Positions 1 to 64,000 of a stretch of 64,000 bases of DNA are shown here, piece by piece. Under the pieces are notes generated by a model. The model worked only from the letters and a program-made list of their open reading frames with translations, was not told where the DNA came from and made no database searches. This stretch comes from Geobacillus thermocatenulatus. GTDB lineage: Bacteria > Bacillota > Bacilli > Bacillales > Anoxybacillaceae. Both the position numbers and the translations under genes were made by a program. The stretch spans positions 249,164-313,163 of the forward strand of contig NZ_NEWK01000002.1 in the NCBI RefSeq assembly GCF_002217655.1, read 5' to 3'. Position 1 is the first letter of the stretch. Every line of letters starts with the position of its first letter.

Positions 1-470
1 TTTTTCTGTTCCTGCGACAAATTGGCCACCATCCGATCCGCCACATCGGTCAACCCGACAAAGTCAAGCACTTCCATCGCCTTTTCTTTGCATGCCTGTT
101 CCTCGCGGCGATGCCGTTTCGTGCGCAAAATGGCATCAAATAAGTTGGATGACGTGCGGAGGCGATGGCCGATGATAACGTTATCCATCACCGTCGCCTG
201 TTCAAACAAGTGAGTCGTTTGAAACGTGCGGGCGATGCCGAGCTTCGCCCGTTCGTTTGCCGGCAGGCGGGTAATATCGCGCCCTTTGAACGTAATCGTC
301 CCCGACGTCGGCCGATGCAAGCCGCTGATGAGATTGAAAAACGTCGACTTGCCGGCGCCGTTTGGACCGATGATGGCGTTGATCTTCCCTTGCTCGATGG
401 AAAAGGTGACATCGTTGACCGCCAGAAGCCCGCCAAATCGCTTCGTCAATCGCTCGACGCGCAAAAACAT
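1..470 (-). CDS. livG: Branched-chain amino acid type ABC transporter ATP-binding protein LivG (partial)
   Basis: This is the N-terminal 156 codons of an ABC ATPase of the LivG family; the rest lies beyond the left edge. Walker A (GPNGAGKST) is at about residues 35-43 and the Q-loop (RTFQ) at 81-84. The window ends inside the signature region, which reads LSQEQ. LivG energises import of branched-chain amino acids or related organic acids through the LivH/LivM channel encoded just upstream. ATG codons stand at 476 and 470. The AAGGAGGG ribosome site abuts the first, so the second, 7 nt from it, is preferred. It follows the livM stop by 2 nt and belongs to the long minus-strand operon that starts near 7141. 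Confidence 0.9.
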   Translation of the reverse strand, partial: MFLRVERLTKRFGGLLAVNDVTFSIEQGKINAIIGPNGAGKSTFFNLISGLHRPTSGTITFKGRDITRLPANERAKLGIARTFQTTHLFEQATVMDNVIIGHRLRTSSNLFDAILRTKRHRREEQACKEKAMEVLDFVGLTDVADRMVANLSQEQK

Positions 471-472
471 CG

Positions 473-1516
473 TCATCCCTCCTTGGCATATCGTTCGCTC
501 CGCTCTTGGCGCGAGGCAGCAGCCAGTTCCGCGGACGCTTGTCTTGCTTCCAGCTGAAGGCGGCGCGCTTCGCCCCGCTTCGCTTTCAAACGGATGATCC
601 CCCCAGCAATGCCATGAGGGTAAAAAATGATGAGCAACGTCAATACAGGCCCGAAAATCAACATCCGATAATCTTGCAAAAACTGCAGCTGCTGGGACAA
701 AAATGTAACCAAGAGCGTGCCGACAACCGGTCCGGCGAGCGTGCCAATCCCGCCGACAAGCAAATACGTTAAAAAGTCAAACATAACGCTGACGTACGCA
801 ATGTCTGGGCCGAGAAAACGGATGAACGATGCATACAGCGCCCCGGCCAGCGATGTAAAAAAGACCGAGAGAACAAACGAGGCGAGCTTGTTTTTCATCG
901 TCGAAATGCCAAGCGTCAAGGCGAGCTCCTCGCTGTTGCGAATGGCAATGTACGTCCTCCCCGTCAGCGAATAAACAAGGCGATGCATGATCCAAACAAC
1001 GACAAGCAAGAAAAACAACACCAAATAATATTGCGCGGCGGGCGTTTGAAACGAGAGCGGCCCGATGTCAGCCGGCGCCGGGATGCCAATGAAACCGCGC
1101 ACTCCACCGGTTAAACTGTCCCATTTGTCAATGATCAAATAGATGATGTAGCCGACGCAAAGCGTATAAATGGCGAAAAAGTGTTCTTTCGTTCGCAAGG
1201 CGACAAGTCCGACGAAAACGCCGATCAACGTCGTCAGCAAACACGCTGCGGCAAAAGCAAGCCAAAACGGCCAGCCGGCTTTTACCGTCAAAATGCCGAG
1301 CGCATACGCGCCGATCGCAAAAAATCCAGCGTGGGCAAGCGACAAATACCCCGTATAGCCGGCAAACAAGTTCAATCCGTACACCGCAATCATCCAAATA
1401 AAGGAAATAGTCATCATATGCACGTAATAGCCGTTGGCAACGAAAAGCGGAAAGAGAATCGCCGCAGCGATGAGGGCAGCAAGCCATAGGCGCCGTTTTT
1501 CCAAAATGGCCATCAA
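473..1516 (-). CDS. livM: Branched-chain amino acid type ABC transporter permease LivM
   Basis: The 347-residue protein is a hydrophobic permease with about eight to ten membrane segments and the typical LivM stretch GYTGYLSLAHAGFFAIGAYA near residue 55. It would form the membrane channel with LivH, fed by a periplasmic-type binding protein that is not in this window. The last roughly 38 residues form a highly charged tail rich in Arg, Glu and Ala that extends beyond the usual permease end. It overlaps livH by 4 nt, which implies translational coupling. Its place downstream of acyl-CoA catabolic genes suggests a carboxylic acid substrate rather than an ordinary amino acid, but that is inference. 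Confidence 0.9.
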   Translation of the reverse strand: MMAILEKRRLWLAALIAAAILFPLFVANGYYVHMMTISFIWMIAVYGLNLFAGYTGYLSLAHAGFFAIGAYALGILTVKAGWPFWLAFAAACLLTTLIGVFVGLVALRTKEHFFAIYTLCVGYIIYLIIDKWDSLTGGVRGFIGIPAPADIGPLSFQTPAAQYYLVLFFLLVVVWIMHRLVYSLTGRTYIAIRNSEELALTLGISTMKNKLASFVLSVFFTSLAGALYASFIRFLGPDIAYVSVMFDFLTYLLVGGIGTLAGPVVGTLLVTFLSQQLQFLQDYRMLIFGPVLTLLIIFYPHGIAGGIIRLKAKRGEARRLQLEARQASAELAAASRQERSERYAKEG

Positions 1517-2376
1517 CGTCCCTCCTTGGCAAACAGTCCGTTCGGTTTGACTGTTAAAATGATGACGAGAATGGCGAAGGCGATAATATCCTTGTAGTCA
1601 TTCGAAACATATGTCGCCCCCAAACTCTCGCTGAATCCTAAAATATAGCCGCCGACAATGGCGCCGGGAATGCTTCCCATGCCGCCGAGAATGATGATGA
1701 CAAACGCTTTCAAGATGACGAGATGCCCCATGCCGGGAAACACAAGGTTGATCGGCGAAGCGAGCGACGCAGCCAGTGCGGCCAAACTGCCGGAAAGGAA
1801 AAACGTCAGCATGGCGACTTTATTCGTGTTAATGCCGACCAAATTCGCCCCTTCGCGGTTTTGCGCCATCGCGATGATCGAGGCGCCGATGAACGTTTTT
1901 TTCAAGAAGAGGTAAAGCAAGATCATGATGATGACAGCGGATGCGATGATGAGGATGCGTTGAATGGTCAATGTGAATCCGAACACCGTGACGACATCGC
2001 CATACGGGGTCGGCATCGTCTGATAGTCCGCCCCCCAGACAAACTGGGCAAACGCTTCCAAAAAGAGCAAGATGCCGATCGCCGCGATTTTATCATGGAG
2101 CGGCGGCGCATTGCGAAGCGGATAAAACACGAGCCGCTCCATCAAGACGCCAAGCAGCCCGACCGCCGCCATCGATGCGACGATCGCGAGCCCATACGGC
2201 ATCCCGAGCTTTGTCATGGCCGTCAATGTGACATAACCGCCCATCATATACAGCGCGCCGTGGGCGAAGTTTGGAATGTGCAAAATGCCGTAAACGAGCG
2301 TCAACCCTAACGCCACGAGGCTGTAAACGCTTCCAACAGTCAGCCCGTTTAACAGCTGCTGAATGAACAACTCCAT
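1513..2376 (-). CDS. livH: Branched-chain amino acid type ABC transporter permease LivH
   Basis: The 287-residue permease has the LivH start (NGLTVGSVYSLVALGLTLVY) and about eight hydrophobic segments; its length is normal for the family. It pairs with LivM as the channel of a high-affinity importer. The gene starts 27 nt after the end of the upstream TetR gene and has a GGGGGGAT-type ribosome site. No promoter is evident in the short gap, so it is probably transcribed together with the acyl-CoA genes upstream. Family identity is clear; the transported substrate cannot be read from the sequence. Confidence 0.9.
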   Translation of the reverse strand: MELFIQQLLNGLTVGSVYSLVALGLTLVYGILHIPNFAHGALYMMGGYVTLTAMTKLGMPYGLAIVASMAAVGLLGVLMERLVFYPLRNAPPLHDKIAAIGILLFLEAFAQFVWGADYQTMPTPYGDVVTVFGFTLTIQRILIIASAVIIMILLYLFLKKTFIGASIIAMAQNREGANLVGINTNKVAMLTFFLSGSLAALAASLASPINLVFPGMGHLVILKAFVIIILGGMGSIPGAIVGGYILGFSESLGATYVSNDYKDIIAFAILVIILTVKPNGLFAKEGR

Positions 2377-2403
2377 CCCGATCCCCCCTGTCTTGCCGCC
2401 AGA

Positions 2404-3012
2404 TCAGTTCAGCGGCCTATCCGTCTCTTTGTTTATCTCCGTCCCATCAGGCGTCCGAATGCCATGTAAAATAAAATCGACGTAAATCTCGGTCAGCTCT
2501 CTTTCTGAAATGCTCCCATCCGGCTGAAACCAATAATAGCTCCAGTTCGTGATCCCAAGCAGGCCAAAGGTGATCATTTCCGCGTTGAGGGACGCCTTGA
2601 ACTCGCCGCGCGCCATTCCGTCCCGAATAAGCTGTTCATACCGCTTGCGAAACAACCGCCGCTTGGCGCGGATCTCCTCCAAGTGGCCATCAGCCAAATG
2701 CCGCATTTCGCGGAAGAAAATGCGGGCGCTTTTCTTCCGCGTGCGAATGTTGCAAATGACCATATAGACGATCTCCCACAGTTTTTCCGTGCAGCTCGCC
2801 CCTGCATCTTCAAGGATGCGCTCCTGCTGCCGCAGCAAATCATCCATATAAGAAAGGCAAATATCAGAAAGCAGCTCTTCTTTGCTTTTGTAATAGTAAT
2901 AGAATGCCCCCTTCGTTGCCCCAACCGCTTCCACGATTTCCTGCACCGACGTTTCTTTGAATCCTTTCCGTTCAAACAACTCAATGGCGGCTTCTCTTAA
3001 CTTATCTTTCAT
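2404..3012 (-). CDS. TetR/AcrR family repressor of the acyl-CoA/liv operon
   Basis: The 202-residue protein has an N-terminal TetR helix-turn-helix (SVQEIVEAVGATKGAFYYYY, about residues 22-41) and a helical ligand-binding domain. The C-terminal part carries the motif NWSYYWFQPDG near residue 160, also seen in the TetR protein at 59566-60192 as NWTYKWYNPDG. Such regulators commonly sense acyl-CoA esters. It sits between the thiolase and livH genes inside the operon, so it would be autoregulated. The likely target is the palindrome at 7195-7212 behind the operon promoter. The regulator-operator pairing is inferred from position and from the sister system at the other end of the window. Confidence 0.85.
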   Translation of the reverse strand: MKDKLREAAIELFERKGFKETSVQEIVEAVGATKGAFYYYYKSKEELLSDICLSYMDDLLRQQERILEDAGASCTEKLWEIVYMVICNIRTRKKSARIFFREMRHLADGHLEEIRAKRRLFRKRYEQLIRDGMARGEFKASLNAEMITFGLLGITNWSYYWFQPDGSISERELTEIYVDFILHGIRTPDGTEINKETDRPLN

Positions 3013-3032
3013 TCCCTATGATCTCCGTTGCC

Positions 3033-4202
3033 TCATTCTCGTTCAATAATCGTCGCGATGCCTTGGCCGCCGCCGATGCACGCCGTAATCAGCGCATACT
3101 TTCCGCCGCGACGTTTCAATTCATACACCGCTTTCGTGATCAAAATCGCCCCGGTCGCGCCAAGCGGATGGCCGTGGGCAATGGCGCCGCCGTTGATATT
3201 CACTTTTTCCGGATCCATTTCAAGCTCTCGGTCGCAGGCGATCACTTGCGCGGCAAACGCTTCGTTGATTTCGATGATGTCCATCTCATCAAGCGTCAAC
3301 CCCACTTTTTCCAGCACTTTTCTTGTCGCCGGCACCGGACCGATGCCCATGATGTTCGGGTCGACCCCGGCGACCGCATGGGCGCGGATGACGGCAAGCG
3401 GCTTTACGCCAAGCTCCTCTGCTTTTTCCCTTGACATGATGACGAGCGCGGAGGCGGCATCGTTTAGCCCCGAGCTGTTCCCGGCTGTCACCGTTCCGCC
3501 TTCCAAAAACGCCGGCGGCAGTTTGGCGAGCGCTTCCATCGTCGTGTTCGGACGCGGATGTTCATCCGTATCGAAGACGAATGGCTCGCCTTTTTTCACC
3601 GGAACGGTGATCGGCACGATTTGTTCGTCAAACCGTCCTTCCTGCATGGCACGCGCCATGCGCTGCTGGCTCCGCAAAGCAAACGTGTCCTGTTCTTCAC
3701 GGCTGATGCCGTACTTTTTCGCTAAGTTTTCCGCCGTAATCCCCATCGGCGGGTCGCCGATCTCTTTTGGCGACAGCTGCGACTTGCGGAAGCTGGGCGG
3801 TGTTGAGCTGTACGGTTTTTCTGGGCGGTCCATCAAATACGGCGCGCGGCTCATGCTTTCCACGCCGCCGGCGATATAGACGTCCCCGTCGCCAGCCCAA
3901 ATGGCTTGCGCCGCCAACGTCACAGCGTTAATGCCCGAACCGCATTGGCGGTCAACGGTCAAGCCCGTCAGCTCCAAGGACAACCCGGTTTGCAACGCCG
4001 TCAGCCGGGCGATGTTGCCGCCGCCGCTTAAGACATTGCCCATGATGACATCATCAACGTGCTCCGGGCCGATGTTCGCCCGCCGCATCGCTTCTTTGAT
4101 CACTTCCGCGCCGTAAATATGCGCCGGCAGCGTCGCCAAAGCGCCTCCTTGGCGGGCAATGGCCGTCCGCACTGCGGACACAATGACAGCATCCCGTTTC
4201 AT
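3033..4202 (-). CDS. Thiolase (acetyl-CoA C-acyltransferase)
   Basis: This thiolase of 389 residues would cleave a 3-ketoacyl-CoA with CoA, releasing acetyl-CoA as the last beta-oxidation step. The nucleophilic Cys is in DRQCGSG (about residue 87), the catalytic His in [10 protein letters not shown] (about 345) and the second Cys in CIGGGQG (about 375). Three consecutive ATG codons begin at 4208, 4205 and 4202. The GGGGG ribosome site ending near 4211 favours the last, which also gives the usual family length. A longer in-frame reading to 4301 would overlap the upstream hydratase gene and looks spurious. The gene lies between the MaoC pair and the TetR gene. Confidence 0.92.
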
Positions 4203-4297
4203 CATCATTCCCCCTTGCTCTTTGTGAACACATCCCCGCAAACGGGCCGACCCCCTTGCCCCGCTTACGGCTTCAGCTCTGGGGCCGCCCGTCTTTT

Positions 4298-4702
4298 TCA
4301 ATCGTAAAGCGCAAAAATGGCTTCGCCTTTGACAACTTCCTTGCCATGTTGGTTGACGGCAGCGACATCAAACCGAATCGTCTTGCCGTCTTTTTCTTTC
4401 ACCGTTGCTTTTAAAGTGATGACATCGTGTAAAAACACCATCGACTGAAAGCGGACAAAATAATTTTGCACAAACCCTTCTTCGTAATACGGCGTAAACA
4501 GCTTTGCGAGGTTGCCCATCGTCCACATGCCGTGGGCGATAATGCCTGGAAGTCCTGCCTTTTTCGCCTCGTCGTCGATCGTATGAATCGGATTGTAGTC
4601 GCCTGATGCGCCGGCATATTTGATCAAATCGAGCCGGGACACCGGGGGAAGCGTTACGTCAGGAAGCGACTGCCCTACTTGCCAATCGCGGATCGTCGTC
4701 AT
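4298..4702 (-). CDS. MaoC-like (R)-specific enoyl-CoA hydratase, active subunit
   Basis: This 134-residue single hotdog domain has the hydratase motif GDYNPIH at residues 34-40, with the expected catalytic Asp and His. It would hydrate a 2-enoyl-CoA. It overlaps the upstream hotdog gene (4699-5169) by 4 nt, and that partner lacks the catalytic His. Paired small hotdog proteins of this kind are known to form heterodimeric hydratases for bulky acyl-CoAs, as with ChsH1/ChsH2 in steroid catabolism. Because the hydration partner here is an SDR dehydrogenase, the pathway may proceed through (R)-3-hydroxyacyl-CoA. That stereochemistry is inference. Confidence 0.85.
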
Positions 4703-5169
4703 ACGCTCATCGCCTTTCTAACCGCCTCGTTGATGATAATCGTCGAGGTCGAAGTAAAAACGAGATTCCCATCAGGGTCTTCGCCGTTGTTGGCGATGAC
4801 CAAAAAGCCAAGCAGGCCCATGCTGCTTTGTTTTTCGTAATAATCTTTCACTTCCGCGTAGCAGTACAGCTCTTCGCCGACAAACAACGGACGTTCATAA
4901 TGGAAGCGCTGCTCGCCGTGAATGAGCCCTTTGGCTGGCAATTTCAACCCTTCAATGACGCCGTAGTCAAACACGCGCGGAAACGTCGGCGGGGCAATGT
5001 TGCGCCCGTAGCGCGACCGTTTCCCCGTCTCTTCGTCCCAATAAATCGGGTTTGGGTCGCCGATCGCCTCGGCAAACTTTTTTACCGCCCCGCGCTCAAC
5101 GACATTTTTCACTTTCGCCGACCGTTTGCCAATGTCATGTTGATACACGCTCCGCCCCCCCTTCAACAT
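4699..5169 (-). CDS. MaoC N-terminal type hotdog protein, hydratase partner subunit
   Basis: The protein of up to 156 residues is a FAS1/MaoC_N-type hotdog domain. At the place of the hydratase motif it reads GDPNPIYWDE, with Tyr where the catalytic His should stand, so alone it is probably inactive and serves as the substrate-binding half of a heterodimer with the next gene. The ATG at 5169 overlaps the SDR stop codon. A GTG at 5148, preceded by AAGGGGGG, is an equally good or better start and gives 149 residues. The gene overlaps the following MaoC gene by 4 nt. Family placement is good; the heterodimer is inferred from arrangement and the missing residue. Confidence 0.8.
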   Translation of the reverse strand: MLKGGRSVYQHDIGKRSAKVKNVVERGAVKKFAEAIGDPNPIYWDEETGKRSRYGRNIAPPTFPRVFDYGVIEGLKLPAKGLIHGEQRFHYERPLFVGEELYCYAEVKDYYEKQSSMGLLGFLVIANNGEDPDGNLVFTSTSTIIINEAVRKAMSV

Positions 5170-5927
5170 TTCGGGCCGCCGGCCACATACAGCACTTGGC
5201 CGTTGACAAACGACGACCGTTCGTCGGCGAAAAACGCAACCGCATGAGCGATGTCTTCCGGACGGCCGCTGCGCCCGACCGGGATGTTGGCGACGCTCGC
5301 TTGGATGAGCTGCTCAAACGAAATGCCGAGCCGCTCGGCGGTTGCTTTTGTCATATCGGTTTCAATGAATCCCGGGGCGACGGCGTTTGTCGTAATGCCG
5401 AACTTGCCGAGCTCGATCGCCAACGTTTTCGTAAAGCCTTGAATGCCGGCTTTCGCCGCCGAATAGTTCGCCTGGCCGCGGTTGCCGAGCGCGGAGGTCG
5501 ACGAAATGTTGATGATGCGCCCGTACCCTTTTTCGACCATATATTTTTGCGCGGCGCGGGCGCAGTAAAACGCGCCTTTTAAATGGACGTCCATCACCGT
5601 TTGCCAGTCGTCATCGGTCATTTTAAACAGCAAATTGTCGCGGATGATGCCGGCGTTGTTGACGAGAATATCGAGCGAGCCGAATCGTTCGACCACTTCT
5701 TGCATCGTCGTTTCCACTTGTTCACGGTCGGTGACGCTCGCCACCTTGGCGTAAACGTCATACCCTTTTTCCCGCAGCTCCGCAGCCGTCGCTTCAAGGG
5801 CTTCTGCGTTTAAATCAATGAACGCCACTTTCGCTCCTTCTTCCGCGAAGCGGGTGACAATCGCCTTGCCAATGCCGCGGCTTCCTCCGGTCACAAACGC
5901 CACTCTTCCTGCAAACCGTTGGCTCAT
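5163..5927 (-). CDS. Short-chain dehydrogenase/reductase, FabG-like (3-hydroxyacyl-CoA dehydrogenase role)
   Basis: The 254-residue classical SDR has the cofactor motif TGGSRGIG at residues 13-20, NNAG near 90, and the catalytic set Ser143, Tyr156 and Lys160 (QANYSAAKAG). In this context it would oxidise a 3-hydroxyacyl-CoA formed by the MaoC hydratase pair. The start at 5927 has an AAGGGAGGAG ribosome site; a much longer in-frame extension runs into the upstream acyl-CoA dehydrogenase gene and is rejected. The 35 nt gap to that gene holds a cre-like sequence (5945-5958). FabG-like annotation is common for these genes, but the operon favours catabolism over fatty acid synthesis. Confidence 0.88.
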   Translation of the reverse strand: MSQRFAGRVAFVTGGSRGIGKAIVTRFAEEGAKVAFIDLNAEALEATAAELREKGYDVYAKVASVTDREQVETTMQEVVERFGSLDILVNNAGIIRDNLLFKMTDDDWQTVMDVHLKGAFYCARAAQKYMVEKGYGRIINISSTSALGNRGQANYSAAKAGIQGFTKTLAIELGKFGITTNAVAPGFIETDMTKATAERLGISFEQLIQASVANIPVGRSGRPEDIAHAVAFFADERSSFVNGQVLYVAGGPKC

Positions 5928-5944
5928 CGTGTTCTCCTCCCTTT

Positions 5945-5958
5945 CGATAACGCTTTCA
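5945..5958 (-). promoter_or_regulatory. Possible cre (CcpA) site inside the operon
   Basis: Read on the minus strand, TGAAAGCGTTATCG matches the Bacillus cre pattern TGWAANCGNTNWCA at all but the final position. It lies between the acyl-CoA dehydrogenase stop and the SDR ribosome site, where CcpA could act as a roadblock under good carbon supply. One short motif match is weak evidence. Confidence 0.35.
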
Positions 5959-5962
5959 TTTT

Positions 5963-7141
5963 TTAGATGAACTGTCCAAGCTTCACGTGCCCTTTGATCA
6001 AATTGCGGGCGATAATGAGGCGCTGAATTTCGTCCGTGCCGTCGTAAATGCGCCACAATCTCGCTTCGCGATACCAACGCTCGATCGGCATTTCCTTCGT
6101 ATAGCCCATGCCGCCGTGGATTTGCATGACGCGGTCGACGACGCGATTGCCCATGTTGGCGCCAAACAGTTTCGCCATCGACGCCAAGTGGCGGTTGTCC
6201 TCGCCTTGGTCGAGCGTAAACGCGGCATTTAAGACGAGCCATTTGGCCGCCTCAATTTCCACCGCCGAATCGGCGATCATCCATTGGATTGCTTGCCGCT
6301 CGGCGATCGGCTTGCCAAACGTGACGCGCTCTTTCGCATAATCGATCGCCATCTGCAGCAGCCGCTCGGCCGCTCCGACCGCACGGGCGCCGACGACCCA
6401 GCGGGCGTAGCCGATCCACTCAAGCCCAAGCTTATAGCCGTGATGCAGCTCGCCTAAAATGTTTTCTTCCGGCACGCGCACGTTTTCGAAAATCAAGCTG
6501 GCTGGCGTCGACGGCCCCATTGTATAGATCGGTTCGGAGCGCCAGCCCATCTCGCGGTCGACGATAAAACATGTCACCCCTTCACGCCCGTTCGAGGCTT
6601 GGTGACGCTCTTTGTCAGTGATGGCGATCACCATGACAAAATCGGCGTCATTGCCGCCGGTGATGAACGTTTTTTCCCCGTTCAGCACCCATTCATCCCC
6701 ATCTTTGACCGCCGTCATTTTGATGTTGCGTGTATCGGACCCCGCCCCTGGCTCGGTCATGGCGAAACACGATTTTTTCTCGCCGTTGATCGTCGGGATC
6801 AAATATTTTTTCTTCTGCTCCTCATTGGCATAATACAAAATGTTGTCCGCCGACCCGCCGAACTGGAACGGAACGAGCGTTTTCGACACTTCCATTAGAA
6901 CGATCGCCTGCATGACGTGGCCCAAGTTCGCGCCGCCGTATTCCTCCGGCGTGTTGATCCCCCAAAAACCCGCTTCTTTCGCTTTTAATTGCAATTCTTT
7001 CAATTTCTCCGGCGCAAGCCCGGGCTTCCCTTCCCGCTCGTTGCGCAACACTTCGTTTTCAAGCGGCATTAACTCTTTTTCGACAAACTTGCGGATCGCT
7101 TTTTGCACCATGCGCTGCTCGTCCGTTAAGCGCAAATACAT
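5963..7141 (-). CDS. Acyl-CoA dehydrogenase
   Basis: The 392-residue flavoprotein is of normal length for the family and has typical motifs: FAMTEPGAGSD near 128-138, FITGGNDADF, and QIHGGMGYTKEMPIERWYRE near 340. It would introduce the first double bond into an acyl-CoA. At the usual catalytic position (about 367) it reads YDGT, so Asp replaces the Glu of the common YEGT; some subfamilies place the base elsewhere. It is the first gene of the operon that continues with SDR, MaoC pair, thiolase, TetR and liv genes. The start at 7141 has a GGAGGGGAC ribosome site. The substrate is not identified. Confidence 0.9.
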   Translation of the reverse strand: MYLRLTDEQRMVQKAIRKFVEKELMPLENEVLRNEREGKPGLAPEKLKELQLKAKEAGFWGINTPEEYGGANLGHVMQAIVLMEVSKTLVPFQFGGSADNILYYANEEQKKKYLIPTINGEKKSCFAMTEPGAGSDTRNIKMTAVKDGDEWVLNGEKTFITGGNDADFVMVIAITDKERHQASNGREGVTCFIVDREMGWRSEPIYTMGPSTPASLIFENVRVPEENILGELHHGYKLGLEWIGYARWVVGARAVGAAERLLQMAIDYAKERVTFGKPIAERQAIQWMIADSAVEIEAAKWLVLNAAFTLDQGEDNRHLASMAKLFGANMGNRVVDRVMQIHGGMGYTKEMPIERWYREARLWRIYDGTDEIQRLIIARNLIKGHVKLGQFI

Positions 7142-7194
7142 GATTGTCCCCTCCGTTTTCCGTTACGCCTTTATGTTCGACTCCACCCATCAAA

Positions 7195-7212
7195 ATACCA
7201 ACCGGTTGGTAT
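7195..7212. promoter_or_regulatory. Perfect palindromic operator of the acyl-CoA/liv operon
   Basis: ATACCAACCGGTTGGTAT is a perfect 18 bp palindrome 10 bp downstream of the -10 box at 7222-7227, so a bound repressor would block transcription start. The core ACCAACCGGTTGGT resembles the two palindromes before the yng operon (59467-59480 and 59531-59548), both near another TetR gene. It is assigned to the TetR protein at 2404-3012 by inference. Confidence 0.75.
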
Positions 7213-7221
7213 GTTATCTTT

Positions 7222-7250
7222 ATTATATTAGAATGTTCTGAAAAGTACAA
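7222..7250 (-). promoter_or_regulatory. Sigma-A type promoter of the acyl-CoA/liv operon
   Basis: On the minus strand a -35 box TTGTAC (7250-7245) and a -10 box TATAAT (7227-7222) are separated by exactly 17 bp. The operator at 7195-7212 lies at the expected start point. No second promoter was seen before the left edge. Confidence 0.7.
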
Positions 7251-7269
7251 TACCTTTTTCGATTTTTGT

Positions 7270-7304
7270 CCAACGGGCAAACGCTATATGCGTTCTCCCG
7301 TTGG
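7270..7304. other. Hairpin downstream of the sirtuin gene
   Basis: CCAACGGG (7270-7277) pairs with CCCGTTGG (7297-7304), with a second inner stem AACGC/GCGTT. It lies 17 nt past the sirtuin stop and could end that transcript, but no U-run follows on the minus strand. Confidence 0.45.
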
Positions 7305-7320
7305 CATGGAATCTATCAAT

Positions 7321-8064
7321 CTATTCCGCCTGTATTTGCTTGCGCACGCTAGCGACCGTTTCCCCGATTCCGTCATAAATGACAAGGTCAAAGATTCCGT
7401 CCATTCTTGTCGCTGTTTTGTTGATCAACACTTTCTTTGTCGCCGGCGATTCGGCGGCCACGTAAAACGGGATTTGGTTGACGGGCGTCACTTCCAAGCT
7501 CGTTCCCATCGCCAAAAACAAATCGCTTTGCGCCGCCTTGGCAAACGCTTCTTCGATATGCGGCACAAGCCCGCCAAACAACACGACATCCGGTTTGACA
7601 ATCGTCTGGCACTTTTCACAGCGCGGCACCTCGTGACGGTTGATAAACGACAGATCATATTTGTTGCCGCATGACGGGCATGTCGCCGTCTGCAGCGTGC
7701 CGTGCAGCTCAATGACATTCGTGCTTCCTGCTTTCGTATGCAGCCCATCAATATTTTGCGTCAAAATCGTCACCGTTTTGCCAATGTCCTCAAGCCAGCG
7801 GAGAAACCGATGTCCGTCATTCGGGGCAAAGCCGCCCATCATTTTTAATGAAAACAACCGCTTAAATCGACGCCAAAAATCAACCGGATCTTTCTTGTAG
7901 TAATGCTCTGACAAATAATATTCGACATGGTCCTCTTGGGCGTAAAGACCGTTTTCGCTGCGGAAATCAGGAATGCCGGACTCCGTGCTCATCCCGGCCC
8001 CGGTCAGGACGGCGATTGTATCGGCTTCTTTGATCCACTCAGCCAATCGTTTGACGGAACCCAC
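7321..8064 (-). CDS. cobB: NAD-dependent protein deacetylase (sirtuin)
   Basis: This sirtuin removes acyl groups from lysines using NAD. With the GTG start at 8064 it has 247 residues: TGAGMSTESGIPDFRS (21-36) binds NAD, QNID is at 103-106, the catalytic His is in ELHGT (His121), and four Cys (129, 132, 149, 152) form the zinc site. An in-frame ATG at 8115 exists but has no ribosome site. The GTG is preceded by GGAAGGTGG, and the shorter protein aligns with the usual sirtuin start. It stands alone between the acyl-CoA operon promoter and an MFS gene. A link to control of acyl-CoA enzymes by deacetylation is plausible but unproven. Confidence 0.9.
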   Translation of the reverse strand: MGSVKRLAEWIKEADTIAVLTGAGMSTESGIPDFRSENGLYAQEDHVEYYLSEHYYKKDPVDFWRRFKRLFSLKMMGGFAPNDGHRFLRWLEDIGKTVTILTQNIDGLHTKAGSTNVIELHGTLQTATCPSCGNKYDLSFINRHEVPRCEKCQTIVKPDVVLFGGLVPHIEEAFAKAAQSDLFLAMGTSLEVTPVNQIPFYVAAESPATKKVLINKTATRMDGIFDLVIYDGIGETVASVRKQIQAE

Positions 8065-8168
8065 GTTTTTCCACCTTCCATTTGACGGCATAATAAGAAC
8101 ATGATTTGTCTCCATAGTGTATTACCGAACATTTGCAAGCATGACATCCACTTTTTGTTTTCGTTTTT

Positions 8169-9377
8169 TCACGGCACGCGTGAAGCCTGGCCGCTCGCTT
8201 TGCGCATCACAGATTTTTCCTGCCATAACGACATGCAAAAGCACAGAAAGAGGACAGCACTGGCGACGATGTAAGGCAGGCGCATATCCACATCAAAGAG
8301 GACACCCGCCACAATCGGTCCTACAATCATTCCAAGACTTGTAAATGCAGAATTCAACCCGGCCATATAGCCTTGTTGACTGTCATCGATTTTGGACATC
8401 TGCGTGCTGACCGCAGGGCGCAAAATATCAATCGCTAAAAAAACAAGAACTGTAGCAGCTAAAAGCATTCCCCATGTGGACGCAAGCAACGTTGTCATAA
8501 TGAACAATGCAGACAACAACAAGCAGGCAGAAACGACTCGCTGTTCACCAAAACGTCTCAACAACCAGCTAAATGTGGTCAATTGGACGATCGGACCAGC
8601 AATCGAACCAACTGTCACGATGAAAGCGATCTCTTTTGGGGAGAATCCAAATCGATGATCAACAAATAAGCTGAAAATCGTTTCGAAATTGGCCAGTCCA
8701 AATGACAGCGCAAATAGAATCAGCAAACTAAAAAAGTACGGCTGGCGGTGAACTTGAGAAAGTTGAGCCCAAAACAGCGCATGCTCCTTTTGACCTGTTC
8801 CAACCGATTCAGGCGAATGAGATTCTGGAAGAAACAATGCCGTCACGACAGCAGCCGTCACTCCTGCTACAGCTGCAAACGCGAAAGGAACGCGAACCCC
8901 CCACTCCGCCATGTATCCCCCTATGCCCGGACCAATCATAAACCCCATTGTAATCGCCGCATTAATATATCCAATTCCTGTCGCTCTTTCTTCATTTGTG
9001 GTGACATCTGCAGCATACGCCATCACGGCTGGCATGGTGAGGGAGGCGCTTATCCCGCCGATCACCCTTGAGAAAAACAGCTCAAAAACATGATCAGCAT
9101 AACCGAACATCCATTCAGAAAAGGCAAACAGAAGCATCCCCCAAAACATCAACTTTTTTCGTCCGACCACATCCGCAAGTTTGCCCGCTGCCGGCGAACA
9201 AAGAAACTGTGTCAAAGAAAAAACGGCCACAAGCCATCCGACCGTTCCTCCTGAAATGCCTAATTGCTCGATAAACGCCGGCATAACCGGAATCATCAAG
9301 CCGACTCCGATGAACACGAGCAATAAATTGCACATCAAAATAAACAAGGCTCCGCGCTTTTTAAACAGCAGTTGCAT
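8169..9377 (-). CDS. MFS multidrug efflux transporter (NorA/Bmr-like)
   Basis: The 402-residue protein has 12 predicted membrane segments, the family motif GKLADVVGRKK near 70 and MIGPGIGGYMAEWG near 140 (motif C of drug:proton antiporters). It probably exports drugs or other amphiphiles with protons. The start at 9377 follows AGGAGGATAAAC; another in-frame ATG 18 nt upstream has no comparable site. The gene looks more AT-rich than its neighbours by eye, with many A/T-ending codons, which may mean later acquisition. No adjacent regulator is apparent. Confidence 0.85.
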   Translation of the reverse strand: MQLLFKKRGALFILMCNLLLVFIGVGLMIPVMPAFIEQLGISGGTVGWLVAVFSLTQFLCSPAAGKLADVVGRKKLMFWGMLLFAFSEWMFGYADHVFELFFSRVIGGISASLTMPAVMAYAADVTTNEERATGIGYINAAITMGFMIGPGIGGYMAEWGVRVPFAFAAVAGVTAAVVTALFLPESHSPESVGTGQKEHALFWAQLSQVHRQPYFFSLLILFALSFGLANFETIFSLFVDHRFGFSPKEIAFIVTVGSIAGPIVQLTTFSWLLRRFGEQRVVSACLLLSALFIMTTLLASTWGMLLAATVLVFLAIDILRPAVSTQMSKIDDSQQGYMAGLNSAFTSLGMIVGPIVAGVLFDVDMRLPYIVASAVLFLCFCMSLWQEKSVMRKASGQASRVP

Positions 9378-9399
9378 GTTTATCCTCCTAAGCAAGAAG

Positions 9400-10149
9400 C
9401 TAACGCAAATTGAACCCTTTCTCTTCTACAAACTCCTTCATGTACATCCGAACTTGGCGGCTGAGCGTATCAGCCATCTGCCCGGTCCATGTGTCGCGGC
9501 GGCGGCCGTTTGTCCGTTGTTCATAATAGGTAGAAACGGTTTCATTGTAGCGCTGCAGCTGCTCGATGAATCGTGCGCGGTCTTGGTCGTATTCGTCCTC
9601 GTGATAAACGTGTTCAAAGGGCAACCGCGGCTTTTGATCCGGCGTTTGCGCAGGATAGCCGACGGCAAGCCCAAACAGCGGAATGACCCGCTTCGGCACA
9701 TTTAGCAGCGCACATACTTCCGGCAAATGGTTGCGCAGCCCGCCGATGTAGCAGATGCCAAGCCCCATCGACTCCGCGGCAATGGCGGCGTTTTGCGCTG
9801 CAAGCGCCGTGTCAATCAGCGCGACCATAAACTTTTCCGTGCTTTCAAGCGACGGAATCACGTCTTTTTCCTCGATTTCACCGATGAGCTCATGGCGGTG
9901 AAAATCGGCGCAAAACACAAAGAAATGGCCGTTATGCTCGACATAGGATTGATTTCCGGCCAGCTCGGCGAGCTTCCGTTTTTTCTCCGGATCTTTCACC
10001 CCCATGATCGAGTACGCTTGAACATAGCTTGAAGTCGACGCCGCTTGGGCGCATTCAACAATCGTGCGGATTTGTTCATCCGTGAGCGGCCTGTCTTCAA
10101 ACCGGCGGATCGAACGGTGCTGGAGAATCGTTTCGATGACTTGGTTCAT
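9400..10149 (-). CDS. nfrA: FMN-containing NADPH nitro/flavin reductase NfrA
   Basis: The 249-residue protein has the same length as B. subtilis NfrA and matches it closely from memory, with HRSIRRF at the start, AASTSSYVQAYSI near 40, GLGICYIGGLRN near 130 and RTNGRRRDTW near the C-terminus. It is a homodimeric FMN oxidoreductase that reduces nitro compounds, flavins and related electrophiles under stress. The start at 10149 has AAGGAGG 9 nt upstream; an in-frame extension to 10254 would run into the pirin gene. It lies 22 nt upstream of the MFS gene and could be cotranscribed with it. Confidence 0.93.
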   Translation of the reverse strand: MNQVIETILQHRSIRRFEDRPLTDEQIRTIVECAQAASTSSYVQAYSIMGVKDPEKKRKLAELAGNQSYVEHNGHFFVFCADFHRHELIGEIEEKDVIPSLESTEKFMVALIDTALAAQNAAIAAESMGLGICYIGGLRNHLPEVCALLNVPKRVIPLFGLAVGYPAQTPDQKPRLPFEHVYHEDEYDQDRARFIEQLQRYNETVSTYYEQRTNGRRRDTWTGQMADTLSRQVRMYMKEFVEEKGFNLR

Positions 10150-10243
10150 GCCTATGTCCTCCTTAACAGCCGAACGGCTTCTTTTTGTGAACATGATAGC
10201 AAAAAAGAAAGAGCCATACAATGAATCAGCTCTTTCCCTTCCG

Positions 10244-11077
10244 TTATTGCCCAAACCGCCCTTCTTGATAGTCGCGAATCGCCTCGCGGATTTGTTCGGG
10301 CGTGTTCATGACGAACGGCCCGTAGGCGGCGACCGGTTCGTTCACTGGCTCGCCGGCGTAAAGAAGGAGGCGCAGTTTTTCACGGGCGGTCACGTTTAGC
10401 TCCGTTTTTTCGCCGCGGTCGTGGCGGCTGAAAAACAGCGCTTGCCCGGCTTTTCCTTCCGTATGGTCAGCCCCGAACGTGCCGCTCCCTTCTAAAATGT
10501 ACAAAAAGCCGTTGTAATGCCCCGGCAAGTCTTGGGCGACCGTCGCTCCCGGCTCCACCGTCATTTCCACCATCGTCACCGGAACGATGTTCTTCGTCGG
10601 CGCTTTGACGCCTTTGGATGAGCCGGAAAAGACGCGGATCATCGCTCCTTCCTCTTTTCGCACCGGCATCTCTTCAGCGCGCAAGTTTTGGTATCGCGGC
10701 TCGGTCATTTTATGCGTGCTCGGCAAATTGACCCATAACTGAAGACTGTGCACCGTCGAACCGGGCGCCGGATCTTCTTTATGGACGACGCCGCGGCCGG
10801 CCGTCATCCATTGCACATCCCCGGGCCCGAGCGCGCCGTGGCCGGCTTTGCTGTCGAAATGTTCAAGCTCGCCGCTGATCACATACGTGACCGTCTCAAT
10901 GCCGCGGTGCGGATGGACGTCAAATGTTCCGCGCTCAAAAATGTCTTCCATCAGCAGCAAAAACGGATCATACTCTTGCCAGTTCCCAGGCTCAAGCACC
11001 GGACCGCTGCGATGAATCGGACTGTTGGTGGTCATTTGCACGGTTTTCACGCGGCGAATGCGGCGTTGAATGACCAT
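10244..11077 (-). CDS. Pirin family protein
   Basis: This 277-residue bicupin has the pirin metal-binding stretch HPHRGIETVTYVISGELEH near 57-75, with MTAGRGVVHKE near 90, and a C-terminal pirin domain containing GPFVMNT. Bacterial pirins bind iron, and some act as quercetin dioxygenases or sense redox state. The start at 11077 has AAGGGAGGAG. The NfrA start at 10149 lies 94 nt beyond its stop, so the two oxidative-stress-type genes may share a transcript. The function in this organism is not readable from the sequence. Confidence 0.88.
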   Translation of the reverse strand: MVIQRRIRRVKTVQMTTNSPIHRSGPVLEPGNWQEYDPFLLLMEDIFERGTFDVHPHRGIETVTYVISGELEHFDSKAGHGALGPGDVQWMTAGRGVVHKEDPAPGSTVHSLQLWVNLPSTHKMTEPRYQNLRAEEMPVRKEEGAMIRVFSGSSKGVKAPTKNIVPVTMVEMTVEPGATVAQDLPGHYNGFLYILEGSGTFGADHTEGKAGQALFFSRHDRGEKTELNVTAREKLRLLLYAGEPVNEPVAAYGPFVMNTPEQIREAIRDYQEGRFGQ

Positions 11078-11348
11078 AACCTCTCCTCCCTTATGTTGCG
11101 CAATCCCGGCCGTTGCCGGAAGGAGTGCGGCTCAATCAGCAAACCGCTTCCCCCTTCATCGTACCGAATTCAACGAAAAACAGGCAAGTCATCTGCCTGA
11201 AAAATGGCTGCCATACCGCTCGCAAAAAACAAAAAAATCTGCCGACAATCGGCAGGTGGACGTTTGTATGTGGAAGAAGAATTCCAACCCCACCATAAAA
11301 CGATTGATATTTCAAGGACGAATGGACATGCTCGTTCACCACGTGCAA
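11078..11348. other. Intergenic stretch without a supported gene
   Basis: Between the pirin promoter side and the mazF remnant I find no convincing gene. Open frames on both strands have no ribosome site and no family likeness. The minus-strand frame continuing out of the mazF remnant stays open to 11136 but is no longer MazF-like. Confidence 0.5.
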
Positions 11349-11480
11349 AAATGGATATCCTTTTTGTTGCCGGGTGATCGGGCAAAGCACCGCAAACCCT
11401 GTCAATTGATTGAACCGCTTTGGTGATAGAACGATGCCGGGCCTTTTTCCTGCCTGCTCATGCCCTGCTTGTGGATTGAA
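11349..11480 (-). pseudogene. Truncated mazF/pemK toxin remnant
   Basis: The minus strand encodes FNPQAGHEQAGKRPGIVLSP, followed after a few residues by TGFAVLCPITRQQKGYPF. These match the central part of MazF/PemK endoribonuclease toxins (pattern DFNPQAGHEQAGRRPALVLSP, then CPIT..KGYPF). A stop codon immediately precedes the Phe, so the N-terminal strand is lost, and beyond KGYPF the frame no longer resembles MazF. No MazE antitoxin frame is visible. It is a decayed toxin lying between the tRNA cluster terminator and the pirin gene, a typical insertion neighbourhood for mobile toxin-antitoxin loci. Confidence 0.75.
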
Positions 11481-11513
11481 TTACATTTGAAGAAAGTCAA
11501 TAGGATTCCCAAA

Positions 11514-11541
11514 AAATGAAAAACGACTGCCAACGCAGTCG
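11514..11541 (-). terminator. Rho-independent terminator of the tRNA cluster
   Basis: On the minus strand CGACTGC-GTTG-GCAGTCG forms a perfect 7 bp stem with a 4 nt loop, followed by a T-rich run. It lies 48 nt downstream of tRNA-Ser. Confidence 0.8.
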
Positions 11542-11589
11542 CATCAAGGGTTTCATGATTGATAATTTGACAGGATCGGATGTTAGAAA

Positions 11590-11679
11590 TGGAGGAAGAG
11601 GGATTCGAACCCCCGCAGGCTGTGACACCCCTAGCGGTTTTCGAAACCGCCCCCTTCAGCCAGACTTGGGTATTCCTCC
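11590..11679 (-). tRNA. tRNA-Ser (anticodon CGA)
   Basis: A 90 nt tRNA with a 7 bp acceptor stem (GGAGGAA/TTCCTCC), a long variable arm typical of serine tRNAs and an anticodon stem GCGGT/ACCGC around the loop TTCGAAA, giving anticodon CGA for codon UCG. The T arm is GGGGG-TTCGAAT-CCCTC with one G-U pair. The 3' CCA is not encoded. It is the last of three tRNAs on one minus-strand transcript. Confidence 0.92.
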
Positions 11680-11688
11680 GTGTAAAAA

Positions 11689-11761
11689 TGGAGCCTATCG
11701 GATTCGAACCGATGACCTCCTGCGTGCGGGGCAGGCGCTCTCCCAGCTGAGCTAAGGCCCC
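11689..11761 (-). tRNA. tRNA-Ala (anticodon CGC) with C33
   Basis: The 73 nt cloverleaf starts GGGGCCTTAGCTCAGCTGGG, as in other bacillar tRNA-Ala genes. The anticodon stem CCTGC/GCAGG encloses CCCGCAC, so the anticodon is CGC (codon GCG) and position 33 is C rather than the nearly universal U. Acceptor, D and T arms pair normally (ATCGG-TTCGAAT-CCGAT). CCA is not encoded. The C33 may affect decoding and is noted as a finding. Confidence 0.9.
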
Positions 11762-11771
11762 AGATTCATGA

Positions 11772-11845
11772 TCGGGAAGACAGGATTTGAACCTGCGACC
11801 TCACGGACCCGAACCGTGTGCTCTACCAAGCTGAGCTACTTCCCG
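11772..11845 (-). tRNA. tRNA-Pro (anticodon CGG)
   Basis: The 74 nt tRNA begins CGGGAAGTAGCTCAGCTTGG and has the anticodon stem CACGG/CCGTG with loop TTCGGGT, giving anticodon CGG for codon CCG. The acceptor stem CGGGAAG/CTTCCCG is intact with discriminator A. CCA is not encoded. It is the first gene of the tRNA trio and starts about 30 nt after the promoter -10 box. Confidence 0.93.
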
Positions 11846-11876
11846 ATATAGGCTGGTTTACCTTGCGACAATTCAT

Positions 11877-11905
11877 ATTCTATATAAACCTCAAAGGAAA
11901 GTCAA
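11877..11905 (-). promoter_or_regulatory. Promoter of the tRNA Pro-Ala-Ser cluster
   Basis: Minus-strand -35 TTGACT (11905-11900) and -10 TAGAAT (11882-11877) with 17 bp spacing, about 30 bp before tRNA-Pro. This near-consensus sigma-A promoter supports a single tRNA transcript. Confidence 0.8.
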
Positions 11906-12035
11906 TAGTTTTTTTATCTTTTTTTCGTCATAACGGATGAAAATTCATCTTTTTTCTGAAACGGCCTGCATAGCTGTCGCTCCTTTTTTCCTATACTAAA
12001 AACACAGCAACCGTGTAAAGGAAAGGGGGCGCTTT

Positions 12036-12800
12036 GTGAAACTTATTCCGCCGGCGCGGCGCAAGCGGGCGCATTTGTCGCAATTGACAACCACCCATTT
12101 CCATTTGCGTCATCCGCTTGTCGTCGCCTTTTTTTCCTTTTCGTTTCCGGGTTTCGGCAATTTGATGCAGCAACGCTATGCCACAGCCTTTATGTTAATC
12201 CTCTGGGAGTTGTTTATCAACACAAAAGCCCATATCAATACAGGTATATTATACTCGCTCCTCGGCGATTTTGAAAAGGCCAAAGCGGCGCTCGACGAGC
12301 GATGGCTCATGTTTTACGTCGCCATCTATATGTACAGCATTTGGGACAGTTACCGCGGCTCCGTCGACATGAATAAGCTGTATTTGCTCGCCGACCGCGA
12401 AGATGCGCCGATCTCTTCCATCCGAATGGGAATATGGGATATTAATTATTTGGACAAGCGCGAGCCTTGGCTGGCGCTGGTCTGGTCGGTGCTCGCCCCG
12501 GGCCTTGGCCATTTGTATGTCCATAAAGTGATCACAGGCCTGTTTATCTTCACCTTTACCATTTTGGTATCGTATTTCGCCCACTTGCCCGAAGCGATTA
12601 CGTACACGCTGACGGGCCGATTGGATTGTGCAACGAAGATCATCGATATGCAGTGGGCGCTTTATCTGCCATCGATTTATTCGTTCATCTTTTACGATGC
12701 TTACGTATCAGCGGTCGAATACAACAAGTTGTTTGAAAAAGAACTAGCCCACTATTTGCGGCGCCGCTTTCAGCCGAAACGGTTCGCATGGCCGATTTGA
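12036..12800 (+). CDS. Multipass membrane protein of unknown function
   Basis: I do not recognise the family. The 254-residue protein starts with a basic segment and has about four to five hydrophobic segments. Two similar stretches, FSFPGFGNLMQQRYATAF (about 34-51) and LAPGLGHLYVHKVITGLFIF (about 152-171), share PG(F/L)G followed by a membrane helix, suggesting an internal duplication of a TM2-like hairpin. The C-terminus is basic. The start (GTG-AAA context at 12036, ribosome site AAAGGGGG) is well supported. The next gene begins 13 nt downstream, so the two form a small operon that may act together at the membrane. Confidence 0.75.
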   Translation: MKLIPPARRKRAHLSQLTTTHFHLRHPLVVAFFSFSFPGFGNLMQQRYATAFMLILWELFINTKAHINTGILYSLLGDFEKAKAALDERWLMFYVAIYMYSIWDSYRGSVDMNKLYLLADREDAPISSIRMGIWDINYLDKREPWLALVWSVLAPGLGHLYVHKVITGLFIFTFTILVSYFAHLPEAITYTLTGRLDCATKIIDMQWALYLPSIYSFIFYDAYVSAVEYNKLFEKELAHYLRRRFQPKRFAWPI

Positions 12801-12813
12801 TGGGAGGCGTTTC

Positions 12814-13281
12814 ATGATTGTCATTGCCACTTTCGAGAGCCACCTATTCGTTGAACTGGCGATTTCAGCGCTTCAAGAAAAAGGGATTGCTGAACATCAG
12901 ATTTTTGCAGTCCCGCTCAACCGCTCTGCCGAACCGCCGCGCCTGCTTGATACGCTCCATCACGCCAACGGGTTCAGCTTCCTTGACTTGGCGGCGATTT
13001 TAGGAACGTGCTTGATGCTGCTAGGGGCGATTTACGGCTATGTGTTGGCATGGGGTCCGATCATTTGGGGGATTATCGGGGCTGTTTTAGGCATCGGAAT
13101 CGGCATTTTGCTCAAATGGTGGGTAAACCGAAAATCCACGCACCGTCAAAGCCGCACAGGCGCTGATATCGTGCTTCTCATCCGTTGCGATGAACAGCAA
13201 TGGCCGGCCGTGGAGCAGTTGCTGCGGAGCCATCACGCACTTGGACTCGCCGGCGTTCACGACAAGCAGCCGAATAGATAG
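12814..13281 (+). CDS. Small membrane protein with glycine-rich hairpin, unknown function
   Basis: I do not recognise the family firmly. The 155-residue protein has a soluble alpha/beta N-terminal part (MIVIATFESHLFVELAISAL), a hydrophobic hairpin around 58-105 rich in Gly and Ile, and a soluble C-terminal part (ADIVLLIRCDEQQW) that looks like a second copy of the N-terminal fold. Such a layout is seen in general-stress-like proteins that flip between cytosolic and membrane faces. The gene has the ribosome site GGGAGGCG and follows the unknown membrane gene closely. A strong terminator (13304-13333) follows. Confidence 0.75.
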   Translation: MIVIATFESHLFVELAISALQEKGIAEHQIFAVPLNRSAEPPRLLDTLHHANGFSFLDLAAILGTCLMLLGAIYGYVLAWGPIIWGIIGAVLGIGIGILLKWWVNRKSTHRQSRTGADIVLLIRCDEQQWPAVEQLLRSHHALGLAGVHDKQPNR

Positions 13282-13303
13282 GCATTTCATCCCCTTTCAC
13301 TGA

Positions 13304-13333
13304 AAAACCCGAGGGAACACCCCCTCGGGTTTT
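13304..13333. terminator. Bidirectional terminator between convergent genes
   Basis: AAAACCCGAGGG (13304-13315) pairs perfectly with CCCTCGGGTTTT (13322-13333) around a 6 nt loop. A U-run follows in both directions, serving the membrane protein pair on the plus strand and the ABC exporter on the minus strand. Confidence 0.92.
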
Positions 13334-13349
13334 CGCCGCTCTGCCGTTT

Positions 13350-14330
13350 TCAATAGACATCTCGCCGCATAAAGACAAAAAAAGCAACAAGAAGCCCTGC
13401 AAGCCCCCAGACAGCCAGCACGGCCATCGAAAAGCCAAGCGTCATCCCCTCAATCGGCGGAGCCGCTCCTTTTATGTAATCCGTCAGCCGCAAATTGACC
13501 ATAAACAAATATTTTGCCGAATGCCACGACGACACCATGTTCGACAAAATCGCGCCAGAAATCAATGCTGCGAGCATAATGCCCATCACCGCCGCCGTGC
13601 TTCGAAGCAGCACGGAACACATAAACGTCAGCGTGCCGACGACAACACTCACAAACGCGGCCAGCCCGAGCTCGATCAAAATGTACTTCCATTGCGGAAT
13701 CATGTGGACATTCGCTGTATTGAGATCCTCTCCTTGCTGGACAAATCCGGTCAATAGCGGCAGACGGAAGCCGCCATATCCAAACACGAGTCCGGAGATG
13801 GCATACGACAGCACCGCCGCCATCAGCATAATGAGCGACACCGACAGGAGCAACGCGATATATTTACTTAACAAAATTTTCCATCGCTTCACCGGCCGAA
13901 CGAGAAGCAGCTTGATCGTTCCAGCGCTTGCCTCGGACGACACTAAATCGGCCGCCACCACCATCACCAAAAGCGGCAAAAACAAGTCGATGGCGTTTTC
14001 GATAAACGTCCGCATAAACGTCGGCGCTCCAGGGGCGGACGGATTAATGTTGTGCTCTAAGTAGTACTGCTGCTGCTTGAGGCGGATTTGCAAGTATTTC
14101 CGCCATTCCTCCGACATGCTCGGCGACTGCAAGCGGTTTTGCAAATCGACGATTTGCTGCTGCAGCTGCGTCCGCCAGTCGGTCGTGCCAAGCCGTTTTC
14201 TCAGCTCTTCCGTCTCGCGGTATTGAGCGTATGTAAACAAGGCGACGAGCACCGCAATGATGGCGGCGATCACCCATAGCCGCTTTTTGCGGACAATTTT
14301 CAACATTTCATTATACACGAGCTTACTCAA
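13350..14330 (-). CDS. ABC-2 type transporter permease
   Basis: The 326-residue protein has one N-terminal membrane helix, a large extracytoplasmic region with a Gln-rich coiled segment (about 45-100), and five further helices, as in ABC-2 permeases of the B. subtilis YhcI type. EASAGTIKLLLVRPVKR (about 133-149) is the typical coupling helix motif. It pairs with the ATPase immediately upstream (8 nt overlap) to export an unknown substrate or give resistance to a peptide or detergent. The length and layout are normal. Confidence 0.85.
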   Translation of the reverse strand: MSKLVYNEMLKIVRKKRLWVIAAIIAVLVALFTYAQYRETEELRKRLGTTDWRTQLQQQIVDLQNRLQSPSMSEEWRKYLQIRLKQQQYYLEHNINPSAPGAPTFMRTFIENAIDLFLPLLVMVVAADLVSSEASAGTIKLLLVRPVKRWKILLSKYIALLLSVSLIMLMAAVLSYAISGLVFGYGGFRLPLLTGFVQQGEDLNTANVHMIPQWKYILIELGLAAFVSVVVGTLTFMCSVLLRSTAAVMGIMLAALISGAILSNMVSSWHSAKYLFMVNLRLTDYIKGAAPPIEGMTLGFSMAVLAVWGLAGLLVAFFVFMRRDVY

Positions 14331-15237
14331 TCGTTTCGCCCCCTGTCAGCTCGATAAACAAATCTTCGAGCGTCGGCAGCCGCGGCTCAATTTTGGAAAC
14401 GGAGACGCCAGCTTGGACAAGCTTGGCGTTCCAAGCGGCTAGTCTCGACGGCTCATATGGCGTGACGATCGTCTCTTCATCGGCGCGCAACACCTCGGTT
14501 TCCTCCGCTAACAGCGCCCGCGCCCGCTCGATCGGGACGGCTTTCCAAACGACGCGCGCCTGTTGGTTTAACAGCCGCTCCACCGTGTCCACAGCCAAGA
14601 GCCGTCCTTTCGCCATAATGGCAACGCGGTCGCACATTAATTGAATTTCACTTAACAAATGCGACGAAACAAGGACGCTCAACCCTTCCGTTTCCGCCAA
14701 AAAGCGGATGAAGGCGCGCATTTCGCGAATGCCGGCCGGGTCAAGGCCGTTGGTCGGCTCGTCCAAAATGAGCACCTTCGGCTTTCCAAGCAGCGCCTGC
14801 GCGATGCCGAGCCGCTGCCGCATGCCGAGCGAATACGTGCCCACACGGTCATGGATGCGCTGTTCCAGCCCGACGAGCTTCGCCACTTCCATGATCCGAT
14901 CTGCACCAATTCCCGGCATCATGCGGGCGAAATGTTCAAGGTTTTCCCAGCCTGTTAAATACGGATACATTTCTGGGTTTTCGACGATGCAGCCGATCTG
15001 GCGGATCGCGTCGATAAACTGGCGGTGAAGATCATACCCGCCAATCGCCACCGTCCCCGACGTCGGCCGAATGAGCCCGACGAGCATGCGGATCGTCGTC
15101 GTTTTTCCCGCGCCGTTTGGCCCTAAAAAACCGAATACTTCCCCCTCATGCAACTCAAACGAAATGCCTTTAATAATTTCCTTGCCGCGAATCGTTTTCC
15201 GCAGCTCTTTGACCGCTAACGTCACCTGTTTGGTCAT
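14323..15237 (-). CDS. ABC transporter ATP-binding protein
   Basis: The 304-residue ATPase has Walker A (GPNGAGKTT, about 38-46), signature SLGMRQRLGIAQ, Walker B (VLILDEPTNGLD) and an H-loop (SSHLLSEI). The C-terminal extension (about 220-304) is typical of DrrA/YhcH-type exporters. It overlaps its permease gene and is overlapped by the GDSL gene upstream by 4 nt, so the three genes are one operon. The substrate is unknown. The lipase neighbour may hint at an envelope or lipid-related role, which is inference. Confidence 0.9.
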   Translation of the reverse strand: MTKQVTLAVKELRKTIRGKEIIKGISFELHEGEVFGFLGPNGAGKTTTIRMLVGLIRPTSGTVAIGGYDLHRQFIDAIRQIGCIVENPEMYPYLTGWENLEHFARMMPGIGADRIMEVAKLVGLEQRIHDRVGTYSLGMRQRLGIAQALLGKPKVLILDEPTNGLDPAGIREMRAFIRFLAETEGLSVLVSSHLLSEIQLMCDRVAIMAKGRLLAVDTVERLLNQQARVVWKAVPIERARALLAEETEVLRADEETIVTPYEPSRLAAWNAKLVQAGVSVSKIEPRLPTLEDLFIELTGGETIE

Positions 15238-16031
15238 TGTTCACCCTCCTCCGTCAACGTGATGAGCGAGGCGACGCGCTCTCCAATCCGCTTGTAGCCT
15301 GCCGCGTTTGGATGAAAATGGTCGCTGTACAAATAGTCATTGACATGGAGGGCAAACAAATCAAACGTCGGCACCGCGACGATGTTCGGATAGCGGGCCG
15401 CCACTTCCGCTGATGCAAAATTCCAATCGCGCACAACGGCCGACGTCCGTTTGGCATCGTTTAAATCGCCAAACGGGTTGTACAAACCGATTGCAAAAAT
15501 GACCGCTTCGCTGTTGAAGCGGCGCAGCGCGGCGAAAATGTGGTCTAGGTTGGCTGCATACCGGCGCTTCGCTTCATCCAGCTGCTTGGCGTTCAACCGA
15601 AGCGCTTCCCCCCCTTGAAACAAGTCGTTGCCGCCGATCGTCATCACGATCAAATCCGCCATGGCGACTTGCCGTTGAATCTCAGGCTGGCCAAGCTGGC
15701 GAAGCAGCCCGTCGGAGCGAAGGCCGCGGATGGCCAAATTCGTCACACGGATCGGCCGATCCGTTTGCCGGCGAAGCGCATCGACCATATAGCCAACATA
15801 CCCTTTGCCGCTTTCATCGCCCGTTCCTCTCGTCAACGAATCGCCAAGAGCAACAATATCCATTTTCTCGTCATGTTGCCTTGTTTCAGCCGTCGGCGGC
15901 CGTTGTTCTTTTGTCGGCGGCTTGGCGACCGAAAAAAACTGGTCTTGCACCGCCAATGCCAGGCCGCCAAGCCAAAGCGCTCCAGACAGAGCGGCAACAA
16001 CGATGAGAAACGAAACAACTCTCCGGCCCAT
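15234..16031 (-). CDS. SGNH/GDSL-family lipase or esterase
   Basis: The 265-residue protein has an N-terminal hydrophobic segment (signal anchor) and the GDSL block VALGDSLTRGTGDESGKGY near 60-80, the oxyanion block GGNDLF near 132, and the His block DHFHPNAAGY near 240. It resembles the YpmR-type secreted esterases of bacilli and should act outside the membrane on acyl esters. The ribosome site is weak but the length is normal. It is the first gene of the operon with the ABC-2 exporter. Confidence 0.85.
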   Translation of the reverse strand: MGRRVVSFLIVVAALSGALWLGGLALAVQDQFFSVAKPPTKEQRPPTAETRQHDEKMDIVALGDSLTRGTGDESGKGYVGYMVDALRRQTDRPIRVTNLAIRGLRSDGLLRQLGQPEIQRQVAMADLIVMTIGGNDLFQGGEALRLNAKQLDEAKRRYAANLDHIFAALRRFNSEAVIFAIGLYNPFGDLNDAKRTSAVVRDWNFASAEVAARYPNIVAVPTFDLFALHVNDYLYSDHFHPNAAGYKRIGERVASLITLTEEGEQ

Positions 16032-16048
16032 GCCACCACCTCATCTCT

Positions 16049-16357
16049 TCATTGGGTTTCTTCCAACCGTTCCTCTTTTTGCTTAACATCATTGGTTTGA
16101 TCCAACCGTTGCCGATTTATGCGCCAATGCTTCGGATTCCAATACCCTTTCAGCTTCATCGCCGCTTCTTTTCCAGCCAGCAGCACCCCAAGCCAAAACA
16201 TGACTTCCGCCGCCGCAATGACCGCGGCGACAATCGTTGCCTTGACGGCGGCTGAAAACGGCAGAAACGGCGCGATGGGCACCGCCACCCAAACGACGAA
16301 CGAGGCGATGATGAGGCCAATGCCAATGCGATACAAAACCGGTTTCTCTTGCTTCAC
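16049..16357 (-). CDS. Small two-helix membrane protein (transporter suffix domain type)
   Basis: The 102-residue protein has two or three hydrophobic segments (about 10-30, 36-62) and a basic C-terminal tail ending in a run of charged residues. Proteins of this kind are annotated as transporter suffix domain proteins in related genomes, from memory. It has an AAGGAGGTG ribosome site before 16357 and ends 17 nt before the lipase gene, so it may be the first gene of that operon. No function can be assigned from the sequence. Confidence 0.7.
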   Translation of the reverse strand: MKQEKPVLYRIGIGLIIASFVVWVAVPIAPFLPFSAAVKATIVAAVIAAAEVMFWLGVLLAGKEAAMKLKGYWNPKHWRINRQRLDQTNDVKQKEERLEETQ

Positions 16358-16597
16358 GTCCCCACCTCCTTATGGCGTCGTGGTTGCGAACAAAGATCGG
16401 GATCATGCACTTCCACTCTACCATATCCACCTCCCTTTCACGAAACGGCGCGCCTGAAGCCGTGCGCTTCGCTGCCAACAAACGCCTATCTTGTTCCCAA
16501 AACACAAGGAGCACCGTTTTGAAAAAGAAAAAAGCCGGCCTCATGGCACGAAACCAAGCAGACGGATTCGTCATCATCGTTATACGTATTGACAAAG

Positions 16598-16627
16598 AAA
16601 AGGTGTCCCTTTTATGCTCGGGACACC
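16598..16627 (-). terminator. Terminator of the MBL hydrolase gene
   Basis: On the minus strand GGTGTCCC pairs with GGGACACC around a 10 nt loop, followed by TTTTCTTT. It lies 16 nt past the MBL stop. Confidence 0.85.
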
Positions 16628-16642
16628 GTTCATTCACTCCCA

Positions 16643-17599
16643 TCACCGTCGCTTATGCCAGTAATCGATCAACCCCATCGCGCACACTTGCAGATCAAGC
16701 TCGATCGCCGCATGCGCCGGCGACGAAGGCGGAACGCCATGTTCGTTCAAAAAAGCCTCTACATCGCGGCGCAACCGTTGTGCAGCGATTTTCGCCTGCT
16801 CTGCGGGCGATGCTTCCGGATTTCGTTCGACCGCTTCCTTCCCGGCCGCGACAAACTTTGGCAGCCAAACGCGAAGCTGACGGAACGCTTCCTGCGGGTC
16901 ATCGAGCATACCAAAATGACCAAAATACATGCGTTCCGGTCTCAGCTCCTCAAGTCTTGCCGCCGACTGCTCCATGGCCTCGGGATCAAATTGGTTCGGG
17001 GACGTTGAAGGCAGGCAAAACGCAAGCCCCGCTTCTTGCAGCTGCGGATAAAAAACGCCGATCGTATCGCCGGTGAACACGCCGCGGCTGTACGAATCAT
17101 AAATCGAAACGTGATGGTTCGCATGCCCCGGCGTATCATAAAACACAAGCGTCCGCTCCGCACTCAACGCCAACGTTTCCCCGTCCTCTTTCACAATCAA
17201 TCGCTCTTCTGGCACCGGAAGAATCGGATCAAAGAGCGACTCAAACTGCGCGCCGTACACCGCCTTCGCCCCGGCGATGAGGCGCGATGGATCAGCCAAA
17301 TGCCGCTTCCCTTTCGGATGGACGACAACCATCGCATTCGGGCAATGCTGAAGAAGCAGCCCCACGCCGCCCGCATGATCCAAATGAATATGGGTAACGA
17401 TAATATAGCGGATCTCGCCCGGGTCAATATGAAGCGCTTTCAACCCAGCAAGCAAATGCGGCACCGACGGGCTTGGCCCTGTTTCCACGATCGCCAAGTT
17501 CTCTTCGTGAAGCACGTATGTACCGGTGCGCTGCGGCATGTGCAAATCATACAAATCGATGAGTGAAATGCGGCGGCCGAGATCAAGCGGCTGTGCCAT
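16643..17599 (-). CDS. Metallo-beta-lactamase fold hydrolase
   Basis: The 318-residue protein has the metal-binding motif THIHLDHAGG near residue 70, followed by a second His stretch HANHHVS near 160 and a Asp in GDTIGVF near 178. It belongs to the glyoxalase II-like group; the roughly 100-residue C-terminal helical part is usual for this subgroup. It would hydrolyse a thioester, lactone or similar bond, but the substrate is not known. It is a single gene with its own terminator. Confidence 0.88.
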   Translation of the reverse strand: MAQPLDLGRRISLIDLYDLHMPQRTGTYVLHEENLAIVETGPSPSVPHLLAGLKALHIDPGEIRYIIVTHIHLDHAGGVGLLLQHCPNAMVVVHPKGKRHLADPSRLIAGAKAVYGAQFESLFDPILPVPEERLIVKEDGETLALSAERTLVFYDTPGHANHHVSIYDSYSRGVFTGDTIGVFYPQLQEAGLAFCLPSTSPNQFDPEAMEQSAARLEELRPERMYFGHFGMLDDPQEAFRQLRVWLPKFVAAGKEAVERNPEASPAEQAKIAAQRLRRDVEAFLNEHGVPPSSPAHAAIELDLQVCAMGLIDYWHKRR

Positions 17600-17885
17600 A
17601 TTCCCTCTCCCCCTTTGGTTGATGATGCAGAATATTTTAACATAGAAACTGGCTTCCCGCTACAGGGGCTGATAAAAAAGCAGCCCCTGCCCAGAGGGCA
17701 AGAGCCGCCTTCTCGTTTCAACTGTCGTCAACGGGGCAACAACTGCTACGCGCGCTATTTTTGAGGGCAGGCGCTGTCGACCGTTGCCCTCCGCAGCACG
17801 AACAAGCTCCCTGATGCTCAACCCGATCGCATCCAACGCTGCCGCCAACGGAAAGACACCGTCGTTTGCCAAGCGCGCCCAATGC
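17600..17885. other. Intergenic stretch with a 9 bp inverted repeat
   Basis: CAGGGGCTG (17663-17671) and CAGCCCCTG (17681-17689) form a perfect inverted repeat with an A-rich loop. A 70-codon minus frame (17660-17872) spans it, but it has no ribosome site, no recognised family and unusual composition. I do not call a gene here. Confidence 0.5.
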
Positions 17886-18773
17886 TTACGACGCCAACTC
17901 CCTGCTAGTCGCCTTTCCTTTCCGTCCGTTTCTGATCGCTAGCCATACCGCCGCGGCCCAGCCGATGACGATGAGGCCATAAACGGTCGGATACACCGGC
18001 GCAGGCGCCTCCCAAGCGTGCAGGAGCGTGCGGACGTTCGTCAAAATAATCAACCCGCCGACCAACACTCCAAGCAAATGGGACGGCAGTTTGCGCACAA
18101 GCCAAGCGGCGATCGGCGCAGCAACGACCCCGCCGGCCATGAGCGTCAGCACCCAGTACCAGTTCACTTGCTCCCAACCAAGCGAAATGACGAATCCGAG
18201 CGTCGCCGACAGCGCGACGGCAAATTCGGACGTGTCGACGGTGCCGACCACCTTGCGCGCTTCCATGCTTTTATTGGCCAGCAACACCGGCGTCGCAATC
18301 GGCCCCCATCCCCCACCGCCGGTCGCATCAAGGAAGCCAGCCGCCAATCCGAGAGGGACGAGCTGCTTATTGGACCACTGTTTTCCGGGCGAAGACGGCG
18401 TTCGGCCGTTCAACACTAAAAATCGATAAATAATGTAAAAGCCAAGCGCCAACAAAAATAAGGATACATACGGCTTAATCAAATCGCCCGGCAAGTTGCT
18501 TAAAAAGCAAGCCCCGACAAACGCGCCGACCGACCCGGGAATGATGAGCCTAAAGGCCATGCTGCGGTCGACGTTGCCGAACTTCCAATGGGAAGCGCCA
18601 GATGCCGCCGTCGTCACCACTTCCGCCAAATGAACGGACGCCGAGGCAACAGCCGGAGCAATGCCGAACGTCAACAGCAGCGTCGACGACGTGACGCCAT
18701 ACGCCATCCCAAGCGAGCCGTCAATCAGCTGGGCGATAAATCCTACAAACACAAAAACGATCAGTTTTTTCAT
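17886..18773 (-). CDS. TSUP family sulfite/sulfur anion exporter
   Basis: The 295-residue membrane protein has about eight hydrophobic segments and the two family-specific stretches FIAQLIDGSLGMAYGVTSS near 13-31 and GFLDATGGGGWGPIATPVLL near 147. TSUP/TauE-like proteins export sulfite, sulfoacetate or related organosulfur anions. The start at 18773 has a GGAGGGAAACC ribosome site. Upstream lies a promoter with a 7 bp dyad on its -35 box (18830-18850), so it is probably regulated by sulfur status or a local repressor, but no such gene adjoins it. Confidence 0.88.
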   Translation of the reverse strand: MKKLIVFVFVGFIAQLIDGSLGMAYGVTSSTLLLTFGIAPAVASASVHLAEVVTTAASGASHWKFGNVDRSMAFRLIIPGSVGAFVGACFLSNLPGDLIKPYVSLFLLALGFYIIYRFLVLNGRTPSSPGKQWSNKQLVPLGLAAGFLDATGGGGWGPIATPVLLANKSMEARKVVGTVDTSEFAVALSATLGFVISLGWEQVNWYWVLTLMAGGVVAAPIAAWLVRKLPSHLLGVLVGGLIILTNVRTLLHAWEAPAPVYPTVYGLIVIGWAAAVWLAIRNGRKGKATSRELAS

Positions 18774-18829
18774 TGGTTTCCCTCCGTTTGCAATGGTTGA
18801 GCGCGTTACTTATAATTTAAATCTCATTA

Positions 18830-18850
18830 TTCATAGATGTCAACTATGAA
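18830..18850. promoter_or_regulatory. Promoter -35 region with dyad, TSUP gene
   Basis: TTCATAG (18830-18836) and CTATGAA (18844-18850) form a perfect inverted repeat that encloses a consensus -35 TTGACA on the minus strand (18843-18838). An AT-rich -10 candidate follows about 17 bp downstream. A repressor bound here would block polymerase. Confidence 0.55.
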
Positions 18851-18961
18851 TTTTAAAAAATAAAAAATACCCGTGGTGCTAGATAAACGTAAACAAGCAT
18901 AAAAACAGCCCTTGCATGAGGATCCCCCTTAAAATAAATAAAGACAAACAGCCGCCTGCAG

Positions 18962-18993
18962 AAAAAAGCGCCCCGAATATGGCGACGGGGCAC
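18962..18993 (-). terminator. Terminator of the glutamine synthetase gene
   Basis: Minus strand GCCCCG and CGGGGC (plus 18986-18991 and 18970-18975) pair around a 10 nt loop and are followed by a run of six T. Confidence 0.85.
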
Positions 18994-19014
18994 CTTTTGG
19001 ATGCTGGCTTTCGA

Positions 19015-20373
19015 TCAGAACTTCCCTTGATACCGCTCGATTTCCCAAGCGTGGACTTCCGTGCGGTAGCTGTTCCATTCGTCTTTTTTCATCGCGACGT
19101 ATTCGTTGAATACGTGCTCGCCAAGCGTCGCGCGGCCGATTTCTCCGCTTTCCAGCGCTGCGATGGCTTCGCCTAAGTTTTCCGGCAAGTTGTCAATTCC
19201 AAGCTCCGCACGGCGTTCTTCCGACATATGGAAGATGTCTTCATCAATCGGCGCCGGAGCGGTTAACCCTTTTTCGACACCGTCAAGGCCAGCGGCAGCG
19301 ATGATGGCATACGCCAAATACGGATTGGCCGACGGATCCGGGCAACGGAGCTCAACGCGCGTCGCGACACCGCGTTTGGCCGGAATGCGGATGAGCGCCG
19401 AACGGTTGGAAGCAGACCAAGCGATATAGCAAGGCGCTTCATACCCTGGCACAAGCCGTTTGTACGAGTTGACAAGCGGGTTCGTAACCGCCGCGAAGTG
19501 TTTTACGTTTTTCAGCAAGCCCGCGATGAATTGGTACGCTGTTTCTGACAACTGGTTCGCATCGTTCGGATCAAAGAACGCATTTTCCCCGTCTTTGAAG
19601 AGGGAAATGTTGACATGCATGCCTGAACCGTTGATGCCAAACACCGGTTTTGGCATAAACGTCGCATGGAGACCGAACTTGCTGGCAATCGTTTTGACAA
19701 CCCATTTGTACGTCGTCGCATTGTCCGCCGCACCGAGCGCATCGGCATATTTGAAGTTGATCTCATGCTGGCCTTCCGCCACTTCATGGTGCGACGCTTC
19801 AATCGTAAAGCCCATCGCTTTTAAGGTGCGGTAAATTTCAAGGCGAACGCGTTCGCCCAAGTCTTTCGGAGACGGTTCGAAATAACCGCCGCCATCATGG
19901 AGCTCGAGCGTCGGATTGCCGTTTTCATCGGCTTTGAACAGGAAAAACTCCAGCTCCGGACCGACCGAGATCGTATATCCTTTTTCCGCCGCCCGCTCGA
20001 TCGTTTTTTTCAGCACGTTGCGCGGGTCGCCTTCAAACAGCGTGCCGTCCGGATTGGTCACCGAGCAGAGAAAGCGCGCTTCCGCATAGCCTTCCTCGAC
20101 CGTCCACGGCAAAACAGCAAACGTATTCAAATCCGGAAGAAGATACAAGTCGGAACGGTTGATCGGCGAGAAGCCTTTGATCGACGAACCATCAAACATG
20201 ATTTTCCCTTCGACAACATCATCAAGCTGTTCAGCCGTCACGGTCACGTGCTTTAAGATCCCTTCAATGTCGACAAACTGCAAATGAAGAAGCTCCACGT
20301 TTTTTTCTTTGATCTTCTCTTTAATTTGTTCCAACAACTCCGTTTGTGTAGAGGAAACGAACGTTTTTGACAT
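19015..20373 (-). CDS. Type I glutamine synthetase (GSI-alpha, probable paralogue)
   Basis: The 452-residue enzyme condenses glutamate and ammonia with ATP. Typical motifs are FDGSSIKGF (about 60), GPELEFFLF (about 132), HHEVAEGQHEI (about 198), NGSGMHVN (about 249), VPGYEAPCYIAWS (about 307) and NPYLAYAIIAAAGLDG. There is no glnR gene beside it, unlike the main glnRA operon of bacilli, and it seems fairly distant from B. subtilis GlnA by eye. Where that enzyme has EGFVRIEES with feedback residue Arg62, this reads KGFSPINRS. The start at 20373 has a GAGG ribosome site that overlaps a TnrA/GlnR-type box (20373-20389). A sigma-A promoter lies at 20420-20448. Confidence 0.9.
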   Translation of the reverse strand: MSKTFVSSTQTELLEQIKEKIKEKNVELLHLQFVDIEGILKHVTVTAEQLDDVVEGKIMFDGSSIKGFSPINRSDLYLLPDLNTFAVLPWTVEEGYAEARFLCSVTNPDGTLFEGDPRNVLKKTIERAAEKGYTISVGPELEFFLFKADENGNPTLELHDGGGYFEPSPKDLGERVRLEIYRTLKAMGFTIEASHHEVAEGQHEINFKYADALGAADNATTYKWVVKTIASKFGLHATFMPKPVFGINGSGMHVNISLFKDGENAFFDPNDANQLSETAYQFIAGLLKNVKHFAAVTNPLVNSYKRLVPGYEAPCYIAWSASNRSALIRIPAKRGVATRVELRCPDPSANPYLAYAIIAAAGLDGVEKGLTAPAPIDEDIFHMSEERRAELGIDNLPENLGEAIAALESGEIGRATLGEHVFNEYVAMKKDEWNSYRTEVHAWEIERYQGKF

Positions 20374-20389
20374 GTTACATTACCTCACA
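20373..20389. promoter_or_regulatory. TnrA/GlnR-type box over the ribosome site
   Basis: TGTTACATTACCTCACA fits the TnrA/GlnR consensus TGTNAN7TNACA at every fixed position. It covers the glutamine synthetase ribosome site and start, about 30 bp after the -10 box, so binding would repress. Nitrogen control of this gene is the expected consequence. Confidence 0.65.
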
Positions 20390-20419
20390 TTCGTACGTTT
20401 ATTTTTCTAACATGCTTTT

Positions 20420-20448
20420 ATTATAGAAAAAGAGAAGCCGTTTGGCAA
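20420..20448 (-). promoter_or_regulatory. Sigma-A promoter of the glutamine synthetase gene
   Basis: Minus strand -35 TTGCCA (20448-20443) and -10 TATAAT (20425-20420), 17 bp apart. Confidence 0.75.
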
Positions 20449-20536
20449 CACTTTTTTATCAATTTTTCTGTATTTTTATAATGAATTTTTTTGCAAACGG
20501 TTTCAAATGAGACGAATATTTATACAAAAGAAGCCA

Positions 20537-20570
20537 GCCGAGGAGATAATCGTCTCCTCGGCCGACTTTT
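20537..20570. terminator. Terminator downstream of the AIG2-like gene
   Basis: GCCGAGGAGA (20537-20546) and TCTCCTCGGC (20553-20562) form a perfect 10 bp stem with a 6 nt loop. T-rich stretches follow on both strands, so it probably ends the minus-strand transcript from 20977. Confidence 0.85.
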
Positions 20571-20587
20571 TCTATCCGCTATGGATG

Positions 20588-20977
20588 TTACGTTTTCTCC
20601 TCACGCCGACGCCACGAGCCGGACGAAATGATCGGCAGGCCGGTGGCTTTTTCCGGCAAATAAACGTAGACGTACCCTTCGATCGGCTGGTGGGCGTCGT
20701 GGACCCATATCCGCTCATATTCGTTATCGTCCCGTCCTTCGGCGTAGTCTTCAAGCTCATCCATCGCTTTGAGCCCTTCCTCCGTCACCGTCAACCATTC
20801 CCCTTCCACTTCCCCTTCTTCTCCGAGCACAAGCGCAGGGTACGGGCCGACGCTGTACAAACGGCCGTTCACCTTCCCTGGGCATACGGCGCGAACATAA
20901 GGAGCTGCAACACAATGGTTGTCCTCGCCGGTCAGCAACGTTCCATACACAAACACTCGATATCGTCTTTCCGCCAT
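20588..20977 (-). CDS. Gamma-glutamylcyclotransferase-like (AIG2) protein
   Basis: The 129-residue protein has the AIG2/GGCT fold signature RVFVYGTLLTGEDNH near the start and PYPALVLGE followed by GEWLTVTEEGLKAMDELEDY, which supplies the acidic residue expected in the active site (Glu in DELEDY). It would release 5-oxoproline from a gamma-glutamyl amine or peptide. The start at 20977 has AAAGGAGA; an ATG 30 nt upstream is less well placed. It may form an operon with nothing else. Confidence 0.82.
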   Translation of the reverse strand: MAERRYRVFVYGTLLTGEDNHCVAAPYVRAVCPGKVNGRLYSVGPYPALVLGEEGEVEGEWLTVTEEGLKAMDELEDYAEGRDDNEYERIWVHDAHQPIEGYVYVYLPEKATGLPIISSGSWRRREEKT

Positions 20978-21103
20978 CTCACGTTTCTCCTTTTGTTTGC
21001 ATAACAAAGATTATGAAAACTCGAAGAAGAAAACAAAAACAATGGAAGCCCTGCCTCTCATCCATCCTTGCCGCTCCGTGGCGGCGCCAGTGTGAATTTG
21101 TCA

Positions 21104-21124
21104 AGCGGACAGCGGACAGCGGAC
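21104..21124. repeat. Short tandem repeat, three copies of 7 bp
   Basis: AGCGGAC is repeated three times head to tail in the gap downstream of the thioredoxin-like gene terminator. It is probably neutral slippage. Confidence 0.7.
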
Positions 21125-21127
21125 AAC

Positions 21128-21169
21128 GAAAAAGCCGCGCCAGCTCCATGAGCGGCAACGGCACGGCTT
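21128..21169 (-). terminator. Terminator of the thioredoxin-like gene
   Basis: Minus strand AAGCCGTGCC pairs with GGCGCGGCTT (one mismatch), followed by TTTTTC. It lies 74 nt past the stop at 21243. Confidence 0.75.
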
Positions 21170-21242
21170 GCGATGATCCCGCAGCAAACGAATGACGCTT
21201 TCTTCATCATATCCATTCGACAACGAGAAGTCAAGCAACCGT

Positions 21243-21806
21243 TTACGCGGATGGCTTCCATTTAATGCTGCAGCCGATGCTCGGCTTTTGCTTTTCCGGC
21301 ACCGGACGGCCCTCCAACAAAGCATCCAGCGCGGCGCGGATCGATTCCCCGGTCACCGGAATGCCGTTGTTCGGCCGCGAATCATCAAGCTGGCCGCGGT
21401 AAACGCATTTCAGCTCACGGTCGAAAATATAAAAATCCGGGGTGCAGGCGGCGTCGTACGCCTTCGCCACTTCTTGCGTTTCGTCGTACAAGTATGGGAA
21501 CGGGTAGCCAAGCTCTTTCGCCACTTTTTTCATGTTTTCGGGCGAATCTTCCGGATATTGTTCAGCATCGTTGGAGTTGATGGCGACAAACGACACCCCT
21601 TTGGGCATATAATCGTTTGCGAGGCGAACAAGCTCGTGCTGTACATGCTTGACAAACGGGCAATGATTGCAAATGAACATAATGACAGTCGCTACGTCCG
21701 ATTTCACATCCTCAAGACGAACGACGTTGCCATCGATGACATTCGTGAGGGCAAACGGCGGCGCTTGTTTGCCAAGCGGAAACATGTTCGATTCGACAGC
21801 TGGCAT
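21243..21806 (-). CDS. Thioredoxin-like (AhpC/TSA, PRX-like) protein
   Basis: The 187-residue protein has the thioredoxin-fold motif FICNHCPFVKHV near residues 44-55, with a CxxC pair (Cys46, Cys49), and the cis-Pro region TPDFYIFD near 122. It belongs to the peroxiredoxin-like group found in many bacilli and would take part in thiol redox reactions in the cytoplasm; no signal peptide is seen. The start at 21806 has an AGAAAGGG ribosome site. A much longer in-frame extension to 22283 runs through the promoter area and the opposite gene and is rejected. Confidence 0.85.
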   Translation of the reverse strand: MPAVESNMFPLGKQAPPFALTNVIDGNVVRLEDVKSDVATVIMFICNHCPFVKHVQHELVRLANDYMPKGVSFVAINSNDAEQYPEDSPENMKKVAKELGYPFPYLYDETQEVAKAYDAACTPDFYIFDRELKCVYRGQLDDSRPNNGIPVTGESIRAALDALLEGRPVPEKQKPSIGCSIKWKPSA

Positions 21807-21941
21807 CAACAACACCCTTTCTCCAATATTTTCTTTCATTATATCAAAAGGAAGGCGGATGTCACAAATACAGCGCCCAAACCGAACTGCACAGCCCGGC
21901 ATATGATGCCACATAGACGAACGGAAAGGAGGCTTTTTCCA

Positions 21942-22928
21942 TTGATTTACATGAACAAACAGATGACCCCGCGCGTGTACGGTGCAACTCCGCTTCCCTC
22001 CTCGCATTCGGTGTTTTATTACCGACGCGCAAAAACGGAACAAATGATGGAAGAGCAAATCCAGCTGCTTGAACAATTGAACGAGGCGTTCCTTCGCCTC
22101 AAGCTGGCGGTGGAGGAAGGACGAAAGCAACAGACCGATGATCGTGAGAAAATCGCCGATGCCTTGACTCGGCTTGAGCGTTCGCTTGCTGCCGGGCAAA
22201 CGGAACAAGCCGAGCATAGCGGGCGTCTCGTCAAGGCGCTGGACCACCTCAAGGGGATGGTGGCGGCAAGCCAAACCGAGCAAACGGAACGATATCGCGA
22301 ACTAACGGAAACCGTTTCGCGCTTCATGGATGCCTCGAATGCCGGACAAAACCTGCAGGCGGAGCAAAGCAAGCAATGGGCCGCAGCGTTCGACCGGCTC
22401 GAGCAATGGCTCGCTGCCGGACAACGAGAACAAGCGGAGCTCGCCGAAACACTGGCCCGCCTTGAACGATCGATCCACGCTCATGAGCAGATAGAGTACG
22501 AACAGCGGCGCGCATGGGAGGAGCAGTTCGCAAAAGAAGAAGCAGCGCGCCAAACGGTCATCGAAGCGCTGACGATGCAAAGTGAAGCGATGCACCGGCT
22601 TGAGCGGCAAGCAGCCGAACGCGAACAACGGGTGGAAGGAATGTCCGTCCGCCTCGAAGGGCAAGAAAAGCTGCATCAAAAAGTTTTGGAACAACTGGAA
22701 CTGCAACATTTCTTCCATCAGACGGTCATCGAGCGGCTTGAAGCGCAAGAGGCGGCGCAATACAAAGTGACCCGCCAGCTCGACAGCTTAAAAGAAGCAC
22801 TGTATGAACGATGCTCCTTTATCGTTGACAGCGTCAAACAACTGTTTTCCTCGTTCTTTTCCGGGCGGGGGCGCAGCCAAAAAATCGACCGCCAAGCCGC
22901 TGAACCAAAAGACTTGATCCACTTGTAG
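21942..22928 (+). CDS. Coiled-coil protein of unknown function
   Basis: I do not recognise the family. The roughly 328-residue protein is almost entirely helical and coiled-coil, built from imperfect repeats with the pattern AGQ-E-EQAE----L---L-RLE, rich in Gln, Glu and Ala (for example near residues 70-190). The AAAGGAGG site at 21925-21932 is 9 nt from a TTG (21942) and 18 nt from an ATG (21951), so TTG is preferred. Open reading continues far upstream, but that part is antisense to the thioredoxin-like gene. It could be structural or a spore or cell-surface scaffold, but nothing in the neighbourhood says which. Confidence 0.7.
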   Translation: MIYMNKQMTPRVYGATPLPSSHSVFYYRRAKTEQMMEEQIQLLEQLNEAFLRLKLAVEEGRKQQTDDREKIADALTRLERSLAAGQTEQAEHSGRLVKALDHLKGMVAASQTEQTERYRELTETVSRFMDASNAGQNLQAEQSKQWAAAFDRLEQWLAAGQREQAELAETLARLERSIHAHEQIEYEQRRAWEEQFAKEEAARQTVIEALTMQSEAMHRLERQAAEREQRVEGMSVRLEGQEKLHQKVLEQLELQHFFHQTVIERLEAQEAAQYKVTRQLDSLKEALYERCSFIVDSVKQLFSSFFSGRGRSQKIDRQAAEPKDLIHL

Positions 22929-22961
22929 AAAACGTTCATGGTCTTTCGGCGTCTGCCGCCA

Positions 22962-22990
22962 TCCGCCGGTTGAAACGGCGGACATTTTTT
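22962..22990 (+). terminator. Terminator of the coiled-coil gene
   Basis: TCCGCCG (22962-22968) pairs with CGGCGGA (22976-22982) around a 7 nt loop, followed by CATTTTTT. Confidence 0.85.
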
Positions 22991-23091
22991 GTTGCCAGCG
23001 GTTAGAGGCCGAAGCAAATCAATGGACAACAAGAAACGAAACATCCCATAATAAGAACTAACCATTTTGACTATCTCGCACCGAGAAGCCC

Positions 23092-23135
23092 CCCACTTCC
23101 ACATGTGAACGCAGGTGGGAGAGCATTCAACCGCA
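23092..23135 (+). other. Possible IS200/IS605-type end remnant
   Basis: GAAGCCCCCCACTTCC, a 13 nt loop and GGTGGGAG form an imperfect hairpin followed by AGCATTCAACC. It resembles the hairpin at 30131-30160, which is followed by TAGTTGACC. Such ends occur at TnpB-carrying IS elements, but no transposase is near. This is a weak call. Confidence 0.3.
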
Positions 23136-23188
23136 AGGAAAAGAAAGCCTTGATACATCAACATTTCGAGAGAGAGGGAGAAATCATC

Positions 23189-24193
23189 ATGCCGCTACAG
23201 CTCAGCGTTCTTGACCAATCGCCGATCGCCGAAGGCATGACCGCGGAAGAAGCCCTTCAAAATACCGTCCGGCTCGCCCAGTTTGTCGAAGAGCTCGGCT
23301 ACAAGCGTTTTTGGGTGTCCGAACATCACGATGCGAACAGCCTCGCCGGCTCATCTCCAGAAGTGCTGCTTGGACACATCGGGGCGAAAACGTCGCGCAT
23401 TCGCATCGGCTCAGGCGGCGTGATGCTGCCGCACTACAGCGCCTATAAAGTGGCGGAAAATTTCCGCGTGTTGGCGGGTCTAGCTCCCGGCCGCGTCGAT
23501 CTCGGCATCGGCCGCGCGCCTGGCGGCATGCCGCGGGCGACGATGGCTCTCCAAGACGGCCGACCGCGTCCAGTTGACCGCTATCCGCAACAAATCGATG
23601 ACTTGCTTGGGTATTTGCATGATACGCTTCCGCCCGTCCACCCGCTATATGGCGTCAAGGCGACGCCGATGGTGCAATCGCCTCCGGACGTTTGGCTGCT
23701 CGGATCCAGTTCGGAAACAGCGAAGCTGGCTGCCGATAAAGGGTTGCCGTACGTGTTCGCCCAGTTTATCAACGGGGAAGGCGGCGAACATTATATGCGG
23801 CTGTACCGCGAACGGTTTGTTCCATCGCCGTATTTGCACGAGCCGCGCGGAATGGTCGCGGTGTTTGCGATTTGCGCCGAAACGGATGAAAAAGCGGAAT
23901 GGATCGCGGGAAGCCTTGACTTGACGCTGCTCATGATCGAGCAAGGGATGGCGCTGAACGGCACGCCAAGCCCGGAAAAAGCGGCTGCGTATCCATACAG
24001 CCCGTATGAGCGCAAACGGGTGGAAGACAACCGGCGGCGGATGATCGTCGGCAGTCCGGCGCGCGTCAAAGATGAGCTGCACCGGCTGAGTGAAGCATAT
24101 GAAACCGAAGAAATCATGCTCGTGACCATTACATACGACTTCAACGATAAACTCGCAAGCTTCCGGCTCATCGCCGAGGCGATGTGGGGGTGA
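23189..24193 (+). CDS. LLM class flavin-dependent oxidoreductase
   Basis: The 334-residue protein is a luciferase-like monooxygenase of the group annotated as MsnO8 or YvbT-like. Landmarks are LSVLDQSPI at the start, RFWVSEHHDANSLAGSSPEV near 44 and GRVDLGIGRAPGG near 108. It would use reduced FMN from a partner reductase; the substrate is unknown. The start at 23189 has AGAGGGAG; an in-frame ATG 84 nt upstream has no ribosome site. The MOSC gene starts 4 nt after its stop, so the two are cotranscribed. Confidence 0.9.
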   Translation: MPLQLSVLDQSPIAEGMTAEEALQNTVRLAQFVEELGYKRFWVSEHHDANSLAGSSPEVLLGHIGAKTSRIRIGSGGVMLPHYSAYKVAENFRVLAGLAPGRVDLGIGRAPGGMPRATMALQDGRPRPVDRYPQQIDDLLGYLHDTLPPVHPLYGVKATPMVQSPPDVWLLGSSSETAKLAADKGLPYVFAQFINGEGGEHYMRLYRERFVPSPYLHEPRGMVAVFAICAETDEKAEWIAGSLDLTLLMIEQGMALNGTPSPEKAAAYPYSPYERKRVEDNRRRMIVGSPARVKDELHRLSEAYETEEIMLVTITYDFNDKLASFRLIAEAMWG

Positions 24194-24197
24194 AAGC

Positions 24198-24845
24198 ATG
24201 AAGATCATTTCCATCAACGTTGGAAAGCCGAAAATCCTCAACATGGACGGCCGTCCGATTGCGACCGGCATTGACAAAACGCCCGTGGAAGGGCCGGCCG
24301 CCGTCGGCAAGCTCAACTTGGCCGGCGACGGACAAGCCGATCTGGTCCATCATGGAGGAGAAGATAAAGCGATTTGCGCCTATCCGTCTGAGCATTTCGC
24401 CTATTGGGAAGAGCGATACGGCCGCCCATTTACGGCGGGGGCGTTTGGCGAAAACTGGACGCTTCTCGGGTTGACGGAAGACGATGTATGTCTTGGCGAC
24501 ATGTATGCCGCCGGCACGGCGCTCGTGCAAGTGTCGCAGCCGCGCCAGCCGTGTTCGAAACTAGCGTTTAAGCACCAGCTGCCCGATTTGCCGAAAGCCG
24601 TCTGCCAGACAGGAAAAAGCGGGTTTTATTTCCGCGTCTTGCAAGAAGGCGTCGTCGAGCCGGGCGCACCGCTTATCCTCATGGAGCGCGGGGCCGGGGC
24701 GCTATCGATCGCCTATATCAACCGCATTTACTATCATGACCGCGGCAATGTAGCAGCCATGGCGCAAATCGCCAGCCATCCCGCCTTATCCGCAAGCTGG
24801 CGCGAAACGTTTCAAAAGCGCCTCACCGCTCGGTCCCGGCCGTAA
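24198..24845 (+). CDS. MOSC domain protein (YiiM-like)
   Basis: The 215-residue MOSC protein has the cysteine-containing motif QPRQPCSKL (Cys near 115) expected to bind a sulfur atom or molybdenum cofactor, and the YiiM-type landmarks LAGDGQADLVHHGGEDKA and GAFGENW. YiiM-like proteins reduce N-hydroxylated compounds with Moco. The ribosome site GGGGGTGAAAGC is just before 24198. Cotranscription with an LLM flavoenzyme suggests a shared role in redox handling of small N- or S-containing compounds, which is inference. Confidence 0.87.
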   Translation: MKIISINVGKPKILNMDGRPIATGIDKTPVEGPAAVGKLNLAGDGQADLVHHGGEDKAICAYPSEHFAYWEERYGRPFTAGAFGENWTLLGLTEDDVCLGDMYAAGTALVQVSQPRQPCSKLAFKHQLPDLPKAVCQTGKSGFYFRVLQEGVVEPGAPLILMERGAGALSIAYINRIYYHDRGNVAAMAQIASHPALSASWRETFQKRLTARSRP

Positions 24846-25116
24846 AGCACAAAGCGATGGTCCCGTCTGTTTGGAGTGGCCGATGGACGAACGGGCAAGG
24901 CTTTGGCGCGGAAAGCAACCATCAAAAAGGCGCCCTTTTGCTTGGACGTCGTTACACATCGTAAAACAGGCGCTCGCGGAGGCCGATTCGCCTCACATCC
25001 CGTGGAGCGCCCCCCTTTACCTTGGCCGAGCGAAACGGCGCCACGTATCTTGGGACATCCTATTCCATAGCCTTATAGTAAAAATTTTTCTATTCAGGAA
25101 AACACCAATAACCTTC
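24846..25116. other. Intergenic stretch with no supported gene
   Basis: This GC-rich to AT-rich transition downstream of the MOSC gene has open frames without ribosome sites or family likeness. It marks the start of the decayed accessory region that extends to about 26340. Confidence 0.5.
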
Positions 25117-25290
25117 TTAATTTTCTTTGGTGTAATACTTTATAAAACTTACAAATGAAATGAAAACGATGGCAATGATATTAACCGCCACAGTAATCTG
25201 TTCCTTGTCAACAAACACATTGAACAACCAAACAAGAAAGAAAATGACTAATAAAATATCTTTATATTTTTGTTTAATTGTTTTTTTCAT
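25117..25290 (-). CDS. Small two-helix membrane protein, possible bacteriocin immunity protein
   Basis: This AT-rich reading frame encodes 57 residues starting MKKTIKQKYKDILLVIFFLV, with two hydrophobic segments (about 12-27 and 33-50) and Lys-rich ends. The ribosome site AAGAAAGGAAG lies 7 nt before the ATG. Size, two membrane helices and charge fit bacteriocin immunity proteins, and a cationic peptide frame lies nearby at 25749-25973. The codon use is clearly more AT-rich than the surrounding Geobacillus-like genes, pointing to transfer. The role is inferred, not shown. Confidence 0.55.
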   Translation of the reverse strand: MKKTIKQKYKDILLVIFFLVWLFNVFVDKEQITVAVNIIAIVFISFVSFIKYYTKEN

Positions 25291-25319
25291 CGCATTCTTC
25301 CTTTCTTAAGCACTTGAGT

Positions 25320-25746
25320 TCGTATGGAGGAGATCACGGATCTTCTCCGGTTCAACACTGCATCCAGCGACGCGATGGCCTCCAATTGGCGGTATCGGCG
25401 GACGAGCGCGGCGATCTCACTCAAACCGGGCCATCGTCGTCCCTTCCGTCACCCCAATGGAGTCCTTCGCGGCGTCGATCAACGCCTGAATTTTGGCTTT
25501 CTGCGGGCATTTCAGCCCTTCGCTTTGCCGGTGCACCTCGATGAGCTCTTGGGCGGATCGGCCTGCCATATCGGCCGGAAGCGGCGTCCACTCCAGCACT
25601 GAAAGCGCCATTTTTCCCAAGTCGCGAAACACCGTCCAAAGCTCCGGAAAATACCGGTCGGTCCAGCGGACGAGCGCGTTTTTCACCGCCGTCTGTTCCT
25701 TGCTCTGCTGTAGGAGTTGCGCTTGTCTCGTTAGCTTGGGCGCCAT
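25320..25746 (-). mobile_element. IS110-family transposase remnant, frameshifted and truncated
   Basis: The minus strand encodes TAVKNALVRWTDRYFPELWT and later IQALIDAAKDSIGVTEGTTM, which read like the region between the DEDD and transposase_20 domains of an IS110 element. The reading frame breaks just after MARFE near 25420-25425; the other frame then continues EIAALVRRYRQLEAI. Both ends of the protein are missing, so the element is dead. The match is from memory of Geobacillus IS110 proteins. Confidence 0.65.
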
Positions 25747-25748
25747 CC

Positions 25749-25973
25749 AAAATTCTAAAAGTTAAGTCAGCATTAAAAGCTCTTGGAGGAACAGCCAAAT
25801 TTGTCTCTACCGCTATCAATTACTATCAAAATTACAGAAAACTAAAATATTCTCGGACTGTTGCTTGGGAACGTGCAGTGAATGCCGCCGCTTCTAATGT
25901 TGCTCCAGATTTAAAAGATGCTTTATTGAGTTTCTTTGGAATTGCTTCCATTGTTTCTGCTTGCACTGAATAG
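25749..25973 (+). pseudogene. C-terminal fragment of a small cationic, bacteriocin-like protein
   Basis: A 74-codon AT-rich frame ending at the TAG at 25971-25973 reads KILKVKSALKALGGTAKFVS, then a Tyr- and Lys-rich stretch, ending LLSFFGIASIVSACTE. It begins at the edge of the IS110 remnant without start codon or ribosome site, so the 5' part appears lost. The amphipathic, cationic and Gly-containing sequence with a hydrophobic tail is bacteriocin-like, but no family is recognised. The low GC content matches the small membrane gene at 25117-25290. Confidence 0.4.
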
Positions 25974-25983
25974 TTTGCTGAAA

Positions 25984-26031
25984 AAGAGGCTGTCTCAAAA
26001 GGTCGCTAACCAACCTTTTGAATCCAGCCTC
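25984..26031. repeat. Nested hairpin, IS end or terminator
   Basis: GAGGCTG (25986-25992) pairs with CAGCCTC (26025-26031), and inside it AAAAGGT pairs with ACCTTTT. GAGGCTGTCTCAAAA is typical of several IS termini. It could also end transcripts from either side. Confidence 0.5.
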
Positions 26032-26353
26032 TTCTTTGGCATAGGCATGATGTTGGCCGCATTTGGCTCACGACAGCGGATCCATTTGATAGCCAAGTCA
26101 AGCACCCGGCAACGGCGGTTGTACTAGGAACGTTCGAGAAACGAGCCGTTTGTGAACAAATTTCCCGTGACAAAACGATGCCATGTCCGTTCGGATGGAA
26201 AACCGATCCACTTTCCTCAAAGATGAATCGCGATGACCACGGCGGCGGTTGCGGCGTTGCGGGCACATCTGAATCGATGAAAGTTGGGCAGAAACCAAAC
26301 CCGTAGTGAACCGAAAAAATGTTCTCCACAAAGTCTTGATGGACTCCATACAG
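26032..26353 (-). mobile_element. Decayed insertion-sequence-like remnant
   Basis: Minus-strand frames here (for example the 107 codons at 26006-26329) are full of Ser, Pro and Cys without a clear fold. They end at the hairpin at 25984-26031 that looks like an IS terminus. I read this as leftover transposase DNA of unknown family. No intact gene is supported before the ABC transporter stop at 26354. Confidence 0.35.
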
Positions 26354-28156
26354 TTATGCCTGTTGCACACCGCACAACCAATAGCGTTGATACAATTGAA
26401 AATAAAATCCTTTTACGGCCAACAGCTCTTCATGCGTTCCTTGTTCGATCACCTTGCCTTCGTTGAGCACAACGATGCGATCAGCCTGTTGAATCGTGTT
26501 CAGCCGGTGCGCGATGACCAAGCACGTCCGGCCGTTCATGAGCCGGGCGAGCGCTTCTTGAATGCGCACTTCGGTCACCGTATCAATGTTGCTCGTCGCT
26601 TCGTCCAAAATCAAAATGGCCGGGTCGGCGATCATCGCCCGGGCGATGGCCAACAGCTGTCGCTGCCCTTGGCTGATTCCGCCGCCTCCGGGGGACAGCA
26701 CGGTGTCATAGCCGTTCGGCAGCTTCATAATAAACGAGTGGGCGTTCGCCTGGCGGGCCGCCTCCTCGACTTCTTCATCGGTCGCCTCAAGCCGGCCGTA
26801 ACGAATGTTGTCGCGGATCGTTCCCGCGAACAAAAACGTATCTTGAAGCACAAACGCCATATGCCGGCGCAAACTCGCTCGCTTGATCGTCCGGCTGTCG
26901 CGCCCGTCGATCAAAATCACGCCTCGATCTGGATCGTAAAAGCGGGTCAACAGCTGCAATACGGTCGTTTTGCCCGCTCCAGTCGGGCCGACAAGCGCGA
27001 TCGTCTCCCCTGGGGCGACAGAAAACGTAACGCCATCAAGCGCCGGACGCTGTTTGTCGTAAGAAAAGGCGACTTGGCGAAACTCGATGCGTCCATCAAG
27101 CCGGTCCAAGACCACCGCTTCCCGCTCGTCTTCCTCTTCCTTCGGCAAATCTAAAATTTCCAACACCCGCTCGGCGCCAGCCAACGCCGACAGCAGTGTG
27201 TTCCATTGATTGGCCAGATCATTAAGCGGTCGGGTAAACTGGCGGGCGTATTCGACAAACACGACGATCGTCCCGACCGATATCGCTCCTTTGGCCGCCA
27301 GCCATCCGCCGACGCCGGCGATGAGGGCGAAGCTTACGTTGTTTAAAAAGTTCATCAGCTTCGGGATGAAGCCAGAATACGTTTGCGCCCAAAACCCGGC
27401 TTGTTTCAGCTCGGCATTTTTGCGCGCCAATTCAGACTCCATCCGCTCTTCTTGGGAAAACAGCTTCACGACTTTCTGTCCGGAAATGACCTCTTCGATA
27501 AAGCCGTTCATCTCACCGAGCGCCCGTTGCTGCTCACGGAAACGCACCCGCGTCCGGTTGGTGATCCAGCGCATGCCCACATACATCAGCGGCACGACAA
27601 CAAGCGTTACGATCGTCAACACCACACTCTGTGAAAGCATGACCACGATCGCGCCCATCAACGTCAACGTGCTCGAGACGACCTGGACAACCGTACTGTT
27701 AAATGTCTGGCTCATATTGTCGATGTCGTTTGTAATCCGGCTCATCAGCTCCCCTTGCTGGCGGCGGTCAAAAAACGAAATCGGCAGCTCATGAAAATGG
27801 CGAAACAACCGCTCGCGAATCCCCCGCACCGTCCGCTGGCCGACATCGATCATCCAATAGTTTTGCCAAAACGTCGCCGCGCCAAGAGACATATAAATGG
27901 CAAGAAGCAAAACAAGCGTCGCGAAAAAACCGTCCGTCTTCCGCTCGACGATGTACACATCGACCGCCCTGCCGATGACGTACGGACCGGCGAGCGCCAG
28001 CGCTGAGCTGACGACAACCATCACAACCGACGCAAACAACTTTCGTTTTTGCGGGGAGATGAACACCCAAAGCCGACGCAACGTGCCGACGCTGTTTTTC
28101 GCCCGTTGCGCACTTGCGCCAACACGCGCTCCGTGCGGGCTATGCCGTAGTGACAT
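26354..28156 (-). CDS. Heterodimeric ABC exporter, subunit with consensus ATP site (TM288-like)
   Basis: The protein of about 600 residues is a half-transporter: six membrane helices (about 40-330) and a C-terminal ATPase with Walker A GPTGAGKTT, signature ISQGQRQLL, Walker B ILILDEATSNID and H-loop VIAHRLNT. Glu and His are intact, so it carries the catalytic residues. With the upstream partner it forms a TM287/288-like heterodimer that exports hydrophobic compounds. The start at 28156 follows GAAGGG; a further in-frame ATG at 28231 lies inside the partner gene. The two genes overlap by 17 nt. Confidence 0.92.
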   Translation of the reverse strand: MSLRHSPHGARVGASAQRAKNSVGTLRRLWVFISPQKRKLFASVVMVVVSSALALAGPYVIGRAVDVYIVERKTDGFFATLVLLLAIYMSLGAATFWQNYWMIDVGQRTVRGIRERLFRHFHELPISFFDRRQQGELMSRITNDIDNMSQTFNSTVVQVVSSTLTLMGAIVVMLSQSVVLTIVTLVVVPLMYVGMRWITNRTRVRFREQQRALGEMNGFIEEVISGQKVVKLFSQEERMESELARKNAELKQAGFWAQTYSGFIPKLMNFLNNVSFALIAGVGGWLAAKGAISVGTIVVFVEYARQFTRPLNDLANQWNTLLSALAGAERVLEILDLPKEEEDEREAVVLDRLDGRIEFRQVAFSYDKQRPALDGVTFSVAPGETIALVGPTGAGKTTVLQLLTRFYDPDRGVILIDGRDSRTIKRASLRRHMAFVLQDTFLFAGTIRDNIRYGRLEATDEEVEEAARQANAHSFIMKLPNGYDTVLSPGGGGISQGQRQLLAIARAMIADPAILILDEATSNIDTVTEVRIQEALARLMNGRTCLVIAHRLNTIQQADRIVVLNEGKVIEQGTHEELLAVKGFYFQLYQRYWLCGVQQA

Positions 28157-29876
28157 CCACCGATCCCTTCTTTCCTTCCTGCGTGGCGACGATGCGTCGA
28201 TACAGTTCGCTTGTCGCCAGCAGTTGTTCATGGCTTCCTTGCGCGATCAGGCGGCCGTCTTCCAAAAGCAAAATGGTATCCGCCGCCATCGCTGTGCTCA
28301 CCTTTTGCGTCACCATCACCGTCGTGCACGCATACCGCCGCAACGCTGCGAGCAGCTTTGCTTCCGTCTCTGCATCGAGCGCGCTTGTGCTGTCATCCAA
28401 AAGCAAAATGCGCGGCTGCCCCACCAAGGCGCGGGCGACCGACAGCCGCTGCTTTTGCCCGCCTGATAAATTGACGCCCTTTTGACCGATCCTTGCGCCG
28501 TATCCATCCGGAAACTGGGTGATCGTTTCGTGAATTTGCGCATCACAAGCCGCCTGCACAATCTCTTCCATCGACGCAGTGATCTTGCCGAAGCGGAGGT
28601 TGTCAGCAACCGTTCCGGAAAATAGCAGCACTTCCTGCGGGACAAAACGAACATAGGAGCGCAACTTCTCCACGGAAAACTCGCGCACGTCGACGCCATC
28701 GATCAACACTCGTCCGGAACTTGGTTCATACAGCCGGGGGATGAGCTGAAGAAGCGTCGATTTGCCGGCCCCAGTCGCCCCTAAAATCGCCGCTGTTTCT
28801 TGGGCGCGGATGACAAACGATACGTCAGAAAGCGCGTCAAGTTCACTGTCTGGATAGCGGAACGAAACGTGCTCAAAGCGAATTTCCCCGCGCTGGATGA
28901 TCGGCCCATCGGCTCCGTGCCCCCCGCTTTGCTCTTCCCGCTCCTCAAGCAGTTCAGCGAGGCGGGCGGCCGAGGCGCGCGCCCGTGAAAACGCCATCGT
29001 AATAAATGTAAACATCGACAACGCCGCCGTGGCCCTTGTGGCGTAATTGATGACGGCCACGACTTGCCCTGCGCTCGCCGTCCCAGACTCAACATCCAGA
29101 CGGCCGAAAAACAACAGTGCAATGATGGCGGTGTTCATTACCACCAGCAATGTTGGGGTGATCGTTTCAACGAGGCGCAGCACGCCCATCGTCCGCTCCA
29201 TGAGCGCATCATTCGCCGCCGCAAATCGCTCCTCTTCGTATTCTTTTCTCATCCACGCTTTGATGAGGCGCATGCCGGCCAAATTTTCGCGCATCACACC
29301 GTTGACGCGGTCAAGCGCTCGTTGAACGGCGGAAAAGGACGCCGCCGCTTTTTGTACAACCCACAATAAAAAAGCGGCGGACAGAGGAACGGCCACCGCC
29401 AAGACAAGCGCCAGGCGCGCATGAACGACAAACGCCATCGCGACGCCGAAAACGACGAGAAGCGGTGCACGCAAGGCGATGCGCAAACTCATAAACAACA
29501 TGTTTTGCACTTGCGTTACATCGTTCGTCATCCGGGTGACGAGCGAAGCCGGCGACAGCTGCTCGATGCGCGCAAGCGAAAACGATTGGATTTTGGCAAA
29601 CAGCGCCGTCCGCAGCGCAAATCCGTACTCCTGACCGACGTAGGCAGCGGCAAATGAGTTGGCGATGCCCGAGGCAAACGCCAACAGAGACGCCCCGAGC
29701 ATCACTGCTCCCCACGTGAAAATGGCCGCAACATCCTGTTTCATGATGCCTTCATCGATGATTTTCCCCATCAACAGCGGCTGCCAAAGCTCGATGATGA
29801 GCTCGGTCAACATAAACAACCAAGCTAACGCCATCCACTTCCCATATGGCCGCAAATAGATCAGCACCCGCCCCAT
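28140..29876 (-). CDS. Heterodimeric ABC exporter, subunit with degenerate ATP site (TM287-like)
   Basis: This 578-residue half-transporter has six membrane helices and an ATPase domain with Walker A GATGAGKST and signature LSGGQKQR. Its Walker B is ILLLDDSTSALD, with Asp in place of the catalytic Glu, and its switch reads MVTQKVST, with Gln in place of His. The same substitutions mark TM287 of Thermotoga and the non-catalytic subunits of related exporters. The start at 29876 has an AGGAG site, rather far upstream. No regulator lies beside it. The substrate is probably a drug or lipid-like compound. Confidence 0.92.
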   Translation of the reverse strand: MGRVLIYLRPYGKWMALAWLFMLTELIIELWQPLLMGKIIDEGIMKQDVAAIFTWGAVMLGASLLAFASGIANSFAAAYVGQEYGFALRTALFAKIQSFSLARIEQLSPASLVTRMTNDVTQVQNMLFMSLRIALRAPLLVVFGVAMAFVVHARLALVLAVAVPLSAAFLLWVVQKAAASFSAVQRALDRVNGVMRENLAGMRLIKAWMRKEYEEERFAAANDALMERTMGVLRLVETITPTLLVVMNTAIIALLFFGRLDVESGTASAGQVVAVINYATRATAALSMFTFITMAFSRARASAARLAELLEEREEQSGGHGADGPIIQRGEIRFEHVSFRYPDSELDALSDVSFVIRAQETAAILGATGAGKSTLLQLIPRLYEPSSGRVLIDGVDVREFSVEKLRSYVRFVPQEVLLFSGTVADNLRFGKITASMEEIVQAACDAQIHETITQFPDGYGARIGQKGVNLSGGQKQRLSVARALVGQPRILLLDDSTSALDAETEAKLLAALRRYACTTVMVTQKVSTAMAADTILLLEDGRLIAQGSHEQLLATSELYRRIVATQEGKKGSVDVTTA

Positions 29877-30130
29877 GTCTGCGCCACTCTCCTCTCCATT
29901 CCGATCGCGGGGCCCAGCCGCCGTTCATCGTTGTGTATAATTTTATTCTAAACCCGAAATATTTATTTGACAATGAGAATGCATTGGCAGAAGCGGAGAT
30001 GCTCCCGGCTAAAAGGCGCAAAACCCCCGAGCGGATGTCTCGTCGCTCGAGGGCCATCGGCGGCAATAGGGGAACAACGGGTCTGTTCAGTCGTTTCGAG
30101 CGGGATGCCCGATTCGCGGATGGTCAACTA
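29877..30130. other. Intergenic stretch upstream of the ABC exporter
   Basis: The promoter for the exporter should lie here, in the AT-rich part around 29940-29975, but no clear -35/-10 pair stands out. No gene is supported. Confidence 0.4.
30021..30053 (-). terminator. Probable terminator downstream of the partner-switching genes
   Basis: Minus strand CCCTCGAGCG pairs with CGCTCGGGGG (one bulge) around a 10 nt loop, then TTTTG. It is about 330 bp past the STAS gene. Confidence 0.6.
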
Positions 30131-30305
30131 CCCCCACTTCGCTAACGCTTGAAGTGGGGGCTTGCCACTCCCCAGAAGTATTTGCCTCACCTCTCTTTCA
30201 CTAAATATATTGCTTCCAGATCCATGCACGGGTCTGTGAAGCAGGGGGTTATTCCGTCTCCCGTCACACCTTGGCGCGACGAAGGCAAGCCTGTGGCTTG
30301 CCTTC
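30131..30305 (-). mobile_element. IS200/IS605-like end, possible orphan TnpB RNA region
   Basis: CCCCCACTTC (30131-30140) and GAAGTGGGGG (30151-30160) form a perfect 10 bp hairpin, flanked on the minus strand by AAGC before it and TAGTTGACC after it. A second perfect 11 bp hairpin (GAAGGCAAGCC/GGCTTGCCTTC, 30281-30305) lies upstream on that strand. Hairpins of this kind are found at the right ends of TnpB-bearing IS605 elements, where the omega RNA is made. No TnpA or TnpB frame is present, so this would be a remnant. The call is by resemblance only. Confidence 0.4.
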
Positions 30306-30385
30306 AGCAGTCGAAAAAATAGACGACACGCTTTTGGGCCAGCGAAACGTGAAATCTTCCAGTTGATTCGGCATAAGAGCCATGT

Positions 30386-30811
30386 TTATGACGAACGCTG
30401 ACGCCATGCCGAATAAAGCACCTCCTGGCTCATATGGTCGAAAGAGCTTGGCAATGCAAGGGACAACAGCTGTTGTTCATCGCCAACGATCGGCAGCAGC
30501 CGGTCGAGCTTGGCCATCAGCAAAATCTTTTCAATAACCGCGTTATCCCGGACGACGATCGCCATGGCGCGGCTTTCGCTGACGATTTGCTTAAAAAAGC
30601 GGACAAGGAGTGAAAGTCCTGTACTATCCAAAAATTGGAGTCCGCTTACATCGACAACGACAAGGCGGCGCTTGATAGCAGCCATGGCCGTCGCCAATTT
30701 TTGTTCCGCCGCGAGCTGCGTGTCATAGGCGAGCCGTCCCGTTAGCTTGATGCATTCGTATGCGCGTTCTACAACCATTTCCAATTCAAACGACAACCGA
30801 TGCTGTTTCAT
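30386..30811 (-). CDS. STAS domain anti-anti-sigma type protein
   Basis: The 141-residue protein is a SpoIIAA/RsbV-like STAS domain with the phosphoacceptor motif LDSTGLSLLV near residues 62-71 (Ser63). The antagonist, when unphosphorylated, binds the anti-sigma kinase and frees its target. A C-terminal extension of about 25 residues is unusual for the minimal fold. It lies 93 bp after the anti-sigma type kinase gene and 531 bp after the phosphatase gene, so the three form a partner-switching set. The ribosome site is GGGGGATAC. Confidence 0.88.
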   Translation of the reverse strand: MKQHRLSFELEMVVERAYECIKLTGRLAYDTQLAAEQKLATAMAAIKRRLVVVDVSGLQFLDSTGLSLLVRFFKQIVSESRAMAIVVRDNAVIEKILLMAKLDRLLPIVGDEQQLLSLALPSSFDHMSQEVLYSAWRQRSS

Positions 30812-30904
30812 TGTATCCCCCTATCGTTGACCAGCCATGCCCTGCCCTCGGCCACCACCCGCATTCGTTCCGATCACATGGGTGCATCATGGCACCAAAG
30901 CCCG

Positions 30905-31330
30905 TTATGTTGCATTCCGACTCATTTTCATGACCAGCATCCGACGGCCGACCTTCCGCTCAACCCACATAACGTCATCCATAATTTCTCGGATGAATAG
31001 CAGCCCTCGTCCCGATTCGGCGAGCAATACATCAGAGAGCGTCATTTGATCGAGCTGCTCGATCACGTCCGCCGGAACGCCGCCGCCCTCATCTTCAACC
31101 GCCACGACCACATCAGCGCTTGTGACGAAAAAGGAGAGCGAAATCGTCCCCGCCTCCATCCCCGACCGTTGAATAGCTTTGACGGCATTGACGACCGCTT
31201 CATGCACCGCCAACACAAACAATTCCGCATCACGGACCGCAAACAACGAAGCAGCCTGCTCTGCAAGAAGATGGCAAAACAAAATCGCTTCCTCGTCCGC
31301 TCGGCAGCGCACGATCCATTCACACACCAC
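30905..31330 (-). CDS. Anti-sigma factor type serine kinase (RsbW/SpoIIAB-like)
   Basis: The 141-residue HATPase_c domain has the N-box LAVHEAVVNAVKAIQ near 38-52, a DEGGG box near 80 and the G2 loop ESGRGLLFIREIMDD near 105. It would phosphorylate the STAS protein and hold a target protein inactive. Two GTG codons begin at 31330; the ribosome site is weak. It follows the PP2C stop by 12 nt. No sigma factor gene is present nearby, so its target is elsewhere or is another type of protein. Confidence 0.86.
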   Translation of the reverse strand: MVCEWIVRCRADEEAILFCHLLAEQAASLFAVRDAELFVLAVHEAVVNAVKAIQRSGMEAGTISLSFFVTSADVVVAVEDEGGGVPADVIEQLDQMTLSDVLLAESGRGLLFIREIMDDVMWVERKVGRRMLVMKMSRNAT

Positions 31331-31342
31331 AAAGCGTCCCGC

Positions 31343-32788
31343 CTATCCATGAACCGTGATGGACAACAAGCAAATGTCGTCGGAAGGGCTGACGAGCGGC
31401 GGACCTTGGCTGATTAAACGTTCAAGGAAGCGTTTATCCGGCAAATGGCGGCACATTTGCGTGCATAAGCGAATTTTTTCAATGCTTTGCAAAATCGACG
31501 GATCGATCTCCTCTAAAATGCCGTCTGTATACAAAAGGAGGCGGGCCCGCCTGTCGTAATGAATCACCCCTTTTTCAAACGGCAAGGAAAACGGGCTGCC
31601 GATCGCCAAACCGCCTTTGTCCAACTCATGGACGCTTCCATCGTCAAACACGAGCAGCCCAGCCGGATGGCCGGCGTTCGTATATTCAATTTTTCGCTCT
31701 TTCGTGTCAATCACTAAATAAATCATGGAAAACAGGTGACGGATGTCATTGGCGCCATCAGGAAACAACGTTTGCACATGCTTTTCCAGCTCGCTCGCCA
31801 CCGAGACCGGGTCGATGACGCGCACGATCAACCCGCGCAAAAGCGAGCGGAGCAACATGCTCACCAAGGCCGACGAAATGCCGTGGCCCATCACGTCGAT
31901 GACGATCACCCCATAGCGGTACAGGTCGATTTGATAGCAAGCGTAAATATCGCCTGACAAATCATCCGACGGAATATAGACGGCATCCATCGTCACCGCC
32001 TCGTTTTGAATGAGCGGCGTCAGCAAATTTTGCTGAATTTTTTTGGCCAGCTCGACTTGGCGCCGCCGCTCCGCCTCTTTTTGCTTTTGCTTCGTCTCGT
32101 CTTGGACAAGGACGATATATCCGTCCGCCTGAAGCACGGGAATGACCGTATAGGCGACATTGGCGGCCGTGCCGTCCCGGCGCTGCACCATCCCTTCGCC
32201 GCATCGCTGCTCTTTGGGAGGAAACGGAAGCCATGTTTGACTGCCGCAACGAAAGAGCGACCATATCGGGCGGCCGACCGCCTCTTCTTTTCGGCGCCCA
32301 AACAGCCGCTCGGCACTCAGCCCCCAATCTTGCACGGTTCCGTCCGCCGCCACCGGAACAACCGCAAACGGGGCGGAATCGTAAATGACCTCGAGCAACT
32401 CAGACGGCGTCGGTCGATCAGCCGAAGGCATAGCCGTTTGTTCAACAAAATGCCAAACGAGCCATTCTCCCTCGCTGCCTGACAACCGATAGACGTTCAT
32501 CCAGCTCGTATAGGTTTTCCCGCTTTTCGCCACATGGCGCGCTTCCCCTTGCCAACATCCGTCCTTTTTTACCAACTCGGCGATGCCGTCCAACAACGCG
32601 GCTGACCATTCGGCTGAAAACAGAACGCCGACCGGCCGCCCGACTAATTCGTTTTTGGCAAATCCGAGCCATCTTGGCGTCGGCTCGCTGACCGCAACAA
32701 TCGAAAGTTGACGGTCGGTAATCACCATGCCGCTGCCCAACTGTTCCGCATCTAGCTGATCGATCGCCTGTACATTCGCCTTCACCAT
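31343..32788 (-). CDS. PAS-PAS-PP2C (SpoIIE-type) phosphatase
   Basis: The 481-residue protein has two PAS-like domains (about 10-115 and 125-235), a short coiled linker (KQKQKEAERRRQVELAKKIQ) and a PP2C/SpoIIE phosphatase domain from about 260, with metal-binding landmarks PSDDLSGDIY, VIDVMGHGISSAL and SPSDDICLL. It would dephosphorylate the STAS protein when its PAS domains sense a signal such as redox state, light or a ligand, and so start the switch. It is cytosolic, with no membrane segment. The start at 32788 has AAAAAGGG. It is the first gene of the module. Confidence 0.9.
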   Translation of the reverse strand: MVKANVQAIDQLDAEQLGSGMVITDRQLSIVAVSEPTPRWLGFAKNELVGRPVGVLFSAEWSAALLDGIAELVKKDGCWQGEARHVAKSGKTYTSWMNVYRLSGSEGEWLVWHFVEQTAMPSADRPTPSELLEVIYDSAPFAVVPVAADGTVQDWGLSAERLFGRRKEEAVGRPIWSLFRCGSQTWLPFPPKEQRCGEGMVQRRDGTAANVAYTVIPVLQADGYIVLVQDETKQKQKEAERRRQVELAKKIQQNLLTPLIQNEAVTMDAVYIPSDDLSGDIYACYQIDLYRYGVIVIDVMGHGISSALVSMLLRSLLRGLIVRVIDPVSVASELEKHVQTLFPDGANDIRHLFSMIYLVIDTKERKIEYTNAGHPAGLLVFDDGSVHELDKGGLAIGSPFSLPFEKGVIHYDRRARLLLYTDGILEEIDPSILQSIEKIRLCTQMCRHLPDKRFLERLISQGPPLVSPSDDICLLSITVHG

Positions 32789-33016
32789 CGTTCAACCCTT
32801 TTTCGTTATAATCAAAATCCATCGTTTTCAGCTGACACCGGCTTCCCGAAACAAAAACGCGCGTCGGCGCCGGGTTGTTTCCACCCCGCCTTCGGGTTGC
32901 ATGTTCAGCACCACTTTTCGCCCCATTGTTCCTCGTAGGAACAGGTTATTGTTGTATTCGTGTTTTTTTGCAGTTTTTCCTGCTTGCTGCCGCATAAATC
33001 TTCTAGTCCGTTTTTC
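32789..33016. other. Intergenic stretch upstream of the phosphatase gene
   Basis: TGTTCC (32927-32932) and GGAACA (32938-32943) form an inverted repeat around TCGTA about 140 bp before the phosphatase start. No gene is supported and no clear promoter pair was found. Confidence 0.35.
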
Positions 33017-34120
33017 TTATTTTGTTGATGGCCCAAACCGCCGGCGAATCGCCGCAATCACTAGCAAAAGCACCGGAATGATGATTTGCAGCGGGATGTG
33101 CAAGTAAAAGGTGACGATCTTCAACCCCTCGTAAATGTGCTCTGCATAGTTGCTGGCGATGGCGATAGACAAAAGCAGCACAAGCAGCCCGAGCGGATAA
33201 ACGATTCGTTGATGTTTTGAAATGCCGAATAAATGAGCCGCTCCGACGACTCCGGCATAAAAAAAGATTGAGATTTTAAAAAACCCGCCGATAATGAGCG
33301 CAATCATAAACAACACATCAAGTCGTTCGAAAAAGTGGGCAACCTGTATGCGGCGAATCGTATCAAGCAACGGGAACGAAGAGCGGGAAGCCCCATCAGG
33401 ACCAAGCACAATCATATTAATCGCCGCAATAACAGCTAAATTCAATCCCGTGAGCGCCATGCCAATCACGGCGGCGCGACTCACTTTAGCGGGATTATTT
33501 ACATATGGAAACAACATCGTAAACACGATCATCTCACCAAACGGAACGTACAACGTTTCCGTAAACACCGTTTTCCACACCCGCCCCCATCCTTCTTCCA
33601 AAACAGGCTCCAACTGTGAAAGATCCATCACCCCGGAAACGAACACAAGCACAAATCCAGCCAACGCCATCACATACAGCATTGCCAAAAACAGCTCGCC
33701 AGTGCGCGCCAATACTTCCAGCCCTTTATAGGCGCCGTACATGACAACCAACGCCATAATGGCGTTTAAGACAAACAATGGCGTTTCCGGGTAGGCAAAC
33801 GTGAGCAACAGCTCTCCAAAATCGCGCAGCACGCGAGCAGCAATATAAAGAAAATACGTCACATATACGATTCCTAACAATTTGCCAAGAGGCGCCCCAA
33901 CAATGTGCTGTATATAACCGACCAGCGGCTGATCGGGATAGCAGCGGAACAAGCGCCCATAAACGGAGAATACAAGCAGTCCGAGCGCCAATCCAAGCAA
34001 AATGGCAATCCACACGTCCTGTTTGGCACTCACGCCGAGCGGAATCACAATGGCGCTGCCATGCTCAAACAGCACAATCAAAACGAACAGCTGACGTATA
34101 TTGATCTGAATCGGCTCCAA
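33017..34120 (-). CDS. Spore germination receptor permease subunit (GerAB-like)
   Basis: The 367-residue protein is a ten-helix membrane protein of the GerB/spore germination permease group (APC fold), with IRQLFVLIVLFEHGSAIV at the start and FGEMIVFTMLFPYVNN near 180. It binds the germinant in the inner spore membrane with the A and C subunits. The start at 34120 is a TTG with GTGAGG before it. It follows the C subunit by 54 bp, giving gene order A-C-B, while the second cluster here is B-A-C. Confidence 0.88.
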   Translation of the reverse strand: MEPIQINIRQLFVLIVLFEHGSAIVIPLGVSAKQDVWIAILLGLALGLLVFSVYGRLFRCYPDQPLVGYIQHIVGAPLGKLLGIVYVTYFLYIAARVLRDFGELLLTFAYPETPLFVLNAIMALVVMYGAYKGLEVLARTGELFLAMLYVMALAGFVLVFVSGVMDLSQLEPVLEEGWGRVWKTVFTETLYVPFGEMIVFTMLFPYVNNPAKVSRAAVIGMALTGLNLAVIAAINMIVLGPDGASRSSFPLLDTIRRIQVAHFFERLDVLFMIALIIGGFFKISIFFYAGVVGAAHLFGISKHQRIVYPLGLLVLLLSIAIASNYAEHIYEGLKIVTFYLHIPLQIIIPVLLLVIAAIRRRFGPSTK

Positions 34121-34174
34121 CTAGGCCTCACCGCCTTTGCTTCCTTCCACTTCGTTCCGTTCGTATCCAACTCT

Positions 34175-35380
34175 CTATTTCTCCATGTACGGTTTGTTCC
34201 GCAAACCGGTGCGGCGGATATAAATGTCTGCCGTCACCGTAACGTCAAGCTCCGGAAAGTACCGGTCATGCCACTCGTTTTGGATTTTCTTCCACAAACG
34301 CGGGGCGGCGCGGTGAACGGCGTCGCCGAATCCAAAAACATCAGTTCGCACACGCTGGGCTGAGACAATGGCTTGCTTTACTTCGTTTTCAATATGGCGG
34401 TCCAGTTCTTTTTCCAATCGAAGCAACACAGCGGGATCATTCAAATGCACCATCGTTAAAACCTCACTTATATCCCCTTCTGCTCCAATATGGACGGAAA
34501 TAGAGGGACGCCCGCCTTTGAATTCGGCTTCAACGTCTGTTTTGGCCCGCACGGTTCGAAATCCAATCGCCTCCTGCTTCCCGTTCCAAGGAATCGTAAC
34601 ATTCGTTTGTTTGATGCGATCAAGCACCCAAACGACACCGCGCGCTGTTGGTCCATTCACCCACTTGACGAGGCGTCCATTTTTAAACAATGCCAAACCG
34701 TCCAAACTGACGCGCGCGTCTGGAACAGACGATTGAACGTTTGTTTGCCGTTTGCCGCGCGTCGGGTTTCCTTCGATTTTGACGCCAGTGACAACCGGAT
34801 TGCGTCCGGGAGAAGAGAGATCACGGATCACCTGCCAAACGTCGACATTCATCGTCTGGCCCCACGCCATTTCCGAAAATTCGAGCGTTTTGATAATCTG
34901 ATTTGCAGAGATTTTGTCCACTGGCGTTAAGACTGTGAGCACGTCTTGGGCTGAATGCCCGTGAGCAATGACGAGGCGTGCCGTCGTCCGAAATTGATTG
35001 TTGCGCTCTAAAGCGTCAAACACGCCATCGAGCCCTTCACGCGCCACCTCTTCCCCGATGACAACCAAATTCGTATGGGCGTAGTAAGGAAGCCGTGACA
35101 ACTTTTGCGATGCCTTTCGGCTTGCTTCTACTAAACTGTCGCCCGTCGACGCGTAAATGGACACCGGAACACCCGCCGCTCCACCTCCACGTTGCGTCGC
35201 GCCGGCGACGTTGCCGGGGTTGACAACTTGAAATGAAGCCAAATACTTGCCGTCTTTCGTTTTATCCAGACCGACGGCAATAATAAACGCCAAATCGGTC
35301 AATTCTTTTTTGCTCCAACATCCAGCCAGCATCCCAGTGCAGACGACAAGAAGAACAAAGATGGCAATCCTCCTCTTCAT
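34175..35380 (-). CDS. Spore germination receptor lipoprotein subunit (GerAC-like)
   Basis: The 401-residue protein has a lipoprotein signal with lipobox LAGC (Cys21) and the Ger(x)C family motif GCWSKKELTDLAFIIAVGLD at the mature N-terminus. It is anchored to the outer face of the inner spore membrane and is needed for receptor function. It overlaps the A subunit gene by 4 nt. The length and domain layout are normal. Expression in the forespore through sigma-G would be expected. Confidence 0.9.
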   Translation of the reverse strand: MKRRIAIFVLLVVCTGMLAGCWSKKELTDLAFIIAVGLDKTKDGKYLASFQVVNPGNVAGATQRGGGAAGVPVSIYASTGDSLVEASRKASQKLSRLPYYAHTNLVVIGEEVAREGLDGVFDALERNNQFRTTARLVIAHGHSAQDVLTVLTPVDKISANQIIKTLEFSEMAWGQTMNVDVWQVIRDLSSPGRNPVVTGVKIEGNPTRGKRQTNVQSSVPDARVSLDGLALFKNGRLVKWVNGPTARGVVWVLDRIKQTNVTIPWNGKQEAIGFRTVRAKTDVEAEFKGGRPSISVHIGAEGDISEVLTMVHLNDPAVLLRLEKELDRHIENEVKQAIVSAQRVRTDVFGFGDAVHRAAPRLWKKIQNEWHDRYFPELDVTVTADIYIRRTGLRNKPYMEK

Positions 35381-36996
35381 GCCCCATCCCCTTTTTCTTG
35401 ACGCGACGGTGCTGGCGGTTCCGGTTTTTGATCGCCCGACTGACGGACAATGTTCTTCTGGTTAATCAACCGCGGACGCTCGCGGAACATCCATGTTGGA
35501 ACCCGAAATAATGTATCGCCCGCATTGGATGGGATAAACGGCGCAAGCGGCGACATGTACGGCACACCGAACGAACGCAAGCTGCACAAGTGAAGAATCA
35601 TCGCCAAAATCCCCATCATAATGCCATAAAAACCGAACATCGCCGCCAAAAACATCAGCCCGAAACGAATGAGCCGCGCAGAAATGGCAATGGCAAACGA
35701 CGGCGTCGCAAAGCTGGCGATGGCGGTAATGGAAACGACAATGACCATCGCCGACGATACAAATCCTGCTTCTACCGCTGCTTGGCCGATGACCAAAGCG
35801 CCGACGATTGACACCGCCTGTCCGACAGCGCGCGGCAGGCGGACCCCGGCTTCACGCAAAATTTCAAACGTCACTTCCATGACGAGCGCTTCGACGAATC
35901 CCGGAAACGGCACCGCCTCGCGCTGGGCGGCGATGGCGATGACAAGCTGGGTCGGGATCATTTCTTGATGAAACGTCGTCGCCGCGATATAAATGGCTGG
36001 AGCGACAAGAGAAATAAAGAAAATCAACACGCGCAAAAAGCGAAGAGCGGTGGCGATGTCAAAGCGAGCATAATAGTCTTCCACTGCTTGAAAAAATTGA
36101 ATGAACACCGCCGGCGCCAATAAAACAAACGGCGTTCCTTCCACGAACACAGCCACCCGCCCCTCAAGCAAATTGGCGGCGACAATATCCGGCCGTTCTG
36201 TATGATAGGTTGTCGGGAAAGTCGTGAACGTCTGGTCTTCGATCAACTGCTCGATATAACCAGACTCAAGCACGCTATCAATGTCAATGCGGCGCAGGCG
36301 CTCCCTAACTTCTTTCACAATTCCGTCATTGACAATACCCTTAATGTACATGATCGCAACGTCCGTCTGCGTCACCGTTCCAATTTGCATTGTCTCAAGC
36401 CAAAGATTCGGATTTCTAATGCGGCGGCGGATCATCGCGGTGTTCGCGCGCAACGACTCCGTAAATCCCTCGCGCGGACCGCGGACGGCGATTTGCGTCT
36501 GCGGCTCTTCAATCGAACGATATTCCCCGCCTTTTGTGCTCGCGCTGACAGCAAACGGCGTCCCGTCAATGAGCATGACCGTTGCTCCGGAAAACAGCTC
36601 AAAAAAGAGCTTCCCCCAGTCAGAAATATGTTTCACACCGCCGACCGCAGCGAGTTTTTTTTCGATCCATTGAAACCGTTCTTTTTCCTCAAGCGCTAGC
36701 GGAAACGACGCTTGAAGCAATGGTGTCAGGACAAATTCGTACACATTTTTCTCATCGACAAGGCCGTCGACAAAAATAATGGCTGCCTTGATTTGCCATT
36801 TCTGGCCCAACGCAAAACGGCGGATGATGACATCGCTGCTCTCTCCGGTCTTTTGGCGAATGATGTCAATATTGACGGCCAGTTCAGCAGAAAGCGGCTC
36901 TTGCGGGACATCCGACGCCTCGCCGCTATAGTCCGATCCTTCTTGCTTGACGTCCATTCGCTTTTTCTGCTGGCGCATCCCCCATTGAAACAGCAT
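35377..36996 (-). CDS. Spore germination receptor A subunit (GerAA-like)
   Basis: The 539-residue protein has a large N-terminal cytosolic region (about 1-290), with TSTKGGEYRSIEEPQTQIAV-like sequence near 160 and the family landmarks RGPREGFTESLRANTAMIRR, then membrane helices including EALVMEVTFEILREAGVRLP. The GerA family forms the core of the nutrient receptor. The start at 36996 is supported by GAGGAGGAGG; an ATG 21 nt further upstream precedes that site. A sigma-G-like promoter may lie at about 37030-37060, but the match is loose. Confidence 0.9.
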   Translation of the reverse strand: MLFQWGMRQQKKRMDVKQEGSDYSGEASDVPQEPLSAELAVNIDIIRQKTGESSDVIIRRFALGQKWQIKAAIIFVDGLVDEKNVYEFVLTPLLQASFPLALEEKERFQWIEKKLAAVGGVKHISDWGKLFFELFSGATVMLIDGTPFAVSASTKGGEYRSIEEPQTQIAVRGPREGFTESLRANTAMIRRRIRNPNLWLETMQIGTVTQTDVAIMYIKGIVNDGIVKEVRERLRRIDIDSVLESGYIEQLIEDQTFTTFPTTYHTERPDIVAANLLEGRVAVFVEGTPFVLLAPAVFIQFFQAVEDYYARFDIATALRFLRVLIFFISLVAPAIYIAATTFHQEMIPTQLVIAIAAQREAVPFPGFVEALVMEVTFEILREAGVRLPRAVGQAVSIVGALVIGQAAVEAGFVSSAMVIVVSITAIASFATPSFAIAISARLIRFGLMFLAAMFGFYGIMMGILAMILHLCSLRSFGVPYMSPLAPFIPSNAGDTLFRVPTWMFRERPRLINQKNIVRQSGDQKPEPPAPSRQEKGDGA

Positions 36997-37123
36997 GCCT
37001 CCTCCTCCTCGCTCCACATGATGTTATTCTCCATTATAGACAAGCGGCGAAAAACGTATACGGCGGCGCATTGTCTCCGATGAACAGGTGAACACTAACA
37101 GAAAAAGCGGTAGGTGACTAACA

Positions 37124-37351
37124 TTGAACGTCATATTCCTCTCCCTCGCCTTTGCGCTGCTATTGATCACCACGGCTGTCGGAATGGATTGGCTGATGGG
37201 ATTGGCGCTGACCCAATCGCTTCATAACATCTTCAATCCGTTCCGCGTCATGGAGACTCCTGAGCTGTTCATCTTATTTCTGTTCCTTCTTTTGTGGGTG
37301 CTCGATTTGCTCGCCGCATGGCTTTGGCGGCGGAAAAAGATGCCCTCTTAA
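37124..37351 (+). CDS. Small membrane protein, divergent from the germination operon
   Basis: The 75-residue protein has two hydrophobic segments (about 4-27 and 48-68) and a basic end RRKKMPS. The TTG start at 37124 has GTAGGTGA 7 nt upstream. I do not recognise the family. Small membrane proteins of this kind are sometimes found beside ger operons as modulators, and this one starts 127 bp from the GerA gene on the other strand, so a shared regulatory region is possible. Confidence 0.6.
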   Translation: MNVIFLSLAFALLLITTAVGMDWLMGLALTQSLHNIFNPFRVMETPELFILFLFLLLWVLDLLAAWLWRRKKMPS

Positions 37352-37356
37352 ACGAA

Positions 37357-37382
37357 AACGGGCAGCTCGCCGTCTGCCCGTT
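37357..37382. terminator. Bidirectional terminator
   Basis: AACGGGCAG (37357-37365) and CTGCCCGTT (37374-37382) form a perfect 9 bp stem with an 8 nt loop. TTTTCG follows on the minus strand (ABC permease side); the plus-strand side is only moderately T-rich. Confidence 0.85.
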
Positions 37383-37389
37383 GTGTTCG

Positions 37390-39090
37390 TTATTTTTGGA
37401 TTTTCTCCCATAAACGCCGATCTTCCAACCAGTTCCGCACATGAGAGCTGTATTGATCGATCGGAAGGCTGAACTGATCCCCGTCGCTTTGCAAAAATTC
37501 GATTTCCCCGTTCCATACTTGTCCGCCTAACAAACTTTCAACCGGTTTCTGCCATAAGTCTTGTTTTATCGCCTCAAGAAATGACTCGATCTCTTTCGGA
37601 TCAGCCAGCACGACCACCGGACGCCCCGTTTCGACATTCCGGATCGTCACTTGGCGGATCGGGGAATAGCCTGGGCGAAGCAGCAAATAATATTGCTGCT
37701 TATATTCTTTTGAGCCCATGATGCGTTGAAAATATGGCATGTACGCCTCGATCGGGACTTGGTAGCGGCGGATGAGGCGCGTACCGTCTTTGAGAACATA
37801 CCCGATCACAATCGGCTGGATGTTGCCAAAACGAGACGGGATCGGCTGATCGTGCACAAGCTGCGCATGGAGCGCTCTGACAGCCTTGATGTTGTCCTTC
37901 GTGTGCAAAAATTGGTCAAATGCTTCAAACTCTCTTTCCATCATGTTGGGGCTTTGCCAATTCATCACCGACTGACCGAAATACACTTTCTCAATGTCGG
38001 CAAGCTCAGGAACACGGCTTACATATCCGATTGGGTCAAGGCGCACGGCCAAAAATAAGACTGTCATCGCAGCGGCAAAGGCGACATACCCTTTCCACTT
38101 ATGAAAAACGCGCCATGTTTTCATCACAACCATTTGCGCAATGACATACCCGACAAACGAAAACGCGACATATCCGAAAATCGTCCATCCCCATCCATCT
38201 CCAACTTGTCCAAAGTAAAAACCGCCGGTTAAGCACATACAAAACGCCACTCCATACACAAACAGCGGACGAAGCACTGTAAAGGCAAGCGCCTGCCCGG
38301 CCGCTTCCGTCGGCCGCCGCTCGTACAGCCAAATGGACAAACTGAAAAATAGAAGCGACAACAGCAACAACATCCCGATTTCTCCCGCACTCATCGCTTG
38401 ATCCGTCAGCATCGCATAACGAATCGGCAACGCCCAATCCATCAGCTTTTCCGATAAATAGTACCCATCCGGAAATCCATACAACCATAACGGCATGTTG
38501 CTAAACAGCAACACCATGATGCCTGTCGGAAAAAAGAGGGCAATGTTGGTCAAGACGACATGAATGACCGATTGGCCGACGAGGACACCGACCACAATGC
38601 CGAGGGCAAAAATGACCGTTTCCACCACCAACGTCTCACCGAACCAACGCCATACGTCAGAGGCCCCAATCGGCCACGGAAGATCAAGCCCCAATAGGCA
38701 GCCGATGGCGGCGATCGCTGCCACAACCAGCGGTCCCACGAGCATAAGCCAGCCAAAGACCATTTGCCCCACAAGCAATTCGGTGCGGCGGATGGGCAAG
38801 CTATGGATGAAATCAGCTGACCGTTTCTCGTGCATGTAGCGAACCACACCGGCCGCCGCCAAGATCGGAACAAGCCAAGCAATCAGCGTCTCAAACCCGT
38901 TGGATATATAGTATACGTTCTTCCATTGCGGCACATTTCCGACTTTTGGATCATATTGCGAGTACGAAAGCCCAATCGGCAGTACGATCGCCGCCAGCCA
39001 TAACAGCAGATGAATGATGGCAATCCAGCCGATTTGGCGAACATTTTGCGTCCACATGGCGCGGTTAGCTGACAACCGTTTCGCGGACAT
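37390..39090 (-). CDS. ABC transporter permease (large, ABC-2 like)
   Basis: The 566-residue protein has about six N-terminal and several later hydrophobic segments up to residue 330, then an extracytoplasmic or soluble C-terminal region of about 220 residues with no recognised domain. It belongs to the permeases that accompany YtrA-type regulators. The GGGGGAG site favours the ATG at 39090 over one at 39096. Its start overlaps the ATPase gene by 26 nt. It should work with that ATPase in exporting, or resisting, a cell-envelope-active compound, as YtrBC systems do. Confidence 0.8.
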   Translation of the reverse strand: MSAKRLSANRAMWTQNVRQIGWIAIIHLLLWLAAIVLPIGLSYSQYDPKVGNVPQWKNVYYISNGFETLIAWLVPILAAAGVVRYMHEKRSADFIHSLPIRRTELLVGQMVFGWLMLVGPLVVAAIAAIGCLLGLDLPWPIGASDVWRWFGETLVVETVIFALGIVVGVLVGQSVIHVVLTNIALFFPTGIMVLLFSNMPLWLYGFPDGYYLSEKLMDWALPIRYAMLTDQAMSAGEIGMLLLLSLLFFSLSIWLYERRPTEAAGQALAFTVLRPLFVYGVAFCMCLTGGFYFGQVGDGWGWTIFGYVAFSFVGYVIAQMVVMKTWRVFHKWKGYVAFAAAMTVLFLAVRLDPIGYVSRVPELADIEKVYFGQSVMNWQSPNMMEREFEAFDQFLHTKDNIKAVRALHAQLVHDQPIPSRFGNIQPIVIGYVLKDGTRLIRRYQVPIEAYMPYFQRIMGSKEYKQQYYLLLRPGYSPIRQVTIRNVETGRPVVVLADPKEIESFLEAIKQDLWQKPVESLLGGQVWNGEIEFLQSDGDQFSLPIDQYSSHVRNWLEDRRLWEKIQK

Positions 39091-39964
39091 GAGCATCTCC
39101 CCCCATTTCGTACATAAAAATTTCTTCCAACGACAGCGGCAGCACATCAAGGATAAGAGGATGAAATGCGCGGACCGTCTCCTCTACGCGCCGCTTTTCC
39201 CCACGGACAATAAGAAGGACGATGCTGCCGCGCTCCTCGCGGTGAACGATATCGAGACGTTCCGCCAATTCGCCTGGACATCCATCGCGAAAAGCGAGCT
39301 GCAGCTTATGCATGCCGGCGCGCAATTCATCCAAATCGCGCTCGAGCTGCACCACACCGCGCGCCATCAGTCCGACCATGCCGCATAAATCTTCGAGCTC
39401 GCGCAAATTGTGCGACGAAATGACGACCGTCATCTCCCGTTCGGCCACTTCTTCTATGAGCAGCTGCTTCACATGACGGCGGACGAATGCATCGAGCCCA
39501 TCCAGCGGCTCATCCATAATGAGCACATCCGGCTGGACGGAAAAGGCGAGCCAAAACGCCGCTTGGCGCTGCATGCCTTTGGAAAACTGCTGAATCTTTT
39601 TGTTCGGATCAAGCCCAAAGACGGACTGCAATTCCATAAACCGCCCGCGGCTGAACGAAGGGTACAGTTGCTCGTAAAAATCCGCCATTTGTCGAATCGT
39701 CGCGTGCGGAAAAAAGTAAACAAAGTCCGGCAAAAACAAAAGGCGTTGCTTGATGCGGACATTTTCCCACACATCCTCCCCGTCCACTGCAATCGTTCCG
39801 CGATCTTGGCGGAGAATGCCGGCCATCATCTTGAGCAGCGTCGTTTTTCCGGCGCCGTTCGGGCCGAGCAGCCCGTAAATCGCTCCTTTTGGCACCATCA
39901 TGTTCGCGCCCTTGACGGCCGCAAACCGATCAAACGTTTTCGTCACGTCCACAAGTTGAATCAC
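39065..39964 (-). CDS. ABC transporter ATP-binding protein, YtrB-like
   Basis: The 299-residue ATPase has Walker A (GPNGAGKTT, about 33-41), signature QFSKGMQRQAAFWLA (about 130), Walker B (VLIMDEPLDGLD, about 154) and an H-loop (SSHNLREL). It begins with GTG at 39964, whose AGGGGGAGG site is strong; an ATG further upstream would run into the regulator gene. It overlaps the GntR stop by 4 nt (GTGA). The C-terminal extension is typical of the YtrB/EcsA group. Confidence 0.88.
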   Translation of the reverse strand: MIQLVDVTKTFDRFAAVKGANMMVPKGAIYGLLGPNGAGKTTLLKMMAGILRQDRGTIAVDGEDVWENVRIKQRLLFLPDFVYFFPHATIRQMADFYEQLYPSFSRGRFMELQSVFGLDPNKKIQQFSKGMQRQAAFWLAFSVQPDVLIMDEPLDGLDAFVRRHVKQLLIEEVAEREMTVVISSHNLRELEDLCGMVGLMARGVVQLERDLDELRAGMHKLQLAFRDGCPGELAERLDIVHREERGSIVLLIVRGEKRRVEETVRAFHPLILDVLPLSLEEIFMYEMGGDAHVRETVVS

Positions 39965-40338
39965 GATCCTCCCCCTCTTTCTTCCCCTTCTCGAATCCAT
40001 TGCCATAACTGCTCATTCGTCACCCCTAAAAACCGCGCTTCCTTGACAAGGCGGACAAACTGCTCACGGACCGCGGCGACCGCCTCGATGTTTGGTTCTT
40101 TTGAACGCGGGGCGACGAAACTGCCTTTCCCTGGAATCGAATAAATCCAGCCTTCGCGCTCCAGTTCGCGGTACGCTTTTTGAATCGTATTTGGGTTGAT
40201 CATCAGCTGTTTCGCCATCGTCCTGACCGATGGCAGCTGATCGTGCGGCTGCCATAGTTCGCGAACGATCATTTCTTTCATTTTGTCAATCAGCTGCTCG
40301 TAAATCGGCTGGCGGCTTCGCAAATCGAGCTCAAACAT
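39961..40338 (-). CDS. GntR-family repressor, YtrA subfamily
   Basis: The 125-residue protein has the GntR winged helix (QLPSVRTMAKQLMINPNTIQ, about 36-55) and only a short C-terminal tail, which defines the YtrA subfamily. Such regulators sit in front of ABC exporter genes and respond to envelope stress or antibiotics. The start at 40338 has GGAGGAGGGGAG. The dyad at 40367-40385 just upstream is the probable operator. The overlap with the ATPase gene ties it into one operon. Confidence 0.9.
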   Translation of the reverse strand: MFELDLRSRQPIYEQLIDKMKEMIVRELWQPHDQLPSVRTMAKQLMINPNTIQKAYRELEREGWIYSIPGKGSFVAPRSKEPNIEAVAAVREQFVRLVKEARFLGVTNEQLWQWIREGEERGGGS

Positions 40339-40366
40339 CTCCCCTCCTCCTCTCATTGTCACAACC

Positions 40367-40385
40367 GTACTATAACCAATAGTAC
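40367..40385. promoter_or_regulatory. Putative YtrA-type operator
   Basis: GTACTAT (40367-40373) and ATAGTAC (40379-40385) form a perfect 7 bp inverted repeat around 5 bp, 29 bp upstream of the repressor start. It fits the expected GntR dyad and autoregulation. Confidence 0.65.
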
Positions 40386-40420
40386 ACATAAAACAGAAGA
40401 AAGGCAAGAATTTTTTCCAA

Positions 40421-40452
40421 AATAAAGAAAGAATCCATTCCCGGATTCTTTC
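40421..40452 (-). terminator. Terminator of the DUF421 gene
   Basis: Minus strand GAAAGAATCC pairs with GGATTCTTTC around 6 nt and is followed by TTTATTTT. It lies just past the DUF421 stop. Confidence 0.88.
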
Positions 40453-40458
40453 TTCATC

Positions 40459-41181
40459 TCATTCCGGCGCCGTTTGCCGCCGCGTTGACCGTTGCCGCTC
40501 GGCGGGCTGATACGTCTGAACAAACAGCCCATCTCCTTCGAGCCACTCGGCGATCAACACGTCTTTTGGCGAGGCAATTCCTTGTTTTTGCAGTTTGGCG
40601 GCCAGCCATTGCTCCGTTTTCCCAAGCTCCGCTAATTCGTCCGCCAACAGCTGGCCATCGCGGATCAGCGTCACCGGGACATACACCGGGTGGGGCGGCA
40701 GCTGGAAATCTTCACGCGTCGTTTTTTGATAATGGGCTTTTTTGAGGACGCTGATTTCCCCGTCCGCCTCCAAAAAACAAAACGCCACTTCGCGGATCGA
40801 AAATGTCTCATGTTTGCGGAGCAAGCTTTGCAGCTGATTGAGCGTCAAGCGGCTTTTTTTCAAGGCCTCGTAATCAATGACCCCGTTCCGAATGAGAGCC
40901 GTCGGCTTCCCCTCGCTCCATAAACGGAAGGAAAGCCATTTTTGGCTCGCATATTCCACCGTCATCAGCATCGCTCCCCAAAGGGTGATGGAGTAGATGA
41001 TATACCAAAGATGGATATGGTCGTCATACAGGGCATTGCCGAGCAGCTCGCCAAGCACAATGGCCGAGATAAACGTAAACGGGCTCATTTGGCTGATGAG
41101 CTTTTTGCCGGCGATTTTCACGACAGCGAACAACAAAATAAAACCGGTGACCAATTCGATCGTCAAATGAAGCCATTTCAT
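40459..41181 (-). CDS. DUF421 membrane protein (YetF/YcaP-like)
   Basis: The 240-residue protein has three N-terminal hydrophobic segments (about 5-90) with the DUF421 landmarks GKKLISQMSPFTFISAIVLG near 24, then a soluble domain with LIRNGVIDYEALKKSRLTLN near 96. The second half of the protein is a YetF-type soluble domain, present in several copies in bacilli and sometimes linked to spores. The role is unknown. The start at 41181 has AAGGGGGG; a longer reading to 41259 has none. Confidence 0.87.
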   Translation of the reverse strand: MKWLHLTIELVTGFILLFAVVKIAGKKLISQMSPFTFISAIVLGELLGNALYDDHIHLWYIIYSITLWGAMLMTVEYASQKWLSFRLWSEGKPTALIRNGVIDYEALKKSRLTLNQLQSLLRKHETFSIREVAFCFLEADGEISVLKKAHYQKTTREDFQLPPHPVYVPVTLIRDGQLLADELAELGKTEQWLAAKLQKQGIASPKDVLIAEWLEGDGLFVQTYQPAERQRSTRRQTAPE

Positions 41182-41435
41182 GCTGCGCCCCCCTTGCATG
41201 CCGTTGATGTTCGCCCTTTCTTCCCTGTATTGTGCCCCCTGCCGCCTGAGAAGTTTCACTGTTGGTTTGCCGTTGGAACGGATAAATTCCCCTGGACTGG
41301 AAACACTATCGTTTTAGAAAGCCAATCAGCGGCATTTCATCAGAAAAGAAGCCGGTTCAGCAAGGTTTCTGGAATCAGCAGCCTTTTGCCCTACATCCCC
41401 CGCCCTTTGGAGATTGCACGGAAAGAAAGGGATTC

Positions 41436-42530
41436 ATGATGAACGGACAACCGCTTAGCGCCCTGCAATTGTTATTCATGATCATGCTGTCAGTCGGACT
41501 GATGAATCATGTCATCATCATCCCCTTTATGCTTGAGGCCGCCCACCGCGATGCGTGGATCGCCGCCTTGGGAGCGTTGGGAGGTTTGCTCGTCTGGCTG
41601 CCGCTTCTTTATTTCACCATCAAACAACTGAACGGCGAGCGGCTGTTTGACTGGCTGAAAAGCCGATTTTCGAGCGCGGCTGCTTATGCGGTGGCCGGTG
41701 TCAGCAGCGCTTTTTTGCTTCTTCACAGCTTTGTCACGTTAAACGATACGGTCACGTTTACCACCACCTCTTATTTGACGGCGACGCCGAGATGGGCGCT
41801 GATTCTTGTCATCGTGGCCGTTTGTTTTTATAACTCGTACCAAGGCATCGACTCGATTGCCAACACTTCCATGATCATTTGCCCGTTCGTCATTGTGCTT
41901 GGTTTTTTCGTCATGCTGTCAACCACTCCCCATAAAGACTATTCTCTGCTTAAGCCGATGCTTGAGCACGGCGTTACGCCCGTGCTGCACGGCATGATGT
42001 ACGCGGGGGCCGGATATGCGGAGGTGATCGTTCTATTGTTTCTCTCCCATCGGCTGCCCCGCCCATTTTCATGGAAGGTGCTCGCCGCCGTCGCTGTTTT
42101 CACAGCCGGGCTGAGCATTGGGCCGACGATTGGCGCCATCACCGAATTTGGCCCCGAGCAGGCGACGCGCCTCCGCTATCCGGCGTTTGAGCAATGGAGG
42201 ATGGTCAGTTTAGGGACGTACATTGAGCATGTGGACTTTCTGTCGGTCTATCAATGGCTGTCCGGCGCTTTCATCCGCATCTGTTTATCGACAGCGCTGA
42301 TTGTGGAATTGTTTCCGATCCGCCATCCGCAAACCCGCCGTTGGGTGCTCATTGTCCTTTACTTGGCGATCACATTGGCGGCGCTGGCGCCGGTCAGCGA
42401 TGAACAGTTTTTGCATTTTGTCAAACATAGGGTGCTGCCGGCATCGCTGCTGTTTAGTCTTGCGCTGTCCGTTGTGTTAAGTGGTTTCGCTTTGTTGGCA
42501 TATCGCAAAAAGAAAAGAGGGATGACATGA
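41436..42530 (+). CDS. Spore germination receptor permease subunit (GerAB-like), second cluster
   Basis: The 364-residue ten-helix permease resembles the one at 33017-34120 (LMNHVIIIPFMLEAAHRDAW near the start). It is the first gene of a B-A-C operon in which consecutive genes overlap by 4 nt. It should bind the germinant in the inner spore membrane. The ribosome site GGAAAGAAAGGG precedes two ATG codons at 41436 and 41439. The cluster runs on the opposite strand from the first germination operon. Confidence 0.87.
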   Translation: MMNGQPLSALQLLFMIMLSVGLMNHVIIIPFMLEAAHRDAWIAALGALGGLLVWLPLLYFTIKQLNGERLFDWLKSRFSSAAAYAVAGVSSAFLLLHSFVTLNDTVTFTTTSYLTATPRWALILVIVAVCFYNSYQGIDSIANTSMIICPFVIVLGFFVMLSTTPHKDYSLLKPMLEHGVTPVLHGMMYAGAGYAEVIVLLFLSHRLPRPFSWKVLAAVAVFTAGLSIGPTIGAITEFGPEQATRLRYPAFEQWRMVSLGTYIEHVDFLSVYQWLSGAFIRICLSTALIVELFPIRHPQTRRWVLIVLYLAITLAALAPVSDEQFLHFVKHRVLPASLLFSLALSVVLSGFALLAYRKKKRGMT

Positions 42531-44065
42531 TGAAACGACCGATGCGCGCCGCCGAAGGCAAGCGGTTGAAAGACGATTACACAGGGCTCGAGACCGTCAT
42601 CATCTCCGAAGAGGCGTTGCGCACGATGTACGCCAAATGCCCTGATGTCATCATGACAGAAGCCGCAATTCCATCCTCTTTGCCTGACGGCTCGGCGGCT
42701 GTGGTGCACTTGCTGTTTATGTATTGTGAAGAATTGTGCGATACGCAAATGCTGCAAAAGGCCATCTATCCGATGTTCCGCGCGCTGTGCGAACACCATC
42801 CATGCTTTTCGGCCGCCGACATCGAGGCCCGCAAACCGGCGGCGCTTGAGTATATGGGAAAAGAAGTGCGGATCGATGATCTCAACTTCAGGCTGTTTAG
42901 CGGCGATTTGCTCATTTATTTTCACGAAGCCGATGTCTTGTACACGATGCCGCTCGCCAGCCCGCCAAACCGCGACCCGGAAGAGCCGAACACGGAAGTA
43001 TCGATCCGCGGACCCAAAGATGGATTTATCGAAGAAATCAGCAAAAACGTGGCGCTCATCCGCAAGCGGCTGCGCTCGCACCGGCTCGTCTATGAACCGT
43101 TTGTCATCGGCACGCGCAGTCAGACAAAAGTGGGGCTCCTCTATGTCGATGATATTGCCAACACGGCCATCATCGATGAGGTGAGAAGCCGTCTGCTCAG
43201 TTTGTACATCGACTCGGTGACAAGCACCAACCAAATTGAAGAGTGGTTGTCCGACACACGGTTTTCTTTGTTCCCGATGTTCGGCTACACCGGGCGGCCT
43301 GATTTTGCCGTCAATTCGCTCCTTAACGGCCGTTTTATCATCTTGGTCGACGGGGCGCCGACCGCCTTGATCGGCCCGGGCAATTTAACCTTTTTGCTGA
43401 ACACGTCGGAAGACAACAACACGTTTTTCTTGTTTGTCGTATTTCAGCGCCTGCTCCGGCTCGTCGGCACTTCGGTCGCCATTTATTTGCCGGGCGCCTG
43501 GGTCGCCTTGACTTCGTTCCATCCGGACCAGCTTCCGTTCACCTTGCTGGCGACGCTCATTTTGTCGCGCCAAGGAGTGCCGCTTCCGGTGCCGCTGGAG
43601 ATGTTTGTGATGATGATTTTGTTTGAGGTGTTTAAGGAAGCCGGGATGCGGCTGCCAATCGCCATCGGGCAGACGCTGTCCGTCGTCGGCGGCTTAATCA
43701 TCGGCCAGGCGGCGATCAACGCCGGGCTCGCCGCCCCGGCCACACTCGTCATTGCCGCCATTTCCGTCATCTCGACATTCACGCTCGTCAATCAAAACAT
43801 GGCCGGCAGTGTCACCTTGCTGCGCTTTATTGTCCTGACGGCCTCCACCGTTCTTGGCCTGTTTGGCTTCATTCTGTCGCTGTTTTTCATCTTGACTTAT
43901 GCGGTCAACTTGCGCACCTGCGGCGTTCCGTATCTCACGCCGTTGGCGCCGCCATCAAAAGATATCGGGAAAGTCTTTATCCCGAGTACATGGAAGCAGT
44001 TCCGCACGCGCGACCGTATTGTGCACCCAAATGATCTCATTGCGAAAGAGAGGGAACAAAAATGA
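42527..44065 (+). CDS. Spore germination receptor A subunit (GerAA-like), second cluster
   Basis: The 512-residue protein has the GerA layout: cytosolic region to about residue 240 with RGPKDGFIEEISKNVALIRK near 160, then helices with PLEMFVMMILFEVFKEAGMR. Its N-terminal part is shorter and differs from the subunit at 35377-36996, as expected for a receptor of other specificity. It overlaps both neighbours by 4 nt. There is a tight cluster of ATG codons at 42527-42532; either would serve. Confidence 0.9.
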   Translation: MMKRPMRAAEGKRLKDDYTGLETVIISEEALRTMYAKCPDVIMTEAAIPSSLPDGSAAVVHLLFMYCEELCDTQMLQKAIYPMFRALCEHHPCFSAADIEARKPAALEYMGKEVRIDDLNFRLFSGDLLIYFHEADVLYTMPLASPPNRDPEEPNTEVSIRGPKDGFIEEISKNVALIRKRLRSHRLVYEPFVIGTRSQTKVGLLYVDDIANTAIIDEVRSRLLSLYIDSVTSTNQIEEWLSDTRFSLFPMFGYTGRPDFAVNSLLNGRFIILVDGAPTALIGPGNLTFLLNTSEDNNTFFLFVVFQRLLRLVGTSVAIYLPGAWVALTSFHPDQLPFTLLATLILSRQGVPLPVPLEMFVMMILFEVFKEAGMRLPIAIGQTLSVVGGLIIGQAAINAGLAAPATLVIAAISVISTFTLVNQNMAGSVTLLRFIVLTASTVLGLFGFILSLFFILTYAVNLRTCGVPYLTPLAPPSKDIGKVFIPSTWKQFRTRDRIVHPNDLIAKEREQK

Positions 44066-45210
44066 GGAAGCGGCTCTTTCCCGTCATCGCTTCCGTCATC
44101 TTGCTCAGCGGCTGTTGGGATACGCGCAACATCGATCATATTGTGTATATTCATGCCATTGGGGTGGATTATAAAGATGGCCAAGTGATCGCCTACGTCC
44201 AGCTGGTTGGTTTCACCGCCCTCGCCAAAGTCGAGGCCGGAGGCGGCAAAGAGAAAGCGGCCGTTTCCATCGGCAAAGCCGCTGGCGAAACGTTTAATAT
44301 CGCGACCGACAAAATCTACCCTTCCATTCAACAAAGGGTGTCATGGGGCCATGTAAAAAGCATTGTCTTTACCAAACGGGCCTTGCAAAAAGGCATCGTG
44401 GCCGATGTGATCGATGTGCTGAACCGTTACAACGAAATTCGCCATACAGCATGGGTGTACGCCACCGATGAGCCGCTTTCCGAGCTGTTTGAAGCGACGC
44501 CGCTGTTAAACGCTTCCTCCTATTATTCGCTGTTGTCCAACCCGGAAGAAATCTTTCAACAAAGTTCGTTCATCCGCCCGATCCGGCTCAGCCGGCTGAT
44601 TGTCGATATGGATGAAAAAGCCGATACGGCAAGGCTTCCGTATTTAACGCTCGACCGCCGGCGCTGGATCGAAAATAAAAAGCCGAAACCGATGCTCGCT
44701 GTTTCCGGCGTGTGTTTTGTCCACCATTACAGCCTGCAGCAATGTGTCCGCCGTTCCGATCTAGAGGGACTTCGCTGGCTCGAACACGACATTCGCCGCA
44801 CCCCGATTTATGTCAAACAAAAAGGGAAAACGGTCGCCTCTCTTGTCGTCCGGGACCCGAAAACGAAATGGTCGATCAAAGTGAAGAGTGGAGAGCCTGC
44901 GTTTACTGTCCAAGTGCAGGCGCAAGGCGCCATCATCGAACTGCGTGAACCGCTCTCACGAAAACAACTGACCAAACTGGCGGAACAAACGGTGAAGCAG
45001 GAGATCCGCCGCTTGTATGAACTTGGCAAGAAGCAGCAGATCGATCTATTGAATCTGTCGGAGCAGCTGTATCGCCAGCGTCCGGATATTTGGAAACAAC
45101 ATCAGTCCAATGGCCTCATCCCGCTCGGCAACAACACGCTGTCCGTGAGCGTCAAGCTCGCGATCGGGGCATCCGGAAAAGAAAAGTTGAATTACCGGGC
45201 CGGTGATTGA
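44062..45210 (+). CDS. Spore germination receptor lipoprotein subunit (GerAC-like), second cluster
   Basis: The 382-residue protein has a lipoprotein signal with lipobox LLSGC (Cys18) and the GCWDTRNIDHIVYIHAIGVD start of the mature chain, as in Ger(x)C proteins. It completes the B-A-C receptor. It overlaps the A subunit gene (ATGA). No clear terminator follows; the next promoter lies within 25 bp of its stop. Confidence 0.9.
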   Translation: MRKRLFPVIASVILLSGCWDTRNIDHIVYIHAIGVDYKDGQVIAYVQLVGFTALAKVEAGGGKEKAAVSIGKAAGETFNIATDKIYPSIQQRVSWGHVKSIVFTKRALQKGIVADVIDVLNRYNEIRHTAWVYATDEPLSELFEATPLLNASSYYSLLSNPEEIFQQSSFIRPIRLSRLIVDMDEKADTARLPYLTLDRRRWIENKKPKPMLAVSGVCFVHHYSLQQCVRRSDLEGLRWLEHDIRRTPIYVKQKGKTVASLVVRDPKTKWSIKVKSGEPAFTVQVQAQGAIIELREPLSRKQLTKLAEQTVKQEIRRLYELGKKQQIDLLNLSEQLYRQRPDIWKQHQSNGLIPLGNNTLSVSVKLAIGASGKEKLNYRAGD

Positions 45211-45234
45211 AAATAGAATAAGATCAAGTATAAT
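45207..45234 (+). promoter_or_regulatory. Promoter of the MFS pseudogene
   Basis: -35 TTGAAA (45207-45212) and -10 TATAAT (45229-45234) with 16 bp spacing, close to consensus. The gene it drives is broken. Confidence 0.65.
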
Positions 45235-45270
45235 TAGGAATATTAGATATATTTTGAACGAGGGAGAACA

Positions 45271-45670
45271 ATGAACACCCATACAGAGCGAACGAGCGCC
45301 GCAAGAATGACCGTCTACCCGATTTTGTTCGCCATCAGCCTCGGCCACTTTTTGAACGATGCGATGCAAGCGGTCATCCCGGCGCTCTTTCCGATTTTGC
45401 GCTCGACAATGGAGCTGTCGTATGCGCAAATCGGCTGGGTCGCCTTTGCCTTGAACATGACATCATCTGTCATGCAGCCGGCTGCTGCCCAACCATGTCG
45501 GCATGGCATCCGGGCTCATCGTCGGTCTGGCGTTTGGCATGGGGGCGCTCGGCGCGGTCGTGCTCGGCAAAATCGCCGACTTGTCGTCGCTCGGCACATT
45601 AATGGGGCTTTGCAGCGTGCTGCCGCTCTTTGGCGCCTTGGCGGTTTGGCTGCCGAAAGATCGGACATAG
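45271..45670 (+). pseudogene. MFS transporter (fosmidomycin resistance-like), internally deleted
   Basis: The first 68 codons read like the N-terminus of an Fsr-type MFS exporter (PILFAISLGHFLNDAMQAVI, then SSVMQP). Directly after, another frame gives the usual C-terminal part (LLPNHVGMASGLIVGLAFGM to LPKDRT, stop at 45670). Roughly 250-270 residues, about two thirds of the protein, are missing at about 45480. The remnant still has a promoter and AGGGAGAAC ribosome site, so the deletion looks recent. Confidence 0.85.
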
Positions 45671-45748
45671 CCAATGCATATTTTTCTTTCAATCTCTTTT
45701 CGCTATAATGGAAGGTGATAAGGTCCATTCAGTTAGGAGATTTTTCGT

Positions 45749-47041
45749 ATGGCGGGTTTATACATTAACCAGCACGTCCTGAACAACTTATTTTATATTT
45801 TAGTCACGATCTTTGCCTTTTCGTTTATTTATGACCATAGTCGAGCGATCCGGCAGCGCCCGCTCTATGGCCGGGCGCTGCTTGGGATTTGTTTGGCGTT
45901 GGCGGCCGTTTTGTGCATGAAATTTCCGATTTACATGGATCCGCTGTGCGTCCATGATTTCCGGCAAATTCCGTTTTTGCTTGGGACATTGTATGGCGGC
46001 GGCGCGGTCGGGGCGGTGCTGTTTGTTGTCTTGATGCTGGCGCGCACCGTTTTGTACGGATTTCAACCGCTCACCTTGATCGTTTACGCCATCATGTTTG
46101 CCATAGCGGCGGCCGCCTCGCCGCTGTTTCGCAAGCTGCCGCGGCCGAGCAAGCTCGTTATGTCGCTTTGGCTGACGTTTTTGCTCGCGGTGCTCACGAC
46201 ATTTGTCGCCGTGATTGTTGCTGATTTTCCGGTAACGAGGCCGTATATCGTGTATTTCATTATGATGCCGCCGTTCGTCATGATGTTCGCTGTCTATTTG
46301 ATGGAGACGCTTCATGAGGCGCAGCTCGCTCGGGCAGAGCTGATGAAGATGGAAAAAATGCAGATCGTCAGCCAAATGGCGGCCAGCATTTCCCATGAAA
46401 TCCGCAACCCGCTCACCGTCGTCAAAGGATTCATCCAGCTGCTGCAAACGGGTCGGCTGCCGCGCGAAACCGAAGAGCGCTACATTCGCATCGCCTTAGA
46501 GGAACTCGAGCGGGCGGAAGCCATCATCCGCGACTATTTGACGTTTGCCAAACCAGCGCCAAAAGAGACCGAGCCGATTGATGTCGCCGTCGAGCTTCAA
46601 AAAGTGCTGCAAATGATTACGCCAATGGCGCATATGCATTCGATCCATGTATCCTCTTCCCTCGAACATGGTGTCGTCATCGGAAACGTACAATATTTCC
46701 AACAGTGTTTTCTCAACTTGTTGAAAAACAGCATTGAGGCGATGCCGAACGGCGGCACGCTCCATGTTGCGGCCGAGAACCGGGGGGCATCAGTCGTCAT
46801 CACCATTTCCGACAACGGCGTTGGCATGACGAAAGAACAAGTGCGCCGCTTCGGCGAGCCATACTTCAGCACAAAAGAAAAAGGCACTGGGCTTGGTGCG
46901 ATGGTCGCCGTCAAAATCATCGAACAAATGGGAGGAACGTGGACGATCGAAAGCGCCGTACAAAAAGGGACGACGTTGACGATCACGCTGCCGGCAAGCC
47001 GGGTGCGGCCGCCGACGGCGGAACAAAGCGCCGCCGGCTGA
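45749..47041 (+). CDS. KinB-like sporulation sensor histidine kinase
   Basis: The 430-residue kinase has five or six N-terminal helices with the 5TMR-LYT layout (up to about 185), then HisKA with the phosphoacceptor His216 in SISHEIRNPLTVV, and a HATPase domain with NLLKNSIEA, DNGVGM and GTGLGA motifs. Its layout matches KinB of bacilli, which feeds the Spo0A phosphorelay. No response regulator is adjacent, as usual for phosphorelay kinases. A -10 like TATAAT lies at 45704-45709; the -35 is poor. A terminator follows at 47045-47080. Confidence 0.87.
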   Translation: MAGLYINQHVLNNLFYILVTIFAFSFIYDHSRAIRQRPLYGRALLGICLALAAVLCMKFPIYMDPLCVHDFRQIPFLLGTLYGGGAVGAVLFVVLMLARTVLYGFQPLTLIVYAIMFAIAAAASPLFRKLPRPSKLVMSLWLTFLLAVLTTFVAVIVADFPVTRPYIVYFIMMPPFVMMFAVYLMETLHEAQLARAELMKMEKMQIVSQMAASISHEIRNPLTVVKGFIQLLQTGRLPRETEERYIRIALEELERAEAIIRDYLTFAKPAPKETEPIDVAVELQKVLQMITPMAHMHSIHVSSSLEHGVVIGNVQYFQQCFLNLLKNSIEAMPNGGTLHVAAENRGASVVITISDNGVGMTKEQVRRFGEPYFSTKEKGTGLGAMVAVKIIEQMGGTWTIESAVQKGTTLTITLPASRVRPPTAEQSAAG

Positions 47042-47044
47042 TCG

Positions 47045-47080
47045 AAAAAACGGATGCCCTGTTTCGGACATCCGTTTTTT
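47045..47080. terminator. Bidirectional terminator of the kinase and DUF6501 genes
   Basis: AAAAAACGGATG (47045-47056) and CATCCGTTTTTT (47069-47080) pair perfectly around a 12 nt loop that can extend the stem. U-runs exist in both directions. Confidence 0.92.
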
Positions 47081-47097
47081 CTTGGCTATTGGCGCGA

Positions 47098-47304
47098 TCA
47101 CTTGACTTCCTCAAAATAATCTTTGTAAAACCCGCCGACTTTTCCGCTGTTGTCGATGACAAAATAAAACTCGTCCGTTTCGCTTTTCACTTCATATACT
47201 TTGCCCGGCGTCAACACATTGCTGACCATGTACTTTTCCGCGTTCGTGTGAACGCACTTTACTTTTTTGATCGTCGGCCGGGTCGCCCATGTGTGATGAA
47301 TCAT
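47098..47304 (-). CDS. DUF6501-type small protein
   Basis: The 68-residue protein (MIHHTWATRPTIKKVKCVHT) has a compact beta-rich pattern with VYEVKSETDEFYFVIDNSGK in the second half, typical of a small SH3-like or DUF6501 protein common in bacilli. The ribosome site is GAAGGAGATGACGCC. It has no partner gene. The family assignment is from memory and the function is unknown. Confidence 0.7.
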   Translation of the reverse strand: MIHHTWATRPTIKKVKCVHTNAEKYMVSNVLTPGKVYEVKSETDEFYFVIDNSGKVGGFYKDYFEEVK

Positions 47305-47501
47305 GGCGTCATCTCCTTCTCTTTATATTTTTCCCCTTCTTTATTGTAGCGACCCGGACAACCAGCTGCAACGTCCCATTCGCCATTTGCCGCTATGGCC
47401 GGCGCTCAAATCGTTGGCGGCGGCGGGCAACCGTGTTATAGTGAAACTATGCGGACACCCGCCAACAAGCCGGGCCATCATTTTCGAAAGGGGAGACTCT
47501 T

Positions 47502-47576
47502 ATGTTCTTGCCTTCATTCCGTTTGGACGGAAAAACGGCGCTTGTGACCGGAGCGGGGCGCGGCATCGGCCGGGCG
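47502..47576 (+). pseudogene. SDR N-terminal stub
   Basis: After a good ribosome site (AAAGGGGAGAC) the frame reads MFLPSFRLDGKTALVTGAGR then GIGRA, exactly the start and cofactor motif of a short-chain dehydrogenase, and then breaks abruptly into antisense DNA of a penicillin-binding protein remnant. The stub marks a deletion or insertion junction at about 47576. Confidence 0.8.
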
Positions 47577-48255
47577 GACGCGGTTTTTCCTTTTTCTTTT
47601 GCTCTTTCGCCTTTGGCGGCGCGGATTCGGACGCTGGTGGATCATGCTTTTTGCGTTTTTGTTCCTCTTTTTTCACAAGCGGCAGTGAAAAACGGGCGGC
47701 TGGTTGGCCGGCCAACGCCTTCTCCATAATGCGGCGGAAAATGACCGCTGCCGTTTCCCCGCTTGTCGTCGTCAAATAATGTGTTTCGTCCGGCCGGTCA
47801 TAGCCGAGCCAAAGCGCACCGACGAGCTGCGGCGTATAGCCGACGATCCATTGGTCTTTCACCCCGTCGATGCCGGGAATCGTCATTTCCGTCGACCCGG
47901 TTTTGCCGGCGAGCTCCCGTCCGGGGATGGCGGCGCGCTTCCCGGTTCGTTCCTTCACGGATGACCCCTTCGAGCAAAAACGTCATTTGTTGGGCGGTTT
48001 TCTCTGACGTCACGACCGCTCGTTTCGGCCTCCATTCCGCCACCTCATGACCATAAGCGTCGACGATTTTCGTAATGAGATGGCCGTCCGGGCGGACGCC
48101 ATTGTTGGCAAACACGGCGTACGCTTCAGCCATCTCAAGCGGCGACACGCCGCGGGACATGCCGCCAAGAGCAATACCGAGCTGACGGTCTTCTTTTTCC
48201 AAAGGCAAGCCGAACCGGTGCAGCGCATCCATCCCTTTGTTTACGCTGATGGCGA
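47577..48255 (-). pseudogene. Penicillin-binding protein (PBP1-type) transpeptidase remnant
   Basis: The minus strand encodes GMDALHRFGLPLEKEDRQLG, then GGMSRGVSPLEMAEAYAVFA, and after a frameshift near 47945 PGRELAGKTGSTEMTIPGID to a Lys/Pro-rich tail. These match the C-terminal half of a class A PBP transpeptidase, with the KTG motif. The SxxK and SxN motifs and the glycosyltransferase domain are absent. A 4 nt insertion disrupts the frame. The 5' end abuts the MFS gene stop and the 3' end the SDR stub. Confidence 0.8.
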
Positions 48256-49953
48256 TTTATGCTTTTTTCCCTTTAAGAAAAACGCCATCATTAACGCCAA
48301 TACCGTCAAGCCGGTGGCGACAAAAAAGGCGTCGTTGATCCCCTCGACCGTTGACCGTTGCTGCACAAGTCCATACAACAGCTGAGTGATCGCTTCATCG
48401 CTTGGGATGGCCTGTTTCAGTTGGCCGACAAGGCTCATGAACAACGGATTGTTTTCCGTCATTTCATTTCTGTACATTTCCACATGGAATTTCGTCCGGT
48501 TGGACATGATCGTCACCAAGAACGCCGTTCCGAGCGAAGCGGCCACTTGGCGGATCGTATTCGACATCGCCGTGCCGTGGCTGTACAAATGGCGCGGCAA
48601 GGCATTCAACCCTTCCGTCATAATCGGCATTCCGAGCATCGACATGCCGAACATGCGGAAAATGTAAAGCCAAATTAACTGGCTGTACGGTGTATCCATG
48701 GTTAGCTTGCTGAATTCCCACGTCGTGACCGCGGTGATGATCAAGCCGACGATCGCCAGCGCCCGCGCCCCAATGCGGTCAAACACCCAACCTGAGATCG
48801 GCGACATCACCGCCATGACGATCGCTCCCGGCAGCAACAGCAAACCGGCATCGAGCGGCGTAAAGCCGCGCAAGTTTTGCAAATACACCGGAAGCAAGAC
48901 CATAGCGGCAAACATCGCCATGTTAATGACCGATCCGATGACGGTCGCCAACGTAAACACTGGGTATCGGAACACGCGGAAATTGAGCACCGGATGTTCC
49001 GAGCGGAGCGAACGCCATGTGAACATGATCAGGAACAAGACGCCGATGACAAGCGAAACAACGACTTCCGTCTCGCCCCATCCTTTGCTTCCGGCCTCGC
49101 TGAAGCCATACAGAACGCCGCCAAACCCGATCGTGGAGTAGATCGCTCCTTGCACGTCAAGCACGGGATTGCCTTTGCGCGGCGTATGTTTCAGCCAGAC
49201 GGAGGCAAGCACAATGTCTACAATCGCGATCGGCAAAACGACGTAAAACAACAGCCGCCATGTATAATGTTCAACGATCCAGCCAGACAGCGTCGGTCCG
49301 ACCGCCGGCGCGAACATCATGGCGATTCCGACCGTCCCCATGGCCACTCCGCGGCGTTCCGGCGGGAAAATCGACAACATAATGACCATCATCAGCTGCA
49401 TGATGATGCCGGCCCCGACCGCCTGCGTCAGCCGTCCTGCAAGCATGACGGCAAAGGTTGGAGCGATCGAGCAAACAAACGCGCCGATGGCGAAAAACGA
49501 CATGCCGGATAAAAACAGCCGTTTCGCTGGAAACTTCGCGATTAAAAACGGGCTGATCGGGATGAGCACCCCGTTAACAAGCATATATCCTGTCACGAGC
49601 CATTGAATCGTCGACGTTTCTACGTTGAAATCTTGCATCATATGGGGCAAGGCGACGTTGATCAACGTTTGATTCAAAATGGCGACAAACGCCCCCAGCA
49701 TGACCGTCGCCACAACCTTTCCACGGCTGCCGATATCCCCGAGGCCGCCTTGCCCGGCTGGAGCGGCCGAGCGCCCATCCGTTTCTGTCGACGGCTCCGC
49801 TTTCGTTTCCGCTAACGGTTGAGCGTTGGCTTCCGCTGCTTCATCCGCCGCCTTCCCTGCGGCTGAAGCCGGCTTGCGGCGGCGCAGCGCGATGTTGACC
49901 GCCGCCAAGACCAAAACGGCAAACACAATATAACCAATGACAAATGTTGTCAT
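48241..49953 (-). CDS. DHA2-type (EmrB/QacA) multidrug MFS transporter
   Basis: The 570-residue protein has an extra N-terminal membrane helix, an Ala/Glu-rich linker (about 28-75) and then 14 helices of the DHA2 family, starting VVATVMLGAFVAILNQTLIN. It would export drugs by proton antiport with the HlyD-type adaptor encoded upstream. The N-terminal extension is unusual for EmrB. The start at 49953 is 10 nt after the adaptor gene stop, and its ribosome site lies in AGGTGATGG. It is the last gene of the marR operon. Confidence 0.88.
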   Translation of the reverse strand: MTTFVIGYIVFAVLVLAAVNIALRRRKPASAAGKAADEAAEANAQPLAETKAEPSTETDGRSAAPAGQGGLGDIGSRGKVVATVMLGAFVAILNQTLINVALPHMMQDFNVETSTIQWLVTGYMLVNGVLIPISPFLIAKFPAKRLFLSGMSFFAIGAFVCSIAPTFAVMLAGRLTQAVGAGIIMQLMMVIMLSIFPPERRGVAMGTVGIAMMFAPAVGPTLSGWIVEHYTWRLLFYVVLPIAIVDIVLASVWLKHTPRKGNPVLDVQGAIYSTIGFGGVLYGFSEAGSKGWGETEVVVSLVIGVLFLIMFTWRSLRSEHPVLNFRVFRYPVFTLATVIGSVINMAMFAAMVLLPVYLQNLRGFTPLDAGLLLLPGAIVMAVMSPISGWVFDRIGARALAIVGLIITAVTTWEFSKLTMDTPYSQLIWLYIFRMFGMSMLGMPIMTEGLNALPRHLYSHGTAMSNTIRQVAASLGTAFLVTIMSNRTKFHVEMYRNEMTENNPLFMSLVGQLKQAIPSDEAITQLLYGLVQQRSTVEGINDAFFVATGLTVLALMMAFFLKGKKHKSPSA

Positions 49954-49963
49954 CTTCCATCAC

Positions 49964-50602
49964 CTACTTATGGATGCGGACGGTGACGTTCATGCCCGGC
50001 ACAAGCCCGGCTCCGCTGTAATTGTCAATGGAAATCGTGACAGGAATCACTTGGGTCACTTTCGTGTAGTTGCCGGTCGCATTGGAACTTGGCAGCAGGC
50101 TGAACGTATTCGCTGTCGCATTGCCAATCTTTTCGACTTTGCCGCTGAATTTGCGGTCCGGATACGCATCGACATAAATATCGACGTCTTGCCCGACTTT
50201 CACGTCTTCAATATCCGTTTCTTCAATATTCGCCGTCACCCACAAATCGTTCAAATCAAACCCGCGGGCAAGCGGCATCCCCGCGGCGACAAACGAGTCT
50301 TTCACCGCGTTTTGCTGCACGATCGTCATCCGATGAGGCACTGTCACCGGAATCGTTGTTTTGCCATCAAACACCTCGCCAATTTCTTCCCCCGCTGAGA
50401 AGGTTTTTCCCGTGTCGCCCCGCCAAGATGTCAGTTTTCCAGACAGCGGCGCCGCAACCGAGATGACCTGGCCGTCGATGCGGGCGTTGTCTGTTTTAAT
50501 GTAATTCGTCGCTTCGTTCACATAGTAGTAAGCGGCAAAGCCGCCGCCGACAAGCAAAATGAGCACAATGATGTTCAGCGCCACCAATCGTTTCACGTTC
50601 AC
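49964..50602 (-). CDS. HlyD-family membrane fusion protein (EmrA-like)
   Basis: The 212-residue protein has one N-terminal membrane helix (about 8-28), then a biotinyl-lipoyl-like hairpin domain (GQVISVAAPLSGKLTSWRGD) and a beta-barrel (ANIEETDIEDVKVGQDVDIY). It lacks the long coiled coil of Gram-negative adaptors, as expected in a monoderm. It is coupled to the MarR gene (3 nt gap) and to the MFS gene downstream, forming one efflux system. Confidence 0.88.
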   Translation of the reverse strand: MNVKRLVALNIIVLILLVGGGFAAYYYVNEATNYIKTDNARIDGQVISVAAPLSGKLTSWRGDTGKTFSAGEEIGEVFDGKTTIPVTVPHRMTIVQQNAVKDSFVAAGMPLARGFDLNDLWVTANIEETDIEDVKVGQDVDIYVDAYPDRKFSGKVEKIGNATANTFSLLPSSNATGNYTKVTQVIPVTISIDNYSGAGLVPGMNVTVRIHK

Positions 50603-50605
50603 TGT

Positions 50606-51046
50606 CTATTCCTCCCCGAGTAAAATCGCTTTAATTTTTTCATGAAGATGCAAAAACTGTTCAATCTCCTCTGGAGAGACGAGTTCTTGAATGCGGCCAA
50701 GCCGTCGGCGCAGCACCGACTGCTCGCCAAACGCTTCCGACACTGTCTCTTTTCCCTTTTCCGTCAAACTCAAAATGACCGCGCGCCGATCTTGCTTCGA
50801 CGGCTCGCGGACAACAAGGCCGGCGCCGACGAGCCGATCGACCGTGCCGCTGACGTTGCTGTTACTTAAATTTAATTTTTCCGCCAAGTCATTCAGGCGA
50901 ATATGTTCTTTTTTCAACAGCGTATATAAGACGATCAGCTGCACCTCTGTCACCCCGACGCGGGCGGCGTCCTCGCGGATGAGGCGATAAAGCGCCTTTT
51001 GCGTCCGGAAGACAGCGTACATGATGTCCCGGCTGATCCCTTCCAT
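50606..51046 (-). CDS. MarR-family transcriptional regulator
   Basis: The 146-residue winged-helix protein has the MarR layout: helix near 1-30, recognition region IRLNDLAEKLNLSNSNVSGT (about 51-70) and the wing VVREPSKQDRRAVILSLTEK (about 80-99). It heads the efflux operon and is expected to repress it until an inducing ligand binds. The start at 51046 has AGGAGGGGGG. Two spaced dyads at 51086-51113 upstream are the likely operators. Confidence 0.9.
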   Translation of the reverse strand: MEGISRDIMYAVFRTQKALYRLIREDAARVGVTEVQLIVLYTLLKKEHIRLNDLAEKLNLSNSNVSGTVDRLVGAGLVVREPSKQDRRAVILSLTEKGKETVSEAFGEQSVLRRRLGRIQELVSPEEIEQFLHLHEKIKAILLGEE

Positions 51047-51085
51047 TCATCCCCCCTCCTTACTTCATCTTTCTTGTTGGAATAG

Positions 51086-51113
51086 TTTCAATACGAATTA
51101 TTTCTGCACGAAA
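51086..51113. promoter_or_regulatory. Tandem dyads, likely MarR operator region
   Basis: TTTCAATACGAAT (51086-51098) and TTTCTGCACGAAA (51101-51113) share TTTCNNNNNGAA and lie 15 bp apart, 40-67 bp before the marR start. The spacing of about 1.5 turns could allow two dimers. Confidence 0.5.
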
Positions 51114-51182
51114 TATGATTATAACATGAAAACGAGGAAAATCAACTATATTGTTTCATGGCTTGGCGAAAACATACGCAAC

Positions 51183-51219
51183 AAAAAAGTCCAACTGGAT
51201 GTTTGGCATCCAATTGGAC
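51183..51219. terminator. Terminator between the yng operon and marR
   Basis: GTCCAACTGGATG (51189-51201) and CATCCAATTGGAC (51207-51219) form a 13 bp stem with a 5 nt loop. On the minus strand the single mismatch becomes a G-U pair and TTTTTTG follows, so it mainly terminates the minus-strand yng operon. Confidence 0.88.
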
Positions 51220-51496
51220 TCTTTTGTCCACTTCTCCTTCACGAATCCGCGCCGCGGTTGCCGTCGGCTGAATGCAGTTTCTCAACCACGCTCCACCAGG
51301 TGGGTGTTCGCAGAAGCGTTCCTGCCGTCCTCCATCACGAATATTGAGGCATGACATTCCCGCTTCAATGTAGAACTCCCTTTTGATTGCCATCGGTTGA
51401 AACTTCATTCTACAACGCACAACGCAGCAGCGGATTGGTGATTATTATAATACATGATCGGCCGTTCTTTGGCAAGAGGGACAGCCATCCATTTTT
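51220..51496. other. Intergenic stretch after the yng operon
   Basis: No gene is supported between yngE and its distal terminator. Frames on both strands lack ribosome sites. Confidence 0.5.
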
Positions 51497-53050
51497 TCAA
51501 ACGGGATACACGCCGTGCTTCCGCTCGGAAAAGACCATATATTTGGACATATACGCGGCAAACCGCCGGATGAGTTCGTCGCGCAAATCATTCGGCGCGA
51601 TGATGCCGTCAACGACCAATTCAGAAGCGAGCCGATAAATATCGATGTCGCGCCGGTATTCCTCGCGTTTTTGTTCGACAAACGCCGCACGCTCTTCTGG
51701 CGGCAGCTCCGCAATTTTGTTGGCGTAGACGGCGTTGACGGCCGCTTCCGGCCCCATGACGGCGATTTGCGCGTTCGGAAGCGCCAAGCAGCAATCCGGT
51801 TCAAACGCTGGCCCGGCCATCGCGTACAATCCGGCGCCGTACGCTTTGCGGACGATGACCGAGATTTTCGGCACAGTGGCTTCCGACATGGCCGCGATCA
51901 TTTTCGCCCCATGGCGGATGATGCCGGCCCGCTCAACTTTCGTGCCGATCATAAAGCCAGGGACGTCGGCCAAAAACAAAAGCGGGATATGGAACGCATC
52001 GCAAAGCGTAATGAACTTCGCCGCTTTGTCGGCCGAATCGTGGAACAAGACGCCGCCTTTGACGCGCGGCTGGTTGGCGATGATGCCGATCGGCTGGCCG
52101 TTAAGGCGCGCCAGTCCCGTAATGATTTCCGGCGCAAACAGTTTTTTGATTTCACAAAACGAACCTTCGTCAATGATCCGCTCAATCAAATCATACATGT
52201 TGAACGGCGCATTTTGGTTTTCCGGCAAAATGTCTTCGATCGTTTTGTCAAACGATTTCGGCGGCTTCGCCTCGACCACCGGCGGTTTTTCGCCGTAATG
52301 GGACGGAAAATATGACAAATAACGGCGTGCATAGGCAATCGCTTCTTCTTCGGTTTTCACGAGCACGTCGCCGCAGCCGGAAACGGTGCAATGCATGCGG
52401 GCGCCGCCCATCTCTTCGAGCGTCACTTTTTCCCCAATCACCATTTCCGCCATGCGCGGCGAGCCCAAGTACATCGAGGCGTTGCCCTCGACCATGATGA
52501 CGATGTCGCAAAACGCCGGAATATAAGCGCCGCCGGCCGCTGACGGGCCAAACAACAGGCACACCTGCGGCACTTTGCCGGACAGCTTCACTTCGTTGTA
52601 AAAAATGCGCCCCGCCCCGCGCCGGCCGGGAAACATTTCGATTTGATCCGTAATGCGGGCACCGGCCGAGTCCACCAAATAAATGATCGGGCAGCGCAGT
52701 TTTTCCGCTGTCTCTTGAATGCGAATGATTTTTTCGACGGTGCGCGCTCCCCACGAGCCGGCTTTGACGGTCGAATCGTTCGCCATCACGCAGACGGTGC
52801 GGCCATGGATTTTGCCGATGCCGGTCACGACTCCATCAGCCGGCAGGCCATCCGCCAAACAGTTGGCAAACAGCCCGTCTTCCACTTCCAAGCCGTGATC
52901 AAGCAGCAAATTCAGCCGCTCGCGGACAAACAATTTCCCTTGGGCCGCATTTTTTTCATGATATTTTGGCGCCCCGCCTTTCTTGATTTCCGCCGCTCTT
53001 TTCTCCAGCTCCGCTGCGAGCGTGTCTTGCTGATTGGCAGTTTCTTTCAT
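51497..53050 (-). CDS. yngE: Acyl-CoA carboxylase carboxyltransferase subunit (3-methylcrotonyl-CoA carboxylase beta-like)
   Basis: The 517-residue carboxyltransferase has the paired landmarks PGRRGAGRIFYNEVKLSGKV near 145, GPSAAGGAYIPAFCD near 168 and, in the C-terminal half, NQPRVKGGVLFHDSADKAAK near 320 and RKAYGAGLYAMAGPAFEPD near 408. It transfers CO2 from biotin to an acyl-CoA. With YngH and YngHB it would carboxylate 3-methylcrotonyl-CoA in leucine breakdown, as the next genes imply. The start at 53050 is preceded by AAGGAGGG, at a 12 nt spacing that is a little long. It is the last gene of the operon. Confidence 0.9.
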   Translation of the reverse strand: MKETANQQDTLAAELEKRAAEIKKGGAPKYHEKNAAQGKLFVRERLNLLLDHGLEVEDGLFANCLADGLPADGVVTGIGKIHGRTVCVMANDSTVKAGSWGARTVEKIIRIQETAEKLRCPIIYLVDSAGARITDQIEMFPGRRGAGRIFYNEVKLSGKVPQVCLLFGPSAAGGAYIPAFCDIVIMVEGNASMYLGSPRMAEMVIGEKVTLEEMGGARMHCTVSGCGDVLVKTEEEAIAYARRYLSYFPSHYGEKPPVVEAKPPKSFDKTIEDILPENQNAPFNMYDLIERIIDEGSFCEIKKLFAPEIITGLARLNGQPIGIIANQPRVKGGVLFHDSADKAAKFITLCDAFHIPLLFLADVPGFMIGTKVERAGIIRHGAKMIAAMSEATVPKISVIVRKAYGAGLYAMAGPAFEPDCCLALPNAQIAVMGPEAAVNAVYANKIAELPPEERAAFVEQKREEYRRDIDIYRLASELVVDGIIAPNDLRDELIRRFAAYMSKYMVFSERKHGVYPV

Positions 53051-53221
53051 CTCTTTGGTTTCCCTCCTTGTTTTGATGGATCTTGCTGTTCCATCCCGCG
53101 TGTTCGGCCGGAACACGGTTGGATGCCGTTTTTTTGTTGCCGCGCGAATGCCGATGCGGGGCAAGCGCTCCGTTGCGGCTTTCTCCTTATCCAAACAGCC
53201 CCATCCTGCCCAAGCGCGGGC

Positions 53222-54004
53222 TTACTCCCCTTTGTACACCGGCTTCCGCTTTTCTTTAAACGCCTGCAAGCCTTCGAGCCGGTCTTTCGTTGGGATCGTC
53301 GCCTCATAGGCGAGCTGCTCGATCGCCAGCCCGGTTTCAAGGTCGACGTTAAACACGCTTTGCACCGCCCGTTTCGCCTGGCGGACAGCGATCGGAGCAT
53401 TGTCAGCAATTTGCCGGGCCAATTCGAGCGCCCGATCCATGAGCTCGGCGCGCGGCACCGCGTATTCGACAAGGCCGATTCGCTCGGCTTCCTGCGCTGT
53501 AATCCGTTTGGCGGCAAAAATCAACTCTTTCGCTTTGCCGAGACCGACAAGGCGCGGGAGCCGCTGCGTGCCTCCCGCCCCCGGAATGATGCCAAGCGAC
53601 GTTTCCGTCAGCCCAAGCTGGATATCGTCGGCGGCAAACCGGATGTCGCAGGCGAGCGCCAGCTCAAGCCCCCCGCCAAAGGCCGAGCCGTTTAACGCGG
53701 CGATGACCGGCTGCGGCGTTTTCTCCACCTCGTTGATCGTCTTGCTGATTAAGGCGACCGTCTGCCGCACTTCCGTTTCATTCATCCCCGCCCGCTCTTT
53801 CAAATCAGCGCCGGCGCAAAACACTTTTTCTCCCGCCCCAGTCAACATGACAACGCGCACGTCTTTCCGAAATTTGATCTCCTGAAAGAGCGCTCCAAGC
53901 TCGAAAAGAAGCGCTCTTGAAAGCGCGTTGGCCGCTTCCGGGCGGTTTAATGTCACAATGGCGATGCCGTTTTCTTGTGTCTCAAACGATACAAGTGTGC
54001 TCAC
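53222..54004 (-). CDS. yngF: Enoyl-CoA hydratase (3-methylglutaconyl-CoA hydratase-like)
   Basis: The 260-residue crotonase has GSAFGGGLELALACD near 107 for the oxyanion hole and IIPGAGGTQRLPRLVG near 138, with the catalytic Glu positions as in hydratases (Glu in GLELA and the TETSLG region). It would hydrate 3-methylglutaconyl-CoA to HMG-CoA. The GTG at 54004 is preceded by GGGGGGAG; the ATG at 54028 lies within the upstream gene and has no site. It is in the yng operon between HMG-CoA lyase and the carboxyltransferase. Confidence 0.88.
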   Translation of the reverse strand: MSTLVSFETQENGIAIVTLNRPEAANALSRALLFELGALFQEIKFRKDVRVVMLTGAGEKVFCAGADLKERAGMNETEVRQTVALISKTINEVEKTPQPVIAALNGSAFGGGLELALACDIRFAADDIQLGLTETSLGIIPGAGGTQRLPRLVGLGKAKELIFAAKRITAQEAERIGLVEYAVPRAELMDRALELARQIADNAPIAVRQAKRAVQSVFNVDLETGLAIEQLAYEATIPTKDRLEGLQAFKEKRKPVYKGE

Positions 54005-54017
54005 GTTTTCTCCCCCC

Positions 54018-54917
54018 TTATGATCCAACCGTTTGCAAATAGCGGCTCGGAAGCGGGCGTCCGATTTTGTCGCGGATAAACAACGCCGCTTTCGTCAGCT
54101 GCTCGACATCGATGCCGGTTTCAATCCCCATTCCGTGGAGCATATACACCAAATCATCGGTGGCGACGTTTCCCGACGCTCCGGGAGCGTACGGACAGCC
54201 ACCGAGGCCGCCGAGCGAGCTGTCAAACGTCGTAATCCCCATTTCCATGGACACTAAAATATTGGCCAGCGCCGTCCCCCGTGTATCGTGAAAATGCATG
54301 GCGATCCGTTCGACCGGAAAGCGACGAAGCACCTCAGCAAGCACGTCCTCCACTTGTTTGGGCGTCGCGACGCCGATCGTATCGCCAAGCGACAGTTCGT
54401 CAACCTCCATCGCCAACAACCGGTCCGCCACCATCAACACTTGATCGACGGCAACAGGCCCTTCATATGGGCAGCCAAAGACGGTGGAAACGTAGCCGCG
54501 CACCGTTTTTCCTGCTTGTTTTGCCGTTTTCACGACCGCTTCCAGCACCGGAAATGTGGCAGCGATCGTTTTGTTAATATTTTTTTGGTTGTGGGCTTCG
54601 CTCGCTGACATGAAGACGCCCACTTCATCGACCCCGGCGCCAAGCGCCCGCTCAAGCCCCTTTTCGTTGGGGACGAGCGCCGCATACGTGACGCCGGCTT
54701 TCCGGCGAATGCCCTCTGCCACTTCAACGGCGTCCGCAAGCTGTGGAATCCATTTCGGATGGACGAAGGAGGTCACCTCAATGTACGACAACCCCGTTTC
54801 TGACAATAGATTGATCCAGGCAATTTTATCGGCGGTTGCGATCGGCGTTGCTTCGTTTTGCAGGCCGTCGCGCGGGCCGACTTCTTTGACCGTCACCTTC
54901 GCCGGCCATCGGCTCAT
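54018..54917 (-). CDS. yngG: Hydroxymethylglutaryl-CoA lyase
   Basis: The 299-residue TIM-barrel enzyme has the DGLQNE motif at about 15-20 and the HMG-CoA lyase signature GLGGCPYAPGASGN near 235, with the active-site Cys. It cleaves HMG-CoA into acetyl-CoA and acetoacetate, the end of leucine breakdown. This signature is specific and identifies the pathway of the whole operon. The ribosome site is AAGGGGGAGCAG. The length is normal. Confidence 0.93.
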   Translation of the reverse strand: MSRWPAKVTVKEVGPRDGLQNEATPIATADKIAWINLLSETGLSYIEVTSFVHPKWIPQLADAVEVAEGIRRKAGVTYAALVPNEKGLERALGAGVDEVGVFMSASEAHNQKNINKTIAATFPVLEAVVKTAKQAGKTVRGYVSTVFGCPYEGPVAVDQVLMVADRLLAMEVDELSLGDTIGVATPKQVEDVLAEVLRRFPVERIAMHFHDTRGTALANILVSMEMGITTFDSSLGGLGGCPYAPGASGNVATDDLVYMLHGMGIETGIDVEQLTKAALFIRDKIGRPLPSRYLQTVGS

Positions 54918-54931
54918 GCTCTGCTCCCCCT

Positions 54932-55144
54932 TTATTCAATCTCGACAAGCACGTCGCCTTCGTTGACGAAATCTCCTTCCTGCACGTGGATGTGCTTCAC
55001 GACGCCAGACGTTTCCGCGGCAATCGGAATCTCCATTTTCATCGATTCCAAAATGACGACATCTTGCCCTTCTTCCACACGGTCACCGACGGCGACGACA
55101 ATTTTCCATACACTTCCGGCCATCGTTGCGATTATTTGATTCAT
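54932..55144 (-). CDS. yngHB: Biotin/lipoyl attachment carrier protein
   Basis: The 70-residue protein consists of a single biotinyl domain with the modification motif ESMKMEIP, biotinylated Lys36. It would be the separate carrier for the biotin carboxylase YngH, which lacks its own carrier domain. The start at 55144 has GGGGGAAG; a longer frame to 55159 has none. B. subtilis YngHB has the same size and can also carry lipoate. Confidence 0.9.
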   Translation of the reverse strand: MNQIIATMAGSVWKIVVAVGDRVEEGQDVVILESMKMEIPIAAETSGVVKHIHVQEGDFVNEGDVLVEIE

Positions 55145-55170
55145 CGTTTCTTCCCCCATTCATTTCTGCT

Positions 55171-56523
55171 TCATTTCGTTTTTATTGGTTTCCAATGTTT
55201 CGAAAGGAAATCGGTCGTTGTATCCCCCGCTTGAAACGCTGGATGAGACAACACGGCCTCAAGCAGCGGAATGTTCGTTTTAATCCCTTCAACGCGATAG
55301 TCTCGAAGCGCTTCGAGCAAGCGTTCAATCGCCGTTTGCCGATCCGGCCCTTTGGCAATCAACTTCGCGATCATCGGATCATAAAACGGCGTGACCGTGA
55401 TGCCGCTTTGAACCGCCGTTTCATGACGAATCCATTCGCCTTGTGGGGCGGAAAACACCGTAATGCGGCCGGGCGACGGGTAAAACGTGTTCGGATCTTC
55501 GGCATAAATGCGCACTTCCATGGCGTGCCCGTCGCGGCGAATCTCTTCTTGTTTATAGCGGAGCGGCTCGCCGGCGGCGATGCAGAGCTGCTCTTCGACG
55601 ATGTCGATGCCGGTGATTTCTTCTGTCACCGGGTGCTCGACTTGCAGCCGAGTGTTCATCTCAAGAAAATAAAAATTTTTCTGTTCATCGACGAGAAATT
55701 CAATGGTACCGGCATTTGCATAACCGATGTAACGCGCAGCCCGCACCGCCGCTTCGCCCATTTTCTGCCGCGTTTCCTCATCCAAAAACGGCGACGGCGC
55801 CTCTTCGACCACCTTTTGATGGCGGCGCTGGATCGAGCACTCGCGCTCCCACAAGTAGACGCAATTGCCGTAGGAATCGGCGAGCAGCTGAATTTCAATA
55901 TGGCGCGGGCGTTCAATATATTTTTCAATGTACATCGTCCCGTCGCCGAAAAACGAAGCTGCCCGCTTTTGGCTCCCTTCAAACGCTTGGCGCAGCTCAG
56001 CTTCGTCGCGAGCGATATGCATGCCGATGCCGCCGCCGCCGGCTGACGCCTTCAGCATGACTGGATACCCAATCGAAGCCGCCGCTTTGGCCGCTTCATC
56101 GGCGCTATCAAGCGCAAAGGAGACGCCCGGGACGATCGGCACGCCGGCTTGTTCCATCGTCCGCCGCGCTTCGATTTTGCTGCCCATCGCCGCAATGATG
56201 TCCGCCTTCGGACCGATGAAGACGATTCCTTCTTCCTCGCAGCGGCGGGCAAACGCTGGATTTTCCGACAACAGCCCGTAGCCGGGATGGATCGCCTCCG
56301 CTTTCGCCGTTTTGGCAACCTCAATGATTTTTTCGATATTTAAATAGCTTTCCGCGACGCGCGGCTTGCCGATCAAATACGCTTCATCCGCGAGCGAGAC
56401 ATGAAGCGAATCGGCGTCTGCTTCGGAATAAATGGCAACCGTTTGAATGCCGAGACGTCGGCACGTGCGGATGACACGGACGGCGATTTCGCCGCGGTTG
56501 GCAATCAACACTTTCGAAAACAT
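55171..56523 (-). CDS. yngH: Biotin carboxylase subunit (3-methylcrotonyl-CoA carboxylase alpha-like)
   Basis: The 450-residue biotin carboxylase has the ATP-grasp motifs KASAGGGGIGMHI near 159-171 and ECSIQRRHQKVVEEAPSP near 230 and the C-terminal EVRIYAEDP domain. It carboxylates biotin on YngHB using ATP and bicarbonate. No BCCP domain is fused, as shown by the length. The 72 nt gap to yngI contains a GC-rich hairpin (about 56551-56588). The ribosome site AGAAAGGGTGAG precedes 56523. Confidence 0.92.
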   Translation of the reverse strand: MFSKVLIANRGEIAVRVIRTCRRLGIQTVAIYSEADADSLHVSLADEAYLIGKPRVAESYLNIEKIIEVAKTAKAEAIHPGYGLLSENPAFARRCEEEGIVFIGPKADIIAAMGSKIEARRTMEQAGVPIVPGVSFALDSADEAAKAAASIGYPVMLKASAGGGGIGMHIARDEAELRQAFEGSQKRAASFFGDGTMYIEKYIERPRHIEIQLLADSYGNCVYLWERECSIQRRHQKVVEEAPSPFLDEETRQKMGEAAVRAARYIGYANAGTIEFLVDEQKNFYFLEMNTRLQVEHPVTEEITGIDIVEEQLCIAAGEPLRYKQEEIRRDGHAMEVRIYAEDPNTFYPSPGRITVFSAPQGEWIRHETAVQSGITVTPFYDPMIAKLIAKGPDRQTAIERLLEALRDYRVEGIKTNIPLLEAVLSHPAFQAGDTTTDFLSKHWKPIKTK

Positions 56524-56550
56524 CGTCTCACCCTTTCTTCAAAAGTACAG

Positions 56551-56588
56551 GTGCCGGCGCCGGACGGTTCGTCCGCCCGGCGCGGCGG
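56551..56588. repeat. GC-rich hairpin between yngI and yngH
   Basis: A GC-rich stretch with partly pairing arms (GCGCCGGACGG against CCGCCCGGCGC) lies in the 72 nt gap between yngI and yngH. It may be a partial terminator or an RNA-processing point that tunes expression of the distal genes. Confidence 0.45.
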
Positions 56589-56595
56589 TTTAGGT

Positions 56596-58224
56596 TTATA
56601 AGCCGAGGCGCTGTTTCGCCATTTCCCGCAATTTGAATTTCTGAATTTTCCCGGATGCCGTCATCGGGTACGAGTCGGTAAATTCGATATAACGCGGGAT
56701 TTTATGCCGGGAAATGTTGCCGCGGCAAAACTCGCGAATCTCCTCAGCGGTCGCCGTTTCGCCGTCTTTTAAGATGATCCACGCCATCACTTCTTCCCCG
56801 TATACTTCATCCGGCACGCCAACGACTTGAACGTCCAAAATTTTCGGATGTTTGTATAAAAACTCTTCGATTTCACGCGGATAAATGTTCTCCCCGCCGC
56901 GGATGATCATATCTTTCAGCCGGCCGGTGATGCGGCAGTAACCGTTTTCGTCCATCACCGCCAAGTCGCCGGTATGGAGCCAGCCGTCTTCATCGATCGC
57001 TTCGCGCGTCGCTTCCGGATTGTTGTAATATCCTTTCATGACATGATAGCCGCGCGTGCACAGCTCCCCTTGCACACCGGGCGGCACTTCCTTGTTCGTG
57101 CCCGGCTCGACGATTTTCACTTCCACGCCCGGCAAGGCGCGGCCAACCGTTTCGACACGCAGCTCAAGCGGATCATCGGTGCGCGTTTGCGTGATGACTG
57201 GGGACGCTTCCGTCTGCCCGTAGGCGATCGTAATGTCTTTCATCCCCATTTTCTCGATGACCGCCTTCATCACTTCGACCGGGCAAGGAGAACCGGCCAT
57301 AATGCCCGTGCGCAGCGACGACAAATCGTATTTGGCAAAATCCGGGTCGTTGAGCTCGGCGATGAACATCGTCGGCACGCCGTGAAGCGCCGTGCACCGC
57401 TCCGCTTCCACCGTCTCGAGAACCCGCTTCGGATGGAACTCCACAACCGGCACCATCGTCGCCCCGACCGTCACGCATGCAAGCGTGCTCATGACGCAGC
57501 CGAAGCAATGGAAAAACGGCACCGGAATGCACAATCGATCGCCTTCGCCAAGTCCCATGCATTGCGCTACTTGATGGGCGTTGTTGACGATGTTGTAATG
57601 CGTCAACATCACCCCTTTCGGGAATCCAGTCGTCCCGGACGTGTATTGCATGTTGATCACATCGTGCGGGTCGAGGCTCTCCATCCGTTCATCGAGTTCT
57701 TCTTCCGATACGTCGTGCGCCATCGCCAAGATGTCGTTCCAGGTGAACATGCCCGGGTACCGTTTGTCGCCAAGAAAGATCACGTTTTTCAACTTCGGCA
57801 GCCGTTTCGATTGCAGCTGTCCGGGCGCCGATGTGCGCAGCTCGGGAACGATTTCATATAAAATATCGATATACGACGAGTCGCGATATTGCTCAATCAA
57901 AAAGAGCGTCGTCGAGTCGGACTGCCGAAGCAAATACTCAAGCTCCGCCGCGCGGTAGTTCGTATTGACCGTCACGAGGACGGCTCCCATTTTGCCGGTC
58001 GCAAACTGGCAGGCGATCCATTCCGGGACGTTCGTCGCCCAAATGGCGACATGCTCCCCTTTTTCGATGCCAAGCCGCATCAACCCGCGCGCAACGAGGC
58101 GGCAATAGTCGTTAAACTGCCGATACGTCAGACGCAAGCCGCGGTCGGCGTACACGACCGCCTCATGGTCCGCATATTGCCTGGCTCGCTCTTCCAACAA
58201 TTTCCCCACAGTCACCGTCAACAT
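56596..58224 (-). CDS. yngI: Acyl-CoA synthetase (AMP-forming)
   Basis: The 542-residue adenylate-forming enzyme has the P-loop [13 protein letters not shown] near 190, the linker [14 protein letters not shown] near 395, and the [20 protein letters not shown] block near 440. It would activate a carboxylic acid, such as isovalerate or acetoacetate, to its CoA ester. In the yng context it may recycle acetoacetate or activate short branched acids. The start at 58224 has AGGGGAGG. The gene is followed by the GC-rich hairpin noted above. Confidence 0.9.
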
Positions 58225-58283
58225 CGGCCGTTTCCTCCCCTTTGTCCGAATTCATGGTTATGGATATGCAGGCATTTCCGCTT

Positions 58284-59426
58284 TTAGCATCCCAGTTGGC
58301 GGGCGATGACGAGCCGTTGGATTTCTGATGTGCCTTCGCCGATTTCCATGAGCTTGATATCCCGCAAATGGCGCTCAACGCCGTACTCTTTCATATAGCC
58401 GTATCCGCCGTGAATTTGAATCGCTTGGTTGCAGACGCGGAACCCCATTTCCGACGCAAACAGCTTGGCGAACGATGCTTCTTTTGTAAACGGTTTCCCT
58501 TTGTCTTTCAACCAAGCCGCCTTGTACACCATATTGCGGGCAAGCTCAATTCCCATCGCCATATCGGCCAGTTTAAATTGAATGGCTTGAAACTTGGAAA
58601 TCGGCTGGCCGAACTGAACGCGTTCCTTCGCGTATTGAAGCGCTTTCTCAAACGCCGCTTGCGCGATGCCGACAGCCAAAGCAGCGATCGAGATTCGGCC
58701 GCCATCAAGCGTGTACAAAAACTGCTTAAACCCTTTTTGTGGGTCGCCTAATACGTTTTCTTTCGGCACGCGGACGTTCTCGAAAACAAGCTCGCACGTA
58801 TTGGACGCGCGCACGCCCATCTTGTCGTAATTCGAACGGATCGTAAATCCTGGGGAGTCGGTTGGCACGATGAGAGCGGTGATGATGTTTTTGCCGCGCG
58901 CATCTTTGCCCGTGACGGCGGTGACGATCACTTGCCGCGCGTATTGGGCGTTTGTGATCCAACATTTTTCGCCATTGATGACATATTCATCGCCGTCAAG
59001 CACCGCGGTCGTGCGCGTGCCGCCGGCGTCGGACCCGGCGTTCGGCTCTGTGAGCCCAAAAGCGCCAAGCGTCTCGCCTTTCGCCATCGGCACGAGCCAT
59101 TTTTGTTTCTGCTCCTCTGTTCCAAAATAATAAATGGGACTCGCCCCAAGTGACACGGCGGCCGCATAGCTTAGCCCGGTGCCGCCACAGGCGCGGCCGA
59201 TTTCCTCAACGGCGATGGCGTACGAAATCGTATCGCCTCCAGCGCCGCCGTATTCTTCCGGAAACGGCAAACCCAATAGCCCCAACTCGCCCATTTTGCG
59301 GAAGACATCCAGCGGAAAATGCGCCTCTTCATCCCATTTCGCCGCGTATGGGGCAATTTCCTTCTCAGCAAAGTCGCGAACCATTTCTTTAATCATTTGT
59401 TGTTCTTTCGTCAATGAAAAATCCAT
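58284..59426 (-). CDS. yngJ: Acyl-CoA dehydrogenase (isovaleryl-CoA dehydrogenase-like)
   Basis: The 380-residue flavoenzyme closely resembles B. subtilis YngJ by eye, with FGLTEPNAGSDAGG near 128 and QIHGGYGYMKEYGVERHLRD near 335. It has the canonical IGEGTSEIQ with Glu at the usual active-site position, whereas classical isovaleryl-CoA dehydrogenases carry the base elsewhere. It would make 3-methylcrotonyl-CoA, the substrate of YngH/YngE. The start at 59426 has GAGGGAG; a slightly longer reading to 59447 is less well placed. It is the first gene of the operon. Confidence 0.9.
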   Translation of the reverse strand: MDFSLTKEQQMIKEMVRDFAEKEIAPYAAKWDEEAHFPLDVFRKMGELGLLGLPFPEEYGGAGGDTISYAIAVEEIGRACGGTGLSYAAAVSLGASPIYYFGTEEQKQKWLVPMAKGETLGAFGLTEPNAGSDAGGTRTTAVLDGDEYVINGEKCWITNAQYARQVIVTAVTGKDARGKNIITALIVPTDSPGFTIRSNYDKMGVRASNTCELVFENVRVPKENVLGDPQKGFKQFLYTLDGGRISIAALAVGIAQAAFEKALQYAKERVQFGQPISKFQAIQFKLADMAMGIELARNMVYKAAWLKDKGKPFTKEASFAKLFASEMGFRVCNQAIQIHGGYGYMKEYGVERHLRDIKLMEIGEGTSEIQRLVIARQLGC

Positions 59427-59466
59427 GTTCTCCCTCTCCCCCATCAAAATATATGAATCTATTGGT

Positions 59467-59480
59467 ACCGACTAGTCGGT
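59467..59480. promoter_or_regulatory. Operator-like palindrome at the yng operon
   Basis: ACCGACTAGTCGGT is a perfect 14 bp palindrome 40 bp upstream of the yngJ start. It shares the pattern ACCRACYRGTYGGT with the operator at 7195-7212. The likely binder is the TetR protein encoded just upstream. Confidence 0.7.
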
Positions 59481-59530
59481 TTTGACTTCCGGTGCAAAAA
59501 AACAAACAGAACCCGCCGCGCCGGATAACA

Positions 59531-59548
59531 AGACCGACTAGTTGGTCT
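59531..59548. promoter_or_regulatory. Second operator-like palindrome near the TetR gene
   Basis: AGACCGACTAGTTGGTCT is an 18 bp near-perfect palindrome (one mismatched pair). It carries the same ACCGACTAGT core as the site at 59467-59480. It lies 17 bp past the TetR stop and could alternatively be a weak terminator stem. Confidence 0.6.
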
Positions 59549-59565
59549 TTTTTGCGAAAAACCGC

Positions 59566-60192
59566 CTATTCGGCGGCCGGCCGCAACAAAAACCGCGCCG
59601 CCGCTGGGTTTTCTGGTGTGCGGAGCACCGCATGCAAAATGAAATCGGCAAAATATGCCGCGATTTCCTCAATTGACAGCGGACCATCCGGATTGTACCA
59701 TTTGTATGTCCAATTGACCATGCCGATAATGGACATGCCAGTAATCTCCACCGACAGCTCCGGACGAAATTCCCCGGCTTCAATCCCCTCACGAATGACC
59801 CGAAAAATGATTTGCTTGAACTCTTCTCGCTTTTCATTGATCGGTTCAGCGTATTCCGGTTTTAAGTACGTGCTTTCCTGGTAAAACACGGTGATGTGTG
59901 GTTTATACAAATGAAACACTTTGACAAACGACTGAACGATGGCGTACAAGCGCTCAGTCGGCGTAGGAAAGCCCTCATACGCCTCCTGCGCTTTTGTCAG
60001 CGCATACGTGATAAAGACATCATGGATATGGTACAAGAGCTCGTCTTTTGATTTAAAATTATGGTAAAAACCGCCTTTGGATGTGTCGCTTTCGGCCACG
60101 ATGCGGTCGACCGTCACGCCGTGGTAGCCGTATTTCTCAAACAAATGAAGCGCCGTATCGATAATGCGATCTCTGAGCGGTTTGTCAGCCAT
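59566..60192 (-). CDS. TetR/AcrR family repressor of the yng operon
   Basis: The 208-residue TetR protein has the helix-turn-helix HGVTVDRIVAESDTSKGGFY near 25-44 and the C-terminal motif NWTYKWYNPDG near 165, as in the regulator at 2404-3012. It is expected to sense an acyl-CoA of leucine breakdown and repress yngJ-E, like LiuR in other bacteria. It sits 140 nt upstream of yngJ with two operator-like palindromes between them. The ribosome site AAAGGGG precedes 60192. Autoregulation would need operators on its own promoter, which are not obvious. Confidence 0.87.
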   Translation of the reverse strand: MADKPLRDRIIDTALHLFEKYGYHGVTVDRIVAESDTSKGGFYHNFKSKDELLYHIHDVFITYALTKAQEAYEGFPTPTERLYAIVQSFVKVFHLYKPHITVFYQESTYLKPEYAEPINEKREEFKQIIFRVIREGIEAGEFRPELSVEITGMSIIGMVNWTYKWYNPDGPLSIEEIAAYFADFILHAVLRTPENPAAARFLLRPAAE

Positions 60193-60383
60193 AGAAAATC
60201 CCCTTTGCCATTTATATTACACTATTTTCTGAAAAAGTGAAATATTTTTGTTTTGCCTTTACCATACCCGAACTGCACCATGATTGTCAACCATTGCTTC
60301 TCATGCCCAGCACGGTCGTACAGGGCCTGCCGATACATAATGGCCGCCATGTTTTCAAATGATAAAGATGGAGGTGGCTTCGA

Positions 60384-60632
60384 TTGGAACCGATGCTATG
60401 CCCAAACTGCAAAACGAACCGAACGCGGTTTCATCTCATTGAGCAACATCCGCGTGCGGTCAAGATCGATCCGCACACCGGCGACATCGAGCACGAATAC
60501 ACAAACGAAGCGCTCGAACCGTTCCATCTCCCATACCGGGGCCCAAGCTACCGCGTCCAATGCGGCGTCTGCGGACTGATCGAAGATGCGGACATGTTCA
60601 TTCAGCGCGCGAAATCGTCTCCATTGAGGTGA
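60384..60632 (+). CDS. Small zinc-ribbon-like protein
   Basis: The 82-residue protein has CPNCKTNRTRF near the start and CGVCGLIEDADMF near the end, so two CxxC pairs that could bind one zinc ion. The middle reads HPRAVKIDPHTGDIEHEYTN. The start is TTG at 60384 with GGAGGTG 7 nt upstream; internal ATG codons have no site. I do not recognise a family name. The adjacent small gene follows within 7 nt, so the two may be translated together. Confidence 0.7.
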   Translation: MEPMLCPNCKTNRTRFHLIEQHPRAVKIDPHTGDIEHEYTNEALEPFHLPYRGPSYRVQCGVCGLIEDADMFIQRAKSSPLR

Positions 60633-60638
60633 TTCCAT

Positions 60639-60773
60639 ATGGCGAACAAAAAACAAACACCTTCTTCCATCGTTGACCAAAAACAGCTCGTCAACGACAA
60701 GGCAAAAGCGATGCGGGAGCACGGCAGCGAGCACATTCGCCGCGTCACGCCAAACGGGGCGGACGGGCAATAA
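60639..60773 (+). CDS. Small hydrophilic protein of 44 residues
   Basis: MANKKQTPSSIVDQKQLVND is followed by a Lys- and Glu-rich stretch ending RRVTPNGADGQ. It has a GAGGTGATT ribosome site, 6 nt before the ATG, and begins 6 nt after the zinc-ribbon gene stop. The composition fits small acid-soluble or spore-associated proteins, but no family is recognised. A perfect palindrome starts right after its stop. Confidence 0.6.
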   Translation: MANKKQTPSSIVDQKQLVNDKAKAMREHGSEHIRRVTPNGADGQ

Positions 60774-60774
60774 A

Positions 60775-60808
60775 CGCCGGCTTGCTTCTGCGCAGAAGCA
60801 AGCCGGCG
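60775..60808. repeat. Perfect 34 bp palindrome between convergent genes
   Basis: CGCCGGCTTGCTTCTG (60775-60790) is mirrored exactly at 60793-60808 with CG in the middle. It sits between the 44-residue gene and the GNAT gene, running to its stop side, and would make a strong hairpin in either transcript. No good U-run follows, so it may stabilise RNA ends or work as a non-canonical terminator. Confidence 0.8.
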
Positions 60809-60827
60809 GAGCTTCCGCTTTTCGTTG

Positions 60828-61616
60828 CTAGCGGTACATCGCCCACAGCCCAATATCGCGAAAACCAAGGCGGCGGTAGATGCGGCCAGCGGCCGGGTTG
60901 TCGTAAAACAAGCACGGCATCTTCCCTTCAGCGAGCAAATCGCAAACGAGCTTCGCCACGATGGTGCTGGCATACCCTTTCCCTCGATGCTCCTGATCCG
61001 TGCAGACGCCGACGATCATCGCCGACAATGAGTTTTCCGCTGATGTCGATGCCGCGGCCACCATTCGGCCGTCTTGTTCAATGTAGTACGTTCTAGCTGA
61101 ATTGGTTTCCATCCCTTTCACCAGCATATCGCGGGACGACGGCCTCGTCTCAAATTCGGCAATGCGGCGCCGCAAGTCGAGAATCCGGTCGACATCGGCC
61201 AATTCGGCTTTTTTGACGGCGAACGCCCCCATTTCTTGGCGGGCGTATTCATCCGTCCGGCACTCGCAAAAATAAAGCGTTCGCTTCGTCCCAAGCGGCA
61301 GCCGCTCTTCAAACTGCCTGGCAATGTCCGCCTTGCCGGACAGCTGGATGGACGATGATTGGGCCGTCTCGCGGATGAGGCGGGCAAAGCCATCGGCATC
61401 AAAATCGCCAGGCGCGTACGGAATGTAGGAATCGTAATAACGGAGCAGCACCGCCTTCAGCGAGTCGGCATCGTCAAACTGCCCCCAAACGTCTTGGAAA
61501 TCGGCGTCATAACCAAACGACTCAATATCGCCGATGATAAATAAATTGAACGACGGATCTTGCCGCAAAAACGAATAGACTTGTTGATGGTCTTCGGCCG
61601 TTAACCGGCGAATCAT
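60828..61616 (-). CDS. GNAT family N-acetyltransferase
   Basis: The 262-residue protein has an N-terminal GNAT-like half and a C-terminal GNAT domain with the acetyl-CoA motif DQEHRGKGYASTIV near 205 and a Phe/Tyr-rich end LGFRDIGLW. The double layout resembles a family of two-domain acetyltransferases in bacilli. The substrate is unknown. The start at 61616 has GCGGGGG; the ATG at 61697 has none. It points towards the palindrome at 60775-60808. Confidence 0.82.
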   Translation of the reverse strand: MIRRLTAEDHQQVYSFLRQDPSFNLFIIGDIESFGYDADFQDVWGQFDDADSLKAVLLRYYDSYIPYAPGDFDADGFARLIRETAQSSSIQLSGKADIARQFEERLPLGTKRTLYFCECRTDEYARQEMGAFAVKKAELADVDRILDLRRRIAEFETRPSSRDMLVKGMETNSARTYYIEQDGRMVAAASTSAENSLSAMIVGVCTDQEHRGKGYASTIVAKLVCDLLAEGKMPCLFYDNPAAGRIYRRLGFRDIGLWAMYR

Positions 61617-61783
61617 AGAATTCCCCCGCTTTTCGAATGATATTTTTTCCATTATACTATGAATCATCCCTGCTGCCAATGGCATTTGTGGCGTCAAAGC
61701 GAGAGGATTGCCGATGCCCCTAAGTCCGCATCGGCCAACTGCAAAGAAAGGAGGAAGCCCGCTCTCAAAAAAGCGAGGCGACG

Positions 61784-62041
61784 ATGCCGATGAAGTTTAT
61801 TGACGATCTGTACGAATACTATAAAGACCGACTGACCGGGGATGAAGAAGATGCCGAAGCGGTGGCGATGTCGATTTTAGATGAACTTAGCCGCCGCGAT
61901 GTGCTCAAGCTGATCGGTGAGATGACTGATGAAGAGCTGCTCGGCATGTTCGGTTTGTATGTCCTGGAAAGCTTGAAAGCGAAAATGGCCCGCGAAGGCC
62001 TCGGCGCAACGCGGCCGCAAGATGCGCCGCGCGTGCATTGA
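61784..62041 (+). CDS. DUF6154-type small protein
   Basis: The 85-residue acidic helical protein (KFIDDLYEYYKDRLTGDEED, then AEAVAMSILDELSRRDVLKL) resembles a small conserved family annotated DUF6154 in bacilli, from memory. No cysteine or membrane segment is present. ATG codons at 61784 and 61790 are both possible; GCGAGGCG is nearer the first, while the second has better spacing. It lies alone between the GNAT and threonine dehydratase genes. Confidence 0.7.
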   Translation: MPMKFIDDLYEYYKDRLTGDEEDAEAVAMSILDELSRRDVLKLIGEMTDEELLGMFGLYVLESLKAKMAREGLGATRPQDAPRVH

Positions 62042-62188
62042 AAAAGCAGCTGTCCATCGGTGCAGATGCCGCCATCTGACCGGGACAGCCGCCTCACAGG
62101 CAATGCCTCAGCGCCCGCTCGGGACGGCTTCGGACAAAGCAGCCGCCCCTTCGAATGGGCAGGGTGCACGATATTCGAGCGGCCTTAT

Positions 62189-63397
62189 TCAACGGTAAAA
62201 TTGCACATCATATCCTTCTTTCAACAACACTTGGTAGATTTGTTGAATGTGGTCTTCGTTTTTCGTCTCGAGCGAGAAGTGAATTTCCGCCTGGCCCGGC
62301 AGCACTTTGGCGCCGATGCGCTGATGGTGGATCGACATCACGTTTGCCTCAAGCTCCGCAATAATGCGCAGCAGCTTGTTCAGCTGGCCCGGCTTGTCGG
62401 AGATGACCGTTGTAAACGTCACAAACCGGCCTGCTTCGACAAGCCCCCGCTCAATGATGCGGGAAATCAACGTCACATCGACGTTGCCGCCGCTTAGCAC
62501 AGCGGCGACTTTTTTGCCGCGAAACGGCAGCTTTTGATACAACAATGCCGCCAACGGACAAGCTGCCGCCCCTTCGATTAACAGCTTGTTCCGCTCGAGC
62601 ACATACAGCATCGTCCGGGAAATTTCCGCCTCTTCCACGCATACAACGCCATCGACGTATTGCTCAATGTATTGGTACGTAATATTGCCCGGCTTTTTCA
62701 CGGCAATCCCATCGGCGATCGTATTCGATGCGGCAATGGAGACGGGCTGTTTATGGCGTATGGCCGCCGTCATGCCGGGGCAAGCCGATGACTCAACGCC
62801 GTACACTTCAACCGACGGCTTCAGCTGTTTTAACGTAAGCGCCACCCCCGCAAGCAACCCGCCGCCGCCGACCGGGCAAAGAACGACATCGACGTCGGGA
62901 AGCTGCTCGATCAGCTCTAAGCCGATCGTCCCTTGGCCGGCCATCACCGCTAAGTCGTCAAACGGATGAACAAATGTCATCCCCCGTTCACGTTGCAACT
63001 CTAACGCATATTCCAAAGACTCGTCAAACACATCGCCGTACAGCACGACTTCCGCCCCGTAGCTTTTCGTCGCTTCAATTTTGCTGAGCGGCGCCCCTTT
63101 CGGCATGACAATCGTGCAAGGAATGCCGAGCATGCCGCTTGCGTAGGCGACCCCTTGGGCGTGGTTGCCGGCCGAGGCGGCGATGACGCCTCGCGCCCTT
63201 TCTTCTTCCGTGAGCGACATAATTTTATTGAATGAGCCTCTTACCTTAAACGAACCTGTTTTTTGCAAATTTTCCAGTTTCATATACACGTCATTGCCGG
63301 ACAGCCGGCTGAACGTCTGCGAATGCTCAAGCGGCGTTTGGTGGACGATGCCTTTCATTTTCGCTCGCGCTTGTTCAATGTCTGTTAACGTCAACAT
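62189..63397 (-). CDS. ilvA: Threonine ammonia-lyase with C-terminal ACT-like domain
   Basis: The 402-residue PLP enzyme has the Schiff-base Lys in GSFKVRGSF near 50, the phosphate-binding GGGGLLAGV near 183, and a C-terminal ACT-type domain (FTTVISDKPGQLNKLLRIIA, about 328-347) for feedback control. It deaminates threonine to 2-oxobutyrate, leading to isoleucine or to propionyl-CoA. It is the medium TdcB/IlvA-type, unlike the longer B. subtilis IlvA. Of the ATG pair at 63400 and 63397 the second is better spaced from AAAGGGTGG. The promoter is at 63449-63478. Confidence 0.9.
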   Translation of the reverse strand: MLTLTDIEQARAKMKGIVHQTPLEHSQTFSRLSGNDVYMKLENLQKTGSFKVRGSFNKIMSLTEEERARGVIAASAGNHAQGVAYASGMLGIPCTIVMPKGAPLSKIEATKSYGAEVVLYGDVFDESLEYALELQRERGMTFVHPFDDLAVMAGQGTIGLELIEQLPDVDVVLCPVGGGGLLAGVALTLKQLKPSVEVYGVESSACPGMTAAIRHKQPVSIAASNTIADGIAVKKPGNITYQYIEQYVDGVVCVEEAEISRTMLYVLERNKLLIEGAAACPLAALLYQKLPFRGKKVAAVLSGGNVDVTLISRIIERGLVEAGRFVTFTTVISDKPGQLNKLLRIIAELEANVMSIHHQRIGAKVLPGQAEIHFSLETKNEDHIQQIYQVLLKEGYDVQFYR

Positions 63398-63400
63398 CAT

Positions 63401-63809
63401 CAAACCACCCTTTCCGATCGGGCGACCGGTTCTTGTTCGCCCCGCTTTATTATATACAAAACATTTCATCGCCGACAAATGTTGCTTTTCTTTAGTTGGT
63501 TTTGGATTATTTTTAGCATATAGTTTTGTTGCATAAAATCATGTTCAACAAACATCGCTGCAACCCGCTTCCTTTGTCAAACCGTTTGAACGTTGGACTT
63601 GTCCCAAAACATCAGAGTGTTTCTAGGGGAAGAGCTGTCTACGGTCTGTTCTTTTTCTTTTGTGAATATTGTTTATTTAGAACATTGTGCTATAGATATA
63701 GCCGATTGCCAACGGGAAAAAGCGGCCGAAAAGATCGGCGATAGGCAAACGCGAGGGAATTTGCTAATATGAAAGAAAAGCATTCGGAAGACGAAAGGAT
63801 GAAGGGGTT
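63401..63809. other. Intergenic region with divergent promoters
   Basis: It holds the ilvA promoter on the minus strand and presumably that of the AlaX-like gene on the plus strand. A weak pair, TTGTTT and TATAGA, lies near 63669-63696. No T-box leader, hairpin array or gene is visible. Confidence 0.5.
63449..63478 (-). promoter_or_regulatory. Promoter of the threonine dehydratase gene
   Basis: Minus strand -35 TTGTCG (63478-63473) and -10 TATAAT (63454-63449) with 18 bp spacing. Confidence 0.6.
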
Positions 63810-64000
63810 GTGACGGAAAAGTTGTACTATACGGCGCCGGATGTTGACGTGTGGACGACAACGGTGACAAGCGTCCGCCAAGACGGCGAAACATACATTG
63901 TCACCTTGGCGGAAACAGCGTTTTACCCGGAAGGCGGCGGCCAACCGTCTGACGCCGGCACGATCGCCGGCTTGCCGGTGCTCGATGTGTTTGACGAAAA
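63810..64000 (+). CDS. Alanyl-tRNA editing (AlaX/AlaRS-like) protein, partial
   Basis: The N-terminal 63 codons read TEKLYYTAPDVDVWTTTVTS and then TAFYPEGGGQPSDAGTIAGL, the signature of the editing domain of AlaRS and AlaX proteins. These hydrolyse Ser- or Gly-charged tRNA-Ala. The GTG start at 63810 follows AAAGGATG by 7 nt. The gene runs beyond the window, so a DHHA1 domain cannot be checked. It is divergent from ilvA. Confidence 0.82.
   Translation, partial: MTEKLYYTAPDVDVWTTTVTSVRQDGETYIVTLAETAFYPEGGGQPSDAGTIAGLPVLDVFDE

Follow-up and report, generated by a model that had tools for sequence, protein, structure and literature searches.

The palindromes found in a 64,000-nucleotide stretch of Geobacillus thermocatenulatus DNA (the window) are very probably operators of PfmR-like TetR_C_24 repressors, of which one (T2) would be insulated, two (T1 and T3) would overlap in their sites, and T3 would act at an acyl-CoA dehydrogenase operon of its own. 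A preliminary description of this DNA had reported three sites fitting one pattern, an observation that we confirm: the regulatory system is real, well conserved and of a known kind. The sites themselves are predicted operators, and from sequence comparison we infer that they are bound in this bacterium. What is new here is the assignment of this kind of operator to three Bacillales paralogues, together with the existence of two site classes.

All three 14-mers were located in the window. The first, ACCAACCGGTTGGT (7197..7210), lies upstream of a liv-type operon on the minus strand, whose first gene encodes an acyl-CoA dehydrogenase (AcadH1; 5963..7141), followed by a FabG-like short-chain dehydrogenase (SDR; 5163..5927), two MaoC/FAS1-dehydratase-type genes (4298..5169; 4699-5169 and 4298-4702), a thiolase (3033..4205), the TetR-family regulator T1 (2404..3012) and two LivH- and LivM-looking permease genes named by eye (473..2376; 1513-2376 and 473-1516). 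ABC ATPase genes (called by eye) and a substrate-binding protein (Pfam) come next, partly beyond the window. Directly upstream of the operon and on the same strand stands a sirtuin-like deacylase gene, also named by eye (7321-8115). The other two sites, ACCGACTAGTCGGT (59467..59480) and ACCGACTAGTTGGT (59533..59546), are respectively proximal and distal to the leucine operon, the distal one immediately beyond the stop codon of T2 (59566..60192, minus strand); the preliminary description had placed the sites correctly, although the end that it gave, 59548, is two bases too far. The leucine operon, again on the minus strand, opens with an acyl-CoA dehydrogenase that is a probable isovaleryl-CoA dehydrogenase (IVD; 58284..59426), its probable substrate being deduced from operon company; no NCBIfam model scored above its cut-off for this gene. 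It continues with an AMP-forming acyl-CoA ligase (56596..58224), a biotin carboxylase-like gene (by eye; 55171-56523), an HMG-CoA lyase (model score over the cut-off; 54018-54917), an enoyl-CoA hydratase-like gene (by eye; 53222-54028) and a carboxyltransferase (by similarity; 51497-53194).

These sites are rare in the genome. A genome scan with the strict pattern, ACCRACYRGTYGGT, returned exactly three matches in 3.56 Mb, all in the window, against none for the reversed pattern, which was counted in the same sequence as the background control. Allowing one mismatch added 8 places, of which 5 are upstream of genes and 3 are not (L019 and L021 within coding sequence, L017 adjoining a T run). 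With up to two mismatches the 122 matches were not above the 144 of the control, so that matches this loose carry no information. More productive was a relaxed pattern, ACYRACYRGTYRGT, degenerate (C or T) at position 3 and correspondingly at its mirror position: it marks 7 sites in the genome versus 1 for the control, and all 7 are upstream of acyl-CoA-type genes, namely IVD (two sites) and, with one site each, AcadH1, the acyl-CoA dehydrogenase of the T3 operon (AcadH3), a 4HBT thioesterase, an AMP-forming ligase and an SDR operon. The two operons first thought to be controlled do carry conserved sites, but with at least six operons marked the regulon is wider than had been proposed. A one-mismatch site, ACCGACCTGTTGGT at L014 (C1:322196), precedes a TetR-MFS pair whose TetR has a PfmR-like helix, SKGAFYHHF.

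The same arrangement is conserved in the family, for which we used 41 genomes of 9 genera; these genomes are related, and their locus counts are hence not independent. A full-length T2 (74-100% identity) is present in 38 of them, the others being G004, G007 and G022 (a fragment), and a site adjoins T2 in 38/38. At least one exact ACYRACYRGTYRGT site was found upstream of IVD in all 34 loci read, with 62 sites in all, while for the remaining four genomes with T2 (G001, G005, G006, G009) the site beside T2 comes from the genome-wide site list. Two exact sites occur in 28 of the 34 loci and one in 6, in counts by upstream region that drop one-mismatch sites wherever an exact one is present (for instance the second site of L033); paired sites start 29-67 bp apart, and no clear helical phase was seen in their spacing. 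A site also stands upstream of AcadH1 in 25/25 orthologous loci and of AcadH3 in 26/26, and across the 41 genomes the relaxed pattern gave 189 matches versus 26 for the control. Among 34 further family sites examined, 29 adjoin orthologues of the acyl-CoA ligase, the thioesterase or the SDR; the other five fall in unrelated genes (L258, L260, L263, L268, L272) and were rejected, and L261 has no site within the region analysed in front of its SDR gene. G004 and G007, which have no T2, T1 or T3 match, contain no site. In G022, of the same genus, T2 is reduced to a 56-residue match and AcadH3 has internal stops, and sites persist before AcadH3 and the thioesterase gene (C1:1337028 and C1:848903).

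The sites fall into two classes: class I, (A/G)ACCGAC-TA-GTCGGT, which we pair with T2, and class II, TACYAAC-CG-GTTRGTA, which would belong to T1 and T3. The family IVD sites have a TA centre in 56/62 cases, A or G as the flank base in 98% of half-sites and G at position 4 in 73%. The AcadH1 sites have a CG centre in 19/25 cases and TA in 0, with a T flank and an A at position 4 in 100%; for the AcadH3 sites the figures are CG in 22/26, TA in 1, a T flank in 100%, A at position 4 in 92% and T at position 3 in 85%, position 3 being what distinguishes the majority of T1 sites from the majority of T3 sites. Outside the family the T2-linked sites are looser (TA 31, TG 19, CA 12 and CG 3 of 65), with a flank that is mostly G. 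A diverged central dinucleotide had been pointed out from the start, and TA versus CG is indeed class-specific, but the flank base and position 4 also differ, so that the distinction is not confined to the centre. In the family site list, which is complete for the genomes other than G023-G029, CG-centred sites are present in 21/21 fully listed genomes with T1 or T3 and in 0/11 with T2 alone (whose sites comprise 16 with a TA centre and 3 of another kind, each of the latter within a gene), a co-occurrence that is confounded because T1 and T3 lie in operons carrying those sites.

Matrices built by leaving one genus out told class I from class II correctly in 113/113 cases, but were right for T1 versus T3 sites in just 39/51. 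As to whether the two systems of the window are insulated or in crosstalk, both of which had been entertained, this comparison supports the separation of T1 from T2 and makes T1 and T3, not T1 and T2, the likely crosstalk pair. Since flank base, position 4 and centre set the T2 sites apart from those of T1 and T3, T2 is predicted to be insulated, and T1 and T3 probably bind each other's sites; this fits a T2 insulated from T1, with overlap likelier between T1 and T3. The thioesterase sites (L084 and its orthologues) are hybrid, with a TA centre in 12/15, lost in some genera, and a T flank in 87% of half-sites; 14/15 score best with the T3 matrix in in-sample bits, and they are possibly a point of action of both classes. 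The recognition helix reads SKGGFYHNF in 35/35 T2 rows and TKG(A/T)FYYY(F/Y) in 14/14 T1 and 17/17 T3 rows. We hypothesise that helix and site are associated, on the strength of few independent events (the two helix classes plus PfmR).

The main alternative is that one regulator serves all the sites, whose differences would then be drift without insulation. We find it unlikely, in spite of the core ACYRACYRGTYRGT common to all sites, the difficulty of distinguishing T1 from T3 sites, the hybrid thioesterase sites and the greater variability of T2-linked sites outside the family, for three reasons: (i) several positions distinguish class I from class II, and they do so in the same manner in each of the seven genera with both classes. 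(ii) The sites of the window score by class, the two class I sites reaching 24.9 and 26.1 bits with the T2 matrix versus 2.5-5.8 with the others, and the class II site 30.5 bits with the T1 and 25.6 with the T3 matrix versus 9.1 with that of T2, all in-sample. (iii) The recognition helices change in step with the sites.

The regulators themselves are related, but not in the way that had been supposed. T1 matches TetR_N at 60 bits and PF17932 (TetR_C_24) at 113, and T2 at 58 and 118 (Pfam gathering scores 24 and 26.4); both domains are also matched above these thresholds by PfmR and by T3, the third paralogue, which lies outside the window at contig C2:873.5 kb in a genome with a total of 10 TetR_N matches. 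T2 is 100% identical to a Geobacillus zalihae protein. The T3 operon (L081, C2:866000-882000) comprises the acyl-CoA dehydrogenase, an SDR, an AMP ligase, T3, an APH-type kinase and a 2-phosphosulfolactate phosphatase-like gene, a content that, we presume, recalls kinase-plus-dehydrogenase pathways for hydroxy acids. T1 and T2 do have the C-terminal motif ascribed to both (NWSYYWFQPDG and NWTYKWYNPDG), but equivalents occur in T3 (NWSYQWFRPEG) and PfmR (NWMIRWFRPDG); the motif is thus common more widely in TetR_C_24 proteins and is no evidence of a recent T1/T2 duplication. In a tree of 44 proteins (9 T1, 8 T3, 17 T2 and 10 others), T1, T3 and one Cytobacillus protein group together at 100/99 and T2 forms a separate clade, also at 100/99. 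The sister of T1 is hence T3, and not T2 as had been claimed.

A recent duplication giving rise to the two window regulators is accordingly very improbable: T1 and T2 have a common domain architecture and 32% identity, but T1 and T3 are 48% identical, T2 (31% to T3) is as close to PfmR (31%, the three paralogues ranging from 29 to 31%) as to T1, and relatives of T2 and of T3 are each distributed across other Bacillales. An exclusive T1+T2 clade is also rejected by the tree (AU p 0.0005), with the caveat that the program flags long branches outside the T1, T2 and T3 clades and at the junction of T2 with T1/T3.

The position of the class II sites is compatible with repression. The AcadH1 operon has a probable sigma-A-type promoter (7222..7250, minus strand; TTGTAC, 17 bp, TATAAT), and the operator starts 11 nt past its -10. 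A loose pattern, TTGNNN-16/18-TAWNNT, is matched in 25/25 AcadH1 loci, with a gap to the site that is always 11 nt; a stricter promoter scan did not report the AcadH1 promoter, whose -35 matches 3/6. Promoter scanning recognised none at the leucine operon. The AcadH3 sites begin 15-18 nt past a -10-like box in 26/26 loci. Lying just past a conserved -10-like box, the class II sites would be over the transcript start, as expected for a repressor. That the sites are instead transcription terminators or RNA elements is scarcely credible, for although 59467-59480 was flagged as terminator-like on the plus strand (a 5-pair stem, a 4-base loop, then T) and the stretch has 2 such features versus 0.3 expected in shuffles, the leucine operon is on the minus strand, the sites are upstream of first genes, with class II at a fixed distance from the -10-like box, the class II site showed nothing terminator-like in the scan, and PfmR recognises sites of this kind as DNA.

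Taking the sites as operators, we propose that T2 would bind the class I pair lying between the T2 and IVD genes and repress the leucine operon, that T1 would bind the class II site just beyond the promoter of the AcadH1-MaoC-thiolase-T1-Liv operon, and that T3 would control the AcadH3 operon through its class II site. To judge from the genes, the inducers would probably be acyl-CoA intermediates of the respective pathways. The 200 bases before T2 contained no site (at up to two mismatches to the strict pattern) in the 29 family loci checked, so that, within the family, T2 does not look autoregulated via this motif; a site does stand immediately before the T2 relative in several alkaliphiles.

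Four genomes (G010, G012, G015 and G016) are informative about T1 and T3. Their AcadH1 operon is shortened and T1 is gone; all four have T3, with 70-71% identity to the T3 of the window genome and 49-51% to its T1. The AcadH1 operator is kept in 4/4, and in 3/4 at least one of its half-sites has T at position 3. Retained operators with this T, which is the preference of T3, are the pattern that a takeover by T3 would leave. Running counter to it, G034 and G039 hold T1 yet carry the position-3 T on one side, and the G015 site, at 199 nt upstream, is of T1 type. On balance, and with modest confidence, we favour a three-paralogue network with a readable code, in which a YHN helix would go with G at position 4, a TA centre and a purine flank, and a YYY helix with A at position 4, a CG centre and a T flank; T2 would be orthogonal, T1 and T3 overlapping, T3 would take over the operon on loss of T1, and PfmR (YHH; G at position 4, CG centre) would be intermediate.

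The association of site and regulator extends beyond the family. A scan of Bacillales with the T2 alignment gave 139 relatives, of which 80 were kept (57-100% identity), from Bacillus, Mesobacillus, Brevibacillus, Halalkalibacter and others; having been seeded with GFYHNFK and YGYHGVTV, it is uninformative on the variability of the helix. Of these 80 loci, 64 have an exact site and 76 a site with at most one mismatch, against 1 and 9 for the reversed pattern, and across 100 permuted palindromes the mean was 0.08 loci and the maximum 3; conversely, 16 loci have no exact site and 4 not even a one-mismatch site. An IVD-like gene is present in 46 of the 80. In the six non-IVD loci viewed of 34 (L213, L218, L235, L237, L240, L248) we found parts of biotin-dependent carboxylases and mostly methylmalonyl-CoA mutase-like genes, with Pfam support for a single gene in each of L213, L218 and L237 and the rest called by eye; on these gene contents, the T2-type regulator seems tied to carboxylation branches of acyl-CoA catabolism. 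In L238 (Neobacillus kokaensis), L240 (Bacillus sp. EB600) and L252 (Paenibacillus sp. BSR1-1), respectively, three, five and four sites with no more than one mismatch lie downstream of the T2 relative. At E <=1e-25 the T3 query hits 184/299 genomes of the order, which sets an upper limit on the occurrence of T3, since T2-type proteins are included (G040, with T2 only, matches at 2.5e-31); the best 24 T3-like loci outside the family for which DNA was at hand (L297-L320) have a site within 1.5 kb in 18 cases, and the control in 0.

How do these regulators compare with known ones? Bacillus FadR (YsiA) is a TetR-family repressor of fatty acid catabolism, and its operator has a different sequence. 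As candidates for FadR (NF053878), T1 and T2 were rejected at 53.1 and 62.6 bits versus an NCBIfam cut-off of 200; the best NCBIfam model of T1 is RefZ, at 57.5 bits, under its cut-off of 180. The solved structure 3vpr, which we take to be PfmR, is the best match of T2 and the second of T1. PfmR (TTHB023) of Thermus thermophilus HB8 has the TetR_C_24 domain, as do T1, T2 and T3, and its gene is followed by acyl-CoA dehydrogenase, serine hydrolase, SDR and MaoC genes; in the tree it stands outside T1, T2 and T3, with about 30% identity, on a long branch that could mask co-orthology. Its own promoter (L153) carries two strict-pattern sites, ACCGACCGGTCGGT and ACCGACCGGTTGGT, at the record positions that Table 2 of PMC7022988 lists for the TTHB023 sites, and Table 3 of that paper gives PfmR a KD of 0.32 and 0.98 nM for the TTHB023-site 16-mers, which cover 13 of the 14 bases. 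PfmR binding at such sites means that this kind of operator is established in Thermus.

The PfmR sites are mixed, having the G at position 4 of class I and, as in class II, a CG centre and a T flank on at least one side. Compared with TACCGACCGNTNGGTN, the operator form of PfmR (the Agari consensus as quoted in PMC7022988), the 14-base core is matched, class I being mostly without the flanking T and having TA for CG, and class II having A at position 4; the selection consensus for PfmR given in PMC7022988 is centred differently from the 14-mer, which makes the exact register uncertain. PMC7022988 also describes SbtR (TTHA0167; consensus TGACYrnnyRGTCA) and PfmR as two Thermus TetR repressors binding one site, an overlap that was measured, in contrast to the separation of T2 and the overlap of T1 and T3, for which we argue from sequence. 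In Proteobacteria, branched-chain amino acid utilisation is regulated by LiuQ (TetR-family) and LiuR (MerR-family), LiuQ being unique to betaproteobacteria among the Proteobacteria of that study (PMC5343134); these are likened to T1 and T2 by description. In the open-access literature, to which the search was confined, we found neither the motif or the regulators in Bacillales nor published binding or expression work on T1, T2 or T3; the 17 papers that contain a 10-base word of the motif have unrelated titles and none of the five 14-base words.

For the catabolism of leucine and of related acyl-CoA compounds, our results propose both the regulators and their operators across Bacillales. They also provide a natural set of paralogues, with well over 100 conserved sites, with which to test how TetR proteins separate or share their targets after duplication. 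In this bacterium, small but conserved differences between sites seem to keep the breakdown of leucine apart from other acyl-CoA pathways.
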